Positions 1-57,680 of a stretch of 57,680 nucleotides of DNA are shown here, piece by piece. Source of the DNA: Bacteroidota bacterium. Its GTDB lineage: Bacteria > Bacteroidota > Ignavibacteria > Kryptoniales > JAKASW01. Both the position numbers and the translations under genes were made by a program. The DNA lies in contig JAKAMG010000022.1 in the NCBI GenBank assembly GCA_021812985.1, positions 4,835 through 62,514 of the forward strand, in the 5' to 3' direction. Every line of letters begins with the position of its first letter. Position 1 is the stretch's first letter. A model generated the notes under the pieces. That model was not told the DNA's origin. It did not search any database and saw only the letters and a program-made list of their open reading frames with translations.

Positions 1-336
1 CTTCTCAGAGACACGCTCACCGATAGTGGATATAAGGTCTTGACGGCAAGAGACGGGAACGAAGCGCTCCTTCTCGTTTCTCAGAATCACGACATCTCGC
101 TTGTCCTTTCGGATGTCGGGCTCCCGGTCCTCGACGGCATCGAGGTCCTCTCGAGAATAAAACTTACTCGCCCAGACTTGCGTGTAATTCTCGCGAGTGG
201 GTTCGTCGAGCCGGAAACCAGGGACAAAATGGAGCGCTCGCATGCCGACGGTTTCATTCAGAAGCCTTACCGGATAGTTGATGTGCTTGAGAAGGTACGC
301 AGGGCGCTCGACCACAACCCGAGAACAGACGCATAG
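1..336 (+). CDS. Receiver (REC) domain, C-terminal part of a response regulator or hybrid histidine kinase (5' truncated)
   Basis: The reading frame is open from the first base, so the gene begins upstream of the window. What remains is most of a CheY-like receiver domain: the phospho-acceptor Asp in the segment LVLSDVGLP, the hydrophobic strand VILASGF, and the conserved Lys in QKPY. The helix-1 start (LLRDTLTDSGY) is present, but the N-terminal strand with the acidic pair lies outside the window. The protein stops about 15 residues after the domain with no output domain. It is therefore either a stand-alone receiver or, as the VGLPVLDGIE style suggests, the C-terminal receiver of a hybrid sensor kinase. 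An internal TTG near base 40 is not a plausible start because it falls inside the domain. The family call is certain; the full architecture is unknown. Confidence 0.85.
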   Translation, partial: LLRDTLTDSGYKVLTARDGNEALLLVSQNHDISLVLSDVGLPVLDGIEVLSRIKLTRPDLRVILASGFVEPETRDKMERSHADGFIQKPYRIVDVLEKVRRALDHNPRTDA

Positions 337-611
337 ATCGCCTCTGCCAGCCGTTTTTTGCCAAGACTCTTTTCTTCCGAACAGTGTTAGCATCCTTTGT
401 TTTGAACACTCATACCCTTTAAATTTTTCAATCCTTTTCAAGGCTGAAGCCAAAGGTAACTACATACTCCCGCCATGGAAAAACCAAAGGGGGGTATAGA
501 CGATGTACCTGGAAGCCCAAACACACGAGTGGTGTCGAACCGTGTCGTTTCCACTCTATGCCCTTTCCTGTGCGATGCCGGGAATCAAATTTTCTAATAC
601 TGGAGAACCTG

Positions 612-1973
612 ATGCGCAGACTCGTTAACAGTTTAGCATTCATACTTACAACTCTGTTTCTCTCTTCGTGCTCCACGCTCCTCTTCTGGCAGCACCCCGA
701 ATATGTCAAGGTCAGCGGAACTCAGCTGGTGTACAATGGAAAGCCGTACTATTTCACGGGAACAAACCTCTGGTACGGTTGTTACATAGGATCTGACGGA
801 AGCACGGGCGACAGGGCAAGACTTGTGAGGGAGCTTGACAATCTGAAGGCGAACGGTATCACAAACCTGCGCATACTCGGCGCTTCCAACCTCTCGTACA
901 TTACCAACTCGCTCAAACCTGCGATACAAATCAAGCCGGGTGTCTACGACGAGCATCTCCTTGACGGCCTGGATTTTCTCCTGAGTGAGATGCGCAAGCG
1001 CGACATGCACGCGGTTATTTTCCTGACGAATTACTGGGAATGGTCCGGCGGCATGGCGCAATACAACGACTGGGCAAACGGCGGCGGCGGCGTGAACCCT
1101 GGTGGACCCGCAGGCTATGGAGCGTTCATGGATTACTCGGCCACATTCTACAAGAATCCCAAAGCGCAAACCCTCTTCTATAATTATGTTTATTCGCTGA
1201 TCAACAGGAAGAACAAATATGACGGCCTCTACTATTATGAAGACCCGGCGATCATGGCATGGGAACTCGCCAACGAGCCGCGTCCCGGAAGGGACTCGTC
1301 GCTGGTCCCGGAATGGATACACTGGGTGGATTCAACGGCGCATTACATCCATCTCATCGATCCCAATCACCTCGTGACAACAGGCAGCGAGGGGACAATC
1401 GGCACGCTTCAGGACACGACGTTCTTCCTCAGAGGCTTCAAGTCAAGATATGTGGACTTTCTGACGTTCCATCTCTGGCCGAAAAACTGGAGCTGGTTCG
1501 ATGCGAAGAACATCCCCGGGACGTACGGGCCTACAGTGGAGAAAGCCGTGAACTACATCGACCTCCAGATCCATCTCGCGCGAGAGATGAACAAGCCGAT
1601 AACCATGGAGGAGTTCGGACTCCCACGCGATGGCGAAGCTTATGAGCCAGGCACACCAACGACGGCGAGAGACTCCTACTTCAGGAAGATTCTCGGACTC
1701 GTTTACGACAGCTCCGCCGCAGGCGCGCCGATTGCAGGAACAAACTTCTGGGGGTGGGGAGGCGAAGGGCGCCCGCAGCATCCCGATCACGTATGGAGGA
1801 CGGGTGACCCGTTCGTCGGCGACCCTCCGCAGGAGCCGCAGGGGCTCAACTCTGTGTTCAATACAGACAGTTCGACCATAGCCATCATCAGGCAAAATGC
1901 GGAGCGAATGAGGAGCCTTCGAAACACGGAGCGGCTTATCTCCGGGAAAGCGCTTGCTGAAGCGGGGAGGTGA
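612..1973 (+). CDS. GH5-type endo-beta-1,4-mannanase, predicted lipoprotein
   Basis: A 453-residue secreted glycoside hydrolase that likely cleaves internal beta-1,4-mannosidic bonds in mannan or galactomannan. The start is ATG 612, preceded by GGAG at 602-605; an earlier in-frame start at 558 has no comparable site. The N-terminus is a lipoprotein signal with a hydrophobic stretch and lipobox LSSC, so the enzyme should be anchored in a membrane and face the periplasm or outside. The catalytic domain starts with the typical GTNLWYG segment. Acid/base Glu222 sits in WELANEPR and the probable nucleophile Glu334 in TMEEFG, as expected for clan GH-A family 5 mannanases (subfamily 7 style). The next gene is a beta-mannosidase on the same strand, which supports the mannan role. 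Exact substrate preference is inferred. Confidence 0.87.
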   Translation: MRRLVNSLAFILTTLFLSSCSTLLFWQHPEYVKVSGTQLVYNGKPYYFTGTNLWYGCYIGSDGSTGDRARLVRELDNLKANGITNLRILGASNLSYITNSLKPAIQIKPGVYDEHLLDGLDFLLSEMRKRDMHAVIFLTNYWEWSGGMAQYNDWANGGGGVNPGGPAGYGAFMDYSATFYKNPKAQTLFYNYVYSLINRKNKYDGLYYYEDPAIMAWELANEPRPGRDSSLVPEWIHWVDSTAHYIHLIDPNHLVTTGSEGTIGTLQDTTFFLRGFKSRYVDFLTFHLWPKNWSWFDAKNIPGTYGPTVEKAVNYIDLQIHLAREMNKPITMEEFGLPRDGEAYEPGTPTTARDSYFRKILGLVYDSSAAGAPIAGTNFWGWGGEGRPQHPDHVWRTGDPFVGDPPQEPQGLNSVFNTDSSTIAIIRQNAERMRSLRNTERLISGKALAEAGR

Positions 1974-2230
1974 CACCCGCTGACTTGAGCCTTCCAGCCA
2001 TCTTTGCTGGCGGGGGAGTATCGTATTATTCCCCCGCGCCTCCCGTTGCACAAACCGATCTGCGCCAATGCCCGCACAACGGGTGGTGATCCTGCGTCGC
2101 CGCCGATTGGATTTATCAGCCTTGGTATCGTAGTTTGTTTCGGTGCTCCGGGACTAGCCCTGGCTTCGTGCGCCGGGCGTCTTCGGGCAGCTTCTTTCTA
2201 ATTGAATTCTGATCTCTCAGGGGGGGCAGG

Positions 2231-4807
2231 ATGAAACTTCTCAATTACTTCATTGGTGCAGTATTGCTTGCGATGACTTCACTCGCGAGTGCGGGAATTG
2301 GAGGCGATTCAGTGACGAAGGAAAGAATCACAGGTCGTTGGGAGTTTTCCGAAGAAGATGGGAGCAAATGGTTCCCAGCTTCGGTCCCCGGATGCGTCCA
2401 TACCGATCTCATGAACAACCATCTGATACCTGATCCCTTCGTCGGCACAAACGAAGCCGACCTCCAGTGGATTAGCCGGAAGAATTGGACCTACAGGACC
2501 ACATTTGACGTTGCGCCGGTCTTCATAAGGAGGAACAACCTCGATATCGTATTCAAGGGACTCGATACTTACGCCGATGTTTACCTCAATGGCTCGCTGA
2601 TACTCTCGACAAACAACATGTTTCGTGAATGGCGCGTGCCCGTTAAACGACTCCTCATGGAGAAAGGGAACAGGCTTGTGATCAATTTCAGGAACGTCTT
2701 TGAAGTTGACATGCCTAAACTTGAGACGGCTCCTTTTCAGCTCATCGATCAGCCGAACAACGACCAATCAGACACCATGCTCGCGATGTATTCGCGCAAG
2801 GCTCAGTATGAGTTCGGCTGGGACTGGGGACCGCGTCTGATAACCAGCGGGATTTGGAAGGATGTTTACATTGAAGGGTGGGATGACTTCAAACTCGACA
2901 ACGTTCAGATAGTTCAGCAGAATGTCACCAGCAAACATGCTGACGTAAAAGCGGTCTTCAATATTACGGCGGACAAAAGCTTGAACGCGGACTTGAAGGT
3001 GAAAGTCGACGGGAAAGAGTTTGCCTGGAGGGAGGTGAGCCTGGCGGCAGGCGCGAACAGCGTGGAATTGGCGTTCGTCATGGAGAACCCCAACCTCTGG
3101 TGGACAAACGGGCTTGGCACACATCATCTCTACAATTTCGAGTGTGAAATATCCGACAAGAACGGGCTGAAGGATTCGAAGGATTACAGGATAGGGATCA
3201 GGTCTCTTGAGGTAGTGAGAGAGAAAGACAAGCACGGCACAACCTTTTTCGTCAGGCTGAACGGCGTCCCCGTGTTCATGAAGGGGGCAAACTACATCCC
3301 TCAGGACAATTTCCTGAACCGGGTCACGCCGGAGAGATATGAGTGGATGATAAAGTCGGCAGCAGATGCGCACATGAACATGCTCCGAGTCTGGGGCGGC
3401 GGTATTTACGAGAAGAAAGAGTTCTATGACCTGTGCGACAGCAACGGCATATTGGTTTGGCAGGAGTTCATGTTTGCCTGCGCCATGTACCCGTCCGATC
3501 CCGCCTTTCTCCAAAACGTGAGAGAGGAAGCAATCTATAACGTCGTTCGCCTTAGGAACCATTCATGCATCGCGCTCTTCTGCGGGAACAACGAGGACGT
3601 TGTCGGCTGGTACCAGTGGGGACAGAAAGAGAAATACCCTGTCGAGGTGCAGAATAAGTTCGAAGCTGACATGAGGCAACTGTACCAGGAATTATTGCCC
3701 GAAGTGGTGAGCGAATACGACTCGGGAACCTATTATCACTATACGAGTCCGAGCGCCGGATTCAACAACGTCCCAGCCGCGGACGGCGATATCCACTACT
3801 GGGGTGTCTGGCACGGCCATGAGCCTTTCTCCAGCTTTAACACCAATATAGCGCGCTTCGTCAGCGAGTACGGATTCCAGTCTTATCCTGAAATGAGCAC
3901 TATAGAGAAGTTCGCGGCGCCTCAGGATATGCACTTGCATTCGTCCGTAATGCTCTCACACCAGAGATGCATGTCCGATTCCAGAAGAGACAAGGAATAT
4001 GGAAACAGGCTCATACAGGCCTATATGGAAAGTCATTACCGCCAGCCAAAGGACTTCCCATCTTATGTCTACGTCAGTCAGGTGCTCCAGGCGGAAGGGG
4101 ACAAGATTGCCATGGAAGCGCACCGTAGGAACATGCCATTCTGCATGGGGAGTATGTACTGGCAGATCAATGACTGCTGGCCCGTCGCCTCATGGTCTAG
4201 CATCGACTACTACGGTAACTGGAAGGCCCTTCACTACTACGCGCGGAGAGAGTACCGCACTTTTCTGATCTCTCAGGTCTCCTCAGATGACTCACTTCAG
4301 TTCTACATTATCTCCGACAGCCTCCGAGCTGTGGATGCAAGCCTCGAGATCAAAGTGATCGACTTTTCGGGCAAGACCGTTTCATCTTTCTCTTTCCCCG
4401 TCAGGGTGGATCCAAACTGCAGCAGGGAATTCGTGTCCATGTCGAAGTCTGATCTCGTCAGAGGAGGAGACGAGTCTGATGTCGTGCTTCTAACTTGTCT
4501 CGTCGCTGATGGCCATGTTCTCTCGGACAACAGATTTCTCTTAGGGCAGCCTAAGGACCTCAATCTGCCGAAGCCAGAGATCGGGATTCAGGCCTCAAGA
4601 AATATCGACGGCTACTCGGTAACACTCTTGTCTGACAAGTATGCCATGGATGTCTGTCTCAGCCTTCCCGGTCACGACGGCTTTTTCTCCGACAACTACT
4701 TTGACCTTCTTCCGGGTGAATCACAGACCATCGAATTCAAGACGAACGATCAAATTGATGATTTCGTGAAGGGCCTGAAAATCCTCAGCCTCGTGGATTC
4801 ATACTGA
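2231..4807 (+). CDS. GH2 beta-mannosidase, secreted
   Basis: An 858-residue exo-acting glycosidase that removes beta-mannose from the non-reducing ends of manno-oligosaccharides. It begins with a signal peptide of about 22 residues (hydrophobic core, cleavage near SLASAG) after a purine-rich ribosome site (GGGGGG, then CAGG). The N-terminal part is a jelly-roll sugar-binding domain, followed by the Ig-like and TIM-barrel domains of family GH2. Acid/base Glu455 lies in FCGNNED and nucleophile Glu546 in VSEYGFQS; their spacing of about 91 residues and the total length fit bacterial GH2 beta-mannosidases. It lies 257 bases after the mannanase, and together they would turn polymer into mannose. 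No transporter or alpha-galactosidase is seen beside them. Confidence 0.9.
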   Translation: MKLLNYFIGAVLLAMTSLASAGIGGDSVTKERITGRWEFSEEDGSKWFPASVPGCVHTDLMNNHLIPDPFVGTNEADLQWISRKNWTYRTTFDVAPVFIRRNNLDIVFKGLDTYADVYLNGSLILSTNNMFREWRVPVKRLLMEKGNRLVINFRNVFEVDMPKLETAPFQLIDQPNNDQSDTMLAMYSRKAQYEFGWDWGPRLITSGIWKDVYIEGWDDFKLDNVQIVQQNVTSKHADVKAVFNITADKSLNADLKVKVDGKEFAWREVSLAAGANSVELAFVMENPNLWWTNGLGTHHLYNFECEISDKNGLKDSKDYRIGIRSLEVVREKDKHGTTFFVRLNGVPVFMKGANYIPQDNFLNRVTPERYEWMIKSAADAHMNMLRVWGGGIYEKKEFYDLCDSNGILVWQEFMFACAMYPSDPAFLQNVREEAIYNVVRLRNHSCIALFCGNNEDVVGWYQWGQKEKYPVEVQNKFEADMRQLYQELLPEVVSEYDSGTYYHYTSPSAGFNNVPAADGDIHYWGVWHGHEPFSSFNTNIARFVSEYGFQSYPEMSTIEKFAAPQDMHLHSSVMLSHQRCMSDSRRDKEYGNRLIQAYMESHYRQPKDFPSYVYVSQVLQAEGDKIAMEAHRRNMPFCMGSMYWQINDCWPVASWSSIDYYGNWKALHYYARREYRTFLISQVSSDDSLQFYIISDSLRAVDASLEIKVIDFSGKTVSSFSFPVRVDPNCSREFVSMSKSDLVRGGDESDVVLLTCLVADGHVLSDNRFLLGQPKDLNLPKPEIGIQASRNIDGYSVTLLSDKYAMDVCLSLPGHDGFFSDNYFDLLPGESQTIEFKTNDQIDDFVKGLKILSLVDSY

Positions 4808-4860
4808 TGAACTGTTTGCGCTCACAAAATGTTAAAAAGACAAAGTGAAATGGAGTGCAA

Positions 4861-5268
4861 ATGGACGGGAAGATAAAGAAGACGGAGAGCGACTGGAAGA
4901 AAGAGTTGACTCCCGAAGAGTATCACGTAACGCGCGAGAAAGGGACGGAGCGCGCGTTCACCGGGAAGTACTGGGATTTTCACGGGAAGGGGATGTACAA
5001 GTGCACCTGCTGTGGAGCTGATCTGTTTGAATCCGATACGAAGTTCGAATCGGGATCCGGATGGCCAAGCTTTTTCAGGCCTGCGTCGGAGGAGAACATA
5101 GAGGAAGAAAGGGACACGTCATTCGGGATGATAAGGACCGAGGTCAAGTGCAGGAAATGCGGTGCACACCTCGGCCATCTGTTTGAAGACGGTCCCAAGC
5201 CCACCGGACTCCGTTATTGCATTAACTCCGCGTCGCTGAAGTTTGAGGAAAAGAAATCAAAGGGGTGA
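4861..5268 (+). CDS. msrB: Peptide-methionine (R)-S-oxide reductase MsrB
   Basis: A 135-residue repair enzyme that reduces the R form of methionine sulfoxide in proteins. The start is ATG 4861 with GGAG five bases upstream; an in-frame GTG at 4855 is part of that site. Two zinc-binding CXXC pairs are present (Cys48/Cys51 and Cys97/Cys100), as is the substrate-pocket motif GSGWPSFF. The catalytic cysteine is Cys120 in RYCINSASL, so this is the cysteine type and not a selenoprotein. There is no signal peptide, so it is cytosolic. It is a single-domain MsrB with no MsrA fusion, downstream of the mannosidase and convergent with galK. Confidence 0.96.
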
Positions 5269-5295
5269 TTCGCCAGGCGTGGCGTCCAGCTGCAT

Positions 5296-5316
5296 GGCTG
5301 CCGCCGAGCGGCAGCC
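5296..5316. terminator. Perfect 9-bp hairpin between convergent msrB and galK
   Basis: GGCTGCCGC and GCGGCAGCC pair perfectly around a CGA loop, centred in the 118-base gap between the convergent ends of msrB and galK. There is no clear T-run on either side, so intrinsic termination is only a guess. It could act for both strands or merely protect 3' ends. Confidence 0.45.
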
Positions 5317-5386
5317 TGCATATCATCCCTCAGTAGGAATATACAAAGGAACGGGGCGGCTCAGTGAATTTGGCGCCGATTAAATT

Positions 5387-6622
5387 TTATCGCTCCACCT
5401 GTGAGCCGCCGCCTGTGCGGGCCATAAACACCTGTCCCCCTTCAAACCCTTTTCCTCTGTACTTTGCGGCGATCTCGTTTGCAAGTTCGCTCTCCTTCGC
5501 GGAGTCGACGAGGCATATCGCGCTCCCGCCGAACCCGGCACCGGTCATGCGCGCACCATATACTCCGTCAAGCTGTTCGGCGATTTCCACATACGCGTCA
5601 AGCTCAGGCGAGCTGACTTCGTAATTGGTGCGAAGACTCAGGTGGGATTCCAGCATGAGCTTTCCGACGAGACTCAGGTCGTCTTCGCCCAGCGCATCGA
5701 ATGTTCTCAATGCCCGTTGATTTTCAGTCACCACATGGAGCGCTCGCATGTAGAGCACCTGGTCCATTTTGCCATGGAGGGGGGTAAGCTCGCTCTCATC
5801 GACGTCGCGCAGCGATTGCAGGGGTCGGCCTAGCTTTTCTGAAATTGCGGCAACTGCGTCCTGGCATTGCTGCCTTCTCTTGTTGTACTCCGTGGTGGCG
5901 ATCGCGCGCTTGACTCCGGTGACGCAAACGAGGAGTGAGCATTCGCGGGGCATCTCGACGTACTTGAAATCAAGCGACCGCGCATCGATAAGAATGGCAT
6001 TGTCAGCCCGGGCAAACTTCGCCACGAACGGGTCCATAATGCCCGACTGGACGCCCACGAATTCGTTTTCAATTCGCTGCGCAAGGATCGGCACATCAGT
6101 GTCCTTGAGCCCGATGCCATAGAGACGCGTGACGGCTTCGATTATCGAGACAACGTATGCGGCTGATGAACTGAGACCGCTTCCCCTCGGCACCGTGCTC
6201 GCGATTGCGAAGTTCAGACCTTTGACCTGCTTCATTTCGTTGAGAAGTGTGCAGGCCCCCTTTATGTAATTGACCCAGAAATTCGAGTGCTCGAACTTCC
6301 CGGGCTGGATCTCGAATGAAGTCTTCTTCCCGAGCTCCTTTGAAAACGCGATGAACAGATCCCCCATCCGACGTCCAGCAGCGGTGTAGGTCCGCCGGTC
6401 TATCGCAACGGGTAGGACGTAGCCTCCATTATAGTCTGTGTGCTCACCGATCAGATTAATTCTGCCGGGCGCGCTCGTGACAATTTCCGGCATCTTGCCA
6501 AACTCTTCCCGGTAAAGTCTGACAAGTTCTCTCCTTGTATCTTCTTCCACGGAATGCTCCGCCTCAACCCTTTCCCTGACGCGTCGTGAAAACTTCGTCG
6601 TCGGCTTAGAATAAAAACTCAT
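5387..6622 (-). CDS. galK: Galactokinase
   Basis: A 411-residue GHMP-family kinase that phosphorylates galactose at C1, the entry step of the Leloir pathway. The galactokinase signature GRINLIGEHTDYNGG is at residues 53-67. The GHMP ATP-binding loop VPRGSGLSSSAAY is at about 144-156, the catalytic base is Asp197 in SGIMDPFV, and the C-terminal motif TGAGFGGSAIC is at about 360-370. About 40 residues precede the signature, somewhat longer than usual, so a shorter start near Met44 cannot be excluded. It is cytosolic. Release of galactose from galactomannan by mannan-degrading enzymes next door is an inferred link, and a GalT-like DUF4921 gene lies near the other end of the window. Confidence 0.95.
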   Translation of the reverse strand: MSFYSKPTTKFSRRVRERVEAEHSVEEDTRRELVRLYREEFGKMPEIVTSAPGRINLIGEHTDYNGGYVLPVAIDRRTYTAAGRRMGDLFIAFSKELGKKTSFEIQPGKFEHSNFWVNYIKGACTLLNEMKQVKGLNFAIASTVPRGSGLSSSAAYVVSIIEAVTRLYGIGLKDTDVPILAQRIENEFVGVQSGIMDPFVAKFARADNAILIDARSLDFKYVEMPRECSLLVCVTGVKRAIATTEYNKRRQQCQDAVAAISEKLGRPLQSLRDVDESELTPLHGKMDQVLYMRALHVVTENQRALRTFDALGEDDLSLVGKLMLESHLSLRTNYEVSSPELDAYVEIAEQLDGVYGARMTGAGFGGSAICLVDSAKESELANEIAAKYRGKGFEGGQVFMARTGGGSQVER

Positions 6623-6683
6623 TTTTCGGAATCACTCTATTCTTAGCGTCAGACGTGGATGCGTGAACTGCAAAACAACCCGG

Positions 6684-6884
6684 TTACATCTGTAATCTGA
6701 GCTTGCTGTTAAATATGGCAGTGAAATGGTACTTCTCCGTTCCTCTGAATAGCGCAACAATGAAAGCCTGCGGTCCTCCGTGCATATCTGTCCCGTTGAC
6801 ATGCCGGAGATTCCTGTCCGTTCCGTCGTCTGAAGAATTCAGACTCGTCAAACGGAGTTCAGGTGTTCTGCCATGTTTGGCCAA
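6684..6884 (-). CDS. Short hypothetical ORF (66 aa), doubtful
   Basis: An open frame fills the gap between the baeRF-like gene and galK on the same strand and starts six bases after the former's stop. The translation has no signal peptide, membrane segment or motif that I recognise. Its C-terminal half (segments such as AFIVALFRGTEKYHF) is oddly protein-like, while the N-terminal half is not. It could be a real small protein, a fragment of a dispersed repeat, or chance. Confidence 0.2.
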   Translation of the reverse strand: MAKHGRTPELRLTSLNSSDDGTDRNLRHVNGTDMHGGPQAFIVALFRGTEKYHFTAIFNSKLRLQM

Positions 6885-6889
6885 AGCGG

Positions 6890-8074
6890 TTAAGCTTCGG
6901 TCTCTGCGGCCTCTTCTGTTGGAACGAAGTCTCCTCGCTTAAATTTAATCAGCGCGGCGATATATTCCAGAGATCCGATCAGATTTTCCCCGCGTATATG
7001 CCGGACCGTCGCGCCTTGTCGCACCGCTTCCTCGACAAGATCGTAAACAACATCAGGTACCTGCACGAGCTGCTCCCCGCAGCACACGCAAGTCGACTCT
7101 TCGAGATGCGGCATCCCGCATTGCGGACAAACCATTCCCGGTTTCGAAAAATCCTGGGCGACGGTGAGTGTCTGAAGGTTGTAATCATGCGCCGCCTTCA
7201 TAACATCCGCGATGCCTTTCACGGCATATCCGTCCTTCTCGATTTCACTTGCCACTTTCCGCAGGAGCTTCCTCTCTTCCTCGAGCTCATATGCTCTCTC
7301 AGCTTGTATCACCCTGGCGAGCACCTCATTATCCTTCTCGTGGAGTTCCATTTCGACAACGGCGATGAGGTTCTCCTGCAGCTTCCTGTGAAGGAGGCGG
7401 GCCAGGTGATCGCCGATCGGCTTCCTTGCCCCGATTATTATTTTGTCGAAGTGTTTGAGTGATGCGTGGAGTCTCAGCGCTTCCGCGGTGGACGAGAGAT
7501 GGAACCGTGTCTCCTCCTCCTTCCGCTGCATCAGCCGCTTTTCCCTCTTCATGAATGTCTCCATCAGAGGCTTCCGATGAAGTTTTGACTTTGTTGCGAA
7601 GTCGTGATGCTCCACTATTTCGCTCATGTAGACTTCCCAGAGCCTCGCTTGTCTTGAATCGGTTGCGACCACCCCTATCCTGCTGTGTTCCTCGAGCATC
7701 GCGAGGAGCGGACGCACGTAAAAGTTCGTGTCCACGATAAGGTTGGACTTGAGCGGGATCGGTAGGTGGTATATCTGGTAAAAATTCTCGAGGGAATTGG
7801 CGAATATCGCGACCGACTTGTACCTCGGGGCGAAGTTCTCAGCCGATATGAAGTTCTGTATGCTTTTCAGGGTATTGTCGGCGGCCTCGATGTATTTCCG
7901 GTTCACCGTGAGGGAATCCAGTTCCTTGCGTGCGTTCTTGACGAGGTCCTTCGTCTCGATCGTCCACACGCCCTTGTTGCGTTCGGTGCCGTCAGTATTC
8001 AGATAGAACGATATGGCAACCCCCTCGCGCGCAGTGTAGTTCACGAGCAAATTGACTTCCTGGTGGGTTATCAT
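6890..8074 (-). CDS. baeRF/eRF1-like (Vms1-type release factor superfamily) protein with zinc ribbon
   Basis: A 394-residue cytosolic protein of the bacterial-archaeal eRF1-like superfamily, relatives of the eRF1/Vms1 peptidyl-tRNA-acting domains. Residues about 1-130 form the N-terminal alpha/beta region. The central domain (about 131-255) resembles the eRF1 middle domain (GVVATDSRQARLWEVY, then a helical linker and KIIIGARKPI). The C-terminal L7Ae-like domain carries an inserted zinc ribbon with CPQC at 316-319 and a CVCC cluster at 329-332. A long Lys/Arg/Glu-rich helix at about 170-195 may contact RNA. The ATG at 8074 has a purine-rich site upstream and a candidate sigma-70 promoter about 30-55 bases upstream, so it is probably monocistronic. 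A role in ribosome rescue is inferred from the superfamily; the precise function is unknown. Confidence 0.72.
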   Translation of the reverse strand: MITHQEVNLLVNYTAREGVAISFYLNTDGTERNKGVWTIETKDLVKNARKELDSLTVNRKYIEAADNTLKSIQNFISAENFAPRYKSVAIFANSLENFYQIYHLPIPLKSNLIVDTNFYVRPLLAMLEEHSRIGVVATDSRQARLWEVYMSEIVEHHDFATKSKLHRKPLMETFMKREKRLMQRKEEETRFHLSSTAEALRLHASLKHFDKIIIGARKPIGDHLARLLHRKLQENLIAVVEMELHEKDNEVLARVIQAERAYELEEERKLLRKVASEIEKDGYAVKGIADVMKAAHDYNLQTLTVAQDFSKPGMVCPQCGMPHLEESTCVCCGEQLVQVPDVVYDLVEEAVRQGATVRHIRGENLIGSLEYIAALIKFKRGDFVPTEEAAETEA

Positions 8075-8100
8075 TTGACGCCTCTCTGTTGACTACTCCT

Positions 8101-8129
8101 AATCTAAATTCACACTTAGCGAAAGTCAA
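8101..8129 (-). promoter_or_regulatory. Candidate sigma-70 promoter for the baeRF-like gene
   Basis: On the minus strand a TTGACT -35 box (8124-8129) and a TAGATT -10 box (8101-8106) are separated by exactly 17 bases. Transcription would start near 8094, about 20 bases before the ATG at 8074. Confidence 0.5.
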
Positions 8130-8189
8130 TCTCGGCAACGCGCGGCTGTGGCGGAGTTTTCTTCTAAGCCGGGGGCTGGTGCTTCAGTC

Positions 8190-8218
8190 TTGCAAACCAT
8201 GGTTCCGTCTTGCATAAT
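8190..8218 (+). promoter_or_regulatory. Candidate sigma-70 promoter upstream of the receiver/STAS genes
   Basis: TTGCAA (8190-8195) and CATAAT (8213-8218) lie 17 bases apart, about 115 bases before the GTG start at 8335. It is the best match in the divergent gap and may drive the receiver gene, and by read-through the STAS and Ton genes. Confidence 0.35.
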
Positions 8219-8334
8219 GCAAACTGTCGCGGACGTTGTGCCGAGCAAAGAGGGGGTGAAAACGCCAGTTTTTGTCGGAAATCGTCGATTCTTTGGTCCG
8301 GGGAGGCTGGCATGCCAATTGGTTATAGGAATGC

Positions 8335-8721
8335 GTGCGCGTAACAGAAAAGGCTACAAACGTCGTGATAGCGGCGCAGGATTTCAGGGTGGCCGGTCTT
8401 ATAGAGGAGTACCTCCAGCGGATCGGCTATGAGGTTCACTGCGAATACAACCTTGACGCGGCTCTTGAGCAGCTTTTGAAGTCACGCACGGATCTTCTCA
8501 TAGTCGATGGCGAAATGCCTGAGAAGGTGCTTGGAAACTTCGTGGAGGCCGTGGCGAGCGTGAGGCCTGGCGTGCCGATGATTGCGGTTGGAATATCTGA
8601 ACATGAGACGGTGAGCAAAGAGCTCTCTTCCCATATTTCTGCGTTTGTTGAAAAACCGTTTAGTATTTCCGATATTTCAGACTCAATCAAGGCTACACTC
8701 CGCGCATGTACGCCGAAGTAA
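8335..8721 (+). CDS. Stand-alone receiver-domain protein with degenerate acidic pocket
   Basis: A 128-residue single-domain CheY-like protein. The start is GTG 8335 with TAGGA four bases upstream. The phospho-acceptor Asp in LLIVDGEMP and the conserved Lys in VEKPFS are present. The acidic pair after strand 1 that normally binds Mg2+ is replaced (IAAQDF where a DD pair is expected), and the usual Thr/Ser at the end of strand 4 falls in AVGISE. It has no output domain. The altered pocket suggests phosphorylation-independent or weakly phosphorylated signalling. It sits 74 bases before a STAS-domain gene on the same strand, so the two may form a small signalling module. The partner kinase is unknown. 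Confidence 0.8.
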   Translation: MRVTEKATNVVIAAQDFRVAGLIEEYLQRIGYEVHCEYNLDAALEQLLKSRTDLLIVDGEMPEKVLGNFVEAVASVRPGVPMIAVGISEHETVSKELSSHISAFVEKPFSISDISDSIKATLRACTPK

Positions 8722-8795
8722 GCGCGTGAATAACCGGCACGCCAGCGTGAGACTTTGCGTGTAGCAAAGGAACATTAAACCAAAGAGAGGAGAAT

Positions 8796-9149
8796 ATGGC
8801 GTTAAAAGTATCGAAGCTTGCCGACGGCGAAATCGCCGTGCTCGAGCCGAAAGGAGAGTTGATCGGCGGAGAAGAAACCGACGAGCTCCGTTCTGAAGTC
8901 ACCAAATTATCCGCCGATGGTAACAAGAAGCTGGTGGTCGATCTTGGCAAGACCACTTACTTGAACAGTACCGCCATCGGAGTGCTGATATGGGCGCACA
9001 CGCATTACGCGAAGAACGGGGGCGAGGTAAAACTGGCGAACCTGAACAAGAACATCAAGAACATCTTTGTCGTCACGAAGCTCACGATGGTGTTCGATGT
9101 TCGAGACACTCAGCTTGACGCGGTCGCCAGTTTTTCAAAAGAGAAATAA
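8796..9149 (+). CDS. STAS-domain protein, anti-sigma-factor-antagonist type
   Basis: A 117-residue protein of the SpoIIAA/RsbV family. These bind anti-sigma serine kinases and are switched by phosphorylation of a conserved serine. That serine is present in the motif YLNSTAIGVLIWA at about residue 60. A strong AGAGGAG site precedes ATG 8796. No anti-sigma kinase or phosphatase is visible nearby. The next gene, 55 bases on, is exbB/tolQ, so it is either the first gene of the Ton-like operon or a regulator placed beside it. A structural role in the envelope complex is possible but speculative. Confidence 0.88.
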   Translation: MALKVSKLADGEIAVLEPKGELIGGEETDELRSEVTKLSADGNKKLVVDLGKTTYLNSTAIGVLIWAHTHYAKNGGEVKLANLNKNIKNIFVVTKLTMVFDVRDTQLDAVASFSKEK

Positions 9150-9204
9150 CAGTTTTTGCACAACTTAACAATAACAAAATCCTTCAAAAGGAGGCTTGAC
9201 TGAA

Positions 9205-9933
9205 ATGAAACAAGGCTTGTTCGCGACGATCCTAATCATCGTTGCTTTTGCCATTGCTTACGTCGTTTATTCCTACTTTCTACCCGACTTCATCACAAAG
9301 GGCGGACCCCTCGTTATCCTTCTCATAATGCTGTCCATCATGGTCTTCACATACGTGTTCGAGCGCATCTTCTCTCTCCGCAAGGCGCAGGGAAAAGGCT
9401 CCCTCACAAAGTTCCTCAAGGACGTTGAAGATCAGTTGAACAATGGCGACATCAATGCCGCCATCGAAGTTTGCAACAAGCAGAGAGGCTCGATGGCCAA
9501 CGTTATTCGCAATGGCCTCGAGAGGTATCAGGAAGTCCTGAAAGACAGCCATGTCGAGGCTGAGAAGTATATGTCTGAAGTACAGCGCGCCATCGAAGAA
9601 GCCACGATGCTTGAGACCCCGCTTCTCGAGAAGAACCTTATCGTTCTCTCGACGATCTCTTCCATCGCCACCATGGTCGGACTGCTCGGAACGGTTATCG
9701 GTATGATTCGCGCGTTCCAGGCTCTCGCACACGCGGGCGCTCCGGACGCCATCCAGCTTTCGGTCGGTATCTCCGAAGCCCTTATCAATACGGCCGGTGG
9801 ACTTATCGCTGCAATCACCGGTATCGTCGCTTACAACTTCTTCGTCAACAAGGTTGATACATTCACATACATGATCGACGAAGCGACTTCCAGCATCATC
9901 GCGATTTTGAACGCACGCAAATTTGACAAGTAA
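9205..9933 (+). CDS. exbB: ExbB/TolQ/MotA-family proton channel subunit
   Basis: A 242-residue inner-membrane protein of the proton channel that powers TonB- or Tol-type energy transfer. The start is ATG 9205, with AAAAGGAGG at 9185-9193; an in-frame TTG at 9196 would leave only two bases of spacing. Hydrophobic segments lie at about residues 6-28 and 33-52. A cytoplasmic helical domain with many charges follows (about 55-145). The conserved channel helices come next (LIVLSTISSIATMVGLLGTVIGMI and the ISEALINTAGGLIAAITGIVAYNFF region). The extra N-terminal hydrophobic segment is typical of Bacteroidota-type ExbB. It heads a tight operon with two exbD genes and tonB. Confidence 0.93.
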   Translation: MKQGLFATILIIVAFAIAYVVYSYFLPDFITKGGPLVILLIMLSIMVFTYVFERIFSLRKAQGKGSLTKFLKDVEDQLNNGDINAAIEVCNKQRGSMANVIRNGLERYQEVLKDSHVEAEKYMSEVQRAIEEATMLETPLLEKNLIVLSTISSIATMVGLLGTVIGMIRAFQALAHAGAPDAIQLSVGISEALINTAGGLIAAITGIVAYNFFVNKVDTFTYMIDEATSSIIAILNARKFDK

Positions 9934-9959
9934 GCAACCGCTTTAAAGGAGCATAGCAA

Positions 9960-10481
9960 ATGCCAAAAATCAAGAAAAGACGCCAGGCCGTCAGGATTGA
10001 CATGACGCCCATGGTGGACGTTGCCATGCTGCTTCTGACATTCTTCATGATGACGACCCAATTCAAGCCGCCGCAGACAGTTGATATAACGCTTCCTACG
10101 TCGGACAAAGGGCCGAAACTGCCTGAAAGCGGTGTGCTTACAATCAGCATCGACAAGGCTGGACAAATATTCATGGGAGTGGATCAGCAGCAAATAATGA
10201 GAGCGGTCTTCGAGCCGATGTTCCCGAACGGCGTGCCGGACAAGAGCGGAAAGCTGGTTCCGGTATGGCTGATGCCGGCAGTGCCGGTTCAGGAGAAAGA
10301 TCTCGCACAACTTGTGGTGTCAGCACGTATCCAGAATATCCGTCTTATAACTGTTATCAAGGCCGATAAGGATGCGGAATATGGCCCGGTCATGGATGTC
10401 ATGAACGATCTCCAAAAGGCCCAAGTCTCGAGATTTAACCTTCAAACAGAACTCCGCGGCAGCGGTGGTAAGGAGGGCTGA
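9960..10481 (+). CDS. exbD: ExbD/TolR-family transport protein, first copy
   Basis: A 173-residue inner-membrane partner of ExbB. A basic cytoplasmic start (KIKKRRQAVRIDMTPMVDV) leads into one membrane helix (about residues 17-38) holding the channel Asp in TPMVDVAMLLLTFF, followed by a periplasmic domain. It has a good ribosome site (AAAGGAG) 27 bases after exbB. Relative to the second copy its periplasmic domain carries an insertion at about residues 80-120 (MRAVFEPMF to VPVQEKDL), so the two are not simple duplicates. It probably forms a heteromeric channel with the next gene product. Confidence 0.92.
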   Translation: MPKIKKRRQAVRIDMTPMVDVAMLLLTFFMMTTQFKPPQTVDITLPTSDKGPKLPESGVLTISIDKAGQIFMGVDQQQIMRAVFEPMFPNGVPDKSGKLVPVWLMPAVPVQEKDLAQLVVSARIQNIRLITVIKADKDAEYGPVMDVMNDLQKAQVSRFNLQTELRGSGGKEG

Positions 10482-10483
10482 AG

Positions 10484-10978
10484 ATGGCTGACGTACAAAC
10501 TGCCGAACCCCGCGGACACAAAAAAGGCGGGCGCAAAAAGAAGAGAAGGATTGCCGTACGCATCGACATGACGCCGATGGTGGACGTTGCATTCCTCCTC
10601 CTTACGTTCTTCATGCTCACGACGGCTTTCAGTCGTCCGCAGGCCATGGAAATCAACCTTCCTCCCTCGGACACGAAAGTCGAGATCGCGGCGTCTAACC
10701 TTATGACCCTCAGGGTCGCCGCCGACGGCTCGATTTACTGGAACGTCGGCACGGAGGCCCCAAAGAAGGTCGAGTGGAGCGATTTCCGAAATCTGATCAT
10801 CAATCAGAATAAGGCCAACTCTAGACTCGTTACTCTGATAAAGGTTGACCGCAAGGCGAAGTACCAGGACATGATTAACATCATTGATGAACTGAACCTC
10901 GATAACGTGACGCGCTTTAGTCTGGCGCCTATGACGCCTGAAGATCAGCAAGCGCTTGCAAAGGTGGGCGCGCAATGA
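10484..10978 (+). CDS. exbD: ExbD/TolR-family transport protein, second copy
   Basis: A 164-residue second ExbD that begins two bases after the stop of the first and is therefore translationally coupled. It has a very basic N-terminus (residues about 8-25 rich in Lys/Arg), then RIDMTPMVDVAFLLLTFFMLTTAF with the essential membrane Asp, and a periplasmic dimerisation domain. Two different ExbD proteins per operon are common in Bacteroidota Ton systems. Confidence 0.92.
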   Translation: MADVQTAEPRGHKKGGRKKKRRIAVRIDMTPMVDVAFLLLTFFMLTTAFSRPQAMEINLPPSDTKVEIAASNLMTLRVAADGSIYWNVGTEAPKKVEWSDFRNLIINQNKANSRLVTLIKVDRKAKYQDMINIIDELNLDNVTRFSLAPMTPEDQQALAKVGAQ

Positions 10979-10996
10979 AAAGGAGGTTGATCTAAC

Positions 10997-11743
10997 ATGG
11001 CTAAGAAAAAAGCGGCTGAAAACCCGGCTATGCCCGGGCAGTACGGTGCCCCCGTTCTGAAGCGTCTCGCACACAAGTACACCGGCGTCGGGATGGCGAT
11101 AGCAATTGGAGTCCATCTCATCGGTGTCGGCTCTTATTGGGGTGCGCAGTACCTTAACCGCGAGGACGACAACGCCCCCGTCGTACGGGTATTGAAGTAC
11201 AGCGAACTCGGACCGCCTCCTAGTATTACCAACCAGCAGGCTCTCCCGCAGGTCGCCGTGTCTGCTCCAATGGCCAAGCCGAACGTCGGCGTGCCCGTCC
11301 CGGTGCCTGACGCTGAGGTGTCGCCTGAGCAGACGATCGCCACTCAGCAGGAGTTGAGCAAGATCGCCGGCCCGATGACTCAGGGTTCAGGCGGCGACTC
11401 CGTAGGTGTTGCGATGGGCAACTTCAAGGTCCCCGAAGACGACGGACCACCCCCCGATTTCGTTCCGGTGGAGAAGGAACCCCAGATCGTTAAGCAGGTG
11501 ATGCCGAAGTATCCTGAACTCGCTCAGAGAGCAGGCATAGAAGGCAGAGTTATCGTGAAGATTTGGGTCGATAAGGACGGAAAGCCCCACAAGGCTATCG
11601 TTCTTAAGAGCGATGCAGAGATATTCAACCAGCCTGCGATTGACGCGGCGATGCAGTACAGGTTCACGCCCGCGATCATGAACAAGGGCCCGGTTGCTGT
11701 CTGGGTCGTGATTCCATTCACGTTCAAATTGAAACAGAACTAA
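10997..11743 (+). CDS. tonB: TonB-family energy transducer
   Basis: A 248-residue protein with an N-terminal cytoplasmic tail (about 32 residues), one membrane helix (about 33-52, GVGMAIAIGVHLIGVGSYW), a Pro/Val-rich periplasmic linker (about 65-150) and a C-terminal TonB domain (about 165-248). The last has the landmarks MPKYPELAQRAGIEGRVIV and MQYRFTPA. It should transmit proton-motive force from ExbB-ExbD to outer-membrane TonB-dependent receptors. The ribosome site AAAAGGAGG lies between exbD and the ATG. A strong terminator follows at 11782, so the canonical Ton part may end here, with only partial read-through to the lipoprotein genes. Confidence 0.94.
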   Translation: MAKKKAAENPAMPGQYGAPVLKRLAHKYTGVGMAIAIGVHLIGVGSYWGAQYLNREDDNAPVVRVLKYSELGPPPSITNQQALPQVAVSAPMAKPNVGVPVPVPDAEVSPEQTIATQQELSKIAGPMTQGSGGDSVGVAMGNFKVPEDDGPPPDFVPVEKEPQIVKQVMPKYPELAQRAGIEGRVIVKIWVDKDGKPHKAIVLKSDAEIFNQPAIDAAMQYRFTPAIMNKGPVAVWVVIPFTFKLKQN

Positions 11744-11781
11744 TTTCGGATTCGCTGCAGTAAGCGCGGCCGACAGTCTAC

Positions 11782-11822
11782 GAAGTGACGCGTCTCAAGA
11801 AGGCGCGTCACTTCTATTGTTT
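11782..11822 (+). terminator. Rho-independent terminator after tonB
   Basis: GAAGTGACGCG and CGCGTCACTTC form a perfect 11-bp stem around an 11-base loop, followed by a T-rich tail (TATTGTTT). It lies 39 bases after the tonB stop. Confidence 0.8.
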
Positions 11823-11874
11823 AAATCGCGCTTCCATCGGGTTCGGGTGGGAGTGAGTCCCCCCAAATTACCTA

Positions 11875-11904
11875 TTTGACTCCGTCCACGAAGGGTTTAA
11901 TTTG
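11875..11904 (+). promoter_or_regulatory. Weak candidate promoter for the 55-aa protein / PstS-like / TPR genes
   Basis: TTTG (11875-11878) and TTAATTTG (11897-11904) resemble the Bacteroidota consensus (TTTG, about 19 bases, TAnnTTTG) with one mismatch and 18-base spacing. It sits after the tonB terminator and before the next genes. This is the only such match I noticed, and it could be chance. Confidence 0.25.
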
Positions 11905-12020
11905 TAGCATGATCGTCGCGACGGATGCTTGAAATCCCGCCCGTATCAAAAGACGACATTTAGTACGCTCTGAATAGGAGGCTTTCGACGAACAATCTGT
12001 CAAAGTATATAGGATACTTT

Positions 12021-12188
12021 ATGTCCGCCGTCTTTTTTTTCGGCGGACTTTTTGTTATTTTTGGAACGTATTTCCAGAGAAGTCTGCCGGAGCAATTCAG
12101 GATCACTCTCGGAATAGTTCTACTGCTCTGGGGAATTTATCGGTACGTTATCACGCGGACCAAAGCAAGGCAAAATGGCGATCAGTAA
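12021..12188 (+). CDS. Small two-helix membrane protein (55 aa)
   Basis: A short ORF, easily missed, fills the gap between the tonB terminator and the PstS-like gene. It starts at ATG 12021 with AGGA six bases upstream. The first hydrophobic segment (MSAVFFFGGLFVIFG) is followed by a short polar turn (TYFQRSLPEQFR), a second hydrophobic segment (ITLGIVLLLWGIYRYVI) and a basic-polar tail. Its stop lies 14 bases inside the following lipoprotein gene in a different frame, which points to translational coupling. The frame also stays open upstream from an AGGAGG at about 11976-11981, so an earlier non-ATG start is possible. I do not recognise a family. Hydrophobicity pattern, ribosome site and coupling argue that it is real. 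Confidence 0.68.
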   Translation: MSAVFFFGGLFVIFGTYFQRSLPEQFRITLGIVLLLWGIYRYVITRTKARQNGDQ

Positions 12189-13140
12189 GAGGCTTTTCAT
12201 ATTTGGAGCCCTCCTGGCTCTGCTCGTTTCTTCGTGCAATCTGAAGAAGCGGGCGCCGGAAGCTTCCCCCACGGAAGGGAAGCTCGACGTGTATTGCGCC
12301 GAGTCTGTGTGGCCGGCCGTCACGAAGGCTGCAAACAAGTTTATGGAGCTCTATAACAAGGCCCACATAACGGTCCACGCAGTACCCACGAGGGTCGCTA
12401 TAGCCAAACTCCTCAACAATGAAGCCACAGTCGTGGTCACTTCCAGGTACTTCAACCGGGAAGAGCTTGATGTGATGAAGAAATACAACATTGAAGCTGA
12501 TTCCCTGAGAGTTGCGCTGGACGGTGTGGCGGTAATCGTTAATGCAAAGAATCACATCCCCCGGATGAGTATTGATCAGTTGAGGGATGTGTTTTCCGGT
12601 AAGACGAGGCTTTGGGGAAAGCTCTACCCTCCTTTCCAGGGAAGAATAATCCCTGCCCTGGAGAGCCCCAACTCCGGAACTCTTGAGTATTTTAAAGACA
12701 GGGTCCTTGGCCCTGAGAATTTTTCGGAAGCATACCCTTGCTCGACGATGTCGAACGTTTACACATTTGTCGGCAAGAATCGCGACGCAATAGGGCTGGT
12801 CAGTCTAAACTGGCTTAATTCAGGTCCGAACATCCTCCCCGCGAAGGAGTCTGCGCCGAGGGCAATCGAAATAGCAGAAGTTGACTCCACCAACATGAAG
12901 TACGTCGATCCTAATTCATTCGGAAGTTATTACTATCCTTATCAGGCGCATGTATATAGACATTATTATCCGCTGACACGTCCGATATATTTCCTCACCA
13001 GGAATCTTGATGACGGCTTGGGAGCCGGATTCTTGACGTTTGCCGCGAGCGCATCGGGTCAGCAAATTTTCCTTAACGACGGGCTTGTTCCGGCCACCAT
13101 GCCTGTGAGACTTGTTCAATTAAACGACCAACCACTATGA
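12175..13140 (+). CDS. PstS-like phosphate-binding-type periplasmic lipoprotein
   Basis: A 321-residue substrate-binding protein of the PstS/PBP-like family. The N-terminus is a lipoprotein signal with lipobox LVSSC, so it is membrane-anchored. The mature part shows the two-lobe binding fold: an early strand LDVYCAESVWPAV, the oxyanion-binding style segments VVTSRYFNREEL and ESPNSGTLEYF, and the C-terminal YPLTRPIYFLT typical of PstS relatives. No pstC, pstA or pstB genes are present. Instead it lies after a Ton system and overlaps a TPR gene by 4 bases. It might feed a Ton-energised uptake route or sense phosphate; the ligand itself is inferred, not shown. Confidence 0.82.
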   Translation: MAISKRLFIFGALLALLVSSCNLKKRAPEASPTEGKLDVYCAESVWPAVTKAANKFMELYNKAHITVHAVPTRVAIAKLLNNEATVVVTSRYFNREELDVMKKYNIEADSLRVALDGVAVIVNAKNHIPRMSIDQLRDVFSGKTRLWGKLYPPFQGRIIPALESPNSGTLEYFKDRVLGPENFSEAYPCSTMSNVYTFVGKNRDAIGLVSLNWLNSGPNILPAKESAPRAIEIAEVDSTNMKYVDPNSFGSYYYPYQAHVYRHYYPLTRPIYFLTRNLDDGLGAGFLTFAASASGQQIFLNDGLVPATMPVRLVQLNDQPL

Positions 13141-14834
13141 AGAAATTTGCCTTTCTAATATTTGTCATTGCCATCTCAGCCTTCAGCATGAGGGCCTATG
13201 CTCAAGACCCGCTCGACCAAGGGACTGCTCTTCTGCAGAAGAACGACTGTTCCGGCGCGCTCCCCTATCTAAAGAGAGCCGTCAGCGACAAGCCGAACTC
13301 GGAGAAGGCTAACCTCAACCTCGGCAGGGCATATCTTTGCCTGCAGAATCTTGACAGCGCCGAAATCTTTCTGAAGAAGGCCGTCTCAATAGATAATGAG
13401 CTTGCCCCGGCTTATTACGGGCTTGGCGAAATCTATCTCGCTAAGAAGAGCTATGCCGACGCCCTCACGAACTTCAATCAGGCGATTGCCAACGATTCGA
13501 AGAATGAAGAGTACGTGATCTCGCTCGGCAAGGCCTACATGGCGGCGGATTCACTTGACATGGCTATGCAGGCCTTTTACAAGGCCCGCGATATGAACGA
13601 CAAGGACGCCCGAGCGCTCGAAGGAATAGCCGACGTTTACAGAGCGCAGAATATCTATGATCCCGCGATCGAAAATTACAAGGACGCCCTCAAGATAGAT
13701 TCCACGAATATCAACGTGAGGCTGAAGCTCGCCAACACTTACCTCAAGAACAGCGACGGCGCGAACGCGTACGAGCAGTTCCTGAAGGTCTCCGAACTGG
13801 CCCCCAACAACCCCCAGGGGCAATATCAGGCCGGCGATCTCCTTTACGTCAACAAGAGGTATCGCGAAGCCTTCCCGTTCCTAAAGAAGTACCACGAGCT
13901 CGTGCCGAACGATATGAAGGTCCTTCTGGAGCTCGCGGACTGCGCGTCCAACGCCCATCTCTTCTCTGACGCGGTGAAGTATTATCAGGAATACCTGACG
14001 AAGAATCCGAACTCGATGGATGCAAAGAAAGCACTGGCCGCCTCGTACTATTTCGAGAAGCAGGCGACTGATTCCTACAACTTGTACAAGTCGATACCCA
14101 TCGATTCCATGAACGTGAGGGAGCTTGTCAGGTACGGCCTCGCAGCGAACGCCGTCCACGACACAAACACGACTATTGAGGCCTGGTCGAGAGCGGTAAA
14201 GATAGATACTTCGCTCTCCGAAATAGAATATTTCCTGGCGAACACGCTGTTCGCGGCAAAGCGGTACAACGAAGCAATTGCGCACTTCCAGCGCCGTCTC
14301 GCCCTCGATTCGACTGATGTGGCCGCAAGACTTAACATGGGACTCTGCTATTTCATCATACAGAATTTTCCGAGCGCGGTCTCGGCCTTGAGAACGGTGA
14401 CCATTCTGAAGCCAGACAGCTACCAGGGAACTCTCTGGCTTGCCCGCGCGCTGGTCTTTGATGATTCTCTCGAGAGCGCCAGCGACATTTACCAGGGATT
14501 CATAAAGATTGCACTCAGCGATACGACCGCCGATCATTCCGCGGATCTTAACGAGGGCTACAGGCAGATCGCCCTCGCCCAGATCATAAACGGAAGCAAG
14601 ATGTCGAAGGAACATCCGGACGACGCAAAGAAACAATACGAAGACGCGTTCAAGAATCTTCAAATCGCGCTCAAGTATGATTCCAAAGACTCTAAGACGC
14701 ATGCTTTGCTGGCACAGGACTATGCGTTGATGGGGAAGATAGACGATGCCTGCAAGGAAATTAAGATAGTCCTGAGGACTGATCCCGGCAACGACCAGAT
14801 GGTCAAGCTCAAAAAATCCCTGGGCTGCGAATAG
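13137..14834 (+). CDS. TPR-repeat protein, secreted
   Basis: A 565-residue protein whose ATG overlaps the stop of the preceding gene (ATGA), so the two are co-translated. It has a signal peptide of about 22 residues (cleavage near RAYAQ). The rest is almost entirely tetratricopeptide repeats, roughly ten to twelve 34-residue units with landmarks such as NLGRAYLCLQNLDSAEIFL, YYGLGEIYLAKKSYADAL and LNMGLCYFIIQNFPSAVSAL. TPR arrays are protein-binding scaffolds; located in the periplasm it could hold together the PstS-like lipoprotein and Ton components. A terminator hairpin follows. The partner is unknown. Confidence 0.88.
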   Translation: MKKFAFLIFVIAISAFSMRAYAQDPLDQGTALLQKNDCSGALPYLKRAVSDKPNSEKANLNLGRAYLCLQNLDSAEIFLKKAVSIDNELAPAYYGLGEIYLAKKSYADALTNFNQAIANDSKNEEYVISLGKAYMAADSLDMAMQAFYKARDMNDKDARALEGIADVYRAQNIYDPAIENYKDALKIDSTNINVRLKLANTYLKNSDGANAYEQFLKVSELAPNNPQGQYQAGDLLYVNKRYREAFPFLKKYHELVPNDMKVLLELADCASNAHLFSDAVKYYQEYLTKNPNSMDAKKALAASYYFEKQATDSYNLYKSIPIDSMNVRELVRYGLAANAVHDTNTTIEAWSRAVKIDTSLSEIEYFLANTLFAAKRYNEAIAHFQRRLALDSTDVAARLNMGLCYFIIQNFPSAVSALRTVTILKPDSYQGTLWLARALVFDDSLESASDIYQGFIKIALSDTTADHSADLNEGYRQIALAQIINGSKMSKEHPDDAKKQYEDAFKNLQIALKYDSKDSKTHALLAQDYALMGKIDDACKEIKIVLRTDPGNDQMVKLKKSLGCE

Positions 14835-14843
14835 TACAGCAAT

Positions 14844-14884
14844 GAGAAGCGGCGTGCCCCTCGTATGCACGCCTCTTCTTTATT
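14844..14884 (+). terminator. Terminator hairpin after the TPR gene
   Basis: AGAAG-C-GGCGTGC pairs with GCACGCC-T-CTTCT (12 pairs with one mismatch) around a 9-base loop, followed by TTATT. It covers an in-frame ATG at 14865 of the next ORF, which supports the downstream GTG as the real start of hppA. Confidence 0.65.
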
Positions 14885-14927
14885 CCATGGTTCAAAAACC
14901 CAAAAGCGAAAAGGAGGAAGGACGATA

Positions 14928-17054
14928 GTGGAATTAGCACTCATTCTATCGATCAGCGTGATTTCACTTTTGTTTGCGATTTATCTCGCGCTTCAGATCA
15001 TGAAGCAGGATCGTGGAACGCCCGAGATGCAGAAAATCGGTGATGCTATAAGGAAGGGAGCGGAGGCCTTTCTCAAGAGGCAGTATTCAACTATAGCGAT
15101 GCTCAGTGTAATCCTTGCAGCCATCATATTTGTGTTGTATGCGTTTGTCAGAACCCCGATGCCGAACGACCCCGTCGATCCTACTCGGCTCGCCTCTTAC
15201 ACCGCGCTTTCGTTTTTGTTCGGTGCGTTCTGTTCCGGCGTCGCGGGGTACATCGGAATGTTCGTCTCCATAAGGGCCAATTCGAGGACTGCCAGCGCCG
15301 CGCTGACTTCGCTCAATCGCGCCCTGCAGATATCGATGCGCGGGGGCGCCGTATCCGGACTCTTCGTCGTCGCGATGAGCCTCCTCGGAGTCGGCGGCCT
15401 CTTCGGCGTTCTGCAGCTGCTCGGCACGCCGGTAGACAAGATTCCCTTCATGATCGTAGGATTCGGCTTCGGTGCTTCCTTCGTCGCGCTGTTCGCTCAG
15501 CTTGGCGGAGGAATCTATACGAAGGCCGCGGACGTCGGAGCCGACCTCGTTGGTAAGGTCGAGGCGGGAATTCCCGAAGACGATCCGCGAAACCCGGCAG
15601 TCATAGCTGACCTCGTCGGCGACAACGTCGGCGACTGCGCGGGACGTGGCGCCGATCTCTTCGAATCGACGGCAGCTGAAAACATAGGTGCCATGATACT
15701 CGGTGTCGCCCTTTTCCCGTTCTTTGGGCTCAAGGGCATCATGTTTCCTCTCGTGGTCCGCGCATTCGGGCTCATCGCCTCTATCGTCGGTGTGATGTTC
15801 GTCCGCACGCGCGAAGACGCTGATCCGATGGCCGCGCTCAACAAAGGCTACTACGTGACCGCCTTCCTCGCGGCGATAGGATTCTTCATCGGAACCAAAT
15901 GGCTTCTCGACACGCCTTCAGCCCCCGACGCGTGGCTGCATTTCTTTGCCGCTGGCGTGATTGGAATAGTAACAAGCATTGCTTTCGTCTACATAACACA
16001 GTATTTCACGGAGTACCGTTACAGGCCCGTCAAATCGATAGCGGAGTCGTCCCAAACCGGACCGGCCACGAACATCATAACCGGTTTCGCCGTCGCTCTT
16101 GAGTCGACTTACCTTCCCGTCATCACTATATCGATAGCCATCGTTGCCTCATATTACCTCGGTCTGACGAGTGGCCTCCCCAATGCTGGGCTATACGGTA
16201 CGGCGGTAGCTACGATGGGTATGCTGGCGACGGCGGCATATATCCTCGCGATGGACACGTTCGGTCCGATCACAGACAACGCGGGCGGTATCGTCGAGAT
16301 GAGCCATCAGCCTGACAACGTCAGGGTAAAGACAGACCGCCTGGACGCAATCGGAAACACTACGAAGGCACTGACGAAGGGATACGCGATCGGCTCCGCC
16401 GCGCTCGCAGCGTTCCTTCTCTTCTCGGCATACATCGACGACGTCAACGCAATCCTGAAAGAGAAGGGGATGCCGGCAATGACATCTGTAAACATAGCGA
16501 AGCCTGAAGTCTTCGTCGGAGCCCTTCTCGGAGCGGCACTTGTGTTTCTCTTCAGCGCGCTTGCCATCAAGGCAGTCGGCAAGGCGGCATACTTCGTTAT
16601 TAACGACGTGCGTGCGCAGTTCAAAGAGAAGCCCGGAATCCTTCAGGGAACCGAAGAGCCAGATTACGGGCGCACAGTCGACATAGTTACCAGGGGCGCG
16701 CTCAAGAGCATGGTAGGCCCGGGCCTCCTTGCGATCGGCGTCCCCATCGGGGTCGGCATTATCTTCAAATGGTTCAACGTCGGCGCGGAGGCAGTCGCGG
16801 CCCTTTTGATGGTCGGCACGATCGCCGGCATCCTGATGGCGAATGTCCTCAACAACGGCGGCGGCGCGTGGGACAACGCGAAGAAATTCATTGAGACCGG
16901 AATGTACGGGGGCAAGAGAAGCGAGCCTCACAAGGCTGCGGTCGTCGGAGACACGGTCGGTGATCCTTTCAAAGACACAGCCGGTCCTTCGCTGCACGTT
17001 CTTATAAAACTCCTCGCCACCATAACCCTGGTGCTCGCCCCCCTGTTCATCTGA
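14928..17054 (+). CDS. hppA: Membrane-bound proton-translocating pyrophosphatase
   Basis: A 708-residue integral membrane pump that couples hydrolysis of pyrophosphate to ion export. The start is GTG 14928 with AAGGAGG at 14911-14917; an upstream in-frame ATG lies within a terminator. About 16 membrane helices are expected. The active-site signatures are present: YTKAADVGADLVGK, DDPRNPAVIADLVGDNVGD and the C-terminal GDTVGDPFKDTAGPS. In the diagnostic segment GNTTKALTKG, the position that is Ala in K+-dependent enzymes is Lys and the fourth position is Thr. This is the known signature of K+-independent, H+-pumping forms. It is flanked by terminators and therefore monocistronic. Confidence 0.95.
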   Translation: MELALILSISVISLLFAIYLALQIMKQDRGTPEMQKIGDAIRKGAEAFLKRQYSTIAMLSVILAAIIFVLYAFVRTPMPNDPVDPTRLASYTALSFLFGAFCSGVAGYIGMFVSIRANSRTASAALTSLNRALQISMRGGAVSGLFVVAMSLLGVGGLFGVLQLLGTPVDKIPFMIVGFGFGASFVALFAQLGGGIYTKAADVGADLVGKVEAGIPEDDPRNPAVIADLVGDNVGDCAGRGADLFESTAAENIGAMILGVALFPFFGLKGIMFPLVVRAFGLIASIVGVMFVRTREDADPMAALNKGYYVTAFLAAIGFFIGTKWLLDTPSAPDAWLHFFAAGVIGIVTSIAFVYITQYFTEYRYRPVKSIAESSQTGPATNIITGFAVALESTYLPVITISIAIVASYYLGLTSGLPNAGLYGTAVATMGMLATAAYILAMDTFGPITDNAGGIVEMSHQPDNVRVKTDRLDAIGNTTKALTKGYAIGSAALAAFLLFSAYIDDVNAILKEKGMPAMTSVNIAKPEVFVGALLGAALVFLFSALAIKAVGKAAYFVINDVRAQFKEKPGILQGTEEPDYGRTVDIVTRGALKSMVGPGLLAIGVPIGVGIIFKWFNVGAEAVAALLMVGTIAGILMANVLNNGGGAWDNAKKFIETGMYGGKRSEPHKAAVVGDTVGDPFKDTAGPSLHVLIKLLATITLVLAPLFI

Positions 17055-17079
17055 TCAAGGCGCTTGATACTTTCGTATT

Positions 17080-17112
17080 AATGGGCAGAAGTCTCTTCTG
17101 CCCATTTTTTTT
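17080..17112 (+). terminator. Rho-independent terminator after hppA
   Basis: AATGGGCAGAAG and CTTCTGCCCATT form a perfect 12-bp stem around TCT, followed by a run of T. Confidence 0.9.
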
Positions 17113-17212
17113 GCCAGCTTCCGAATCTCCGGATCGGTGAAACCTTGTGACGGCCAGCGACGTATGAAGAGGTGTACACTCAATTTGCCAGAATGCATCA
17201 GAGGAGGTAAGA

Positions 17213-18004
17213 ATGAAAAGGCTGCTTATTCATGCGCTGTTCGGGCTGTTTCTCCTGGTTTCCACGGCCGCCGCAGAAAAGTTCACGCGCACCGAAACAA
17301 AGGTGTTTACAATCTCTCCGCAGGGGAGGGTGTCTGTCGAGAATGTGAACGGGGCGATCATCGTAGAGGCCTGGAACAAGGACCAGGTTTCGCTTGAAAT
17401 TACGAAAACTGTCAGGGCAGGAGATAGCGAGGAAGCCGAGAAATACTTCTCTGACCTGCGCGTCGAAATTAATTCCGGCGACGACTTTTTAGAGGTAAAG
17501 ACCCGATATCCGCATGAGTGGGGCGGCGGGCTCTTCGACCTGCTGTTCCATGGTGGTTCGAGGTACGCTGGTGTCGAGTATGTCCTCAAGGTTCCCGCAA
17601 ATGTTAAGCTTGAAGTTGGATCCACCAACGGAGGGCTGAAGGTGATGGGGGTGCTCGGCAATGTGAAGGCCCATTCGACAAATGGACGCGTAGACCTCGA
17701 GGATGTAGGGGGGGTGATCGACGGCTCGACGACAAACGGCGGAATCAGCGTCAGGCTGAGCAAGTCTGTTGGATTCAAGGAGCTGAAACTGGGGACTACA
17801 AATGGCGGCATAACGGTCTATTGCCCCGATGGGACCAATGCCGACGTCTACGCGCACACCACAAACGGTGGGATTCATTCAGACTTCCCAATCACGATGC
17901 AGGGGGAGTTCAGCAACAAGAGACTCGAGGGAAAGTTGAACAATGGGGGAGGAGAGATGAATCTCCACACGACTAACGGCGGGATAAGCATATACAAGGA
18001 ATGA
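17213..18004 (+). CDS. DUF4097-family beta-repeat protein, secreted
   Basis: A 263-residue exported protein (signal peptide of about 21 residues, cleavage near TAAAEK) with a strong GGAGGT site before ATG 17213. Its C-terminal half carries about seven repeats of the type TTNGGI, at irregular spacing of about 17-24 residues (for example STTNGGISV, GTTNGGITV, HTTNGGIHS, HTTNGGISI). This is the hallmark of DUF4097 putative-adhesin proteins, which fold as a stacked beta structure. Function in the family is not settled; some members sit with envelope-stress regulators. No regulator is adjacent here, and it is bounded by terminators. Confidence 0.85.
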   Translation: MKRLLIHALFGLFLLVSTAAAEKFTRTETKVFTISPQGRVSVENVNGAIIVEAWNKDQVSLEITKTVRAGDSEEAEKYFSDLRVEINSGDDFLEVKTRYPHEWGGGLFDLLFHGGSRYAGVEYVLKVPANVKLEVGSTNGGLKVMGVLGNVKAHSTNGRVDLEDVGGVIDGSTTNGGISVRLSKSVGFKELKLGTTNGGITVYCPDGTNADVYAHTTNGGIHSDFPITMQGEFSNKRLEGKLNNGGGEMNLHTTNGGISIYKE

Positions 18005-18034
18005 TTGTCTGATATAGTTCGTTCCACCCAGCAA

Positions 18035-18072
18035 ACCGGCAGCGTTCGAAAGAGCACTGCCGGTTGTTTTTT
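18035..18072 (+). terminator. Rho-independent terminator after the DUF4097 gene
   Basis: ACCGGCAG and CTGCCGGT form a perfect 8-bp stem around a 14-base loop, followed by TGTTTTTTG. Confidence 0.8.
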
Positions 18073-18137
18073 GATGTGTGGCAGGTTGAGAATACGAGCT
18101 TAATTCAGCTCATCCCACGATGACGCAGCGTCGACGT

Positions 18138-19223
18138 CTAAGGGATGATTCTTACAGTGACCTGTCCGAACGTGCCGTCTCTGCCGAGTTCGCGGAGGCC
18201 GTCACGCGACGTGTCGCCCTGCTCACCGTTGTCTCCGTCCTGTCCGTTCGAACCTGAGCCAATTGAGTATTCTGAATTTGGACCTGCGCTGCCTCCGTTT
18301 CCGCCCAGGCCGGATGTGCCATGGTATCCACGTCGGCCTGCATGTCCTCCGTGCACATCGTATGTGTTTGTGGAGTCGGAATTGTCCTCCTTGCAGGTGA
18401 TGTCAATGGTCCCTCCGTTCCCGCCTGAACCGCCCCAACCGGGCGCGCCGGCTGTCCCCCCTGTTCCGCCAGTGCCACCGTTGCCGCCGTGAAGTATTCC
18501 GTAACCTCCTCCACCATCACCGGCGTCGCCACCGTCTCCGCCCGGGCCACCATTCCCGCCGTTGCCGCCGTCTCCCCCGGGGCAGCGGTACGTCAAGTCG
18601 GTCCCGAGTGCTTCCACTGTCACAAGTAACGTTGCGCCGACCGGCCCGATCTCACCGTCTCCTCCTCTCGTGCCTCCCTTGCCTCCTTCACCGTTGCCGC
18701 CGTCCCCGGCATAGAAAAGATGGCTCAAGTCGCTCCAGGCGTTTGCGCCATTCCCCTGCCTGGGTGGTTTATCAGGCTTGGGGTCGTTCCCATGATCCTC
18801 CCCGATTCTTCCGGGGGATACGATGAGTTCGATGACTCCGCTCCCGCCGACTATTTCCTTGCACTCGATGGAGAGATGGCCATTCGAGACAAGCGTCCCG
18901 CCGATTTTTACTTTTCTTGCCGTTATCCTGTTAACCGGATCGTTCAACGTCATCGTCGCGCCGTGCGGAATGATGAGGTCCAGGCAGTTCAGCACCGATT
19001 CCTTGACCTTCCCCGGGATGAGCGTGTCTAACTTGCGTTCCGGTCTGCGGCCGACACCCGGAAAGACAAAATCTTCGATCTGCTTGAGCGTTTTGATTTG
19101 GACCGTCCGGTGAAACGCTGCATACTTGCTCCCCGGTTCCGGGGGGAACTCGACCCTTTCTCCTCCTCTGAGAGTCAGAGACTCCGGGCCGTTCGCATCT
19201 TGTTTGTTGGCGGTTTTCGTCAT
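18138..19223 (-). CDS. Glycine-rich repeat protein of unknown function
   Basis: A 361-residue protein. The start chosen is the ATG at 19223 (MTKTANKQ), which has GGAGGAG about nine bases upstream; the frame continues upstream to 19373 without a better site. Residues about 1-150 are ordinary and contain beta-rich stretches such as RKVKIGGTLVSNGHLSIE. From about residue 185 the sequence is a Gly-Gly-X low-complexity region (for example GGDGGNGGNGGPGGDGG and GGNGGTGGTGGTAG), interrupted by short beta-like segments (ATLLVTVEAL, GTIDITCKED, FGQVTVRII). There is no signal peptide and no membrane helix. It resembles glycine-rich PGRS-like or polyglycine-helix proteins in composition only. No function is proposed. 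Confidence 0.75.
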   Translation of the reverse strand: MTKTANKQDANGPESLTLRGGERVEFPPEPGSKYAAFHRTVQIKTLKQIEDFVFPGVGRRPERKLDTLIPGKVKESVLNCLDLIIPHGATMTLNDPVNRITARKVKIGGTLVSNGHLSIECKEIVGGSGVIELIVSPGRIGEDHGNDPKPDKPPRQGNGANAWSDLSHLFYAGDGGNGEGGKGGTRGGDGEIGPVGATLLVTVEALGTDLTYRCPGGDGGNGGNGGPGGDGGDAGDGGGGYGILHGGNGGTGGTGGTAGAPGWGGSGGNGGTIDITCKEDNSDSTNTYDVHGGHAGRRGYHGTSGLGGNGGSAGPNSEYSIGSGSNGQDGDNGEQGDTSRDGLRELGRDGTFGQVTVRIIP

Positions 19224-19709
19224 GTTGTCTTTCTCCTCCATTGTTTTTTCATTGCATGGTTGGACCAAGATTGGAGCAGCCGATGATTTTACAACGAGGG
19301 TGAAGTGTCGAGCCGGGATGCTTGATTCATTGATCGAGAACCAGATCCGGATCGAAGCATTGGTCAATCGCAATGGCTGCTGCTTCGAGTTGGATCCAAA
19401 CGAGGGCTTCTCGCCTCGTAGGTCAGAGAAAACAAGGAGGGGGCACCACTACCGGAGATTAGAAGGGTCCGAAGGACTGACGGGGAGAGGTCGCTCGTGA
19501 AATCTCCGGCCCACAATCTTCTGCCCTTCGGAGACATCTGTTTTGCCTCCGACCAGAAACTTTAACCTACGGGCGTGTCAAAGTCAAGCTTCCGGAGTCT
19601 GTGTGTCAGGGCAAGGTTACGGGGCGGGAAGGGAATGAGGCGAAGGCGCCTTTGCCCCGGGGCATAGGCTGATACTTGGTCCGTTCAGAAGGGAGGCGAC
19701 TAACCCCTG
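19224..19709. other. 486-base intergenic gap, no convincing gene
   Basis: Between the DUF362 gene and the glycine-rich gene, both on the minus strand. Reading frames here are short and unlike proteins. The part next to 19223 presumably holds the promoter and leader of the glycine-rich gene, but no clear boxes were found. Near 19638-19655 a palindrome of the form GGCGAAGGCGCCTTTGCC could form a hairpin downstream of the glycine-rich gene's neighbours; it has no T-run. Confidence 0.5.
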
Positions 19710-21239
19710 CTACGCTTTTGAATCCCCCTTATATTCGATGTGGCCTTCCCAACCCGGGTGGGGTTTGAAAGAGAGGAACGTGCTTTCTGAGCTTAGGATG
19801 TCATTGAATGTATCGTCATTGCTGATGGTCGAGATGTCCGAAGGGTTGGGGATGAAGAAATTGAAATTGTTATTTCGGAGAAGATCCATGACCCAGGCCA
19901 GATTTTTCCAGTCGAAGCCCATGAGCCTTATCGAGGCAATGTCTACAGCAAGATGGTTGAATCCTGAAATGATAACTCCTGTCCTCTTCTCATCGGGGAA
20001 GAGAGGGCCGTTTCCTTCTCCACCAATGATTCCGTCTATCACCGAGAACACCTTTCGTTGCGGAGTATCCCTGAGGACTCCGTTCTTGTCCGCGTAGACC
20101 GAGACCTTCATCAGATCTGACACCATTCGCCAGGCGCTGTCGTTTCCGTGCCAGTTTCCGCCGTCGAAAGTCACAATCTTCTCAGTGGTCTTCTTGAGAA
20201 TCGGCTTGAGCAATCTTCTGTAGGGTTCATAAGCTAATCTGAAAAGCTTAGCCGCAAATTTGTTTTGCCTGGCTAAGAGCAGGTCATACAGGAACCTCTG
20301 CGTCCTGACTATTATTTTGGTTTTGCCCTTGAGGAATGCCGGTGGAAACTGGTCTCCCCCTTTTTCCGGGGCGCCGAGAGTATAGTGGATCAGGTAATTC
20401 TTGTTTGTGATCGTCCCGACGAGTCCCTTCGCGTTAAGTGTCACTCCGACTTTCTTGTGGACTTTCAGCTTGGGAATGGAAATCAGGACGTCGGCGCTGA
20501 GTATGGTGCCGGAGACCATGTACTCATGCCTTCCCCCAGTATGATGGGCGATGGTCTCATCTCTGTTGTAGTCGGCTCCGTAGAAGTTAGTGTTGGAGAC
20601 TGAACGAAAAGCGCTTTTGTCGCCGAGGTCGACGAGGGCACTTCCCTCCGGGTCGCCCGGAAGTCTCTTCCTGTTCTCCTGGCTCGCGACGTAGTTTTCG
20701 TCTTTGTACTTGAACCAGAAATTCCGAAGGTCCCTGATACCCAACTCGAATCCGAACTTGTCCCTGTACAGATCGGCGATGGAGTCCAGTCTGGAGCGTT
20801 GGAGTAGCTCCCCGAAATCGCAGTCCATCTGAGGAGTGTCAGCGATGACGATCGCGCCTTTGCCTCCCAGCGCGAGATAAGCGTAGTCGATCACGGCCCG
20901 GATAACTGAAGGGTGAGTGATTATTGAAAAGAGGTTTCCTCCCTTGTAGTGGTCGCTAAGCACGAAATTCGGTTTTATGACCACCTTGTCACCCGGCTTT
21001 ATCACCTCGCTCAAAGGGTTCCACTTCTCGGTTCCGTAATTGGCCCTGTCGAGTCCGAGGAGTCTTAAAGCGCCGCGGACGCCCTCGTAGGCCGGGTTGG
21101 GAACATCGCTGACACCGAGCGCGCCGCTGTATTCCGGGTATCTCTCAGAAGGATTGTACGGAGGCTTCTCTGAATACTCAGTACCGGTCCTGAAGATAGA
21201 AACCGAAAGATTTGAGAAATATTTATCTAGGTCTATCAT
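19710..21239 (-). CDS. DUF362-domain protein
   Basis: A 509-residue protein whose likely start, ATG at 21239 (MIDLDKYFSNLS), overlaps the end of the upstream adenylate-forming-enzyme gene by 17 bases; the frame continues upstream but only inside that gene. DUF362 landmarks are present: VVIKPNFV, IVIADTPQMDCDF, SADVLISIPKLKVHKKVGVTLNAKGLVG and VIDGIIGGEGNGPLFPD. No cysteine-rich iron-sulfur domain follows, unlike ferredoxin-fused DUF362 proteins. The biochemical role of the family is unknown. Coupling to a CapK/PaaK-like gene suggests joint work on an acyl or aryl-adenylate product, possibly in cell-surface or secondary metabolism. Confidence 0.8.
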   Translation of the reverse strand: MIDLDKYFSNLSVSIFRTGTEYSEKPPYNPSERYPEYSGALGVSDVPNPAYEGVRGALRLLGLDRANYGTEKWNPLSEVIKPGDKVVIKPNFVLSDHYKGGNLFSIITHPSVIRAVIDYAYLALGGKGAIVIADTPQMDCDFGELLQRSRLDSIADLYRDKFGFELGIRDLRNFWFKYKDENYVASQENRKRLPGDPEGSALVDLGDKSAFRSVSNTNFYGADYNRDETIAHHTGGRHEYMVSGTILSADVLISIPKLKVHKKVGVTLNAKGLVGTITNKNYLIHYTLGAPEKGGDQFPPAFLKGKTKIIVRTQRFLYDLLLARQNKFAAKLFRLAYEPYRRLLKPILKKTTEKIVTFDGGNWHGNDSAWRMVSDLMKVSVYADKNGVLRDTPQRKVFSVIDGIIGGEGNGPLFPDEKRTGVIISGFNHLAVDIASIRLMGFDWKNLAWVMDLLRNNNFNFFIPNPSDISTISNDDTFNDILSSESTFLSFKPHPGWEGHIEYKGDSKA

Positions 21240-22632
21240 GGTCGCCGTATGAAATCGGAAGCTCCTGTATAAGGAAGCGGAACTTCCCGCTCTTTGGAAT
21301 CTGTATGGACTCGACAAATGTAATTTCAAGTTCCATGTCGTCGCCGAGTTTCTTCATCAACTCTGTCCTGATCTTCCGGGTGTCTTCTTCGCCGTATTGG
21401 TCTTTGCGTACTATGCAGAAAGTCACCTTACCGGACTCTTTCTGTCTGAACTGAAACTGCCTGACATTGTCGAAGACGTCAGAGTGCATGTTGATCGCGG
21501 TCATGGAAATATACCGTCCGCTCTTGGTGACGATCAATTCCTGCAGCCGGCCTTCGATGCTGTCGAGGAGCTGATATGGCCTACCGCAGTCCGGGCATTT
21601 CATCTCCCCGCGACGGCCAATGTCCATTGTCCGATAACGTATGAAGGGTGTGACCGTGTTCCAGAACGATGTCCCGACGAGTTCGCCCGATTCGCCGATA
21701 GCGCACTCCCTGCCGTCGTCAGACAGGATTTCTCCGTAACCGTAAAACGGGTCCATGTGCAGCGCCCTGTTCTTTTCGCACATCGGAGCGAACAGTACCT
21801 GCTCTGCGTGACCATACCAGGAGAATATTCTCGATGATGGGAAGGCTTCTGAAATCTTGGCGGTCTGCCAGCTGTATAGGTTCTCAGACCCGAGGAGGAG
21901 GACGGAGAAGTGAATTTGCCGCGAGTCCCCGTTCTTTACAATGAGTTCGGCGAGGAGATTGGCCGCGGAGGGATATGCCTGAAGATGCGTCGGGCGTGAC
22001 GTGAGAAGTTTTGCCCTGTAGCTTGAGTAAGTCTTTTCGTTGAGGTAATAAGTGGAGAGCCTCAGGTCTTTCAGGAAGGGATCGTAGTCCCAGAACTTCT
22101 CCTCACTTCCGACGAACGCTCCGCGTAATACCGCCGAACTATCGCCCGGTTTCCACCCCGCCCGCTTCCAGGCCGAATGGAGGAAGGCGAATTCACGTTC
22201 AATGTTCTCCTGCAGAAGATAAAATCCAAACGGTATCCCTGTTGAGCCTCCCGTGGTCCGGTAAAGGTGTTTCCACGCCGGGATATTTCTTGCCGTGAAG
22301 TCAGCCAGATTATCTCTGATTATCTCTTTCGTGACGAACGGGAAATGCTTCAGATCGTCGGCGGACTTTAGGTCGGCCGGTGAAACATGTGCCTCATCGT
22401 AAAGCTGTCTGTATCCTGGCACATTGTCATAAGCGTGGCTGATTACTTTCCGCAACCGTTCCAGCTGCCATTTCTCTATCTCTTCGAGCCCGTATCCTTC
22501 TTTCGAGCGGAGGAACTTCACGGTCTCCCTGTAAGTCCGTCCCATCCTGATTCCAAATGGGAGTGACGAGTAGGTGAGCCTAACCAGGCTCCTGATGGGT
22601 TCAGGCAGGCTGCGATAAAGTGTGATCTTCAT
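21223..22632 (-). CDS. CapK/PaaK-like adenylate-forming enzyme (phenylacetate-CoA ligase family)
   Basis: A 469-residue cytosolic protein. The adenylate-forming signature TTGGSTGIPFGF (about residue 127) matches the phenylacetate-CoA ligase/CapK family. Other marks are the YGHAEQ segment (where acetyl-CoA synthetases have YGxTE), the SGELVGTSF strand and RYRTMDIGRRG before the hinge. A CPDC pair in the linker could be a small metal-binding loop. CapK-type members are usually found in capsule or exopolysaccharide loci; true phenylacetate degradation genes are absent here. The downstream DUF362 gene overlaps it. The substrate is unknown. Confidence 0.8.
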   Translation of the reverse strand: MKITLYRSLPEPIRSLVRLTYSSLPFGIRMGRTYRETVKFLRSKEGYGLEEIEKWQLERLRKVISHAYDNVPGYRQLYDEAHVSPADLKSADDLKHFPFVTKEIIRDNLADFTARNIPAWKHLYRTTGGSTGIPFGFYLLQENIEREFAFLHSAWKRAGWKPGDSSAVLRGAFVGSEEKFWDYDPFLKDLRLSTYYLNEKTYSSYRAKLLTSRPTHLQAYPSAANLLAELIVKNGDSRQIHFSVLLLGSENLYSWQTAKISEAFPSSRIFSWYGHAEQVLFAPMCEKNRALHMDPFYGYGEILSDDGRECAIGESGELVGTSFWNTVTPFIRYRTMDIGRRGEMKCPDCGRPYQLLDSIEGRLQELIVTKSGRYISMTAINMHSDVFDNVRQFQFRQKESGKVTFCIVRKDQYGEEDTRKIRTELMKKLGDDMELEITFVESIQIPKSGKFRFLIQELPISYGDHDRPR

Positions 22633-23023
22633 TCGATGAAGGAAGTTGTAAAAATTGTCCCGGGCATTCTCAACGACAAATTCGTGGGATGAAGTCGTAG
22701 AAGTCGGGACTCATCATGTCCCCTGGAGTGTCTGGAAATATTCGGATTACCTCCACGCTTTCATTGTCCTCTCCCCCCGGTATGCCGATTCGCGCGGTCA
22801 TTTCCAAGCCATGCATCGATGTTTGCCGAAAATCCGTGTGAATCATACGAAAATATAACAACTTGCCCCCCTTCTTCATACATCCGTTGATCAAAGCCGG
22901 CGGCCGTTCTCTTTCTTTCGCGATTGCAGCTTTGACAGCTGTTTGATTACATTTCCATTGGCACAAATGCCGGTTCTCACGAGATTCAATTCACCCTGAA
23001 CGTTTTAAACCTTTGTCTTTATT
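22633..23023. other. 391-base divergent gap between the CapK-like gene and nadC
   Basis: Short frames on both strands lack protein character and ribosome sites. The gap must hold promoters for both directions, but I found no clear -35/-10 pair; a TTGACA near 22930 lacks a matching -10 box at usual spacing. Nothing else is recognised. Confidence 0.4.
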
Positions 23024-23857
23024 ATGACTGATGAGATAATAGATATAGTGAAGCGGGCTCTCGCCGAAGACATCGGGACTGGAGACATCACCACCGATCT
23101 GACAGTTCCGAAGGAGGCCGAGCTTACAGGCCGCTTCATAGCAAAATCCGCAGGTGTCGTGGCCGGCTGGGATGTAGTGAAGGCGACATTCCGGCTCCTG
23201 GACACAAAGGTAAATGTTTTCCAGTCCGTGTCAGATGGTGCCGACGTCAAGGCCGGAGATTCAATCGGGACAATCACCGGTCCGGGCCGCGCGATACTAA
23301 CGGGCGAGCGCGTCGCCCTTAATTTCTTTCAGCGCATGTCGGGGATAGCGACGGTTACCCGACAGTTTGTCGAGGCTGCGGCGGGAACGCGTACCATGAT
23401 ACTCGACACCAGAAAGACGGTGCCGGGATTGAGGTCTCTCGACAAGATGGCGGTGAGGATTGGCGGTGGGTCAAATCACCGGGCAGGACTTTACGATATG
23501 GTCCTGATAAAAGACAACCATATCGCGCAGGCCGGAGGAATCACGGAAGCTGTAAGAAGGGTGAGGAGCAATGCCACTGCCTCACTCAAGATCGAAGTGG
23601 AAGTCAGGACACTCGAGGAACTCGAAGAGGCGTTGGGACTCGGGTTGGATCGTATCCTTCTCGACAATATGGAGACTTACATGATAAGAAGGGCTGTCAA
23701 GCTCGTGGCGGGAAGAGTGCCCCTCGAAGCATCGGGGAACATGAATCTGCGGAGGGTCGCTGCAGTTGCGGCGAGCGGAGTAGATTTCATTTCCGTCGGC
23801 GCGTTGACACACTCGGTCTGCGCAATGGACATAAGCCTCATGATAGATAAGAAATAA
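23024..23857 (+). CDS. nadC: Nicotinate-nucleotide pyrophosphorylase (carboxylating)
   Basis: A 277-residue enzyme that converts quinolinate and PRPP to nicotinate mononucleotide, the step joining de novo quinolinate synthesis to NAD. The start is ATG 23024; there is no obvious Shine-Dalgarno site, so the leader may be very short. Family landmarks: EDIGTGDITTDL near the N-terminus, the catalytic stretch DTRKTVPGLR, GGGSNHRAGLYDMVLIKDNH, and the barrel end ASGNMNLRRVAAVAASGVDFISVG. It is the first gene of a nadC-nadA-nadB operon, with nadA starting 13 bases later. It is cytosolic. Confidence 0.97.
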   Translation: MTDEIIDIVKRALAEDIGTGDITTDLTVPKEAELTGRFIAKSAGVVAGWDVVKATFRLLDTKVNVFQSVSDGADVKAGDSIGTITGPGRAILTGERVALNFFQRMSGIATVTRQFVEAAAGTRTMILDTRKTVPGLRSLDKMAVRIGGGSNHRAGLYDMVLIKDNHIAQAGGITEAVRRVRSNATASLKIEVEVRTLEELEEALGLGLDRILLDNMETYMIRRAVKLVAGRVPLEASGNMNLRRVAAVAASGVDFISVGALTHSVCAMDISLMIDKK

Positions 23858-23870
23858 TGGATCGGATCAG

Positions 23871-24890
23871 ATGACCGTTCAGGATACATACAATACTCTC
23901 AAGGAAAGGCTGAGAGACGTCGTTCCAGATGCGGAACTCAGAATCAAGGCCGAGCTGGCATACGAAATAAACAGGCTCAAGACCGAACGAAATGCCGTCA
24001 TACTGGGGCATAACTATATGGAACCCGCGCTTTACTATTCCATACCCGACTTTGTGGGAGATTCGCTTGAGCTTTCGAGGAAGGCGGCCCAGACCGACAA
24101 GGATATCATAATTTTCTGTGGGGTCAGATTCATGGCGGAAACCGCGAAGATCTTGAATCCAGGCAAGACTGTGCTCCTCCCCGCTGAAAAGGCGGGCTGT
24201 TCACTCGCGGCAAGTATAACCGCCGAAGATGTCCGCATTCTTAAGTCCAGATTTCCCGGAGTACCGGTGGTTACGTACGTGAACACCTACGCGGATGTCA
24301 AGGCGGAATCGGATATCTGCTGCACTTCCGGAAATGCCGCATCGGTCGTCAGATCGCTTGAAAGCGATTTGGTCATATTTCTCCCTGATGAATATCTCGC
24401 CAGAAACGTTGCGGCCGAGACGGGGAAGAGGATCGTGTTCCCCGCCAAGGGGGATACAGAGGAGGATTTTCAGATGATCGGATGGGAGGGGCGCTGCGAG
24501 GTTCACGAAAGATTTACAGTAGAGGACATTGTCAATGTCAGGAAGCAGTTCCCAGACGTCGTCGTGCTTGCCCATCCGGAATGCAGCCCCGAGGTCGTTG
24601 AGGCGTCCGATTTTTCCGGAAGCACGACGGCAATGGAACGCTTCGTCAGGGAATCGAAAGCGCCGAGGTACCTCCTTTTGACGGAGTGTTCGATGGGGGA
24701 CAACGTCGCGGCGGCGAACCCGGAAAAGGAGATGCTCAGGCTATGCAATATCCGCTGCCCGCACATGAACCAGATTACGCTCGAAGACACTCTTGAGGCG
24801 CTGCGAAAGACTCAATACGTTATCGAGGTCGAAGAGAGCGTAAGGATCAGGGCGGCCCGCGCCGTAGAACGGATGATAGCGATAGGGTGA
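23871..24890 (+). CDS. nadA: Quinolinate synthase
   Basis: A 339-residue iron-sulfur enzyme that condenses iminoaspartate with dihydroxyacetone phosphate to quinolinate. Landmarks: GHNYMEPALYYSIPDFVGDSLELS, CGVRFMAETAKIL, and HPECSPEV. The three cluster cysteines of the long family lie in KAGCSLA, in the pair CCTSGNA, and in TECSMGDN. Its middle position between nadC and nadB means the pathway enzymes are made together. Oxygen sensitivity of the cluster is a family property. Confidence 0.97.
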   Translation: MTVQDTYNTLKERLRDVVPDAELRIKAELAYEINRLKTERNAVILGHNYMEPALYYSIPDFVGDSLELSRKAAQTDKDIIIFCGVRFMAETAKILNPGKTVLLPAEKAGCSLAASITAEDVRILKSRFPGVPVVTYVNTYADVKAESDICCTSGNAASVVRSLESDLVIFLPDEYLARNVAAETGKRIVFPAKGDTEEDFQMIGWEGRCEVHERFTVEDIVNVRKQFPDVVVLAHPECSPEVVEASDFSGSTTAMERFVRESKAPRYLLLTECSMGDNVAAANPEKEMLRLCNIRCPHMNQITLEDTLEALRKTQYVIEVEESVRIRAARAVERMIAIG

Positions 24891-24942
24891 TGACTGTTTA
24901 TTCTCATCTTCGACGCGAGAGCGGAAACCACCGGCGTAAATT

Positions 24943-26529
24943 ATGACGGCATACCAGCAGGAGCACTCAGGGATTCAGACTGACGTCCTTGTGATAGGAA
25001 GTGGAATAGCCGGCGCGGTCACGGCTCTCCGCCTCGCCGACTCGGGAATCAAAGTGACCATCGCGACGAGGGCGAACAGGCCTGAAGAGTCGAACACCTA
25101 CTATGCTCAGGGCGGAATCGTCTATACGGCACAGGAAGACTCGAGGGAGCTTCTGGCAGACGACATCATCCGGGCCGGCGCCGGCTATTCAAATCCACGT
25201 GCCGTCGGGATACTTGCGGAAGAGGGGCCAAGACTTGCCCGTGAGATACTGATGGATAAGGTTAAGGTCCCTTTTGACCGTGCCGAGAACGACGAGCTAT
25301 CCCTCGTCCGAGAAGGCGGTCATTCCATAAACAGAATTGCGCACGCAACGGATGCGACGGGCCGCGCTATTGAAATATCCCTCATGAATTACCTCGGTCA
25401 TCATCCGAACGTGACATTTCTCACGGGGCATACGGCGGTTGATCTTCTCACCCCCGCCCATCATTCGACGAATCGCCTGAATGTTTACGCCCCAATCTCC
25501 TGCGCCGGGGCGTACCTCCTTGACCAGGAGAGTGGAAAGGTTGTCCGCTGTCTCGCGAGAAAGACGGTCCTTGCGACCGGTGGGTTGGGGCAGATTTATC
25601 TGAGAACTACAAACCCGGTAGGTTCGAGAGGGGACGGACTCTCAATGGCATACCGCGCGGGGGCAAGGGTGGTTAACTGTGAGTTCGTACAGTTCCATCC
25701 AACCACTTTTTATCAGCCCAACGCGCCGAGCTTCCTGATATCTGAAGCGGTGCGCGGCGCCGGTGCGAGACTCGTCGACGCCGAAGGGAGGCCTTTCATG
25801 GACAAGTACGCGCCCCAATGGAAGGACCTCGCCCCTCGCGACGTCGTTTCCCGAAGCATACATCAGGAAATGCTCTCCAAAGACGTCACGAATGTCTATC
25901 TCGATCTTCGGTCGTACTTAAGTAGGGAAAAGATTGGTGAACTCTTCCCGTCCATAAGAGAGCAGTGCCTTCTCTACGGAGTGGACATAGCCACGGATCT
26001 GGTGCCGGTGGTTCCCGCGGCGCATTACTTTTGCGGTGGAGTGTGGGTGGACGAGTGGGGAAGAAGTTCTGTTAGTTCGCTCTATGCCGTCGGCGAGGTG
26101 GCTTGTACCGGCTTGCACGGAGCGAACAGGCTGGCGAGCACATCACTCCTCGAAGGGCTCGTCTGGGGTGTGCGTGCGGCCGAGGATGTCGAAAGGTCTA
26201 TCGGCGATGCAGCCGATCCCGGCACGTACGACATACCACTCTGGGAGGACACGGGCACAATCAACGCGGACCCTGCCCTGATTAGTCAGGACATGAGCGT
26301 GCTCAAGCATATAATGTGGAATTACGTTGGCCTTGTCCGTACGACGCGGCGTCTGGGAAGGGCCATCAGGGAGCTCCGCCATCTGGAGTCCGAAATCGAG
26401 AGTTTCTACCGCGCTGTTCGATTGACCGATGATCTCATCGGATTGAGGAATGCCGTCAGGGCCGGTCTAATTGTTGCCCTCTCCGCTTGGGAAAATAAGA
26501 ACAGCGTCGGCTGTCACTACAGGGTATAG
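24943..26529 (+). CDS. nadB: L-aspartate oxidase
   Basis: A 528-residue FAD enzyme that oxidises L-aspartate to iminoaspartate for NadA. The FAD-binding start is VLVIGSGIAGAVTALRLADSG. Other landmarks are EESNTYYAQGGIVY, REGGHSINRIAHATDATGRAIE, FVQFHPTTFY, the capping segment TDLVPVVPAAHYFCGGVWVDEWGR, and HGANRLASTSLLEGLVWG. It completes a gene set for making NAD from aspartate. The ribosome site is poor, and 52 bases separate it from nadA. Confidence 0.96.
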   Translation: MTAYQQEHSGIQTDVLVIGSGIAGAVTALRLADSGIKVTIATRANRPEESNTYYAQGGIVYTAQEDSRELLADDIIRAGAGYSNPRAVGILAEEGPRLAREILMDKVKVPFDRAENDELSLVREGGHSINRIAHATDATGRAIEISLMNYLGHHPNVTFLTGHTAVDLLTPAHHSTNRLNVYAPISCAGAYLLDQESGKVVRCLARKTVLATGGLGQIYLRTTNPVGSRGDGLSMAYRAGARVVNCEFVQFHPTTFYQPNAPSFLISEAVRGAGARLVDAEGRPFMDKYAPQWKDLAPRDVVSRSIHQEMLSKDVTNVYLDLRSYLSREKIGELFPSIREQCLLYGVDIATDLVPVVPAAHYFCGGVWVDEWGRSSVSSLYAVGEVACTGLHGANRLASTSLLEGLVWGVRAAEDVERSIGDAADPGTYDIPLWEDTGTINADPALISQDMSVLKHIMWNYVGLVRTTRRLGRAIRELRHLESEIESFYRAVRLTDDLIGLRNAVRAGLIVALSAWENKNSVGCHYRV

Positions 26530-26646
26530 AGCTTAGGGCTGAAGTTCGTGCAATAAATTTGGAGTGAAGTCTACTCGTCGGAAAGTCGCTCTGGCGGGAT
26601 TCATTTAAGAGGTCGGCTTTCCGGCGACAGCTTCTGCAGAGTATCG

Positions 26647-29031
26647 ATGTCGGTTCGGGCTGAACATTTGCCGGCACTCAAGGCTGCAGTCGCCGCCGCT
26701 GCCGGCATAGTGATCGGTAGATCCTTCCCGCAGGGCCCTGCGATATTTTTCCTGGCGGGTCTGGTCTCAATCATGTCGTCGTTTGCGATACTCAGGGGCA
26801 TTGGGGGCCGAAGCCGCGCTCTTCTTTCCTTAGGCGCGTATTCCTCCATCGCGCTCGTCTTTGCTTTCCACATGAGTTTGAATTTGTCAGCTCTCAAAGA
26901 TGTGAAGCTCAGTGACTTTCATTTCTTCACCGGTACGGTCAATGAAACTCAGCGCGATGCATCAAAGCTTTCGATGACTCTTGCCGATTGCTACGGTTAT
27001 AATGGCGGTTGGAGAAAGATCGATGGTGAAGTGATTGTGACGCCGAGATCGCGTCTCGGGCTGCAAGTGGGGGACAGAGTGATTTTCAAGGGGCATGCCG
27101 GCTCCGTCTCGGGAGCGAGGAACCCGGGCGAATTCGACATGAAGACTTACTATCAACTTCTCGGTGTCGCAGGAAGGGTCTTTCTCGATAGTGCGGAAGA
27201 TATCCTGCTCGTCAGGCATACGAGCGGATTCGATTTCTCTAGAGATGTGGTTGACCGTGCGAGGAATCTTGTCAGGGCCGGTATCTCTTCGTCTCTGCAT
27301 GGAGATGTCGCCGGGCTGGCGAAAGCGATGGTGCTGGGAGAGAGAGGAGGCATAAACAGAGAGATCAACGAACAGTTCATCAACTCAGGGACAATTCACA
27401 TCCTTTCCGTTTCCGGTCTTCACATAGGTTTTCTTGCGGGAATATTAGTAACGCTCGCGTCTGTCTTCAGCATCTCCAGGCGCTGGCGATTTTTCTTCGT
27501 AGCTCCCGTTCTCGTTTTTTACGGCCTGATTGTCGGGATGGGGCCGAGCGTTTTCCGAGCCGTCATAATGGGAATTGTAATTCTCTTCGGCGCCTTTTTG
27601 CAGCGGAGGAGCACGATACTCAACTCGCTCGGGTTTGCCGCCCTTGTCATCCTCGTCGTCACACCCGCGCAGCTCTTCATGGCGAGCTTCCAGCTCTCTT
27701 TTGCTGCGGTCCTCTCGATCGCATTCTTCTATGAGAGGCTTCTGGCGATGGTCAGGTCGGCCTTCCCACGACTGGCCGATAGACCGTGGCTGAACCCCGC
27801 GGTATCTATTACCGTGTTGACGGTTTCAGCCACACTTGGAACGATTCCGCTGACTGCGTTCTATTTCGGGAGGGTCTCGCTTGTTTCCGTCGTCGCTAAT
27901 TTCTTCATAGTCCCGCTCTCGGGGGTGTTCCTATCGCTTTGCTTCACATTCCTTCTCGCCGGGATTGTGTCGGGATTTGTTGCCTCTCTCTTCGGCGCTG
28001 CCGCACAAATCGTCGGCTTCCTTATACTCGAAACAAACTCGGTGATCGGTTCCGCCAGTTTCAGCACGGTACGGATCGGTGAGGAGGGATTACTCTTCGC
28101 CGCGCTCTACTTTGCATGGATGATTGCCTCCATTTGGTTCGGAGGGAGATCGCTCATGAAGAAAGCTGTTTTTGCCTCTCTTCTTGGCGCAAACCTCATC
28201 CTCTTTTCGGGGATCTTTACTTATCGGACAGAGGCGAGATGCTATGCGCTGGACGTCGGACAGGGAGACGCGATCTTTCTTGAGTTGCCCGGCGGGAGCA
28301 CTATGCTGATCGACGCCGGCATGAAGTTCGGCAGGAACGACGCCGGCACACGAGTAATCGTGCCTTTTCTGAAAAGAATGGGAATCAACAAAGTCGACTA
28401 TTTTGTTGTGACACATCTCCACAGTGACCACATAGGAGGTGCGGTAGGAGTCCTTCGGAACCTGAAGGTTAAGAACTTCATATACCCTGAACAGGTTTCC
28501 CATTCAAGAACCTGGGATGAGACCATGACTGCCGTCCGCCTTCTGGGAATCCCATCAGGAAGGGGAGCGGCTGGAATGGTCCTCGATTCGGGACCGGCAT
28601 ACAGGGTATACATCCTCCATCCGAACCGTTTCTACGTCGGGAAGGGGGCAAACTCATACAGGACGAGGTACAACAACGGCTCCATCGTATTGAAGGTGAG
28701 CGTCGGGCCGAATTCTCTTCTCTTGGTCGGCGATGCCGAGCGTGAAGTCGAGCATGACCTTTGCAGAGCTTATGGCCCCTTCCTTTCGGCGGCCGTGCTT
28801 AAGGTCGGTCACCACGGAAGCTCGACGAGCTCCTCGGAGGAGTTCATCGATGAGGTACGTCCGAAGTACACCATCGTCTCCGTCGGAGCGGGGAACAGCT
28901 TTGGCCATCCCTCGCCTGAAGTCATAAGTTCGCTGCGTGATCGGGGGGTGGGAGTGTGGCGGACGGACATACAGGGGGCTGCCTACGTCAAGGTTGGCAT
29001 GGAGAATGCGCGCTTAATCGAGTGGAGGTGA
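26647..29031 (+). CDS. comEC: ComEC/Rec2-type DNA uptake channel protein
   Basis: A 794-residue inner-membrane protein that would carry single-stranded DNA into the cytoplasm during natural transformation. It has N-terminal membrane segments, then the OB-fold-like DUF4131 region (about residues 85-190). The ComEC multi-helix core follows (about 215-500), with the signature INEQFINSGTIHILSVSGLHIGF. A C-terminal metallo-beta-lactamase-like domain (about 535-794) has the metal motif THLHSDHIGG and KVGHHGSSTSSS. All three parts and the metal ligands are intact, so it looks functional. ComEA and the pilus genes are not in the window, so competence is a possibility only. Confidence 0.92.
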   Translation: MSVRAEHLPALKAAVAAAAGIVIGRSFPQGPAIFFLAGLVSIMSSFAILRGIGGRSRALLSLGAYSSIALVFAFHMSLNLSALKDVKLSDFHFFTGTVNETQRDASKLSMTLADCYGYNGGWRKIDGEVIVTPRSRLGLQVGDRVIFKGHAGSVSGARNPGEFDMKTYYQLLGVAGRVFLDSAEDILLVRHTSGFDFSRDVVDRARNLVRAGISSSLHGDVAGLAKAMVLGERGGINREINEQFINSGTIHILSVSGLHIGFLAGILVTLASVFSISRRWRFFFVAPVLVFYGLIVGMGPSVFRAVIMGIVILFGAFLQRRSTILNSLGFAALVILVVTPAQLFMASFQLSFAAVLSIAFFYERLLAMVRSAFPRLADRPWLNPAVSITVLTVSATLGTIPLTAFYFGRVSLVSVVANFFIVPLSGVFLSLCFTFLLAGIVSGFVASLFGAAAQIVGFLILETNSVIGSASFSTVRIGEEGLLFAALYFAWMIASIWFGGRSLMKKAVFASLLGANLILFSGIFTYRTEARCYALDVGQGDAIFLELPGGSTMLIDAGMKFGRNDAGTRVIVPFLKRMGINKVDYFVVTHLHSDHIGGAVGVLRNLKVKNFIYPEQVSHSRTWDETMTAVRLLGIPSGRGAAGMVLDSGPAYRVYILHPNRFYVGKGANSYRTRYNNGSIVLKVSVGPNSLLLVGDAEREVEHDLCRAYGPFLSAAVLKVGHHGSSTSSSEEFIDEVRPKYTIVSVGAGNSFGHPSPEVISSLRDRGVGVWRTDIQGAAYVKVGMENARLIEWR

Positions 29032-29156
29032 AAGCGACCGGACGATTGGCGTAACTTACGGAAATTTTGAGCGTTATCGCATTCCTAAGGCTTTCAAATC
29101 CTTGATTTTTACTGCATGCGGGTTTAAATTGCACAGCAAAAAATGAGGCGAGAAGT

Positions 29157-29939
29157 TTGATAAGACTCAGCTCGGATGATAGGAGTCTGCAGGAAGAGTT
29201 AAAGGCCGGCGGCAGTATACCCGAACATATTGCCATCATCATGGACGGCAACGGCAGGTGGGCGAAACAACGCGCTCTGCCGCGCGTGGCCGGACACCGC
29301 GAAGGGGTCAATTCCGTGCGCGATATCGTCGAGGCTTGCGGCCAGCTCGGAGTCAAATGCCTCACGCTGTACACCTTCTCGACGGAGAACTGGAAGCGCC
29401 CGATGCAGGAGGTCTCGACTTTGATGAGGCTTCTCGTGAAGGCGCTCAGGGATGAGACTGACAGGCTCTACAAAAACAACGTTCGCCTGACGGCAATCGG
29501 AGATCTTAAGCAGCTTCCCGCTGAAGTGCAGCGCGAACTCCGGGACGCTTTTGAAAGAACGAGAACCAACACGGGGCTGAATCTCAACCTTGCCCTGAGC
29601 TATTCAGGACGGCGGGAGATCGTGGAGGCTTCCAAACGGATTGCGGCCGATGTGGCGGACGGAAAGTTGTCCCCCGACGACGTGAACGAGAGCTTGTTCT
29701 CGAAGTATCTGAGCACCGCGGACATGCCCGACCCTGACCTGCTCGTAAGAACCAGCGGTGAGTACCGCATCAGTAATTTCCTGCTGTACCAGTCCGCTTA
29801 CACTGAGATATACTTCTCGAGGGTCTTCTGGCCTGATTTCAGGCGAAACCAGCTCTACGAGGCAATAGGCGATTTTCAGAAGCGGGAGAGACGTTTCGGA
29901 CTCGTAAGCGAGCAAGTGAAACGCCTCCAGACTATTTGA
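29157..29939 (+). CDS. uppS: Isoprenyl transferase (undecaprenyl-diphosphate synthase)
   Basis: A 260-residue cis-prenyltransferase that elongates farnesyl diphosphate to the lipid carrier for peptidoglycan and O-antigen. The start appears to be TTG 29157 with GAGG about eight bases upstream; no ATG is available before the conserved core. Landmarks: IIMDGNGRWAK with the catalytic Asp30, GHREGVNSVRD, YTFSTENWKRP, and DLLVRTSGEYRISNFL. It lies just before bamA, which makes the next 7 kb an envelope-building block. Confidence 0.95.
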   Translation: MIRLSSDDRSLQEELKAGGSIPEHIAIIMDGNGRWAKQRALPRVAGHREGVNSVRDIVEACGQLGVKCLTLYTFSTENWKRPMQEVSTLMRLLVKALRDETDRLYKNNVRLTAIGDLKQLPAEVQRELRDAFERTRTNTGLNLNLALSYSGRREIVEASKRIAADVADGKLSPDDVNESLFSKYLSTADMPDPDLLVRTSGEYRISNFLLYQSAYTEIYFSRVFWPDFRRNQLYEAIGDFQKRERRFGLVSEQVKRLQTI

Positions 29940-30095
29940 GAGTTTATTATTCCACAGATATTCGTCCTCGTGCCGGTAGCAACCATCGCGTCCGATTCTC
30001 GTCTAAGAGAGGAAGCTGATCCGAGTCGGGAGGCTGACCGGACAGGAATTTTGTCCGTAAACGTTTAATGTTTTTCCGGAAAGAGTCTTAATAGA

Positions 30096-32462
30096 ATGAA
30101 GTATCTTCTTTTGTTGCTTGCGTTCTGTTCGGTTGTTTCTGTCGTCCAAGCGCAGGTTGAAGAAAAAGCGGCGCCGCTGAAAATTCTTGGGGTGTCTGTC
30201 GAGGGAAACAAACAGACAGACGCGGCCGCAATCATAAGGTACTCCGGCCTCCAGCCGGGTGAGGAGTTCACTCCGGGCGGAGACAAGTTGAGGCAGGCCA
30301 TCAAGCAGTTATGGTCGCTCGGGATCTTTTCCGATATCGAAGTCCTCCTCGACAACCGTGTCGGGGACGGAGTGTTTCTCCTCATAAAGGTGAAGGAATA
30401 TCCACGGCTTAACGACATAGTGATAAAGGGGAACGATGAGCTGAGCGAGAAAGATATCAAGGAGCAGATTAACCTTGTCAAGGGGCAGATAGTTAATCCG
30501 CAGGATCTCAGCACGCTGGTTTACAACGTAAAGAAGAAATACGAAGAGAAGGGATACCTTCTCGCCAATATAGAGCCGAAGCTCGAGCCGGTATCTGATT
30601 CTTCCGACGCTCCCGTCGATCTTGTGGTCAACATCGACGAGGGGAAGGAAGTAAAGATCGAGTCCATAACTTTCAGCGGTAACCACGACTTTTCTGCCGG
30701 CGACCTACGTGGCGCCATGGACGACACAAAGGAGAAGGTCTGGTGGATGTTCTGGCGAAGCGCCAAGTTCGACAAGAAGAAGTATGAGGACGACAAGCAG
30801 AAAGTAGTCGATTTCTACAGGAAACACGGTTATATCGACGCCTCGATAGTGTCTGATTCGATATGGTACAGCGCAGACAAAGAAAATATGTTCATACACA
30901 TAACCGTGTATGAGGGAAAAAAGTATTACATACGTCACATCACCTGGGAAGGTAATACGCGGTTTCCGACGACCGTGTTGAACGAACGGCTCGGCCTTAA
31001 ACCCGGTGAAGTCTACGACAAGCAGAAGTTCGACGAGAATCTGCATGGCAACAAGGACCAGACGGACGTCGCCTCGCTTTACCTCGACACGGGGTACCTG
31101 ACTTTCAACGTCGATCCGACGGAGACCCGCGTGCCGCCTGATTCAGTTGACCTGCACATTACGGTTTACGAACGCAATCAGTTCAGAATTGGCGAGGTCC
31201 TGATAAATGGCAACACGAAGACTCAGGACAAGGTGATACGCCGTGAGCTCTTTACCGTTCCCGGTGATTATTTCTCCCGCTCTCTCATCATCAGGAGCGT
31301 AAGGCAGCTCTCGCAGATGAACTATTTCGACCCCGAGAAGATTAAGCCTGACTATTACATCGTGAACGACTCGACGGTGGACGTGACTTACAGCGTGAAG
31401 GAAAAGTCGAGCGACACTTTCAACATGTCGGTCGGTTACAGCCAGCTCTTCGGATTCACTGGTTCGATAGGAGTGAGCTTCAACAACTTCGACATCAGGC
31501 ATCCGCTGCAGGGCGGGGCGGGGCAGTCTTTGAATTTCAACTGGCTCTTCGGCGTGACGAGCTACTACAGGACTTTCTCGCTCGGCTTCAGCGAGCCATG
31601 GTTCATGGACACTCCGACGTCGCTTGGCGTCAACATTTTCGACACGCGACAGATATACGGCTACGATTACAGGATGACTGGCGGTTCTGTCAGCGTTGGG
31701 CGGCGGTTGAGGTGGCCGGACGATTATTTCCAGGGTAACTGGATACTTACGATCCAACGGAACGACTTTATCAGCGGTGCCACTTATCTCTATCCTCTCG
31801 GCGTGAGCAGCGAGGTCAGCCTCACACAGGTTATATCGAGAAACAGCACCGACAGCCCGATATTCCCAACCGTCGGTTCGAACGTCTCCCTCTCCGACGA
31901 GATTGCGGGTCCGCCCGTGCTCCCGGGGGGAACCAGTTTCCACAAGCATGTCCTGAGTGCGGAGTTTTATTCTTCGGCTTTCGGTACAAACAGGGTCGTG
32001 CTGTATAGCGGGACTACGTTTGGAGTAATTGGGTTAATGAATACGAAGCTTCTCGGGGCGCCCCCGCTCGAAAAGTTTTTCATGGGAGGCACTGGACTCG
32101 GTTATATTTCCACAACGCCCCTTAGAGGCTATTCCGACCAGAGCGTCGGACCAAAAGACGCGAGCGGCAATCCGCTCGGTGGTACGGTGATGTTCAAGCA
32201 GACTGTGGAACTCCGCGTCTCGATTCTTCAAGACCCCATGCCGCTCTACGTCCTCCTCTTCGCGGAGGCAGGCAACGTGTACTCGGATCTTGCTCACACC
32301 GACATCTTCCAGCTTGACAGATCTGCCGGCGTCGGTGCCAGAATTCTGATAAACCCGATAGGATTGGTCGGATTTGACTACGGTTACGGATTCGACCCGA
32401 CCGGTCCAAACATGCCCGTGTCCGGCTGGCATTTCCACTTCCAGTTCGGAAAGAGCTTTTAA
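30096..32462 (+). CDS. bamA: Outer membrane assembly factor BamA
   Basis: A 788-residue Omp85 protein that inserts beta-barrel proteins into the outer membrane. It has a signal peptide of about 20 residues (cleavage near VVQAQ). Up to five POTRA domains follow (about residues 28-420; repeats opening with LKILGVSVEGN, VKIESITFSGNHDF, YYIRHITWEGNTRFP and FRIGEVLINGNTKTQ). The C-terminal barrel carries the landmark segment GLGYISTTPLRGYSDQSVGP, a variant of the family's VRGF/Y loop. It ends in Phe, as outer-membrane proteins do. It opens a block with two Skp-like chaperones and the lipid A genes. Confidence 0.95.
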   Translation: MKYLLLLLAFCSVVSVVQAQVEEKAAPLKILGVSVEGNKQTDAAAIIRYSGLQPGEEFTPGGDKLRQAIKQLWSLGIFSDIEVLLDNRVGDGVFLLIKVKEYPRLNDIVIKGNDELSEKDIKEQINLVKGQIVNPQDLSTLVYNVKKKYEEKGYLLANIEPKLEPVSDSSDAPVDLVVNIDEGKEVKIESITFSGNHDFSAGDLRGAMDDTKEKVWWMFWRSAKFDKKKYEDDKQKVVDFYRKHGYIDASIVSDSIWYSADKENMFIHITVYEGKKYYIRHITWEGNTRFPTTVLNERLGLKPGEVYDKQKFDENLHGNKDQTDVASLYLDTGYLTFNVDPTETRVPPDSVDLHITVYERNQFRIGEVLINGNTKTQDKVIRRELFTVPGDYFSRSLIIRSVRQLSQMNYFDPEKIKPDYYIVNDSTVDVTYSVKEKSSDTFNMSVGYSQLFGFTGSIGVSFNNFDIRHPLQGGAGQSLNFNWLFGVTSYYRTFSLGFSEPWFMDTPTSLGVNIFDTRQIYGYDYRMTGGSVSVGRRLRWPDDYFQGNWILTIQRNDFISGATYLYPLGVSSEVSLTQVISRNSTDSPIFPTVGSNVSLSDEIAGPPVLPGGTSFHKHVLSAEFYSSAFGTNRVVLYSGTTFGVIGLMNTKLLGAPPLEKFFMGGTGLGYISTTPLRGYSDQSVGPKDASGNPLGGTVMFKQTVELRVSILQDPMPLYVLLFAEAGNVYSDLAHTDIFQLDRSAGVGARILINPIGLVGFDYGYGFDPTGPNMPVSGWHFHFQFGKSF

Positions 32463-32508
32463 TTCACAGGACTATTAATTTTATGTCAAACCAAAAAAGA
32501 GGTTAGAA

Positions 32509-33063
32509 GTGAAAGAGAAATTTGTTGTATTGCTTTCGTCAGCGGTTATCCTGTCGGCGTTGGGTTTCATGTTCGCCGCGTCACCGAAGAACGAGCCGCT
32601 TAAGGTCGGCTATGTCAATTCCACGACGATCCTCAACCAGCTTCCCGAGGCGCAGGCCGCGCAAAGGAAGCTCGATGCTTTGATGAAGGCCTGGAGCGAT
32701 ACCGTGGACCAGATGTCGAAGGAATATCAGGCGAAGGTGGATTCCTACACCAAGCAGTCAGCTATGATGACGGACCAGTCTAAGCAGCAGGCCCAGCAGG
32801 ACATCAACGCGCTGCAGCAGCAGATACTCGCCTATCGTCAAGAGAAGGTTGGGCAGGGGGGCGAGTTGGATCAGACCCGCGAGCAGCTCCTGAAGCCGAT
32901 CCGGGATAAGGTTTACGGGGTGATCGCCAAGGTTGCCAAAGAAAACAAGATGCAGTTTGTCCTCGACAAGAATGACCAGGTTGGTGTGATCCTTTATGCG
33001 GATCCGGATTACGACCTGACGTATAAGGTGCTCGATATCCTAACAAGGCAAGGAACGAAGTAA
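32509..33063 (+). CDS. OmpH/Skp-family periplasmic chaperone, first copy
   Basis: A 184-residue exported protein that would hold unfolded outer-membrane proteins for BamA. The start is GTG 32509 with GAGG seven bases upstream. A hydrophobic signal segment is followed by KVGYVNSTTILNQLPEAQAAQRKLDAL, the typical Skp opening. A long Gln-rich coiled coil (about residues 55-125) comes next, then the closing strand segment LDKNDQVGVILYADPDYDLTYKVLD. It is 46 bases after bamA and five bases before its paralogue. Confidence 0.9.
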   Translation: MKEKFVVLLSSAVILSALGFMFAASPKNEPLKVGYVNSTTILNQLPEAQAAQRKLDALMKAWSDTVDQMSKEYQAKVDSYTKQSAMMTDQSKQQAQQDINALQQQILAYRQEKVGQGGELDQTREQLLKPIRDKVYGVIAKVAKENKMQFVLDKNDQVGVILYADPDYDLTYKVLDILTRQGTK

Positions 33064-33067
33064 AATC

Positions 33068-33652
33068 ATGACCACGAAGGTTTTTAGAACTTGGTCGCTC
33101 CTTTCGGCTGCCTTACTCCTCTTCTCGGCTCAGGGCTTTGCCCAGCAGAAAGTTGGTTGGGTGGACACGCAGGAAATCATGAAGAAGCTTCCGGATGCCG
33201 TCGAGGCCCAGAACAAGCTTGACGGTCTGGTTGCCCAGTGGCAGGCTGAACTGAACAAGCTCGAAGGTGATTTCAGGCAGGAAGCCGACGATTACCAGAG
33301 GCGGAGACTCATACTTCCTGAACAGGCCCGTATCCAGGAGGAGCAGAAGCTCAGCGACATGCAGAAGAAAATCATCGACCTCAGAAATCAGAGGTTCGGA
33401 CAGAACGGCGACCTCACCCAGCAGCAGAATGCAATTATGAGGCCCGTTCAGGAAAAAGTCATGAAGGCCATCGACGCTGTTGCGAAGAAAGACAGCTACG
33501 ATTACATCTTTGACAAAAGCGGCCAGGTCCTTCTGATGTATTCCAATCCGAAATACGATGTGACCCAGGAAGTGCTTGACGAGTTGAAGATACCGTCGAC
33601 TACGACTCCAGGCATGTCCCCCGGCAGTATGCAGAACCCGGGCATTCATTGA
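33068..33652 (+). CDS. OmpH/Skp-family periplasmic chaperone, second copy
   Basis: A 194-residue paralogue of the preceding protein with the same layout. There is a signal peptide (cleavage near QGFAQQ), the opening KVGWVDTQEIMKKLPDAVEAQ, a charged coiled coil at about residues 60-125, and the segment FDKSGQVLLMYSNPKYDVTQEVLDEL. The C-terminus has an extra Pro/Met/Gly-rich tail of about 20 residues. Two tandem copies suggest a mixed trimer or different client sets. Its stop overlaps the lpxD start. Confidence 0.9.
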   Translation: MTTKVFRTWSLLSAALLLFSAQGFAQQKVGWVDTQEIMKKLPDAVEAQNKLDGLVAQWQAELNKLEGDFRQEADDYQRRRLILPEQARIQEEQKLSDMQKKIIDLRNQRFGQNGDLTQQQNAIMRPVQEKVMKAIDAVAKKDSYDYIFDKSGQVLLMYSNPKYDVTQEVLDELKIPSTTTPGMSPGSMQNPGIH

Positions 33653-34686
33653 CGAAGCTTTCTGAAATAGCCGGGATAATTGGGGCGAAACTCGAAGGCG
33701 ATGCCGACATTGATATTGCCGGCATCGCAAAAATCGAGGAGGCGAAGAAGGGGGAGATCACCTTTCTTTCAAATCCGAAGTATGCGAAATATTTCGAATC
33801 CACTGAAGCCTCTGCCGTAATTGTCCCGGAAGATTTCAAATCCGCACGTGCTGATGTTGCCCTCCTGAGGGCGAAGGACCCCTACACCGCGTTTGTCTTT
33901 GCGCTAAAAAGAATAACCCCTCCACCCGAACCGCTCGAACCTACCATTAACCGAAATGCGTACGTCTCCCCTAAAGCCGTAGTTGGAGAGAATGTCGGCC
34001 TGGGCGCCTTCGCCTGCGTGCTCGACGGGGTAAGGATCGGCAGAGGAGCGCGAATATCACACGGCTCAGTGATCGGGGAAGAAGTTGAGATAGGCGAGAA
34101 CACGCTTATCTACCCGAACGTTACCGTTTACCGCGGCTGCAAGATCGGGAAGAACGTTATAATACACTCAGGGACCGTCATCGGAAGCGATGGCTTTGGC
34201 TTCGCGCCGAAGGATGATGGTACCTACGAAAAAATCCCGCAGCTCGGGATAGTCGTCGTGGAGGATGATGTTGAGATCGGTTCGAACTGCTCGATCGACA
34301 GGGCGACTCTCGGCGAGACGAGGATTTGCCGTGGCGTCAAACTGGACAACCTGATACAGGTGGCGCACAACGTTGTCATCGGCGATAATACCGTGATAGC
34401 CGCTCAGACGGGAATTGCCGGGAGTACCAGGATAGGAAAACACTGCGTCGTTGCGGGCCAGGTTGGCTTCGCGGGCCATCTCGATATCGCCGACAGGACC
34501 ACTATCGGTGCTCAGTCTGGAGTGGCCAAGTCGGTTAAGGAACAGGGGAAGATATTGTTCGGTTATCCGGCCAAGGAGATGCGAGAAGCGAAGCGGATGG
34601 AAGGTGCCGCACGTATGCTCCCGGAACTGCTTCAGGAGGTCGCGGAACTGCGCGCTAAAGTTGAGAAATTGACCAATAAGGAGTAG
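33649..34686 (+). CDS. lpxD: UDP-3-O-acyl-glucosamine N-acyltransferase LpxD
   Basis: A 345-residue cytosolic enzyme of lipid A synthesis that adds the second acyl chain to UDP-glucosamine. The start is TTG 33649, overlapping the previous stop by four bases (TTGA). The N-terminal uridine-binding domain (about 1-105, with GEITFLSNPKYAKYF) is followed by a left-handed beta-helix of hexapeptide repeats. The catalytic His is in NLIQVAHNVVIGDN. A C-terminal helical tail carries LPELLQEVAELRAKVEKL. It is followed eight bases later by lpxC-fabZ. Confidence 0.96.
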   Translation: MTKLSEIAGIIGAKLEGDADIDIAGIAKIEEAKKGEITFLSNPKYAKYFESTEASAVIVPEDFKSARADVALLRAKDPYTAFVFALKRITPPPEPLEPTINRNAYVSPKAVVGENVGLGAFACVLDGVRIGRGARISHGSVIGEEVEIGENTLIYPNVTVYRGCKIGKNVIIHSGTVIGSDGFGFAPKDDGTYEKIPQLGIVVVEDDVEIGSNCSIDRATLGETRICRGVKLDNLIQVAHNVVIGDNTVIAAQTGIAGSTRIGKHCVVAGQVGFAGHLDIADRTTIGAQSGVAKSVKEQGKILFGYPAKEMREAKRMEGAARMLPELLQEVAELRAKVEKLTNKE

Positions 34687-34694
34687 CGACACAG

Positions 34695-36113
34695 ATGCTT
34701 GTCCAGCAGCGTACCATTTCAAATAGAGTTTCAGTCTCCGGAGTGGGACTCCACACAGGATGTGAATCGACGATAACATTTGTCCCCGCCCCAGAGAATC
34801 ACGGGATAGTGTTCCGCAGGACTGATGTCGGCGGCAATCCCGAGATACCGGCCCTCGCCGACTACGTTGTCGACGTGTCTCGCGGCACGACTCTCGGAAT
34901 AGGCGACGTTAAGGTGCATACTGTCGAACACGTTCTAGCCGCCATCGTCGGGCTCGAAATTGACAACGTGATAGTGGAGCTCGACGCCCCGGAACCTCCG
35001 GTTGGCGACGGAAGCTCGAAGCCGTTCGTCGACGTGCTTATGAAGGCGGGGTTCACGGTACAGGACGCACCGAAGGATTATCTCATAATTGATCAGAGTG
35101 TCGAGTACCTCAACGAGAAAAAAGACGTGCAGATGGTGGCTCTCCCGCTCGATGACTTCCGGGTGACCATCATGATCGATTACAAGAATCCCGCGCTTGG
35201 GAGCCAGCACACGGGGATGTTTTCCGTTGAGAAGGAGTTTGTCGACGAGTTTTCTTCCGCCCGGACGTTCTGTTTCCTCAAAGAAGTCGAGATGCTGCGG
35301 GAGAACGGGCTCATAAAGGGAGGCAATTTAGACAACGCGATAGTCATCGTTGACGACGAGATGGAACCCGCAGAGCTGAAGAGCCTTGCGGGAAAGCTCG
35401 GCATCAACGGCTCAGTCATTCTCGGCTCCACCGGGATACTCAACGACAAGACCCTCAGATACAAGAACGAGCCGGCGCGGCACAAACTTTTGGATCTGGT
35501 TGGCGACCTTGCCCTCGTCGGAGCTCCGATGAAGGCGCAGATACTTGCGGCCCGACCGGGGCACCCCCATAATGTGGAGTTTGCCAAAAAGATCAGAAAG
35601 CTCTACCAGCAAAAGAAAATCGTGAAGAAGTACCAGTTCACGAAAACTGCGGGGGTAATATTCGACATAGAGGCTGTCAAGCGTATCCTCCCGCACAGGT
35701 ACCCCTTCCTCCTCGTGGACAAGATCGTGGATTTCAAGATGGACGAGAAAGTCGTCGGCGTGAAGAACGTGACGGCGAACGAGCCTTTCTTCCAGGGGCA
35801 CTTCCCGGGAAAGCCGGTTATGCCAGGAGTGCTCATCGTCGAAGCGATGGCGCAGACAGGCGGCGTCCTTCTCCTCAACGGCATGGAGAACCCGGACGGC
35901 AAATTGGTTTACTTCATGTCGATGAACAACGTGAAGTTCAGAAAGACGGTCGTCCCTGGAGATCAACTTATAATGCAGGTCGAGATGTCGTCGAGAAGGA
36001 ATAAGATAGCCACCATGGTGGGCAAGGCATTCGTTGATGGTACGCTCGTCGCGGAAGCCGAGATGACGGCCGCCATCGTCGACACGAACAACAATTCTAC
36101 AGATCAGAAGTAA
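34695..36113 (+). CDS. lpxC-fabZ: Fused LpxC deacetylase / FabZ dehydratase
   Basis: A 472-residue bifunctional protein. Residues about 1-305 are LpxC, the zinc deacetylase that commits to lipid A; metal ligands lie in HTVEHVLAAIVGLEIDN and in HKLLDLVGDLALVG. Residues about 325-472 are FabZ, the 3-hydroxyacyl-ACP dehydratase of fatty acid synthesis; the catalytic His is in LPHRYPFLLVDKIV and the Glu in GHFPGKPVMPGVLIVEAMAQ. The fusion is a known hallmark of the Bacteroidota/Chlorobi group and puts the branch point between lipid A and phospholipid acyl chains on one chain. AAGGAG overlaps the lpxD stop. Confidence 0.97.
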   Translation: MLVQQRTISNRVSVSGVGLHTGCESTITFVPAPENHGIVFRRTDVGGNPEIPALADYVVDVSRGTTLGIGDVKVHTVEHVLAAIVGLEIDNVIVELDAPEPPVGDGSSKPFVDVLMKAGFTVQDAPKDYLIIDQSVEYLNEKKDVQMVALPLDDFRVTIMIDYKNPALGSQHTGMFSVEKEFVDEFSSARTFCFLKEVEMLRENGLIKGGNLDNAIVIVDDEMEPAELKSLAGKLGINGSVILGSTGILNDKTLRYKNEPARHKLLDLVGDLALVGAPMKAQILAARPGHPHNVEFAKKIRKLYQQKKIVKKYQFTKTAGVIFDIEAVKRILPHRYPFLLVDKIVDFKMDEKVVGVKNVTANEPFFQGHFPGKPVMPGVLIVEAMAQTGGVLLLNGMENPDGKLVYFMSMNNVKFRKTVVPGDQLIMQVEMSSRRNKIATMVGKAFVDGTLVAEAEMTAAIVDTNNNSTDQK

Positions 36114-36121
36114 TTCACGCT

Positions 36122-36901
36122 ATGGCCACTTCAATTGACCCGAGATCCGTCGTCAGCCCCAAAGCGCGGCTCGGCGAAAACGTCACGGTTGGTCCTTTTG
36201 CGGTTATAGAAGACGACGTGGAAATAGGTGACGGCACAAAGATACATTCCTCGGCGTTCATCGGTAACGGCGCCCGGATCGGCAGGAACTGCACGATCCA
36301 CCACGGCGCGGTCGTGTCAAATGTCCCGCAGGATCTCAAGTTTGGGAACGAACCGACTACTCTGGAGATTGGCGAAAACACGGTCGTCAGGGAGTTCGCG
36401 ACGCTCCACAGGGGGACGGCAGAGACTGGCAAGACGGTCATCGGCAGTGACTGTCTCCTTATGGCCAATGTTCACATCGCCCACGATTGCAGGGTGGGGA
36501 ACCACTGCATATTCGCGAACGTCGTCGCCCTTGCAGGACATGTGACAGTCGAGGATTGGGTGACAATAGGCGGTCTATCGGCAGTTCATCAGTTTACAAC
36601 AATAGGTGCGCACACCATGATAGGCGGTGGCTTTCGCGTCACGAAGGATGTGCCACCTTACGTCCTCGCGGGGCGTGAGCCACTCCGTTACGAGGGGGTC
36701 AACGTCATCGGTCTGCGGCGTCGGGGATTCTCAAGAGAGCAGATAGAATCGATCGAGAATGCCTACCGGACGCTCTATTCGTCAGGCCTGATGTACGGTG
36801 AAGCCACGAGGAAAATAGAGAGCGACTTCCCCCGAACCACAGAAATCTCCGCCATCATCACCTTCCTTAAAAATTCTTCCCGCGGCATAATCAGGATTTG
36901 A
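36122..36901 (+). CDS. lpxA: UDP-N-acetylglucosamine acyltransferase LpxA
   Basis: A 259-residue hexapeptide-repeat acyltransferase, the first enzyme of lipid A synthesis. The left-handed beta-helix runs over about residues 10-190, with the catalytic His in NVHIAHDCRVGNHCIFAN and the family stretch GGLSAVHQFTTIGAHTMIGGG. A C-terminal helical domain begins at GLRRRGFSREQIESIENAYR. The gene is nine bases after lpxC-fabZ, and its stop overlaps the possible start of the next gene. Confidence 0.96.
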   Translation: MATSIDPRSVVSPKARLGENVTVGPFAVIEDDVEIGDGTKIHSSAFIGNGARIGRNCTIHHGAVVSNVPQDLKFGNEPTTLEIGENTVVREFATLHRGTAETGKTVIGSDCLLMANVHIAHDCRVGNHCIFANVVALAGHVTVEDWVTIGGLSAVHQFTTIGAHTMIGGGFRVTKDVPPYVLAGREPLRYEGVNVIGLRRRGFSREQIESIENAYRTLYSSGLMYGEATRKIESDFPRTTEISAIITFLKNSSRGIIRI

Positions 36902-36903
36902 AC

Positions 36904-37731
36904 GTGAACGCCTCCGAGCGCTTCACCCACTCGCCCGCATCTAGAGAGTGGTTCTCCGTCGACACAGGCGATCAGCCGGGCGATTTCAACATGAAGTATG
37001 ACGTCGGGCTTGTTGAAGAGTTCCGAATTACCGGAGTCCCCGTCCTTCGATTCTACGGCTGGAAGCCGCACTGCATTTCGCTCGGAAGAAACCAGGATCT
37101 GTCTGATATTGACCTAAAGCTTGCGCGCGCAGATGGTATAGACGTGGTCAAGAGGCCAACCGGCGGGAAAGCGGTCCTTCACGCGGACGAACTTACCTAC
37201 TCGGTTGTGATGGAGGTGAACGGCCTCTCCGTCAACGACAGCTACAACATGATTAGCACCGCGCTTGTTGAAGGGGTAAGGACCATCGGGGCAAGGCTCG
37301 GACTTTCTCAAAGCTCAGCCGATTTCAGGAAGCTTTTCCGTGACCCGACGACAATTCCATGCTTTTCCACCTCCGCAGTGTACGAGGTAGAATACCTCGG
37401 CAGGAAAGTTGTCGGGAGTGCACAACACAGATTTGGAGACGTCCTTCTTCAGCATGGCTCCATCCTGATCGGGGAGGCCCATAAGAATATTATTAGATAT
37501 CTCGCCGTGGAAGATACCGTAAGGGCTAAATCGCGTGAGGATCTGGATGCGCATACCGCGACGCTTACGGAAGTCCTCGGCCGCAGGGCTGACCGGAATG
37601 AAACGATGGAAGCTGTCAGGAGAGGTTTTGAAAGTGTGTTTGGAGCGGACTTCTCCACTTCAACCGGAGTGAGGAATACTGGCATGTTTGAGACACAGTC
37701 ACGAAAGAGTAAGAGAACCTCCGGTATTTAA
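36904..37731 (+). CDS. LipM-like octanoyltransferase / lipoate-protein ligase family
   Basis: An enzyme of about 275 residues that transfers octanoyl or lipoyl groups to lipoate-dependent proteins. GTG 36904 is preferred, with AGGA seven bases upstream inside lpxA; a TTG six bases earlier is the alternative. Landmarks: RFYGWKPHCISLGRNQ, KRPTGGKAVLHADELTYSV, and a cysteine in TIPCFSTSAVYEVEYLGRKVVGSAQHR at the position of the catalytic Cys of LipM-type octanoyltransferases, followed by LLQHGSILIG. The Cys favours LipM over ATP-using LplA. It is embedded at the end of the lipid A operon, directly before panB; a functional reason for this placement is not evident. Confidence 0.82.
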   Translation: MNASERFTHSPASREWFSVDTGDQPGDFNMKYDVGLVEEFRITGVPVLRFYGWKPHCISLGRNQDLSDIDLKLARADGIDVVKRPTGGKAVLHADELTYSVVMEVNGLSVNDSYNMISTALVEGVRTIGARLGLSQSSADFRKLFRDPTTIPCFSTSAVYEVEYLGRKVVGSAQHRFGDVLLQHGSILIGEAHKNIIRYLAVEDTVRAKSREDLDAHTATLTEVLGRRADRNETMEAVRRGFESVFGADFSTSTGVRNTGMFETQSRKSKRTSGI

Positions 37732-37750
37732 GGATTGAAAGGATCTTAAG

Positions 37751-38566
37751 ATGAAGGAGCAGGCAAAGCCGAAAACTGTCACGACGCGCACTATTCTGGA
37801 GTCAAAGAAGAGCGGCGAAAAGGTTGCGGCGCTGACCGCCTACGACGCCATAACTGCGCGAATACTCGATGAAGCAGGTATTGACATCATCCTTGTCGGC
37901 GATTCGCTTTCGAACGTGTTTCAGGGGAACGATACGACAATTCCCGTGACGCTTGACGAGATGATATATCACGCGAAGATAGTCACGCGTGCGGTCAAGA
38001 GGGCCCTCGTCGTGGTTGACATGCCTTTCATGAGTTACCAGGTAGACGCCCAGGAAACGCTGCGGAATGCGGGACGAATTCTCAAGGAGACGGGCGCTAG
38101 CGCCGTTAAGGTCGAAGGAGGGAAGGCCATCGCGGAGTCTGTAGGGAGAATGACGGAGATAGGGATCCCTGTCATGGGACATCTTGGATTGACACCGCAG
38201 TCAATTAACAAGTTTGGCGGATACAAACCCCGTGGTGAAGACAAAGAAGAGGCCGCAGGGATAATTTCCGACGCGAAGCTTTTGGAAGCGTCCGGCGTCT
38301 TCTCAATCGTCCTCGAGAAGATTCCTGCCCGGCTCGCAGCAAGGGTGACTAAGGGCGTCGGCGTTCCCACGATAGGGATCGGCGCGGGCCCCCAGTGCGA
38401 TGGGCAGATACTTGTTTATGCGGACATGCTCGGCTTGACGCGGGAATTCAAACCGCGTTTCGTTAGGCATTACGCGAACATTGCGGACGAAATGCAGAAG
38501 GCCTTTTCGGCTTATGTCAGCGATGTCAAGAAGGGAAGTTTCCCCGCGGACGAAGAGAGTTACTGA
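37751..38566 (+). CDS. panB: Ketopantoate hydroxymethyltransferase
   Basis: A 271-residue cytosolic enzyme that adds a hydroxymethyl group to 2-oxoisovalerate, the first committed step to pantothenate and coenzyme A. Landmarks: ALTAYDAITARILDEAGIDIILVGDSLSNVFQG, VVDMPFMSYQ, KVEGGKAIAESV, GHLGLTPQSINKFGGYKPRG and GIGAGPQCDGQILVYADMLG. It is 19 bases after the LipM-like gene and probably in the same transcript. panC and panD are not nearby. Confidence 0.97.
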   Translation: MKEQAKPKTVTTRTILESKKSGEKVAALTAYDAITARILDEAGIDIILVGDSLSNVFQGNDTTIPVTLDEMIYHAKIVTRAVKRALVVVDMPFMSYQVDAQETLRNAGRILKETGASAVKVEGGKAIAESVGRMTEIGIPVMGHLGLTPQSINKFGGYKPRGEDKEEAAGIISDAKLLEASGVFSIVLEKIPARLAARVTKGVGVPTIGIGAGPQCDGQILVYADMLGLTREFKPRFVRHYANIADEMQKAFSAYVSDVKKGSFPADEESY

Positions 38567-38583
38567 ACTATTATATTATAAAT

Positions 38584-38628
38584 CGTCGGCTGCTCCCTCG
38601 CCGCTAAGATGCGGCGGCAGAGTCGACG
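38584..38628 (+). ncRNA. Compact nested stem-loop between panB and the DUF2007 gene
   Basis: Three nested helices are possible in the leader: CGTCG/CGACG outside, CTGC/GCAG in the middle and CGCCGC/GCGGCG around a TAAGAT loop. No T-run follows, so it is not a standard terminator. It could be a leader structure, an mRNA 3' end or chance. It matches no RNA family that I recognise. Confidence 0.35.
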
Positions 38629-38671
38629 GCTTACCCGTGGGAGAGTCTCGATATGTTTTAACTAAGGAGCG

Positions 38672-39205
38672 ATGGTGGAACATTGTGTGAATCATCCCGA
38701 CAGAAGAGCGCTCTCAATATGTCATGGTTGTGGCAGAAATTTCTGCTCAGCATGCCTCGTGGAAGGGCGCGAATATTATTACTGCGCTGCCCCTGCGTGT
38801 CAGACGCTTTACCATGAGGAAACTATGGGGGCACCCTCCGGAAGAAGCGTGACTTGCCCGAGCTGCGCATTTCATTTCAAGATTTCTCCCGAAGAAGTGG
38901 CGTCAAAGAGATACCGTTGCCCACATTGTGGGTCGGGTGTGGATTTGGGCACCGAGCCGCCCACCGTCGAGAGGCCTGAGAACTTCGTGGAGGTCTTCTC
39001 AACGAGAAACCAGGGGGACATCGCCCTGTTGAAGTCTCTCCTCGACGACGCTCAAATAGATTATTACGTCCTCGGTGAGGAATTTCTCTCGATATATCCG
39101 CTTATTCAGCCGGCGAGGTTCTTTGTTTCGACGGGCCATGCGGAGAAGGCAAAGCTTATACTCAAGAGCATTGATACAAATTCTTTTGGAGTCTCGAGAA
39201 GCTAG
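38672..39205 (+). CDS. Zinc-ribbon protein with C-terminal DUF2007 domain
   Basis: A 177-residue cytosolic protein with AAGGAG before ATG 38672. Residues about 1-50 form a B-box-like zinc finger (CVNHPDRRALSICHGCGRNF, CSAC and further Cys/His). Residues about 62-90 form a second zinc ribbon with CPSC and CPHC pairs. Residues about 104-170 match DUF2007, a putative signal-transducing ACT-like fold (EVFSTRNQGDIALLKSLL, DYYVLGEE, FFVSTGHAEKAKLIL). The role is unknown; the two zinc modules suggest binding to nucleic acid or protein. Confidence 0.75.
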   Translation: MVEHCVNHPDRRALSICHGCGRNFCSACLVEGREYYYCAAPACQTLYHEETMGAPSGRSVTCPSCAFHFKISPEEVASKRYRCPHCGSGVDLGTEPPTVERPENFVEVFSTRNQGDIALLKSLLDDAQIDYYVLGEEFLSIYPLIQPARFFVSTGHAEKAKLILKSIDTNSFGVSRS

Positions 39206-39580
39206 AATTAGGAAGGGAAGATTGGTGACAAGGGGGAACAATGGGACCAGGCCCCCCGTATGAGCTTGAGCAAACGTGGGGGATGGAAAACTTGACATTC
39301 ACTTCATGCCGGACTAAATTACTTCAAAATTTGAGCGAAGGACACACGGACATATCGCTTCCAGGCGCAGTTTGCCTGTCACCTGACTCTCGTCACGTAG
39401 CTGTTTCCAGATCCCATAACGATACCAAAGCTGAATTTACCAGACCTTTTAATCATTCCACGATCAAAACCAATAAACGGGCAGGCCACTTGTGGCAAAG
39501 CGGCCGGCAGATAATTTATTCGTGTGGCTTGCCTGCATGTCGGCCGAAAGAGCTGCTGACTTATTTGGAGGAGGTATCAA
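39206..39580 (+). other. 375-base gap, probable long cold-shock leader
   Basis: No convincing protein gene is seen; the one longer frame here runs into the cold-shock gene in another frame. A sigma-70-like promoter at 39292-39320 would give a leader of about 250 bases before the cold-shock ATG, of the length known for temperature-responsive csp mRNAs. Structure of the leader was not computed. Confidence 0.5.
39292..39320 (+). promoter_or_regulatory. Sigma-70-like promoter for the cold-shock gene
   Basis: A perfect TTGACA (39292-39297) and TAAATT (39315-39320) are separated by 17 bases. Transcription would begin near 39327, about 250 bases before the ATG at 39581. Confidence 0.55.
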
Positions 39581-39784
39581 ATGCCAAACGGCAAGGTGAA
39601 GTGGTTCGACGGAAAGAAGGGATTCGGTTTCATAGAGCAGGATAATGGCGAAGACGTCTTCGTCCATTACAGCGATATAAAGACCGACAAACAGTACAAA
39701 ACCCTCGACAAGGGGGCGGAAGTTGAATTTGAAATTGTCGAAGGCGCAAGAGGTCTCAAGGCAGTAAATGTTACCCCAAAATAG
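39581..39784 (+). CDS. Cold-shock domain protein (CspA family)
   Basis: A 67-residue single-domain OB-fold protein that binds single-stranded RNA and DNA. RNP1 is KGFGFIEQ and RNP2 is DVFVHYSDI; the start [12 protein letters not shown] is typical. A very strong GGAGGAGG site precedes the ATG, and a terminator follows. The gene stands alone with a long leader and may be auto- or temperature-regulated. Whether it is the cold-induced or a constitutive paralogue cannot be told from sequence. Confidence 0.96.
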
Positions 39785-39806
39785 ACTTGTTTGACAGGTC
39801 GTTCGA

Positions 39807-39845
39807 AAAACCCAATGTCGGAGGATTTCACGGCATTGGGTTTTA
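39807..39845 (+). terminator. Rho-independent terminator after the cold-shock gene
   Basis: AAACCCAATG and CATTGGGTTT form a 10-bp stem around a 16-base loop, followed by a T/A-rich tail. Confidence 0.8.
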
Positions 39846-39868
39846 TATTATACTATTAAGGAAACAGA

Positions 39869-40300
39869 ATGAGTTTTGAATTTAAAACAAAAGACATCGA
39901 AAGCATCGGGTCCGTACTGAGAGCCAAGCCCGTGAAGAAAGGTAATTTCTACAGGCTCGAGCTATCCGACGAGAAGTCCAAACGCAAACTTGCTATAGAA
40001 ATCTATCCATCCCTAAAGACAGGCAAAAGCAAAGGGAATCTCATTTCGGTTTACACGATCAATTCGCATCTTCAGCTTCACCAGTGCACCGGCTACCTTG
40101 CGTCCGATTTGCTCGGCGAGGTAACTTTTTACTCTGAGGCGGATGGAAAAATCAGCGGTTTGATCGTTGAACGCGAGGCAGGCTGTTCACTTTACGCCAA
40201 CGTCGACAAGAGTTCCTTGTCGGGTGATTTCACCCGCATGGGACCGGAAGTCATGCTGAGCAGTATAGCGCTCTCTCTCGCGGAGACCAGCATTAAGTGA
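39869..40300 (+). CDS. Hypothetical protein (143 aa)
   Basis: A soluble protein with no signal peptide, membrane helix or recognised motif. It starts at ATG 39869, 24 bases after the terminator. The composition is normal, with alternating beta-like stretches (YRLELSDE, LAIEIYP, LISVYTINSHLQLHQC, EVTFYSEADGKISGLIVERE) that suggest a small beta-sandwich. Its stop overlaps the GTG start of ybeY by four bases, so it is translationally coupled to an RNA-maturation gene. Function unknown. Confidence 0.75.
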   Translation: MSFEFKTKDIESIGSVLRAKPVKKGNFYRLELSDEKSKRKLAIEIYPSLKTGKSKGNLISVYTINSHLQLHQCTGYLASDLLGEVTFYSEADGKISGLIVEREAGCSLYANVDKSSLSGDFTRMGPEVMLSSIALSLAETSIK

Positions 40301-40731
40301 AAGTAAGTCTTTTCGTAAACCACCCTCACGCCCCGAAGATTGATCGCCGCAAGCTGTCCGCAGTCGTGAAAGAGGTCATTCGCGAAGAGGGGAAAAGTGT
40401 CGACAATATTAATGTGGTGCTGGTCGAGGATGATTATCTCCTCGAAGTGAACAGAAAATTCCTGAAACACGATTACAGGACGGACGTCATATCGTTCAGC
40501 CTTGAGACGGAAGGTCCGATTGACGGCGAAGTTTACGTCAGCGTCGACCGCGCCAGGGTGCAGGCGAGGCGATACAAAATCCCGGCCGTCAGGGAAATCG
40601 TGAGGCTTATCGTGCATGGCGTCCTTCACCTGGCGGGATGGGAAGACGGCACCCGCGCGGAGAAGTTGCGGATGAGAAAGCGTGAAAATGTCTTCATTGA
40701 GAGGTTTTTTGAAGCACACGAAGTGCGATAG
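40297..40731 (+). CDS. ybeY: Endoribonuclease YbeY (rRNA maturation factor)
   Basis: A 144-residue metal-dependent RNase that matures 16S rRNA 3' ends and takes part in ribosome quality control. The start is GTG 40297, overlapping the previous stop. The metal motif reads HGVLHLAGWED: the first two His are kept, and the third metal position is Asp instead of His, as is usual in Bacteroidota. FLKHDYRTDVISF is the other family landmark. It is cytosolic. Confidence 0.93.
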   Translation: MKVSLFVNHPHAPKIDRRKLSAVVKEVIREEGKSVDNINVVLVEDDYLLEVNRKFLKHDYRTDVISFSLETEGPIDGEVYVSVDRARVQARRYKIPAVREIVRLIVHGVLHLAGWEDGTRAEKLRMRKRENVFIERFFEAHEVR

Positions 40732-40732
40732 C

Positions 40733-40760
40733 TTGACTTTGGAATTTTTCAACCTATATT
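40733..40760 (+). promoter_or_regulatory. Sigma-70-like promoter for smg-topA
   Basis: TTGACT (40733-40738) and TATATT (40755-40760) are 16 bases apart, starting just after the ybeY stop. A transcript would begin about 15 bases before the ATG at 40782. Confidence 0.55.
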
Positions 40761-40781
40761 TGTCTTGAGGACAGTTAAAAG

Positions 40782-41237
40782 ATGCAAGAAAAAATCATCG
40801 AACTCATAGTTGTGTTGATGAGGGAAATAAGGCAGACTAAAGATATATCCAAGGTCGATGTGTCGAAGTTGACTGAGCGAGGATACAGCCAGACCGAGAT
40901 TTCAACGGCGCTGAGCTGGATTTACGATAAAATGAATCTGCGAGAGCCACTCAAGCGCGTGAAGGGAGCTCGCGCGAGGTCGTACAGAATTTTCCACGAG
41001 GCCGAAAGGCAGGTCATGACTAGGGAGGCCAGAGGCTTCCTCGTCGAGATGTACGAGCTCGGATTGATTGACAAGCTTGATATGGAGAACATAATCGAAC
41101 GCTCACTTATGCTCGGCTCAAACGTGGTTGACATGAATGAGGTGAAGTCCATAGTGGCGAGCGTCTTCTTCGAGTATAATGCACCTGGCAAACCCGGGAG
41201 CAGAATAATGCTCAACAGTTCGGACACCATCAACTGA
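40782..41237 (+). CDS. smg: Smg/DUF494-family protein
   Basis: A 151-residue cytosolic protein of the Smg (DUF494) family, often found next to topA or dprA in bacteria. It matches the family from the start (EKIIELIVVLMREI) through LTERGYSQTEISTALSWIYDKM and RIFHEAERQVMTREARGFLVEMYELGLID to the C-terminal helices. Its biochemical function is not established. Here topA follows after 57 bases, and it has its own predicted promoter. Confidence 0.88.
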   Translation: MQEKIIELIVVLMREIRQTKDISKVDVSKLTERGYSQTEISTALSWIYDKMNLREPLKRVKGARARSYRIFHEAERQVMTREARGFLVEMYELGLIDKLDMENIIERSLMLGSNVVDMNEVKSIVASVFFEYNAPGKPGSRIMLNSSDTIN

Positions 41238-41294
41238 AAGATTGAGCAGCACGATCAGAGGAATATTCTTTAATAAGATTGGCAGAACCACAAA

Positions 41295-43682
41295 ATGGCT
41301 AAGAAGTTAGTAATAGTAGAGTCGCCGGCAAAGGCGAAGACCATAAATAGATATCTTGGAAACGACTATGTGGTGGAGGCGTCCGTCGGCCATATAAAGG
41401 ATTTGCCCAAGAGCAAGCTCGGCGTCGACGTAGAGCAGGGCTTCGAGCCTGAATACAAGACGATACGTGGCAAGAGCGACGTCATCAAGAAGCTTAAAGA
41501 CCTTTCCGAAAAATCTCAGCAAGTGTACATCGCGACTGACCCTGACCGTGAAGGGGAGGCAATCGCCCAGCACATCGCGGAGGAGTTGAAGCAGTCTGCC
41601 GACAAGGTTTATAGAGTTTTGTTCACTGAGATCACTCAGACCGGCATATCCAGGGCGATGGACAAACCGCTTAAGATCGATTCCCACCTTGTTTACGCGC
41701 AGCAGGCGCGCCGCGTGATGGACAGGCTTGTCGGATACAAGGTTAGTCCGCTCATCTGGAAGGCCGTCTATCCGGGCCTTTCGGCGGGAAGAGTCCAGTC
41801 TGTCGCTCTTAAACTCGTCTGTGAGCGTGAGAACGAAATAAACGGCTTCATACCCATCGAGTACTGGTCTGTACTTGGTCGGTTCAAGACCGAGCGCGGC
41901 GAAGAGTTCGAGGCGAAGCTTTATTCCATCTCCGGCAAGGATCTCAAGGATCCTCAGGGGAGCGCTAACGGGAATGGCACGACAGGCAAGGATTTCTTCA
42001 TATCTAACAAGGAAGACGCGGACAGATTTGTCGCAGGCATCAAAGAGGCTGCCTACGCCATCTCCCAGATTCAGCGGAAGGAGCAGAAAAGGAATCCGGC
42101 TCCTCCTTTCATCACAAGCACACTGCAGCAAGCCGCCTCCACTCGTCTCGGCTTTTCGCCAAAGCGGACGATGATGCTCGCTCAGCAGCTCTACGAAGGC
42201 GTCGAGCTGGGACCGGAGGGGCGCGTCGGTCTTATAACTTACATGAGGACCGACTCCACCAGGATAAGTGGTGAGGCCGTCGAAGCCGCGAGAAATTACA
42301 TAAGATCTGAATTCGGTCAGGAGTTTCTCCCCAAAGAGGCGAGACAGTTCAAGAAGTCCAAGTCGTCTCAAGACGCTCACGAAGCCATACGCCCGACACA
42401 CATGGAGTACCGGCCTGAAGAGGTCAAGAAGCACCTCCCGAGAGAGATGTTCCTCCTGTATGACCTGATATGGAAGAGGTTCATAGCTTCACAGATGAAC
42501 CCTGCGGTTTACGACCAAATTACAGTTTCAATCGACGGTGTCCCCGCCAAGGCGAAGAACGGCGAGAGCTACATCTTCAGGGCGTCAGACTCGCACGTCA
42601 AGTTCCCCGGTTTCCTTCAGGTATATGACATCACGGCTGAGGATGCCGACATGTCGAAACCCGACGAGGACAGCGAGGAGATGCAGAAATTCAAGCTCCC
42701 GTCGACGCTGAAGGAAGGCGAGGACGTTGGAATGGAAGATGTCCTCACGCGGCAGCACTTCACGAAACCGCCGGCGCGCTATTCCGAGAGCAGTCTCGTT
42801 AAGGAGCTCGAGTCGCTCGGCATCGGAAGGCCAAGCACGTATTCGTCCATTGTGTCGACCATCGAAGACAGAGGATACGTGGAGCTCAGAGAGCGGAGAC
42901 TTTTTGCCACCGATCTCGGCATGAACGTGAACAAGATTCTGTCTGCGAATCTCCCCGAGTTCTTTGACGTGAAGTTCACGGCTGAGATGGAGTCGGAACT
43001 CGACGAGATCGCCAGCGGAAACAAGAAGTATCTCGACGTGATGAACGAGTTCTACAGCCCCTTCGACACGGCCGTAAAGAAGGTCGAAGGGAGAATAGAG
43101 GAAATTAAGTCGACCGTGGATGGGCAGCAGGTCGCCTGCGACGTATGCGGTTCACCGATGGTTATAAAGTGGAGCCGGAGAGGAAGATTCCTCGCGTGCA
43201 GCAAATATCCGGAGTGCAAGAACACGAAGCCGATCGACGCGCATGACGACAACAATCGCCCCACGGGGGACAAATGTCCTGAATGCGGCAATGATCTCAT
43301 TTACAAGAACAGCAGGTTTGGCAAGTTCATAGGGTGCTCGAACTATCCGACCTGCAAGTTCACCAAGAGCATAACAACCGGCGTGAAATGCCCTGAGTGT
43401 GGCAAGGGCGAGCTGGCGCAGAGGTTTACCCGGAAAAAGAGGATCTTTTACGGCTGCACAAACTATCCGAAGTGCCATTTTGCGACCTGGGACAAACCAG
43501 TTGATGTCCCATGTCCTCTCGGCGACTCGCCGTTCCTTCTCAGCAAGTACACCAAGACCAAGGGAAGCTACTACAAGTGCCCCAAGTGTGAGAGCGAGTT
43601 CAATCCCGAGGAGGCGCAGGCTGAGAACAAACAGGCCGCCGCTGAAAACGCGAATGGGAAGGTCGAAGTTGCGGCAAAGTGA
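41295..43682 (+). CDS. topA: DNA topoisomerase I
   Basis: A 795-residue type IA topoisomerase that relaxes negative supercoils. The Toprim domain opens with KLVIVESPAKAKTINRYLG and includes ATDPDREGEAIA. The active-site Tyr is in GLITYMRTDSTRIS, and the family segment FSPKRTMMLAQQLYEGVELG is present. After about residue 610 come three classical four-cysteine zinc ribbons (CDVC, CPEC, CPEC, each with CSKYPEC-like second halves) and a fourth degenerate one (CPLGD ... CPKC). The C-terminal tail is Ala/Glu/Asn-rich. The next gene overlaps its stop by four bases. Confidence 0.97.
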   Translation: MAKKLVIVESPAKAKTINRYLGNDYVVEASVGHIKDLPKSKLGVDVEQGFEPEYKTIRGKSDVIKKLKDLSEKSQQVYIATDPDREGEAIAQHIAEELKQSADKVYRVLFTEITQTGISRAMDKPLKIDSHLVYAQQARRVMDRLVGYKVSPLIWKAVYPGLSAGRVQSVALKLVCERENEINGFIPIEYWSVLGRFKTERGEEFEAKLYSISGKDLKDPQGSANGNGTTGKDFFISNKEDADRFVAGIKEAAYAISQIQRKEQKRNPAPPFITSTLQQAASTRLGFSPKRTMMLAQQLYEGVELGPEGRVGLITYMRTDSTRISGEAVEAARNYIRSEFGQEFLPKEARQFKKSKSSQDAHEAIRPTHMEYRPEEVKKHLPREMFLLYDLIWKRFIASQMNPAVYDQITVSIDGVPAKAKNGESYIFRASDSHVKFPGFLQVYDITAEDADMSKPDEDSEEMQKFKLPSTLKEGEDVGMEDVLTRQHFTKPPARYSESSLVKELESLGIGRPSTYSSIVSTIEDRGYVELRERRLFATDLGMNVNKILSANLPEFFDVKFTAEMESELDEIASGNKKYLDVMNEFYSPFDTAVKKVEGRIEEIKSTVDGQQVACDVCGSPMVIKWSRRGRFLACSKYPECKNTKPIDAHDDNNRPTGDKCPECGNDLIYKNSRFGKFIGCSNYPTCKFTKSITTGVKCPECGKGELAQRFTRKKRIFYGCTNYPKCHFATWDKPVDVPCPLGDSPFLLSKYTKTKGSYYKCPKCESEFNPEEAQAENKQAAAENANGKVEVAAK

Positions 43683-44608
43683 ATTTAACCGTCCGTGAGC
43701 TCACAGATTCGTTCCTCGATTATCTGAGGAAGGAAAAGAACGCATCGGAGAAAACACTCGTGACCTACGAACAGTCACTGAGAGAGTTCAACAACTTCTT
43801 GTTCGAATATTCGGGGGGAAAGGAGCTGTCTGCGGATAGCTTATCCGAGGGCGACAGTGTGCATGCCTTCCTTGTGGAGCTCGACAAGCGGGGAAACGAC
43901 AGGAGGACGGTTCGCAAGAAGCTTTCCAGCATCCGTTCGTTCGCAAAGTACCTGACGAAGTTTGAGTACGTGCCGAGGGATTTTACCGGATATATCAGCA
44001 CCCCTAAGGCGAGAAAGCCAATTCCGGTCTTCGTGGAGGAAGACGGCATCGACAAGATGCTGAACATGCCAGTTGAGTCACCTCTTGATCGTAGGGACAA
44101 GGCTATACTTGAGCTTCTGTACGGCACCGGAATGCGCGTGAGCGAGCTTTGCGGTTTGAATTTCGGAGATGTAGACTTCGACGGAAGGGTCGTCACGGTT
44201 CTCGGCAAGAGGAGGAAACAGAGAATTATCCCGGTGATCGGACGCGCCGTCGAAGCCGTTCGCGATTATCTCAAAATCAGAGAGAGCCTTTCAGACAGAG
44301 CTCCTGACGACAAGGCCCTGTTCATTTCTTCGAACGGGAAGAGGATAATCCCAGCCTCAGTATATAAGGTTGTCGCAAAGAGAATAAGTGAAGTCTCTAG
44401 CGTAGAGAGGAAGGGGCCCCACACGCTAAGGCATTCGTTTGCGACGCATCTCTTGAATCACGGTGCAGATCTCGAGGCAGTCAGACAGCTTTTGGGACAT
44501 GAGAGCCTCTCGACGACACAGGTTTATACTCATTTGTCAGTTGAACAGCTTAAGAAGGTATACAAAAATGCTCATCCAAGGGCAGGTACGCCGAAGCCGG
44601 GCATTTGA
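43679..44608 (+). CDS. xerC: Tyrosine recombinase, XerC/XerD type
   Basis: A 309-residue recombinase that probably resolves chromosome dimers at dif. The start is GTG 43679, overlapping topA. An N-terminal SAM-like core-binding domain (about 1-105) is followed by the catalytic domain with the complete set Arg153, Lys177, His248, Arg251, His274 and the nucleophile Tyr283. Length and position between topA and hpf point to a housekeeping Xer and not a mobile-element integrase. Whether it is XerC or XerD cannot be decided without comparison. Confidence 0.92.
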   Translation: MNLTVRELTDSFLDYLRKEKNASEKTLVTYEQSLREFNNFLFEYSGGKELSADSLSEGDSVHAFLVELDKRGNDRRTVRKKLSSIRSFAKYLTKFEYVPRDFTGYISTPKARKPIPVFVEEDGIDKMLNMPVESPLDRRDKAILELLYGTGMRVSELCGLNFGDVDFDGRVVTVLGKRRKQRIIPVIGRAVEAVRDYLKIRESLSDRAPDDKALFISSNGKRIIPASVYKVVAKRISEVSSVERKGPHTLRHSFATHLLNHGADLEAVRQLLGHESLSTTQVYTHLSVEQLKKVYKNAHPRAGTPKPGI

Positions 44609-44795
44609 CGGCTTTGGGAAGCGCTCCGGACGTGATAGTCTCGCCTGGGTCCTTAGGAAAGATCCCGAGGAAGTCGGCCGGTACGCTGCCGCGTGTCTCC
44701 AAACTGGTATCGCGCTCGTGTCTCACAGCCCGCGGATAAAAACGATTGGCTCCGGTTCGCACGGACCAAAAACAATAACAACATGGAGGAATCTT

Positions 44796-45098
44796 ATGAA
44801 CATCAGCATCACTTCGAGGCATTTTAAAGCTGAACCGGCATTGAAGACTTACGCGGAAGACAAAGTCTCCAAGCTGAACAGATTCTTCGATGGGGTCGTC
44901 CATTGTGACGTGATCTTCCTCAATGAGCACTCCAAACCAAATGGCACGGATAAAATGGTAGAGATAAAACTTTCGGTCCACGACAGGATACTAAAGGCTG
45001 CCGAAACGACAGACGATTACTTCAAGGCGGTGGACAAGGCGATAGACAAATTGGAGGCACAGCTCGTGAAATTCAAACAAAAAATCAGACACGAGTGA
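44796..45098 (+). CDS. hpf: Ribosome hibernation promoting factor, short form
   Basis: A 100-residue protein that binds the 30S decoding centre in stationary phase. The ATG at 44796 has GGAGGA five bases upstream; the frame is open far upstream into xerC but without support. Family landmarks are ISITSRHFKAEPALKTYAEDKVSKLNRFF and DDYFKAVDKAIDKLEAQLVKFKQK. It lacks the C-terminal dimerisation domain of long HPF. A terminator follows. Confidence 0.93.
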   Translation: MNISITSRHFKAEPALKTYAEDKVSKLNRFFDGVVHCDVIFLNEHSKPNGTDKMVEIKLSVHDRILKAAETTDDYFKAVDKAIDKLEAQLVKFKQKIRHE

Positions 45099-45130
45099 CT
45101 GTATAATTAGCCAACGGAAGGATCTACAGA

Positions 45131-45163
45131 GGCCCCGCCGATACCGACGGGGCTTTTGATTTT
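45131..45163 (+). terminator. Rho-independent terminator after hpf
   Basis: GCCCCG and CGGGGC form a 6-bp core stem around a 10-base loop that can itself pair in part, followed by TTTTGATTTTT. Confidence 0.8.
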
Positions 45164-45316
45164 TGCCGGGACCCGCCGGGGCACGAAGGGAGCGGGACGC
45201 TTAAGCAGACTTGCCGGACATCATTAGGGTCGCGATTTTAGGCGAGTTTTCTGTCTGATCAGCCGACACTGTTTTAGGATGCATTTGCCCACTTTTGTTC
45301 ATATATTTTTAGCGTT

Positions 45317-46333
45317 ATGGCATCACGTGTCTGGGATACCAAGGAAATAAGGCGAAAGGACGTCAGCGTCGGCGAGCTTTACAGCACGATGCGCGAGAAG
45401 ACGAAACTCCAGGCCATTAATGGCGATATAGGTTTCGGCAAGCTCATCACCGATAAGAACGTCCACCGGCCGGGCCTCGCCCTTGCAGGATATGTCGAGC
45501 TCTTCACATACAACCGGGTGCAGATATTCGGGAATACTGAAGTCCGATACCTAAGCTCACTCAAGCTCGAAGACCGCCGGAGAGCCCTCCAGACGATTCT
45601 CCAGTTCGAAATCCCCTGTGTGATCATCGCGGACAGCAATGAGGTTGAGCAGGAGCTCGTTGACCTCATTACCGAGCACGGCGTCTCGGTTTTTAGGAGC
45701 GCGTTGGAAACGACTCGGCTTGTCTATTTCCTCGGTGAATTCCTCGATGAGGTCTTTGCGCCGAGTACAGTTATCCACGGCTCACTCGTGGACGTGTACG
45801 GCATCGGTCTCCTTTTCATAGGCAAGAGCGGGATTGGTAAGAGTGAAATTGCCCTCGATTTGGTCGAGCGAGGACACCGGCTCGTGGCAGATGATGCTGT
45901 CGGAGTATACCGTCAGGGCGAAGACATATTGATAGGTAAGAGCTCCAGGATAGCCCAACATTTCATGGAGGTAAGGGGGCTTGGAGTCATAGACGTGCGG
46001 AGCGTCTTTGGCATTCGCGCCGTCAGGAAGCGCAAAAGGGTGGAGGTCGTCGTGGAACTGGAGGAGTGGGATTCCAGCCAGGAGTACACTAGAACCGGCC
46101 TGGACCACGAGTACATTTCCATTCTTGGAGTCGAGATTCCCTCTATAAAACTCCCCATACTTCCGGGAAAGAATATCACGGTCATAGCGGAAGTCATAGC
46201 GCTGAATCATCTCCTCCGTTCTTATGACTACGATGCGGCCGAAGTGTTCAATCAGAAACTGCAGGAAGCCATAAAAAAGAAAAAGAAGGAAAGCACCGGT
46301 GCGAGCCGGTACTTTGAGAGGGATTTTGAGTAA
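45317..46333 (+). CDS. hprK: HPr kinase/phosphorylase
   Basis: A 338-residue enzyme that phosphorylates and dephosphorylates Ser46 of HPr, linking carbon supply to regulation. The N-terminal domain (about 1-145) is followed by the kinase domain with His154 in HGSLVDVYG, the P-loop GKSGIGKS at 169-176, catalytic Asp193 in VADDAV, and the HprK signature MEVRGLGVIDV at about 217-227. No ptsH or ptsI follows; instead an SDR gene starts two bases after the stop. The HPr partner must be encoded elsewhere. Confidence 0.95.
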   Translation: MASRVWDTKEIRRKDVSVGELYSTMREKTKLQAINGDIGFGKLITDKNVHRPGLALAGYVELFTYNRVQIFGNTEVRYLSSLKLEDRRRALQTILQFEIPCVIIADSNEVEQELVDLITEHGVSVFRSALETTRLVYFLGEFLDEVFAPSTVIHGSLVDVYGIGLLFIGKSGIGKSEIALDLVERGHRLVADDAVGVYRQGEDILIGKSSRIAQHFMEVRGLGVIDVRSVFGIRAVRKRKRVEVVVELEEWDSSQEYTRTGLDHEYISILGVEIPSIKLPILPGKNITVIAEVIALNHLLRSYDYDAAEVFNQKLQEAIKKKKKESTGASRYFERDFE

Positions 46334-46334
46334 C

Positions 46335-47096
46335 ATGGCAAAAGCGGGTTTTTCAAAAAAGTCCTCGGAACCGAAACAAACTGGGAGCCTCTCCGGCAAA
46401 GTCGCTGTCGTTACCGGCGGATCGCGAGGGATAGGTAAATTCATCGCCAAGCGTCTCGCGGATGAGGGGGCCTCAGTCGTAATCGCGGGAAGGACTCTGG
46501 CCGATCTGAAGAGCGCCGTCGAAGAAATTAGCACCGCCGGGGGGCGCGTGATAGCAGTGCAAACCGATGTATCCAGCGAGAAGAGTGTTCACAGGCTCTT
46601 GTCAAAGACGCTGACCGAATTTGGCACGATAGATATTCTCATAAATAACGCCGGCCAGTATATGGAGAAATCACTGACGGAGATGTCGCTTGAGGAATGG
46701 AACGGAGTCATTGGCACAAACCTGACAGGACCGTTTCTCCTAACGCGTGCAGTGTTGCCGGAGATGATGGAGAAGCTGGACGGGACGATTGTCATGATTT
46801 CCTCCACGTCGGGGAAACGGGCGAAGGCGAATTCTGCGGCCTATTCCGCGTCGAAGTTCGGAGTGGAAGGATTCTCAGAGGCGCTCCTTCGGGAGGTGAG
46901 GGACTACAACATACGCGTTATCGTGGTTACCCCGAGCGCGGTCGACTCGAGCGAACGCGAGAGCAGACAAATCCTCAAGGGGGGAAAGGGCGCGAGGCTC
47001 CGTGCCGAGGATGTGGCTGAGACCGTCGTTGCGGCCATCAAGCTTCCCCCGCGTGCCCTCGTGCGCGAAGTTGAACTCTGGGCCACGAATCCATAA
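46335..47096 (+). CDS. Short-chain dehydrogenase/reductase
   Basis: A 253-residue NAD(P)-dependent oxidoreductase. The ATG at 46335, directly after hprK, is preferred; the frame is open upstream only inside hprK. The nucleotide-binding glycine motif TGGSRGIG, the NNAG motif (ILINNAGQY), the serine segment MISSTSGK and the catalytic YSASK are all present. The substrate is not evident. The N-terminus carries about 20 extra polar residues before the Rossmann strand. Confidence 0.9.
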   Translation: MAKAGFSKKSSEPKQTGSLSGKVAVVTGGSRGIGKFIAKRLADEGASVVIAGRTLADLKSAVEEISTAGGRVIAVQTDVSSEKSVHRLLSKTLTEFGTIDILINNAGQYMEKSLTEMSLEEWNGVIGTNLTGPFLLTRAVLPEMMEKLDGTIVMISSTSGKRAKANSAAYSASKFGVEGFSEALLREVRDYNIRVIVVTPSAVDSSERESRQILKGGKGARLRAEDVAETVVAAIKLPPRALVREVELWATNP

Positions 47097-47189
47097 AAGG
47101 AACTCGATGTCGGAAAAGGACAGCCATCCTTTTCACCTAAATAGTTGTTATGTCTTAAGTGCGTTTACGTTTACAAATAGATTCCAGCC

Positions 47190-48242
47190 ATGCCAACAAT
47201 TGAACCCTCATATATAAAGCTCTATGAGACTGGTGAACTTCACCGGCGCGTAGAACTGCTCGATGAGATGCTCGCGTCTTGCGACATCTGTCCGCTCGAT
47301 TGCAAAGTAGACAGGAAGAATGGCGAGATCGCGCGATGTTACTCCCGGTATCTTCCGATTGTAAGTTCCTTCTGCCCTCACTTTGGCGAGGAGCCCCCTC
47401 TGGCGGGCACAAAGGGAGCGGGCAATATCTTCTTCGGTAACTGCAACCTCCGCTGTGTCTACTGCCAGAACTACCAGATAAGCCAGAACTACAAGGCAGA
47501 GATCAGGAACGAAGTGAGCTTCGAGAGGCTCGCAGACATCATGCTGGATCTTCAGGGAAGGGGGTGCCATAACATCGGACTCGTATCGCCGACGCATTTC
47601 GTCCCACAAATAGTCCGGGCCCTTGCGATCGCTGTAGAGAAAGGGCTGAGGATTCCTCTCATCTACAACACGAACGCGTACGACTCAGTCGATGTGCTGA
47701 GGCTTCTCGAGGGCTTAGTTGATATTTACCTCCCCGACTTGAAATACGCGGAGGAAGCAGATGGTTATTCCTATTCGAAGGTGAAGGAGTATCCTGAGTA
47801 TGCAAGGCTTGCCGTAAAGGAGATGCACAGGCAGGTTGGGAGCCGGCTCGTGTTCAACGAAGAAGGGCTTCTGAAGCGCGGCCTTGTAATCAGGCATCTT
47901 GTCCTTCCGAACGACCTTGCCGGGAGCAGGGAAACATTCAGATGGATCGCTGAGGAGTTGGGGAACGATGTGGCTCTCTCCGTTATGTCGCAATACTATC
48001 CGACTAACAAGGCCGAGTCGATCACGCTCTTGAGCAGACACATACGCGAATCCGAATACGACAAGGTGCTCGCCCTTCTCGATAAATTCGGGTTTGAGAA
48101 CGGCTGGATGCAGAATTTTGAGAGCCGTGACTATTACAAGCCTGATTTTACGAACCGAGTCGAGCCGTTTCCCCGGCACAATCCCGCTGAGGGCCGCACT
48201 GCTGACCTTGATGGAAAGATCCGTGAGCCCCGCTCTTCCTGA
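47190..48242 (+). CDS. PflA-like radical SAM protein (COG1313 type)
   Basis: A 350-residue cytosolic radical SAM enzyme. The cluster motif is CNLRCVYCQ at about residues 89-97, in the setting GAGNIFFGNCNLRC typical of the PflA-like YgiQ-unrelated COG1313 group. An additional N-terminal cysteine set (CDICPLDC ... CYSRY) likely binds a second metal centre. The barrel segments GLVSPTHFVPQIV, IPLIYNTNAYDS and IYLPDLKYA follow. Members act on unknown substrates; no obvious target protein gene is adjacent. Confidence 0.87.
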   Translation: MPTIEPSYIKLYETGELHRRVELLDEMLASCDICPLDCKVDRKNGEIARCYSRYLPIVSSFCPHFGEEPPLAGTKGAGNIFFGNCNLRCVYCQNYQISQNYKAEIRNEVSFERLADIMLDLQGRGCHNIGLVSPTHFVPQIVRALAIAVEKGLRIPLIYNTNAYDSVDVLRLLEGLVDIYLPDLKYAEEADGYSYSKVKEYPEYARLAVKEMHRQVGSRLVFNEEGLLKRGLVIRHLVLPNDLAGSRETFRWIAEELGNDVALSVMSQYYPTNKAESITLLSRHIRESEYDKVLALLDKFGFENGWMQNFESRDYYKPDFTNRVEPFPRHNPAEGRTADLDGKIREPRSS

Positions 48243-48293
48243 AACTCAATTGCAGCCTTAATCAGGGAGTTCCATTCTTCGATTGAACGCTCG

Positions 48294-48515
48294 TTACTCC
48301 GGCAAATGCCCGGTAGCCTTATCTTCCTCGTCTTCAAATGGAAAGAAGATTTCTCTGGCTTCCGGGTCGTCCTTCTCCTTGATTGAGATCCCCCTCGGGT
48401 AAATCTCGAGTTCGACTTTATCTTTGAGGTAGCCCGCAATGATCGCGGAATAAAGCTCCTCTTCCTCCCTCCTCGTGAGGCGACGTGAGGGTACACCTCC
48501 TGTGCTGTCTTCCAT
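48294..48515 (-). CDS. Small hypothetical protein (73 aa)
   Basis: The likely start is ATG at 48515 (MEDSTGG), with GAGAG about six bases upstream; the frame is open to 48554. The protein is charged and acidic, with RRLTRREEEELYSAIIAGYL, VELEIYPRGISI and a C-terminal Glu/Asp-rich tail. There is no signal peptide or membrane segment. The gene is convergent with the radical SAM gene. Length and composition suggest a real small protein of unknown role. Confidence 0.5.
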   Translation of the reverse strand: MEDSTGGVPSRRLTRREEEELYSAIIAGYLKDKVELEIYPRGISIKEKDDPEAREIFFPFEDEEDKATGHLPE

Positions 48516-48675
48516 GACATGCTCTCTTTCTGTTAGATTTTGCTTTATTTGCACTCTTCCTGAGTGTCTTTGTAATTATTATCGGAATGACGCGTGTAAA
48601 CTTGACCGACCAGCCCCCAGGGTAATACCCACCTCTTGATCCAATTGGACAGATCAGCTGCCAATAAGGCGGAGT

Positions 48676-49392
48676 CTATTCAGATAGCAGCCCTGCGGCC
48701 TTTTCAAAGACCGTGTCGAACATATCTCTGGTCAGCTTTCCGGTAAAAGTGTTTTGCTGGCTTGGGTGGTACGAGGCGATAAGCGTCAGGCTGTCTCCCA
48801 GATTACAGGTTGCACCGTGAGAAAACTTCGGCCTCGCTGAAATATTCGTGATACCTGCCTCGTTGAGCGAAGTCAAAGTGTCCTCGAATGCGATCCTGCC
48901 AAGTGCCATGACCACACGAAGCTTCGTTAGCATTGAGAGTTCTTTGAGGAGGAAAGGGCGACACTTTTCTATTTCATCAGGGAGTGGCTTGTTGGCTGGA
49001 GGAGCACATCGTACCACAGCGGTGATGTAGCAATTTTTGAGCGTCATACCATCTTCCCTGGAAGTCGAGTCCGGGCTGCTGGAGAACCCGAATTTATGGA
49101 GTGTGTGGTAAAGCCAATCGCCGCTCCTATCCCCGGTGAACATACGTCCTGTGCGGTTGGCCCCGTGCGCCGCCGGAGCAAGTCCGACTATGAGCAGTCG
49201 TGCCTCCGGATCCCCGAACCCAGTCACCGGTCTCCCCCAGTACTTCTGATCGGCGAAGCGTCTTACCTTTTCTTCCGCTACCTGCTCCCGCCACTCGACG
49301 AGACGGGGGCACTTGCGGCACGATACAATCTTTTTGTTCAGACTGCTCAGGCTGCCGACATGGCGGCCGGGCGCTCTGCCTGTCAGTTGCAC
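48676..49392 (-). CDS. udgB: Family 5 uracil-DNA glycosylase (UdgB type)
   Basis: A 238-residue DNA repair enzyme that removes uracil and related bases. The start is GTG at 49392, overlapping the end of the esterase gene by 10 bases. The N-terminal CRKCPRLVEWRE together with later cysteines (VVRCAPP and CRPF) gives the Cys set for the 4Fe-4S cluster. Motif A is GLAPAAHGANRTGRMFTGDRSGDWL, lacking the catalytic Asp of other families as is normal for family 5. Motif B is SYHPSQQNTFTG. It is cytosolic. Confidence 0.9.
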   Translation of the reverse strand: MQLTGRAPGRHVGSLSSLNKKIVSCRKCPRLVEWREQVAEEKVRRFADQKYWGRPVTGFGDPEARLLIVGLAPAAHGANRTGRMFTGDRSGDWLYHTLHKFGFSSSPDSTSREDGMTLKNCYITAVVRCAPPANKPLPDEIEKCRPFLLKELSMLTKLRVVMALGRIAFEDTLTSLNEAGITNISARPKFSHGATCNLGDSLTLIASYHPSQQNTFTGKLTRDMFDTVFEKAAGLLSE

Positions 49393-50243
49393 CCAAGCCT
49401 CATGACTTGCTTCATTTTCGTGAGGAGAGGGAGTATTTCCATATTCCAGAAATTCCAGTTGTGGACACCAGGGACTTCATGGTATTCATACTCCTTTCCA
49501 TATTCCCGGAGCATGTCCGTAAAGCGTCTGGTCGCGGGGAGGAAAGTCCGATACCCATCCTGGATCCCTACGGCAAAGAAGAAGTACGGGAGCTTGCCAT
49601 CGTGCTCCCTACGAAGTAGGTGGAATACGTTGTGGGCGTCCCTGAACTCCCTGTTCTTTTCTCCGAACGCTTTGAGGATGCTGGGCATTATCGAGGCCTG
49701 CTGGTCGGGCACCGGTTCGCCCGGGTGAGCAAGAACAGAATCCACGACGGCGGGCACGACGATGGCGCCGCTGAGATCGCCGGCGAACTGAAATTTGCCC
49801 GGGTGGCGGAGCGCGAGTTCGAGTGCACCATAGCCTCCCATCGACAGACCCGCGATCGCTTCTCTTGTCGTGTCTATCGGGTAAATCGAATTCACGAACT
49901 GCGGCAGGTCATGCATGATGTAATCCTCATATCGGGCCTGCGGATTTGCTTCAGAGTTGACATACCACGAATTCCTTGCCTCCGGCATGACTATTATCAT
50001 GTCGAGCGTGGCGGTATAGCTGACGAGATCCGTCCTCTGAGTCCAGTCTGTCTGATCACCGCCGTAGCCGTGTAAGAGATAGAGGACGGGGTAGGCACGG
50101 TTGCGGTCATAGCCGGTGGGGAGCAATATCACCGCATGCATCGTATCATGGACGCTGGGGGCGTAGAAGCTTGCCTCGTGAATCCTCGACTGGGCATTTG
50201 CAGTGATGACGAACAGCAGCAGAGCGGCTAAAGTACTTCTCAT
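49383..50243 (-). CDS. Secreted esterase of the esterase D / PF00756 family
   Basis: A 286-residue alpha/beta hydrolase with a short signal peptide (cleavage near TANAQ). The nucleophile Ser is in GLSMGGYGAL, the oxyanion region in YLLHGYGGDQTDW, and the catalytic His in GVHNWNFW. The family includes feruloyl/acetyl esterases and S-formylglutathione hydrolases; secretion favours a carbohydrate-ester role. That would fit the mannan genes elsewhere in the window, but this is speculation. Translationally linked to udgB by a 10-base overlap. Confidence 0.85.
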   Translation of the reverse strand: MRSTLAALLLFVITANAQSRIHEASFYAPSVHDTMHAVILLPTGYDRNRAYPVLYLLHGYGGDQTDWTQRTDLVSYTATLDMIIVMPEARNSWYVNSEANPQARYEDYIMHDLPQFVNSIYPIDTTREAIAGLSMGGYGALELALRHPGKFQFAGDLSGAIVVPAVVDSVLAHPGEPVPDQQASIMPSILKAFGEKNREFRDAHNVFHLLRREHDGKLPYFFFAVGIQDGYRTFLPATRRFTDMLREYGKEYEYHEVPGVHNWNFWNMEILPLLTKMKQVMRLGCN

Positions 50244-50317
50244 CGATATCTCCTTTGAACTTGGATAAGTGGTACGCGGCTCAGCCGGACTGGTTGCTAC
50301 CTCTACTAACTTGAGTG

Positions 50318-51415
50318 TCAGACGCTGAACCTGACGACGACGATGTCACCGTCCCTGACAAGGTAATCTTTCCCCTCAACGTGGAGAAGCCCGGCGTCCT
50401 TCACGGCCTGTTCAGATCCGAGCTTCATGAGGTCATCGTATTTTATGACTTCCATTCTAATGAAACCTTTCTCGAAGTCTGAATGGATCCTGGCTGACGC
50501 GCGGGGGGCGGGGGTGTCTGCCTCGACTGTCCACGCGTGTACCTCTTTGGGGCCTGCTGTGAAAAAGGTGACGAGATTCAGGAGCGAGTAACCTTCTCTG
50601 ATGACCCGCTCGAGACCTGATTCGGCAAGCCCGAGGTCTGAAAGGAAAGCGGTCCTCTCATCGCTGGCAAGCTGTGAAAGTTCGGCTTCGATCTTGCCTG
50701 ATACCATTACGACTCTCGCACCTTCTCGGGCCGCGATCTCCTTTACCTCTTCGACGTACTTGTTGCCAGTCTTGACACTAGCCTCATCGACATTGGCGAT
50801 GTACATTATCGGTTTGTCCGTCAGGAGATGGAGCGACCTGACATATTCACGATGCAGCTCATCTTCGTACGTCATGTACTTGGCGAGCCTGCCGGAATTC
50901 AGATGGTCGTTTAGGCGCACGTACACGTCGTACTCTTCTTTGATCTTCTTATCTCCGGACCTCGCGCGCCCCTCGGTCTCCTTTATCTTTCGCTGAAGTG
51001 TATCGAGGTCCTTTATTATCAGCTCTGTCTCCACTACCTCGATATCGCCCTTCGGGTTCACGTTTCCGTCGACGTGGACTACGTTGGGGTCGTCGAAGCA
51101 CCTGACGACGTGCGCGACTGCGTCCACTTCCCGAATGTGGCCGAGGAATTGGTTGCCCAAACCTTCGCCTTTACTTGCCCCTTTGACGAGGCCTGCGATA
51201 TCGACAAACTCGATTGTAGTGGGGATGATCTTCTGTGTCTCGTACAGCGCCGCGAGCCTGTCAAGCCGATTATCCGGCACAGGGACGATTCCCACGTTCG
51301 GCTCTATCGTGCAGAACGGATAATTTTCCGCGGCTATTCCGGCAGCAGTCAATGCGTTGAATATCGTTGATTTACCTACATTTGGTAACCCTATGATGCC
51401 ACAATTAAAACCCAT
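50318..51415 (-). CDS. ychF: Ribosome-binding ATPase YchF
   Basis: A 365-residue Obg-family P-loop protein that hydrolyses ATP rather than GTP and binds the ribosome. P-loop GLPNVGKST, switch segment ENYPFCTIEPNVG, DIAGLVKGASKGEGLGNQFL, and ANVDE in place of the usual NKxD specificity motif, which explains ATP use. The coiled coil (about residues 130-200) and the C-terminal TGS domain (FFTAGPKEVHAWTV to the end) are complete. It appears to be monocistronic. Confidence 0.97.
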   Translation of the reverse strand: MGFNCGIIGLPNVGKSTIFNALTAAGIAAENYPFCTIEPNVGIVPVPDNRLDRLAALYETQKIIPTTIEFVDIAGLVKGASKGEGLGNQFLGHIREVDAVAHVVRCFDDPNVVHVDGNVNPKGDIEVVETELIIKDLDTLQRKIKETEGRARSGDKKIKEEYDVYVRLNDHLNSGRLAKYMTYEDELHREYVRSLHLLTDKPIMYIANVDEASVKTGNKYVEEVKEIAAREGARVVMVSGKIEAELSQLASDERTAFLSDLGLAESGLERVIREGYSLLNLVTFFTAGPKEVHAWTVEADTPAPRASARIHSDFEKGFIRMEVIKYDDLMKLGSEQAVKDAGLLHVEGKDYLVRDGDIVVVRFSV

Positions 51416-51669
51416 TATCTAATTTTCTCTCATATTTTCGGTTATCGTGTATTTGAACCTGAAGTGACTTTGTTGAATTTTGCTTGAGTCTCTCGATGAC
51501 CTCCGACTTATCACGAGAGTTCCGCTTGCCATCACGCATTAGAAACGATTCTGCCCCCCTCCGGACGGGCGTTGTCTCTCCTCTTTCGCTTCCTGGCTGT
51601 TTGCGCTCGTGAACCCGGTGACCTTTTGCGCCGGCGGAAGGCAGTCGTGTCGGGATGAAACGCCGTGAT

Positions 51670-52281
51670 CTAATAACGGGTGCGGAAAGAATCGAGATCC
51701 AGGTCTTCGTCGTCGTCGAAACCGAGATCGTCGATGTTATCTATGTCTTCCAGCCTGATCGTCTCGCCGTCGACGTCTGTGTCCGTCAGGAATTCTGATT
51801 TGAACCCCATCTCCTTGAGCCTCTTGGCGAGGGGATCAAGATAGGCCCTAGGTGATTTAGGTGAAGCTGATTTCCTGACCTGAGTGAGCACATGCCTGAC
51901 CATTTCGATCAGCTCGTTATCGTTTACCGGTATCTCGAGCTCCTCAGCGGCGGTGTTGATTCGGTTGACGATGTTTATATGCATCATGTCTGATTCGTCG
52001 TCCGAACCTTCTTTCAGCATGTCGGCATAAACGGAAAAGGTGTTCTCCTTGATCACCTTCATGAAGCTCGTGAGGGAATCAATGACGTAGGAGTCCTTCA
52101 GCTTGTCTCCCTGACCTTCGAAGATTTTATCGACCTCGTAGATGCCGACCTCTATCTCAAACTTGAGCTGGCTTGAGTCGACTTCTTTGTGACTCACCCT
52201 TGCGCGCAAGTGCTTGCGGGCTTCACCCTGCGAGACTTTCCCCTTGGCCTGCTTGCCCGAACGCTTCTTGTTCTGCTTCAT
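51670..52281 (-). CDS. Hypothetical protein with basic start and acidic tail (203 aa)
   Basis: A soluble protein with a very basic N-terminus (KQNKKRSGKQAKGKVSQ), a middle region of beta and helix stretches (LKFEIEVGIYEVDKIFEG, LTSFMKVIKENTFSVYADML), and an Asp-rich C-terminus (residues about 175-198: LEDIDNIDDLGFDDDEDLDLD). The ATG at 52281 is used. No family is recognised. A charge-polarised architecture like this is compatible with binding nucleic acid or ribosomal proteins, but no evidence beyond composition exists. Confidence 0.72.
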   Translation of the reverse strand: MKQNKKRSGKQAKGKVSQGEARKHLRARVSHKEVDSSQLKFEIEVGIYEVDKIFEGQGDKLKDSYVIDSLTSFMKVIKENTFSVYADMLKEGSDDESDMMHINIVNRINTAAEELEIPVNDNELIEMVRHVLTQVRKSASPKSPRAYLDPLAKRLKEMGFKSEFLTDTDVDGETIRLEDIDNIDDLGFDDDEDLDLDSFRTRY

Positions 52282-52325
52282 ACGCCTAAAAATTCAAAAA
52301 GAATCAACAAAAAGCAAACTACGAT

Positions 52326-53510
52326 CTATGCCTTCGTCGCTGCAGATTCTCTAGGGTGTACAGGGACTCTGAGCGCGATCACCAGTGCGGCCATTAGCAT
52401 TATGCCTCCGGTATAAAACGGCCACGCGATTCCCGCGGTGCCGAGAATAAACCCGCCCCAGAAAGGTCCGATAACCCTGGCGAGACTTGTGAACGACGAT
52501 GAGACGCCGAGCACTGTACCATGTTCCCCCTCTGTTGCGTGTTTCGATATCAGGCTGGTAAGCGAGGGGGACGATAGCGCGCTTCCGATGGCAAGGACAG
52601 TTGTCAGCAAGAGAAGGCTCCCGAGTGTGCGCGTTCCAGGCACGAAGACCAATCCTACAAGGAGCATAGCCACGCCGGCTATTATCAGCTTCCTCTCGCC
52701 GTACTTCTTTACAAGTCGCCCTGTGGCCCCTCCCTGTATCAGGATCCCTATGAGACCTATATACGCGAAAAGATAGCCGTTTGCCTCCGCCCCGTATTTG
52801 AATACGTCTCCCGTGAAGAGAGGAAAGGCCACGTATAGATTTGAAAAGGCGATGGTATAAAAGAAAAACACCATCACGAGCCCAGCGATGGCGGGGTTCC
52901 TGAACGATTCCCGAATGACAGAGAAGTTAAAAAAGCTGACTCTCTTAGTCTTCCTGGAGTTTTCCTTCAGCGATTCCGGGAGGAGGAAGTAAGCCAGAAC
53001 GACATTGACGAGCGATAATCCGGATGCCAGGAAGCCCGGGGCGCCGTAGCTGATCTTGCTCATTACGCCTCCGATGAACGGCCCCAGCATAAACCCTACT
53101 CCGAACGCTGCTCCAATCAACCCCATGTACTTCGCGCGCTCTTCAAATGTGGTGGAGTCCGCAATGTAAGCGTTTGCGGTGGAGATGTTGGCTCCCATGA
53201 AACCAGCCAGCATGCGTGAGAGGAAGAGTATGGGTATGGAACCCGCGAAGCCGAAGACGAGATAAGAGATGAACGACCCGAAGACGCTCATTAGTATGAT
53301 AGGGCGCCTCCCGATCCGGTCAGATAGGCGTCCCCAAAAGGGGACAAAGAGAAACTGCATCAGCGAATAAGATGCCGTAAGCAATCCGATGACCGTCGGA
53401 GTGGCTCCGAAATGCTGTGCATAAAATGGAAGAAGGGGGATTATTATGCCGAATCCCACCAGGTCGATGAATACCGTAAGCAGTACTATGTATGCGGGGG
53501 TGCGTCTCAT
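52326..53510 (-). CDS. MFS efflux transporter, TetA-like
   Basis: A 394-residue transporter with about 12 membrane helices. The MFS signature in loop 2-3 is complete (GRLSDRIGRRPIIL). The opening segment LTVFIDLVGFGIIIPLLPFYAQHFGA and the GLLTASYSLMQFLFVPFWG stretch are typical of TetA/drug-H+ antiporters. The substrate is unknown; TetA-like proteins also export sugars, quinones and other drugs. It lies seven bases after the metallo-hydrolase gene's stop, so the two probably share a transcript. Confidence 0.88.
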   Translation of the reverse strand: MRRTPAYIVLLTVFIDLVGFGIIIPLLPFYAQHFGATPTVIGLLTASYSLMQFLFVPFWGRLSDRIGRRPIILMSVFGSFISYLVFGFAGSIPILFLSRMLAGFMGANISTANAYIADSTTFEERAKYMGLIGAAFGVGFMLGPFIGGVMSKISYGAPGFLASGLSLVNVVLAYFLLPESLKENSRKTKRVSFFNFSVIRESFRNPAIAGLVMVFFFYTIAFSNLYVAFPLFTGDVFKYGAEANGYLFAYIGLIGILIQGGATGRLVKKYGERKLIIAGVAMLLVGLVFVPGTRTLGSLLLLTTVLAIGSALSSPSLTSLISKHATEGEHGTVLGVSSSFTSLARVIGPFWGGFILGTAGIAWPFYTGGIMLMAALVIALRVPVHPRESAATKA

Positions 53511-53516
53511 TGATCC

Positions 53517-54260
53517 TTAACCCAGAACCTCTCCCGGCTTTAGAGCCATTACGTTCGTTTTTACAGACTTTGGAATGAGTTTCCTGAGCGCTTCAGGTGT
53601 TCCGCTCAATGCCGGAAATGTCCCGAAATGCATGGGTATGACCATCTTCGGTCTCAGGAGCTTCACCGCCTCCGCCGCTTCAACCGGACTCATCGTGTAG
53701 AACCCGCCGATGCACATCATCACTACCTGAGGCCTGTAGAGCTTCGCGATGACCTTCATGTCGCCGAACAAGCCGGTGTCGCCGGTGTGATAGAGAGTAT
53801 AGCCGTCTTCGAGTCTGATGATGAAACCGGCAGCGACACCACCTTCGATGATTCTGTCGCCATCGCTGATCCCGCTGCTGTGGATCGCCTGTACCATGGT
53901 CAGAACAATGCCTTCGATTTGGATCGAGCCCGAGTGGTTCATGCCGATTGCTTTGTCGTCGGGAAGCCCTTTGCTCTTCAGGAAGATTGAAATCTCGAAA
54001 TTGCTCACGACACTCGCTTTAGTCATCGTCGCGAGTTCGAGTGTGTTGCCGACATGGTCGAAGTGTCCGTGAGTCAGAATTATGAGATCCGCCCTTTCGA
54101 CCTGTTTCGCATCTTGTGGGGCGGACGGGTTTTCGAGCCAGGGATCGATGAAGATGACTTTCCCGCCGGGAGTCTTGATCTTGAAGGCGGCGTGTCCGAG
54201 CCACCTTATCTCGAGTCCGTTTTTGAAGGCCTTTCTCTTGCCAGTCTCCTGGTTTTTCAT
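53517..54260 (-). CDS. Metal-dependent hydrolase, UPF0173 (metallo-beta-lactamase fold)
   Basis: A 247-residue cytosolic UlaG-like hydrolase. Landmarks: LEIRWLGHAAFKIKTPGGK at the start, FIDPWLENP, the metal motif LTHGHFDHVGN, YHTGDTGLFGDMKV, and PMHFGTFPALSGTPEAL near the end. All expected metal ligands are present. The natural substrate is unknown for the family. It is followed by the MFS gene and preceded by isocitrate dehydrogenase with a 52-base gap. Confidence 0.92.
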   Translation of the reverse strand: MKNQETGKRKAFKNGLEIRWLGHAAFKIKTPGGKVIFIDPWLENPSAPQDAKQVERADLIILTHGHFDHVGNTLELATMTKASVVSNFEISIFLKSKGLPDDKAIGMNHSGSIQIEGIVLTMVQAIHSSGISDGDRIIEGGVAAGFIIRLEDGYTLYHTGDTGLFGDMKVIAKLYRPQVVMMCIGGFYTMSPVEAAEAVKLLRPKMVIPMHFGTFPALSGTPEALRKLIPKSVKTNVMALKPGEVLG

Positions 54261-54312
54261 GATAAACTCCGAAATTGAGGGCTATTCGAACCGCGAAAGA
54301 AGCCCTAAGTTC

Positions 54313-55323
54313 TTAAAGATTCTCGATTATGGCGTCGGCCATCTCGTCTGTGGTGACGAAATGTTCCGCGTTGAGGTCTTTGGTGACCTTCGCCCCTACT
54401 TCAATGACTTTTGCAACAGAGTTCTCTATCCTGCGCGCAGCTTCTTTCTCCCCTATGTGCTCAAGCATCATGGCGGACGCGAGTATGATTGCCGAAGGAT
54501 TGGCAATCTTCTTCCCGGCAATGTCAGGGGCGCTGCCGTGCACCGCCTCGAAGATAGCCGCATCGTAACCCAGGTTTGCGCCCGGCGCCACTCCGAGACC
54601 CCCTACGAGACCTGATGCGAGATCCGAGAGTATGTCGCCAAATAAGTTGGTTGTTACCACCACGTCGAACTGGTGCGGGTTTATGACCATCTGCATTGCC
54701 ATGTTGTCAATGATCTTGTCGTTCATCTCGATTTCCGGATAATCCTTGGAAATGGTTCGACCGATATCGAGGAAAAGACCGCTTGTGTACTTGAGTATGT
54801 TCGCCTTGTGTACGACGGTGACCTTACGCCTCCGGTACTTTCTGGCGTATTCGAACGCGAAGCGAAGTATTCTCTCCGAGCCTGTGCGCGTGACTATGCC
54901 GATAGTCTCGGCCGCGCTTCGCTTTGCGTCCACGTAGTGTTCGATGCCGCTGTAAAACTCCTCCGTGTTTTCACGGACTATTACCATGTCGATGTTCTCG
55001 TAACGGGACTTGATGCCGCGAAACGACTTGGCCGGACGCAGGTTCGAATAGAGCTCGAACTCCTTCCTCAAAGCCACGTTTACGCTTCTAAAGCCCGTAC
55101 CGATCGGCGTTGTCAGGGGCCCCTTCAGAGCCACTTTAGTCCGGGCGATGGAGTCGATAACGCTCTGTGGGAGTGGGTCTTTGTACTTCTCGATTGCGTT
55201 TAGACCGGCTTCCTGGATGTCCCATTCTATCTTGACTCCGGTCGCCTCGATTACTCTCTTTGCCGCGCTGCTTATTTCCTCGCCGATTCCGTCCCCGGGG
55301 ATAAGGGTAATGGTGTAGGGCAT
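54313..55323 (-). CDS. Isocitrate dehydrogenase (short NAD(P) type, IDH/IPMDH family)
   Basis: A 336-residue decarboxylating dehydrogenase. The start is ATG at 55323 with AGGAG four to five bases upstream; the longer frame to 55455 lacks a site. Landmarks: [12 protein letters not shown], the substrate-binding [67 protein letters not shown] and [23 protein letters not shown] favours isocitrate over 3-isopropylmalate; homoisocitrate cannot be excluded. The [16 protein letters not shown] cofactor segment suggests NAD use. It is a citric acid cycle enzyme. Confidence 0.88.
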
Positions 55324-55722
55324 TTTCTCCTGCTGAATTTGTATTGAAAAAATATACTGCCGTGGCCTGAAAATCAAACCGAAGCCATTCACGCAGCGTG
55401 TGTCATGTTCCACTACAATAAAATTCCGAGGGGCAAAAAAGTTTCTCCATCCCACGATTATTTTTCCCCCTTTCCGCTCCGTTCACAACAGGGTGACGCT
55501 CCTTGTTCCCGTTCCTGCCCTGGGACGCGCCGAGTAGATGGTACAGAATGTTTTCGGGATTGTATGGTTCGATGGTAATTTTCAACTGTTGCCAGAAAAG
55601 GAGGCAGAGAGGCCGGACCTGGAAGACTGTGTGTGCGTCGGCGAAGAGCTGAGCGTGGTCAATTGGATTGGCGTTCCAGTATATTTAGCCGCGTTGCAAT
55701 TTCTCCGCCGAATCGTTAAATT
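55324..55722. other. 399-base divergent gap between isocitrate dehydrogenase and the DUF4921 gene
   Basis: It presumably contains promoters for both genes. A TATATT lies near 55678-55683 on the plus strand with no good -35. Short frames on both strands have no ribosome site and overlap the neighbouring gene's start; none is accepted. Nothing else is recognised. Confidence 0.4.
55351..55377 (-). promoter_or_regulatory. Candidate promoter for the isocitrate dehydrogenase gene
   Basis: On the minus strand TTGATT (55372-55377) and TATATT (55351-55356) are 15 bases apart, about 30 bases before the ATG at 55323. The spacing is shorter than ideal. Confidence 0.3.
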
Positions 55723-57069
55723 TTGCAGTATTTTTCTGAAGAGAATTCCCTTTTGGATTACGCAAACTATTATCACATAATGCCCGACGGCACGACCAAG
55801 CAGCTGAGCCCGTTCACGGGAACAGAGGTGTGGGCTGTTCCAGGGAGAGGGAGCAAGCCCGTATCGACAAACCAGGCGGTGCACCCTAAGGCCATCCAAC
55901 CGAGGGAGAAAGAAGACTATTGCAGTTTCTGCGAAAGCCGCTTCTTTGAGACTCCGCCGGAAAAATCGAGACTCGTCAGGAAAGGGAGCGGTTACGAGAA
56001 AATTGAATACCTCGCTCCGGACAAGTACAGCGAATCAACTCCCGTTTTCAGGCGGATTCCGAACCTCTTCGAAATCGTGACCCTGGATTACTGGCGGAAA
56101 AACTACGGCTACAAGCTGACCCAGAACCAGCTGAAATGGAGAGAGAGCTATCTCGGCAACCCCGTCGGGTTGAGACACATAATCGATATCATAAACTTCA
56201 AGATGAACAGGCTCGGGAAATCTCTGGAAGAGGTTGAGAAGGCGCCCCTCGAGGAGAAACTTCATCTGGCCGATTCTTTTTTTGGTGGAAGCCACGAGAT
56301 AATCATAGCCCACAGCCACTTCAAGCAGGGGGCCAGGTTTGACAATGAGCTAATGTCATCAGGCGACCTGACTCCTGACGAGCATTACCAGTACATCAGG
56401 TTCACAATAGATTCGATGATCGACATTTTTCAGACCAACAGGTACGCGCGCTACATAAGCATATTCCAGAACTGGCTGAGTCCCGCGGGCGCCTCCGTCG
56501 ACCATCTGCACAAACAGCTTGTAGCTCTCGACGAATGGGGAGCCTCCATAAACGACCAAACCAGTATGGTAAGGGAGGATCCGAATTGCTTCAATGAGTA
56601 CGGGCCAAATTTCGCAGGACACCACAACCTTGTCTTCGCCGAGAACGAACATGCTATAGCCTTCGTCGGGATCGGTCATCGTTTCCCGACCGTGGAGATC
56701 TTCTCGAAATCACAAGCGTCCCGCCCTCACGAGCACACTGAAGATGAGATCCGCGGCATGAGTAATCTCGTACACGCGATGCACGCGGCCACCGGACCAT
56801 CCATCTCATGCAACGAAGAGTGGTATTATACCCCCATCGATTCGATATACAAGATGCCCTGGCGTATCCTGATTAAGTGGAGAATCAACGTCCCCGCGGG
56901 ATTTGAAGGGGGAACGAGCATTTACATCAACCCGATGACACCCGTCGAACTGCGGGACAGACTTGTCCCGAGTCTTTACAAGCTGAGGGACGAGAACAAG
57001 ATAGAGTTTATTAAGATTGCGGAAGAGTGCAAGCTGCAGCCCAATCCGCTCAAGTATTATTTAAAATGA
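55723..57069 (+). CDS. DUF4921-family protein, GalT-like nucleotidyltransferase fold
   Basis: About 448 residues. The frame's first possible start is TTG 55723; TTG 55753 and ATG 55780 are alternatives. Homology-like sequence (LDYANYYHIMPDGTTKQLSPFTGTEVWAVPGR) begins before the ATG, so an early TTG is likely. A CSFCESRF metal-type pair lies at about residue 66, and the HxHxQ motif appears as VDHLHKQLVALDEWG, the active-site pattern of galactose-1-phosphate uridylyltransferases (HIT superfamily). WEESYLGNPVGLRH-like and GHHNLVFAENEHAIAFVG segments follow. The substrate of DUF4921 proteins is not established; a sugar-nucleotide role is plausible. Confidence 0.8.
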   Translation: MQYFSEENSLLDYANYYHIMPDGTTKQLSPFTGTEVWAVPGRGSKPVSTNQAVHPKAIQPREKEDYCSFCESRFFETPPEKSRLVRKGSGYEKIEYLAPDKYSESTPVFRRIPNLFEIVTLDYWRKNYGYKLTQNQLKWRESYLGNPVGLRHIIDIINFKMNRLGKSLEEVEKAPLEEKLHLADSFFGGSHEIIIAHSHFKQGARFDNELMSSGDLTPDEHYQYIRFTIDSMIDIFQTNRYARYISIFQNWLSPAGASVDHLHKQLVALDEWGASINDQTSMVREDPNCFNEYGPNFAGHHNLVFAENEHAIAFVGIGHRFPTVEIFSKSQASRPHEHTEDEIRGMSNLVHAMHAATGPSISCNEEWYYTPIDSIYKMPWRILIKWRINVPAGFEGGTSIYINPMTPVELRDRLVPSLYKLRDENKIEFIKIAEECKLQPNPLKYYLK

Positions 57070-57084
57070 TAGAAAGGAAAAGTA

Positions 57085-57360
57085 ATGGCGCAACATAAGT
57101 CTGCCGAGAAGAGAGCCCGTCAGAGTGATCGACGAAAGGCTGCCAACAAGGAACTCAAGTCCAGGATGAAGACCGTCGTTAAGGCGGCACGCGAGGAGAA
57201 AGACAAGGAGAAGGCTGCCGCCGCCCTGAAGCAGGCCTCGGCCACGCTCGACAAGCTTGCGGCGAAGGGAATCATCCACAAGAACAAGGCCGCCAACCAG
57301 AAATCCAAGCTTACCAAGCGCGTCAACAAGCTGACCCCTCAGCCGACAGGCGGCGCGTAA
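57085..57360 (+). CDS. rpsT: 30S ribosomal protein S20
   Basis: A 91-residue, very basic, Ala/Lys-rich helical protein that binds 16S rRNA early in 30S assembly. It opens with QHKSAEKRARQSDRRKAANK and ends with HKNKAANQKSKLTKRVNKL, as in all S20 proteins. AAAGGAAAAG lies before the ATG. The gene follows DUF4921 by 15 bases. S20 is often autoregulated in translation, which cannot be judged here. Confidence 0.97.
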   Translation: MAQHKSAEKRARQSDRRKAANKELKSRMKTVVKAAREEKDKEKAAAALKQASATLDKLAAKGIIHKNKAANQKSKLTKRVNKLTPQPTGGA

Positions 57361-57376
57361 GAGAACGACTCTTGAC

Positions 57377-57396
57377 CGGGGGTTCCTCAACCCCCG
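57377..57396 (+). terminator. Hairpin after rpsT
   Basis: CGGGGGTT and AACCCCCG form a perfect 8-bp stem with a CCTC loop, 16 bases after the rpsT stop. There is no T-run, so termination strength is uncertain. Confidence 0.5.
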
Positions 57397-57637
57397 TGAG
57401 TCATCCAACGGATAGAAGTTAAAAGGCTCGTAATGAGTCACTTGCGCGGAAGGAGGAATCCTTTTGCCAAGGACTCTAATCTGGGGATAGAAAACACATC
57501 ACCTCTTGTATCTCCCATGGCAAATGATCAGGGTGGAGTGCCCTGTCTAAACTTGGGCTTTCATTGTTGAACGTGCGGGGAGGAACCAAGTGGTCCCGGG
57601 AATGATGACTGACAGACGAGCGGTGGTAATTTGTTAG

Positions 57638-57680
57638 TGGAGCTGAAGGGGATCGAACCCTCGACCTCGTGAATGCCATT
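57638..57680 (-). tRNA. tRNA-Ala(GGC), 3' half, cut by the window end
   Basis: Read on the minus strand, the end of the window gives an anticodon loop ATGGCAT (anticodon GGC), the 3' anticodon stem TCACG, variable loop AGGTC, T arm GAGGG-TTCGATC-CCCTT and acceptor 3' strand CAGCTCC with discriminator A. The U at position 70 would pair with G3, the identity mark of alanine tRNA. The next bases are CTA, so the CCA end is not encoded. The 5' half lies outside the window. Confidence 0.9.

Follow-up and report, generated by a model that had tools for sequence, protein, structure and literature searches.

A gene trio for a small membrane protein, a PstS-fold lipoprotein and a TPR protein as a candidate partner of the Ton motor across Bacteroidota

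Architecture of the locus

The stretch of DNA analysed here, referred to as the window, comprises 57,680 nucleotides of contig JAKAMG010000022.1 from a Bacteroidota bacterium. Between positions 9205 and 14834 it carries, all on the plus strand, genes for ExbB, two ExbD proteins and TonB, followed by genes for a small protein, a PstS-fold lipoprotein and a TPR protein. The Ton genes span positions 9205–11743, and the last three genes, termed the trio in the following, span positions 12021–14834. Genes for a response-regulator domain protein and a STAS protein lie 5′ of exbB, and a gene for an H+-pyrophosphatase lies 3′ of the TPR gene. The first Ton gene (ATG at 9205, stop at 9933) encodes the proton channel of the motor (MotA/TolQ/ExbB; PF01618, 2.2e-31), and its orthologues are the first gene of the same locus across the phylum. 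It is followed by the two ExbD genes at 9960–10481 and 10484–10978 (PF02472, 4.3e-28 and 3.0e-28, respectively) and by tonB at 10997–11743 (PF03544, 7.8e-20), the translation of which displays an N-terminal transmembrane segment. All four family matches lie above their cut-offs and on one strand, which identifies the genes as a Ton system.

No other ExbD genes than the two at this locus were found in the genome, the assembly of which is 99% complete, and the locus encodes the genome's only ExbBD-type motor. Exactly two ExbDs are likewise present in each of the same-genus genomes that carry the locus (n = 11). With no further ExbD available and 21 plug domains of TonB-dependent transporters counted in the genome, this motor would have to serve all of these ~21 transporters.

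The first member of the trio is a small, putative inner-membrane protein with two predicted transmembrane helices. Its open reading frame at 12021–12188 yields 55 amino acids from the ATG at 12021, but translation probably begins at a conserved ACG at 11988, which would extend the gene to 11988–12188 and the protein to 66 amino acids. A structure model of low confidence places helices at residues 2–18 and 24–53. Orthologues are present in nearly all loci and contain an invariant Arg within an LYGxYR motif. The protein was found in 51 of 148 sampled genomes, in 50 of them as a single copy, and, by a comparison of coordinates, its gene and that of the lipoprotein are neighbours in about 42 of the 51. 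The protein of the window matched no Pfam or NCBIfam model at an E-value of 0.01, and other members gave scattered weak matches to unrelated membrane families. Judged from these searches, the small protein seems to represent an unnamed family and to serve as a marker of the locus.

The second member, the lipoprotein (12175–13140), matches PF12849 (PBP_like_2, 4.4e-29) and possesses a lipobox (SSC21); it belongs to a family of ton-linked periplasmic-type binding proteins, abbreviated PBPs below. The third is a TPR protein of 565 amino acids (13137–14834; TPR_19, 3.8e-40, seven stretches) in which a signal peptide (AYA-QD) can be recognised by inspection. The small gene and the lipoprotein gene overlap by exactly 14 nt, and the lipoprotein and TPR genes by exactly 4 nt. 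Open reading frames and family matches thus reproduce the gene order, the domain types and the overlaps of 14 and 4 bases given in a preliminary description of this DNA. That description had also noted a binding protein without an ABC permease or ATPase in the window, and tblastn searches of the window indeed returned neither a Pst permease nor a Pst ATPase. Five BPD-type permeases are encoded in the whole genome, none of them on the contig that holds the window. We dismissed the idea that the trio supplies the ABC partner for a TonB-dependent transporter encoded in the window, as no permease is present there.

In this genome, tonB and the 55-residue reading frame are separated by a gap of 277 nt that is absent from the preliminary description. 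The gap contains a hairpin on the plus strand (11782–11814) with a 14-bp stem, a 5-nt loop and a U-rich tail, TATTGTTT. Its free energy corresponds to a z-score of −4.8, and none of 200 shuffled sequences was as stable. The hairpin occurs in one copy in the genome, which rules out a dispersed repeat, and its features suggest a terminator-like element. Because the gap holds a hairpin with such a tail, the trio of this species is probably transcribed separately, or is attenuated or tuned apart from the Ton genes. Among relatives, the start of the small gene lies at most 20 nt from the tonB stop in 52 of 88 loci, and the small gene and the PBP gene overlap or are at most 20 nt apart in 85 of 97. 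Three loci of the same genus (L035, L040 and L043) have a second tonB at the position of the gap. The overlaps agree with the earlier proposal that the last three genes are made together, whereas the gap and its hairpin speak against extending that proposal to the locus as a whole.

The lipoprotein and its relation to PstS

The AlphaFold model of the lipoprotein (pLDDT 93.3) superimposes best onto the PDB entry 4gd5 (Z = 31.8, r.m.s.d. = 1.6 over 240 residues, 21% identity), and its best matches among solved structures are phosphate-binding proteins. It therefore resembles PstS (TIGR02136/PF12849; PDB code 4gd5) in its overall fold and in being an exported binding protein. Its score against TIGR02136, however, is 108.8 bits, about half of the NCBI cut-off for PstS (206.6).

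We compared the phosphate-loop motifs of PstS (GS[DST]T, G[ST]xxG, SR and SGT) between 10 pst-linked or solved PstS and 96 ton-linked PBPs. The corresponding loops of the lipoprotein in the window and its genus read CAES, P[ST]RVA, SR and NSGT. The “GS” of loop 1 is present in all 10 pst-linked proteins and in none of the 96 ton-linked ones, in which the Ser is replaced with Asp (71/96) or Ala (16/96). A similar split is seen for the “G[ST]” of loop 2 (10/10 versus 1/96) and, less completely, for the “SGT” of loop 4 (10/10 versus 14/96). The Arg of loop 3 is found in 10 of 10 pst-linked and 90 of 96 ton-linked proteins, and 91 of the 96 also keep the Asp of an A-x-D-G/A motif. An acidic residue in loop 1 was discarded as a marker, because half of the true PstS likewise have an acidic position 3, and loss of the “GS” was the only criterion applied to this loop. 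In a maximum-likelihood tree, the 12 reference PstS (from pst loci, from this genome and from E. coli) all fall onto one branch with a support of 100/99, and 61 ton-linked proteins are placed elsewhere; nearest to PstS are three ton-linked proteins from non-Bacteroidota MAGs. By these comparisons, the lipoprotein has a PstS fold but belongs to a separate lineage that has lost the N-domain phosphate loops 1 and 2, and it further differs from PstS in its sub-cut-off score, its Ton linkage and its position on another branch of the tree.

The lipoprotein might nevertheless be an ordinary but orphan PstS, supplying PstCAB in trans, whose place next to the Ton genes is due either to chance or to a TonB-dependent transporter that imports phosphate esters. 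Its weak similarity to TIGR02136 would fit such a function, as would the pstCA pair in this genome and the presence, in genome G024, of pstCAB directly upstream of a TonB-small protein-PBP-TPR series. The pstCA pair, however, lies on another contig (C16) and is not linked to the lipoprotein gene, which has no pstC, pstA or pstB neighbour in the window or on its contig (C57), and two PstS genes with canonical motifs are already available behind a porin-like gene (C34). When these genes are considered with the loss of loops 1 and 2 in 95–96 of 96 ton-linked proteins, the low score and the fully supported branch of pst-linked PstS, phosphate uptake becomes a very unlikely explanation, and we rejected it. 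Phosphate as the ligand, as implied in the preliminary description, is not supported, given the lost loops and the sub-cut-off score, and the pst genes elsewhere in the genome, which that description had considered as possible partners, do not pair with the lipoprotein. The lipoprotein would thus not be expected to bind phosphate, and it may bind some other ligand.

Such a ligand is central to the main rival of the accessory role discussed below. The lipoprotein would bind a non-phosphate compound delivered by TonB-dependent transporters and pass it on to the Ton complex, or signal to the complex that it is there, and the TPR protein would serve as a scaffold; this is the hand-off of the preliminary description with a different ligand. 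The high-confidence model shows an intact fold, the retained loop 3 Arg and A-x-D-G/A Asp suggest that a pocket may remain, and the conserved linkage to the Ton genes is in line with a relay of this kind. Against it, the pocket loops differ between lineages and present no new invariant set other than a largely acidic loop 1. In addition, no cognate permease is linked, save in one genome with pstCAB upstream (L052), which also has another PstS-type protein. We regard a ligand relay or sensor as possible but unlikely.

Conservation of the linkage

Within its own genus, all loci on contigs long enough to cover the whole stretch between the response regulator and the H+-pyrophosphatase have an identical gene order. 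Across the class, the series (STAS-)ExbB-ExbD-ExbD-TonB-small protein-PBP-TPR was found again in most families, with PBPs at about 20–40% identity. In a sample of Bacteroidota families seeded with the PBP, 21 of 31 families have TonB within 7 kb of the PBP and on its strand, and 22 of 31 have a TPR gene after that of the PBP, figures that lean towards the ton-linked PBP family as the loci were picked by their PBP. An independent sample seeded with ExbB contained 80 loci, 47 of them with full flanks, and included Kryptoniota, Ignavibacteria, Kapaibacterium, Hymenobacter, Pontibacter, Pedobacter, Flavobacterium, Saprospiraceae, Bacteroidales and Latescibacterota. A PBP is encoded at 34 of the 47 loci with full flanks, downstream of exbB in 26 cases and upstream in 8.

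The trio precedes exbB in Bacteroidales (L174, L182 and L183) and in Latescibacterota (L120 and L123), and the PBPs with this upstream order occupy separate parts of the tree. The linkage has therefore been kept through rearrangement, which gene-order inertia explains poorly. TonB and the trio also stay joined in two families (f7 and f14) although ExbBDD is located elsewhere. About one in four ExbB-seeded loci, with all five of the Chlorobium type among them, has a motor and no trio nearby, which indicates that a Ton motor can work without the trio. PBPs of the ton family are encoded away from Ton genes in three families (f23, f25 and f38).

With the same order in homologues of 20–40% identity throughout the phylum, the adjacency of Ton genes and trio is, on the genomic evidence, far beyond chance. 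A restriction of the order to close relatives can be rejected, as it recurs across both class and phylum; the conservation that the preliminary description had proposed to look for in many genomes exists, and reaches well past close relatives. The finding is thus real and wider than originally claimed. As judged from gene order, the Ton motor has a conserved companion in the trio throughout Bacteroidota and in some related phyla, and this breadth lends support to the joint function that had been suggested for the Ton genes and the trio.

Published data on individual species can be related to this locus. According to a report on Riemerella anatipestifer, the adjacency of a binding protein to the TonB2 genes had already been noted there, and loss of tonB2 leads to less hemin uptake and poorer iron-limited growth (PMC4446302). 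Going by the description given there, the TonB2 system is probably the same locus in Flavobacteriia; the passages describing it deal with neither the small protein nor the TPR protein and propose no function for the binding protein. It is also stated there that a four-gene TonB2 complex without the trio did not energise its native receptor in E. coli (PMC4446302), a failure that may have other causes. In B. thetaiotaomicron, BT2664-68 (a substrate-binding protein, ExbDs and ExbB) show a joint 2.7- to 3.1-fold drop upon iron depletion (PMC10434189), and loss of exbD2 in F. psychrophilum impairs iron-limited growth, as cited in PMC9331221. Our literature searches returned no paper on the trio itself, which may nevertheless have been described earlier.

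A possible role of the trio in Ton energisation

Gut and marine Bacteroidota feed by TonB-dependent uptake, of which SusCD glycan import forms part, and Ton energisation is known mostly from the three-protein complex of E. coli. We consider it fairly likely that the members of the trio are accessory subunits dedicated to the housekeeping Ton machine. Because its adjacency to the motor is kept across a whole superphylum, the trio is probably a working, so far unstudied part of the Ton motor; a hand-off of phosphate is unsupported.

Starting from the observed linkage, loops, tree, fold and motor count, we infer how the trio might be assembled and located and how it might gate. The small protein would reside in the inner membrane beside the motor, and the lipoprotein would be anchored on the periplasmic face of a membrane, its two-lobed fold having been switched from phosphate capture to a module for protein-protein contacts or sensing. 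The TPR solenoid could link the lipoprotein to TonB or to periplasmic parts of the transporters. Jointly, the three proteins would position or gate TonB, through which the motor energises the outer-membrane transporters. Three observations run against such an accessory role, namely the quarter of ExbB-seeded loci that have no trio, the ton-family PBPs encoded away from Ton genes in three families, and the hairpin between tonB and the trio in this genome.

By analogy, the trio would act like the accessory Ttp proteins of the Vibrio TonB2 system, with different parts. That system is also a Ton motor operon with extra subunits. One of them is the TPR protein TtpD2, whose gene comes immediately after those of the motor and without which TonB2-dependent siderophore uptake fails (PMC6957404); the comparison with TtpD2 makes it plausible that the TPR protein acts as a scaffold, as the preliminary description had suggested. 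In V. vulnificus, TtpD2 is the product of the last gene of the tonB2 operon and essential for TonB2 transport, and TtpB2 is likewise essential in Vibrio (PMC6957404). By domain type and gene order, the window locus shares with it a TPR protein encoded with the Ton motor. It has two ExbDs and a single ExbB homologue, with no extra gene between those for the STAS and TPR proteins, and no counterpart of TtpB or TtpC was found at the locus. Conversely, neither a PstS-fold lipoprotein nor a small protein with two transmembrane segments is described in that account of Vibrio TonB2 (PMC6957404).

If the trio does serve as a set of accessory subunits, the Ton machine of Bacteroidota has parts that are missing from current models, and reconstitutions with ExbBDD-TonB only may have lacked subunits. 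Genes now annotated as encoding phosphate-binding proteins would then be mislabelled. A more elaborate arrangement can be imagined for Bacteroidota and related phyla, with at least seven kinds of subunit and the trio as a periplasmic gate or force-sensing stator that times the pull of TonB, possibly also tethering the envelope in place of Tol-Pal; we hold this to be doubtful.

A motor devoted to envelope tethering, in which the lipoprotein and the TPR protein stand in for Pal/TolB and CpoB, appears most unlikely. The idea draws on the order motor-transducer-lipoprotein-TPR, which resembles the Tol-Pal order tolQRA-tolB-pal-cpoB, and on the genome having no second motor of this kind. No identifiable tol-pal loci have been reported for Bacteroidetes (PMC12204202). 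TolB_N was not found in this genome, nor in 60 of the 61 genomes searched, leaving a single relative with this domain. A strict replacement would predict mutual exclusion, but TolB is missing from nearly all relatives with or without the trio. The domain scan detected no peptidoglycan-binding domain in the trio and no Pal/OmpA-like domain in the ten proteins scanned at the locus, which also differs from Tol-Pal in having TonB instead of TolA, a PstS-like fold and no TolB. Moreover, the transducer is of the TonB type, 21 transporters depend on the motor, and the tonB2 mutants have iron and hemin phenotypes, as described in the R. anatipestifer report (PMC4446302).

Start of the small gene

The gene for the small membrane protein with two predicted transmembrane segments probably starts at the ACG codon at position 11988. 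Within this candidate start region (11976-11990), a perfect AGGAGG precedes the ACG with a spacing of 6 nt. The sequence ACG-AAC-AA is conserved at this putative start in five species, and other relatives have an ATG or GTG nearby.

Genomic surroundings of the Ton genes

A response-regulator gene and a STAS gene (8335-9149) lie upstream of exbB, as they do throughout the genus, and could possibly regulate the Ton motor; the STAS gene also precedes exbB in many further families of the class. The Ton locus is followed by an H+-pyrophosphatase gene (14865-17054), a proton pump adjoining a proton-driven motor, and this holds for all same-genus loci of sufficient length. Outside the genus, ExbBDD-TonB followed by H+-pyrophosphatase (43-46% identity) recurs in Latescibacterota, Gemmatimonadota and Zixibacteria MAGs (loci L120, L121, L123 and L129).

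In one relative (genome G024, locus L052, 4402-12094), the genes for TonB, the small protein, the PstS-fold lipoprotein (PBP) and the TPR protein are located directly downstream of pstC-pstA-pstB and one further gene, all on a single strand; a second PBP_like_2 protein is encoded elsewhere in that genome. PBPs of the ton-linked family are also found away from Ton genes, some in tandem, in families f23, f25 and f38 (loci L080, L088 and L101-L103), and those of L088 and L101 adjoin two permease-like genes. In the window's own genome, a TonB-dependent transporter plug domain is encoded ~4 kb downstream of pstC-pstA on the same strand (G000:C16:9246-15194), which may reflect TonB-dependent uptake of phosphate compounds.
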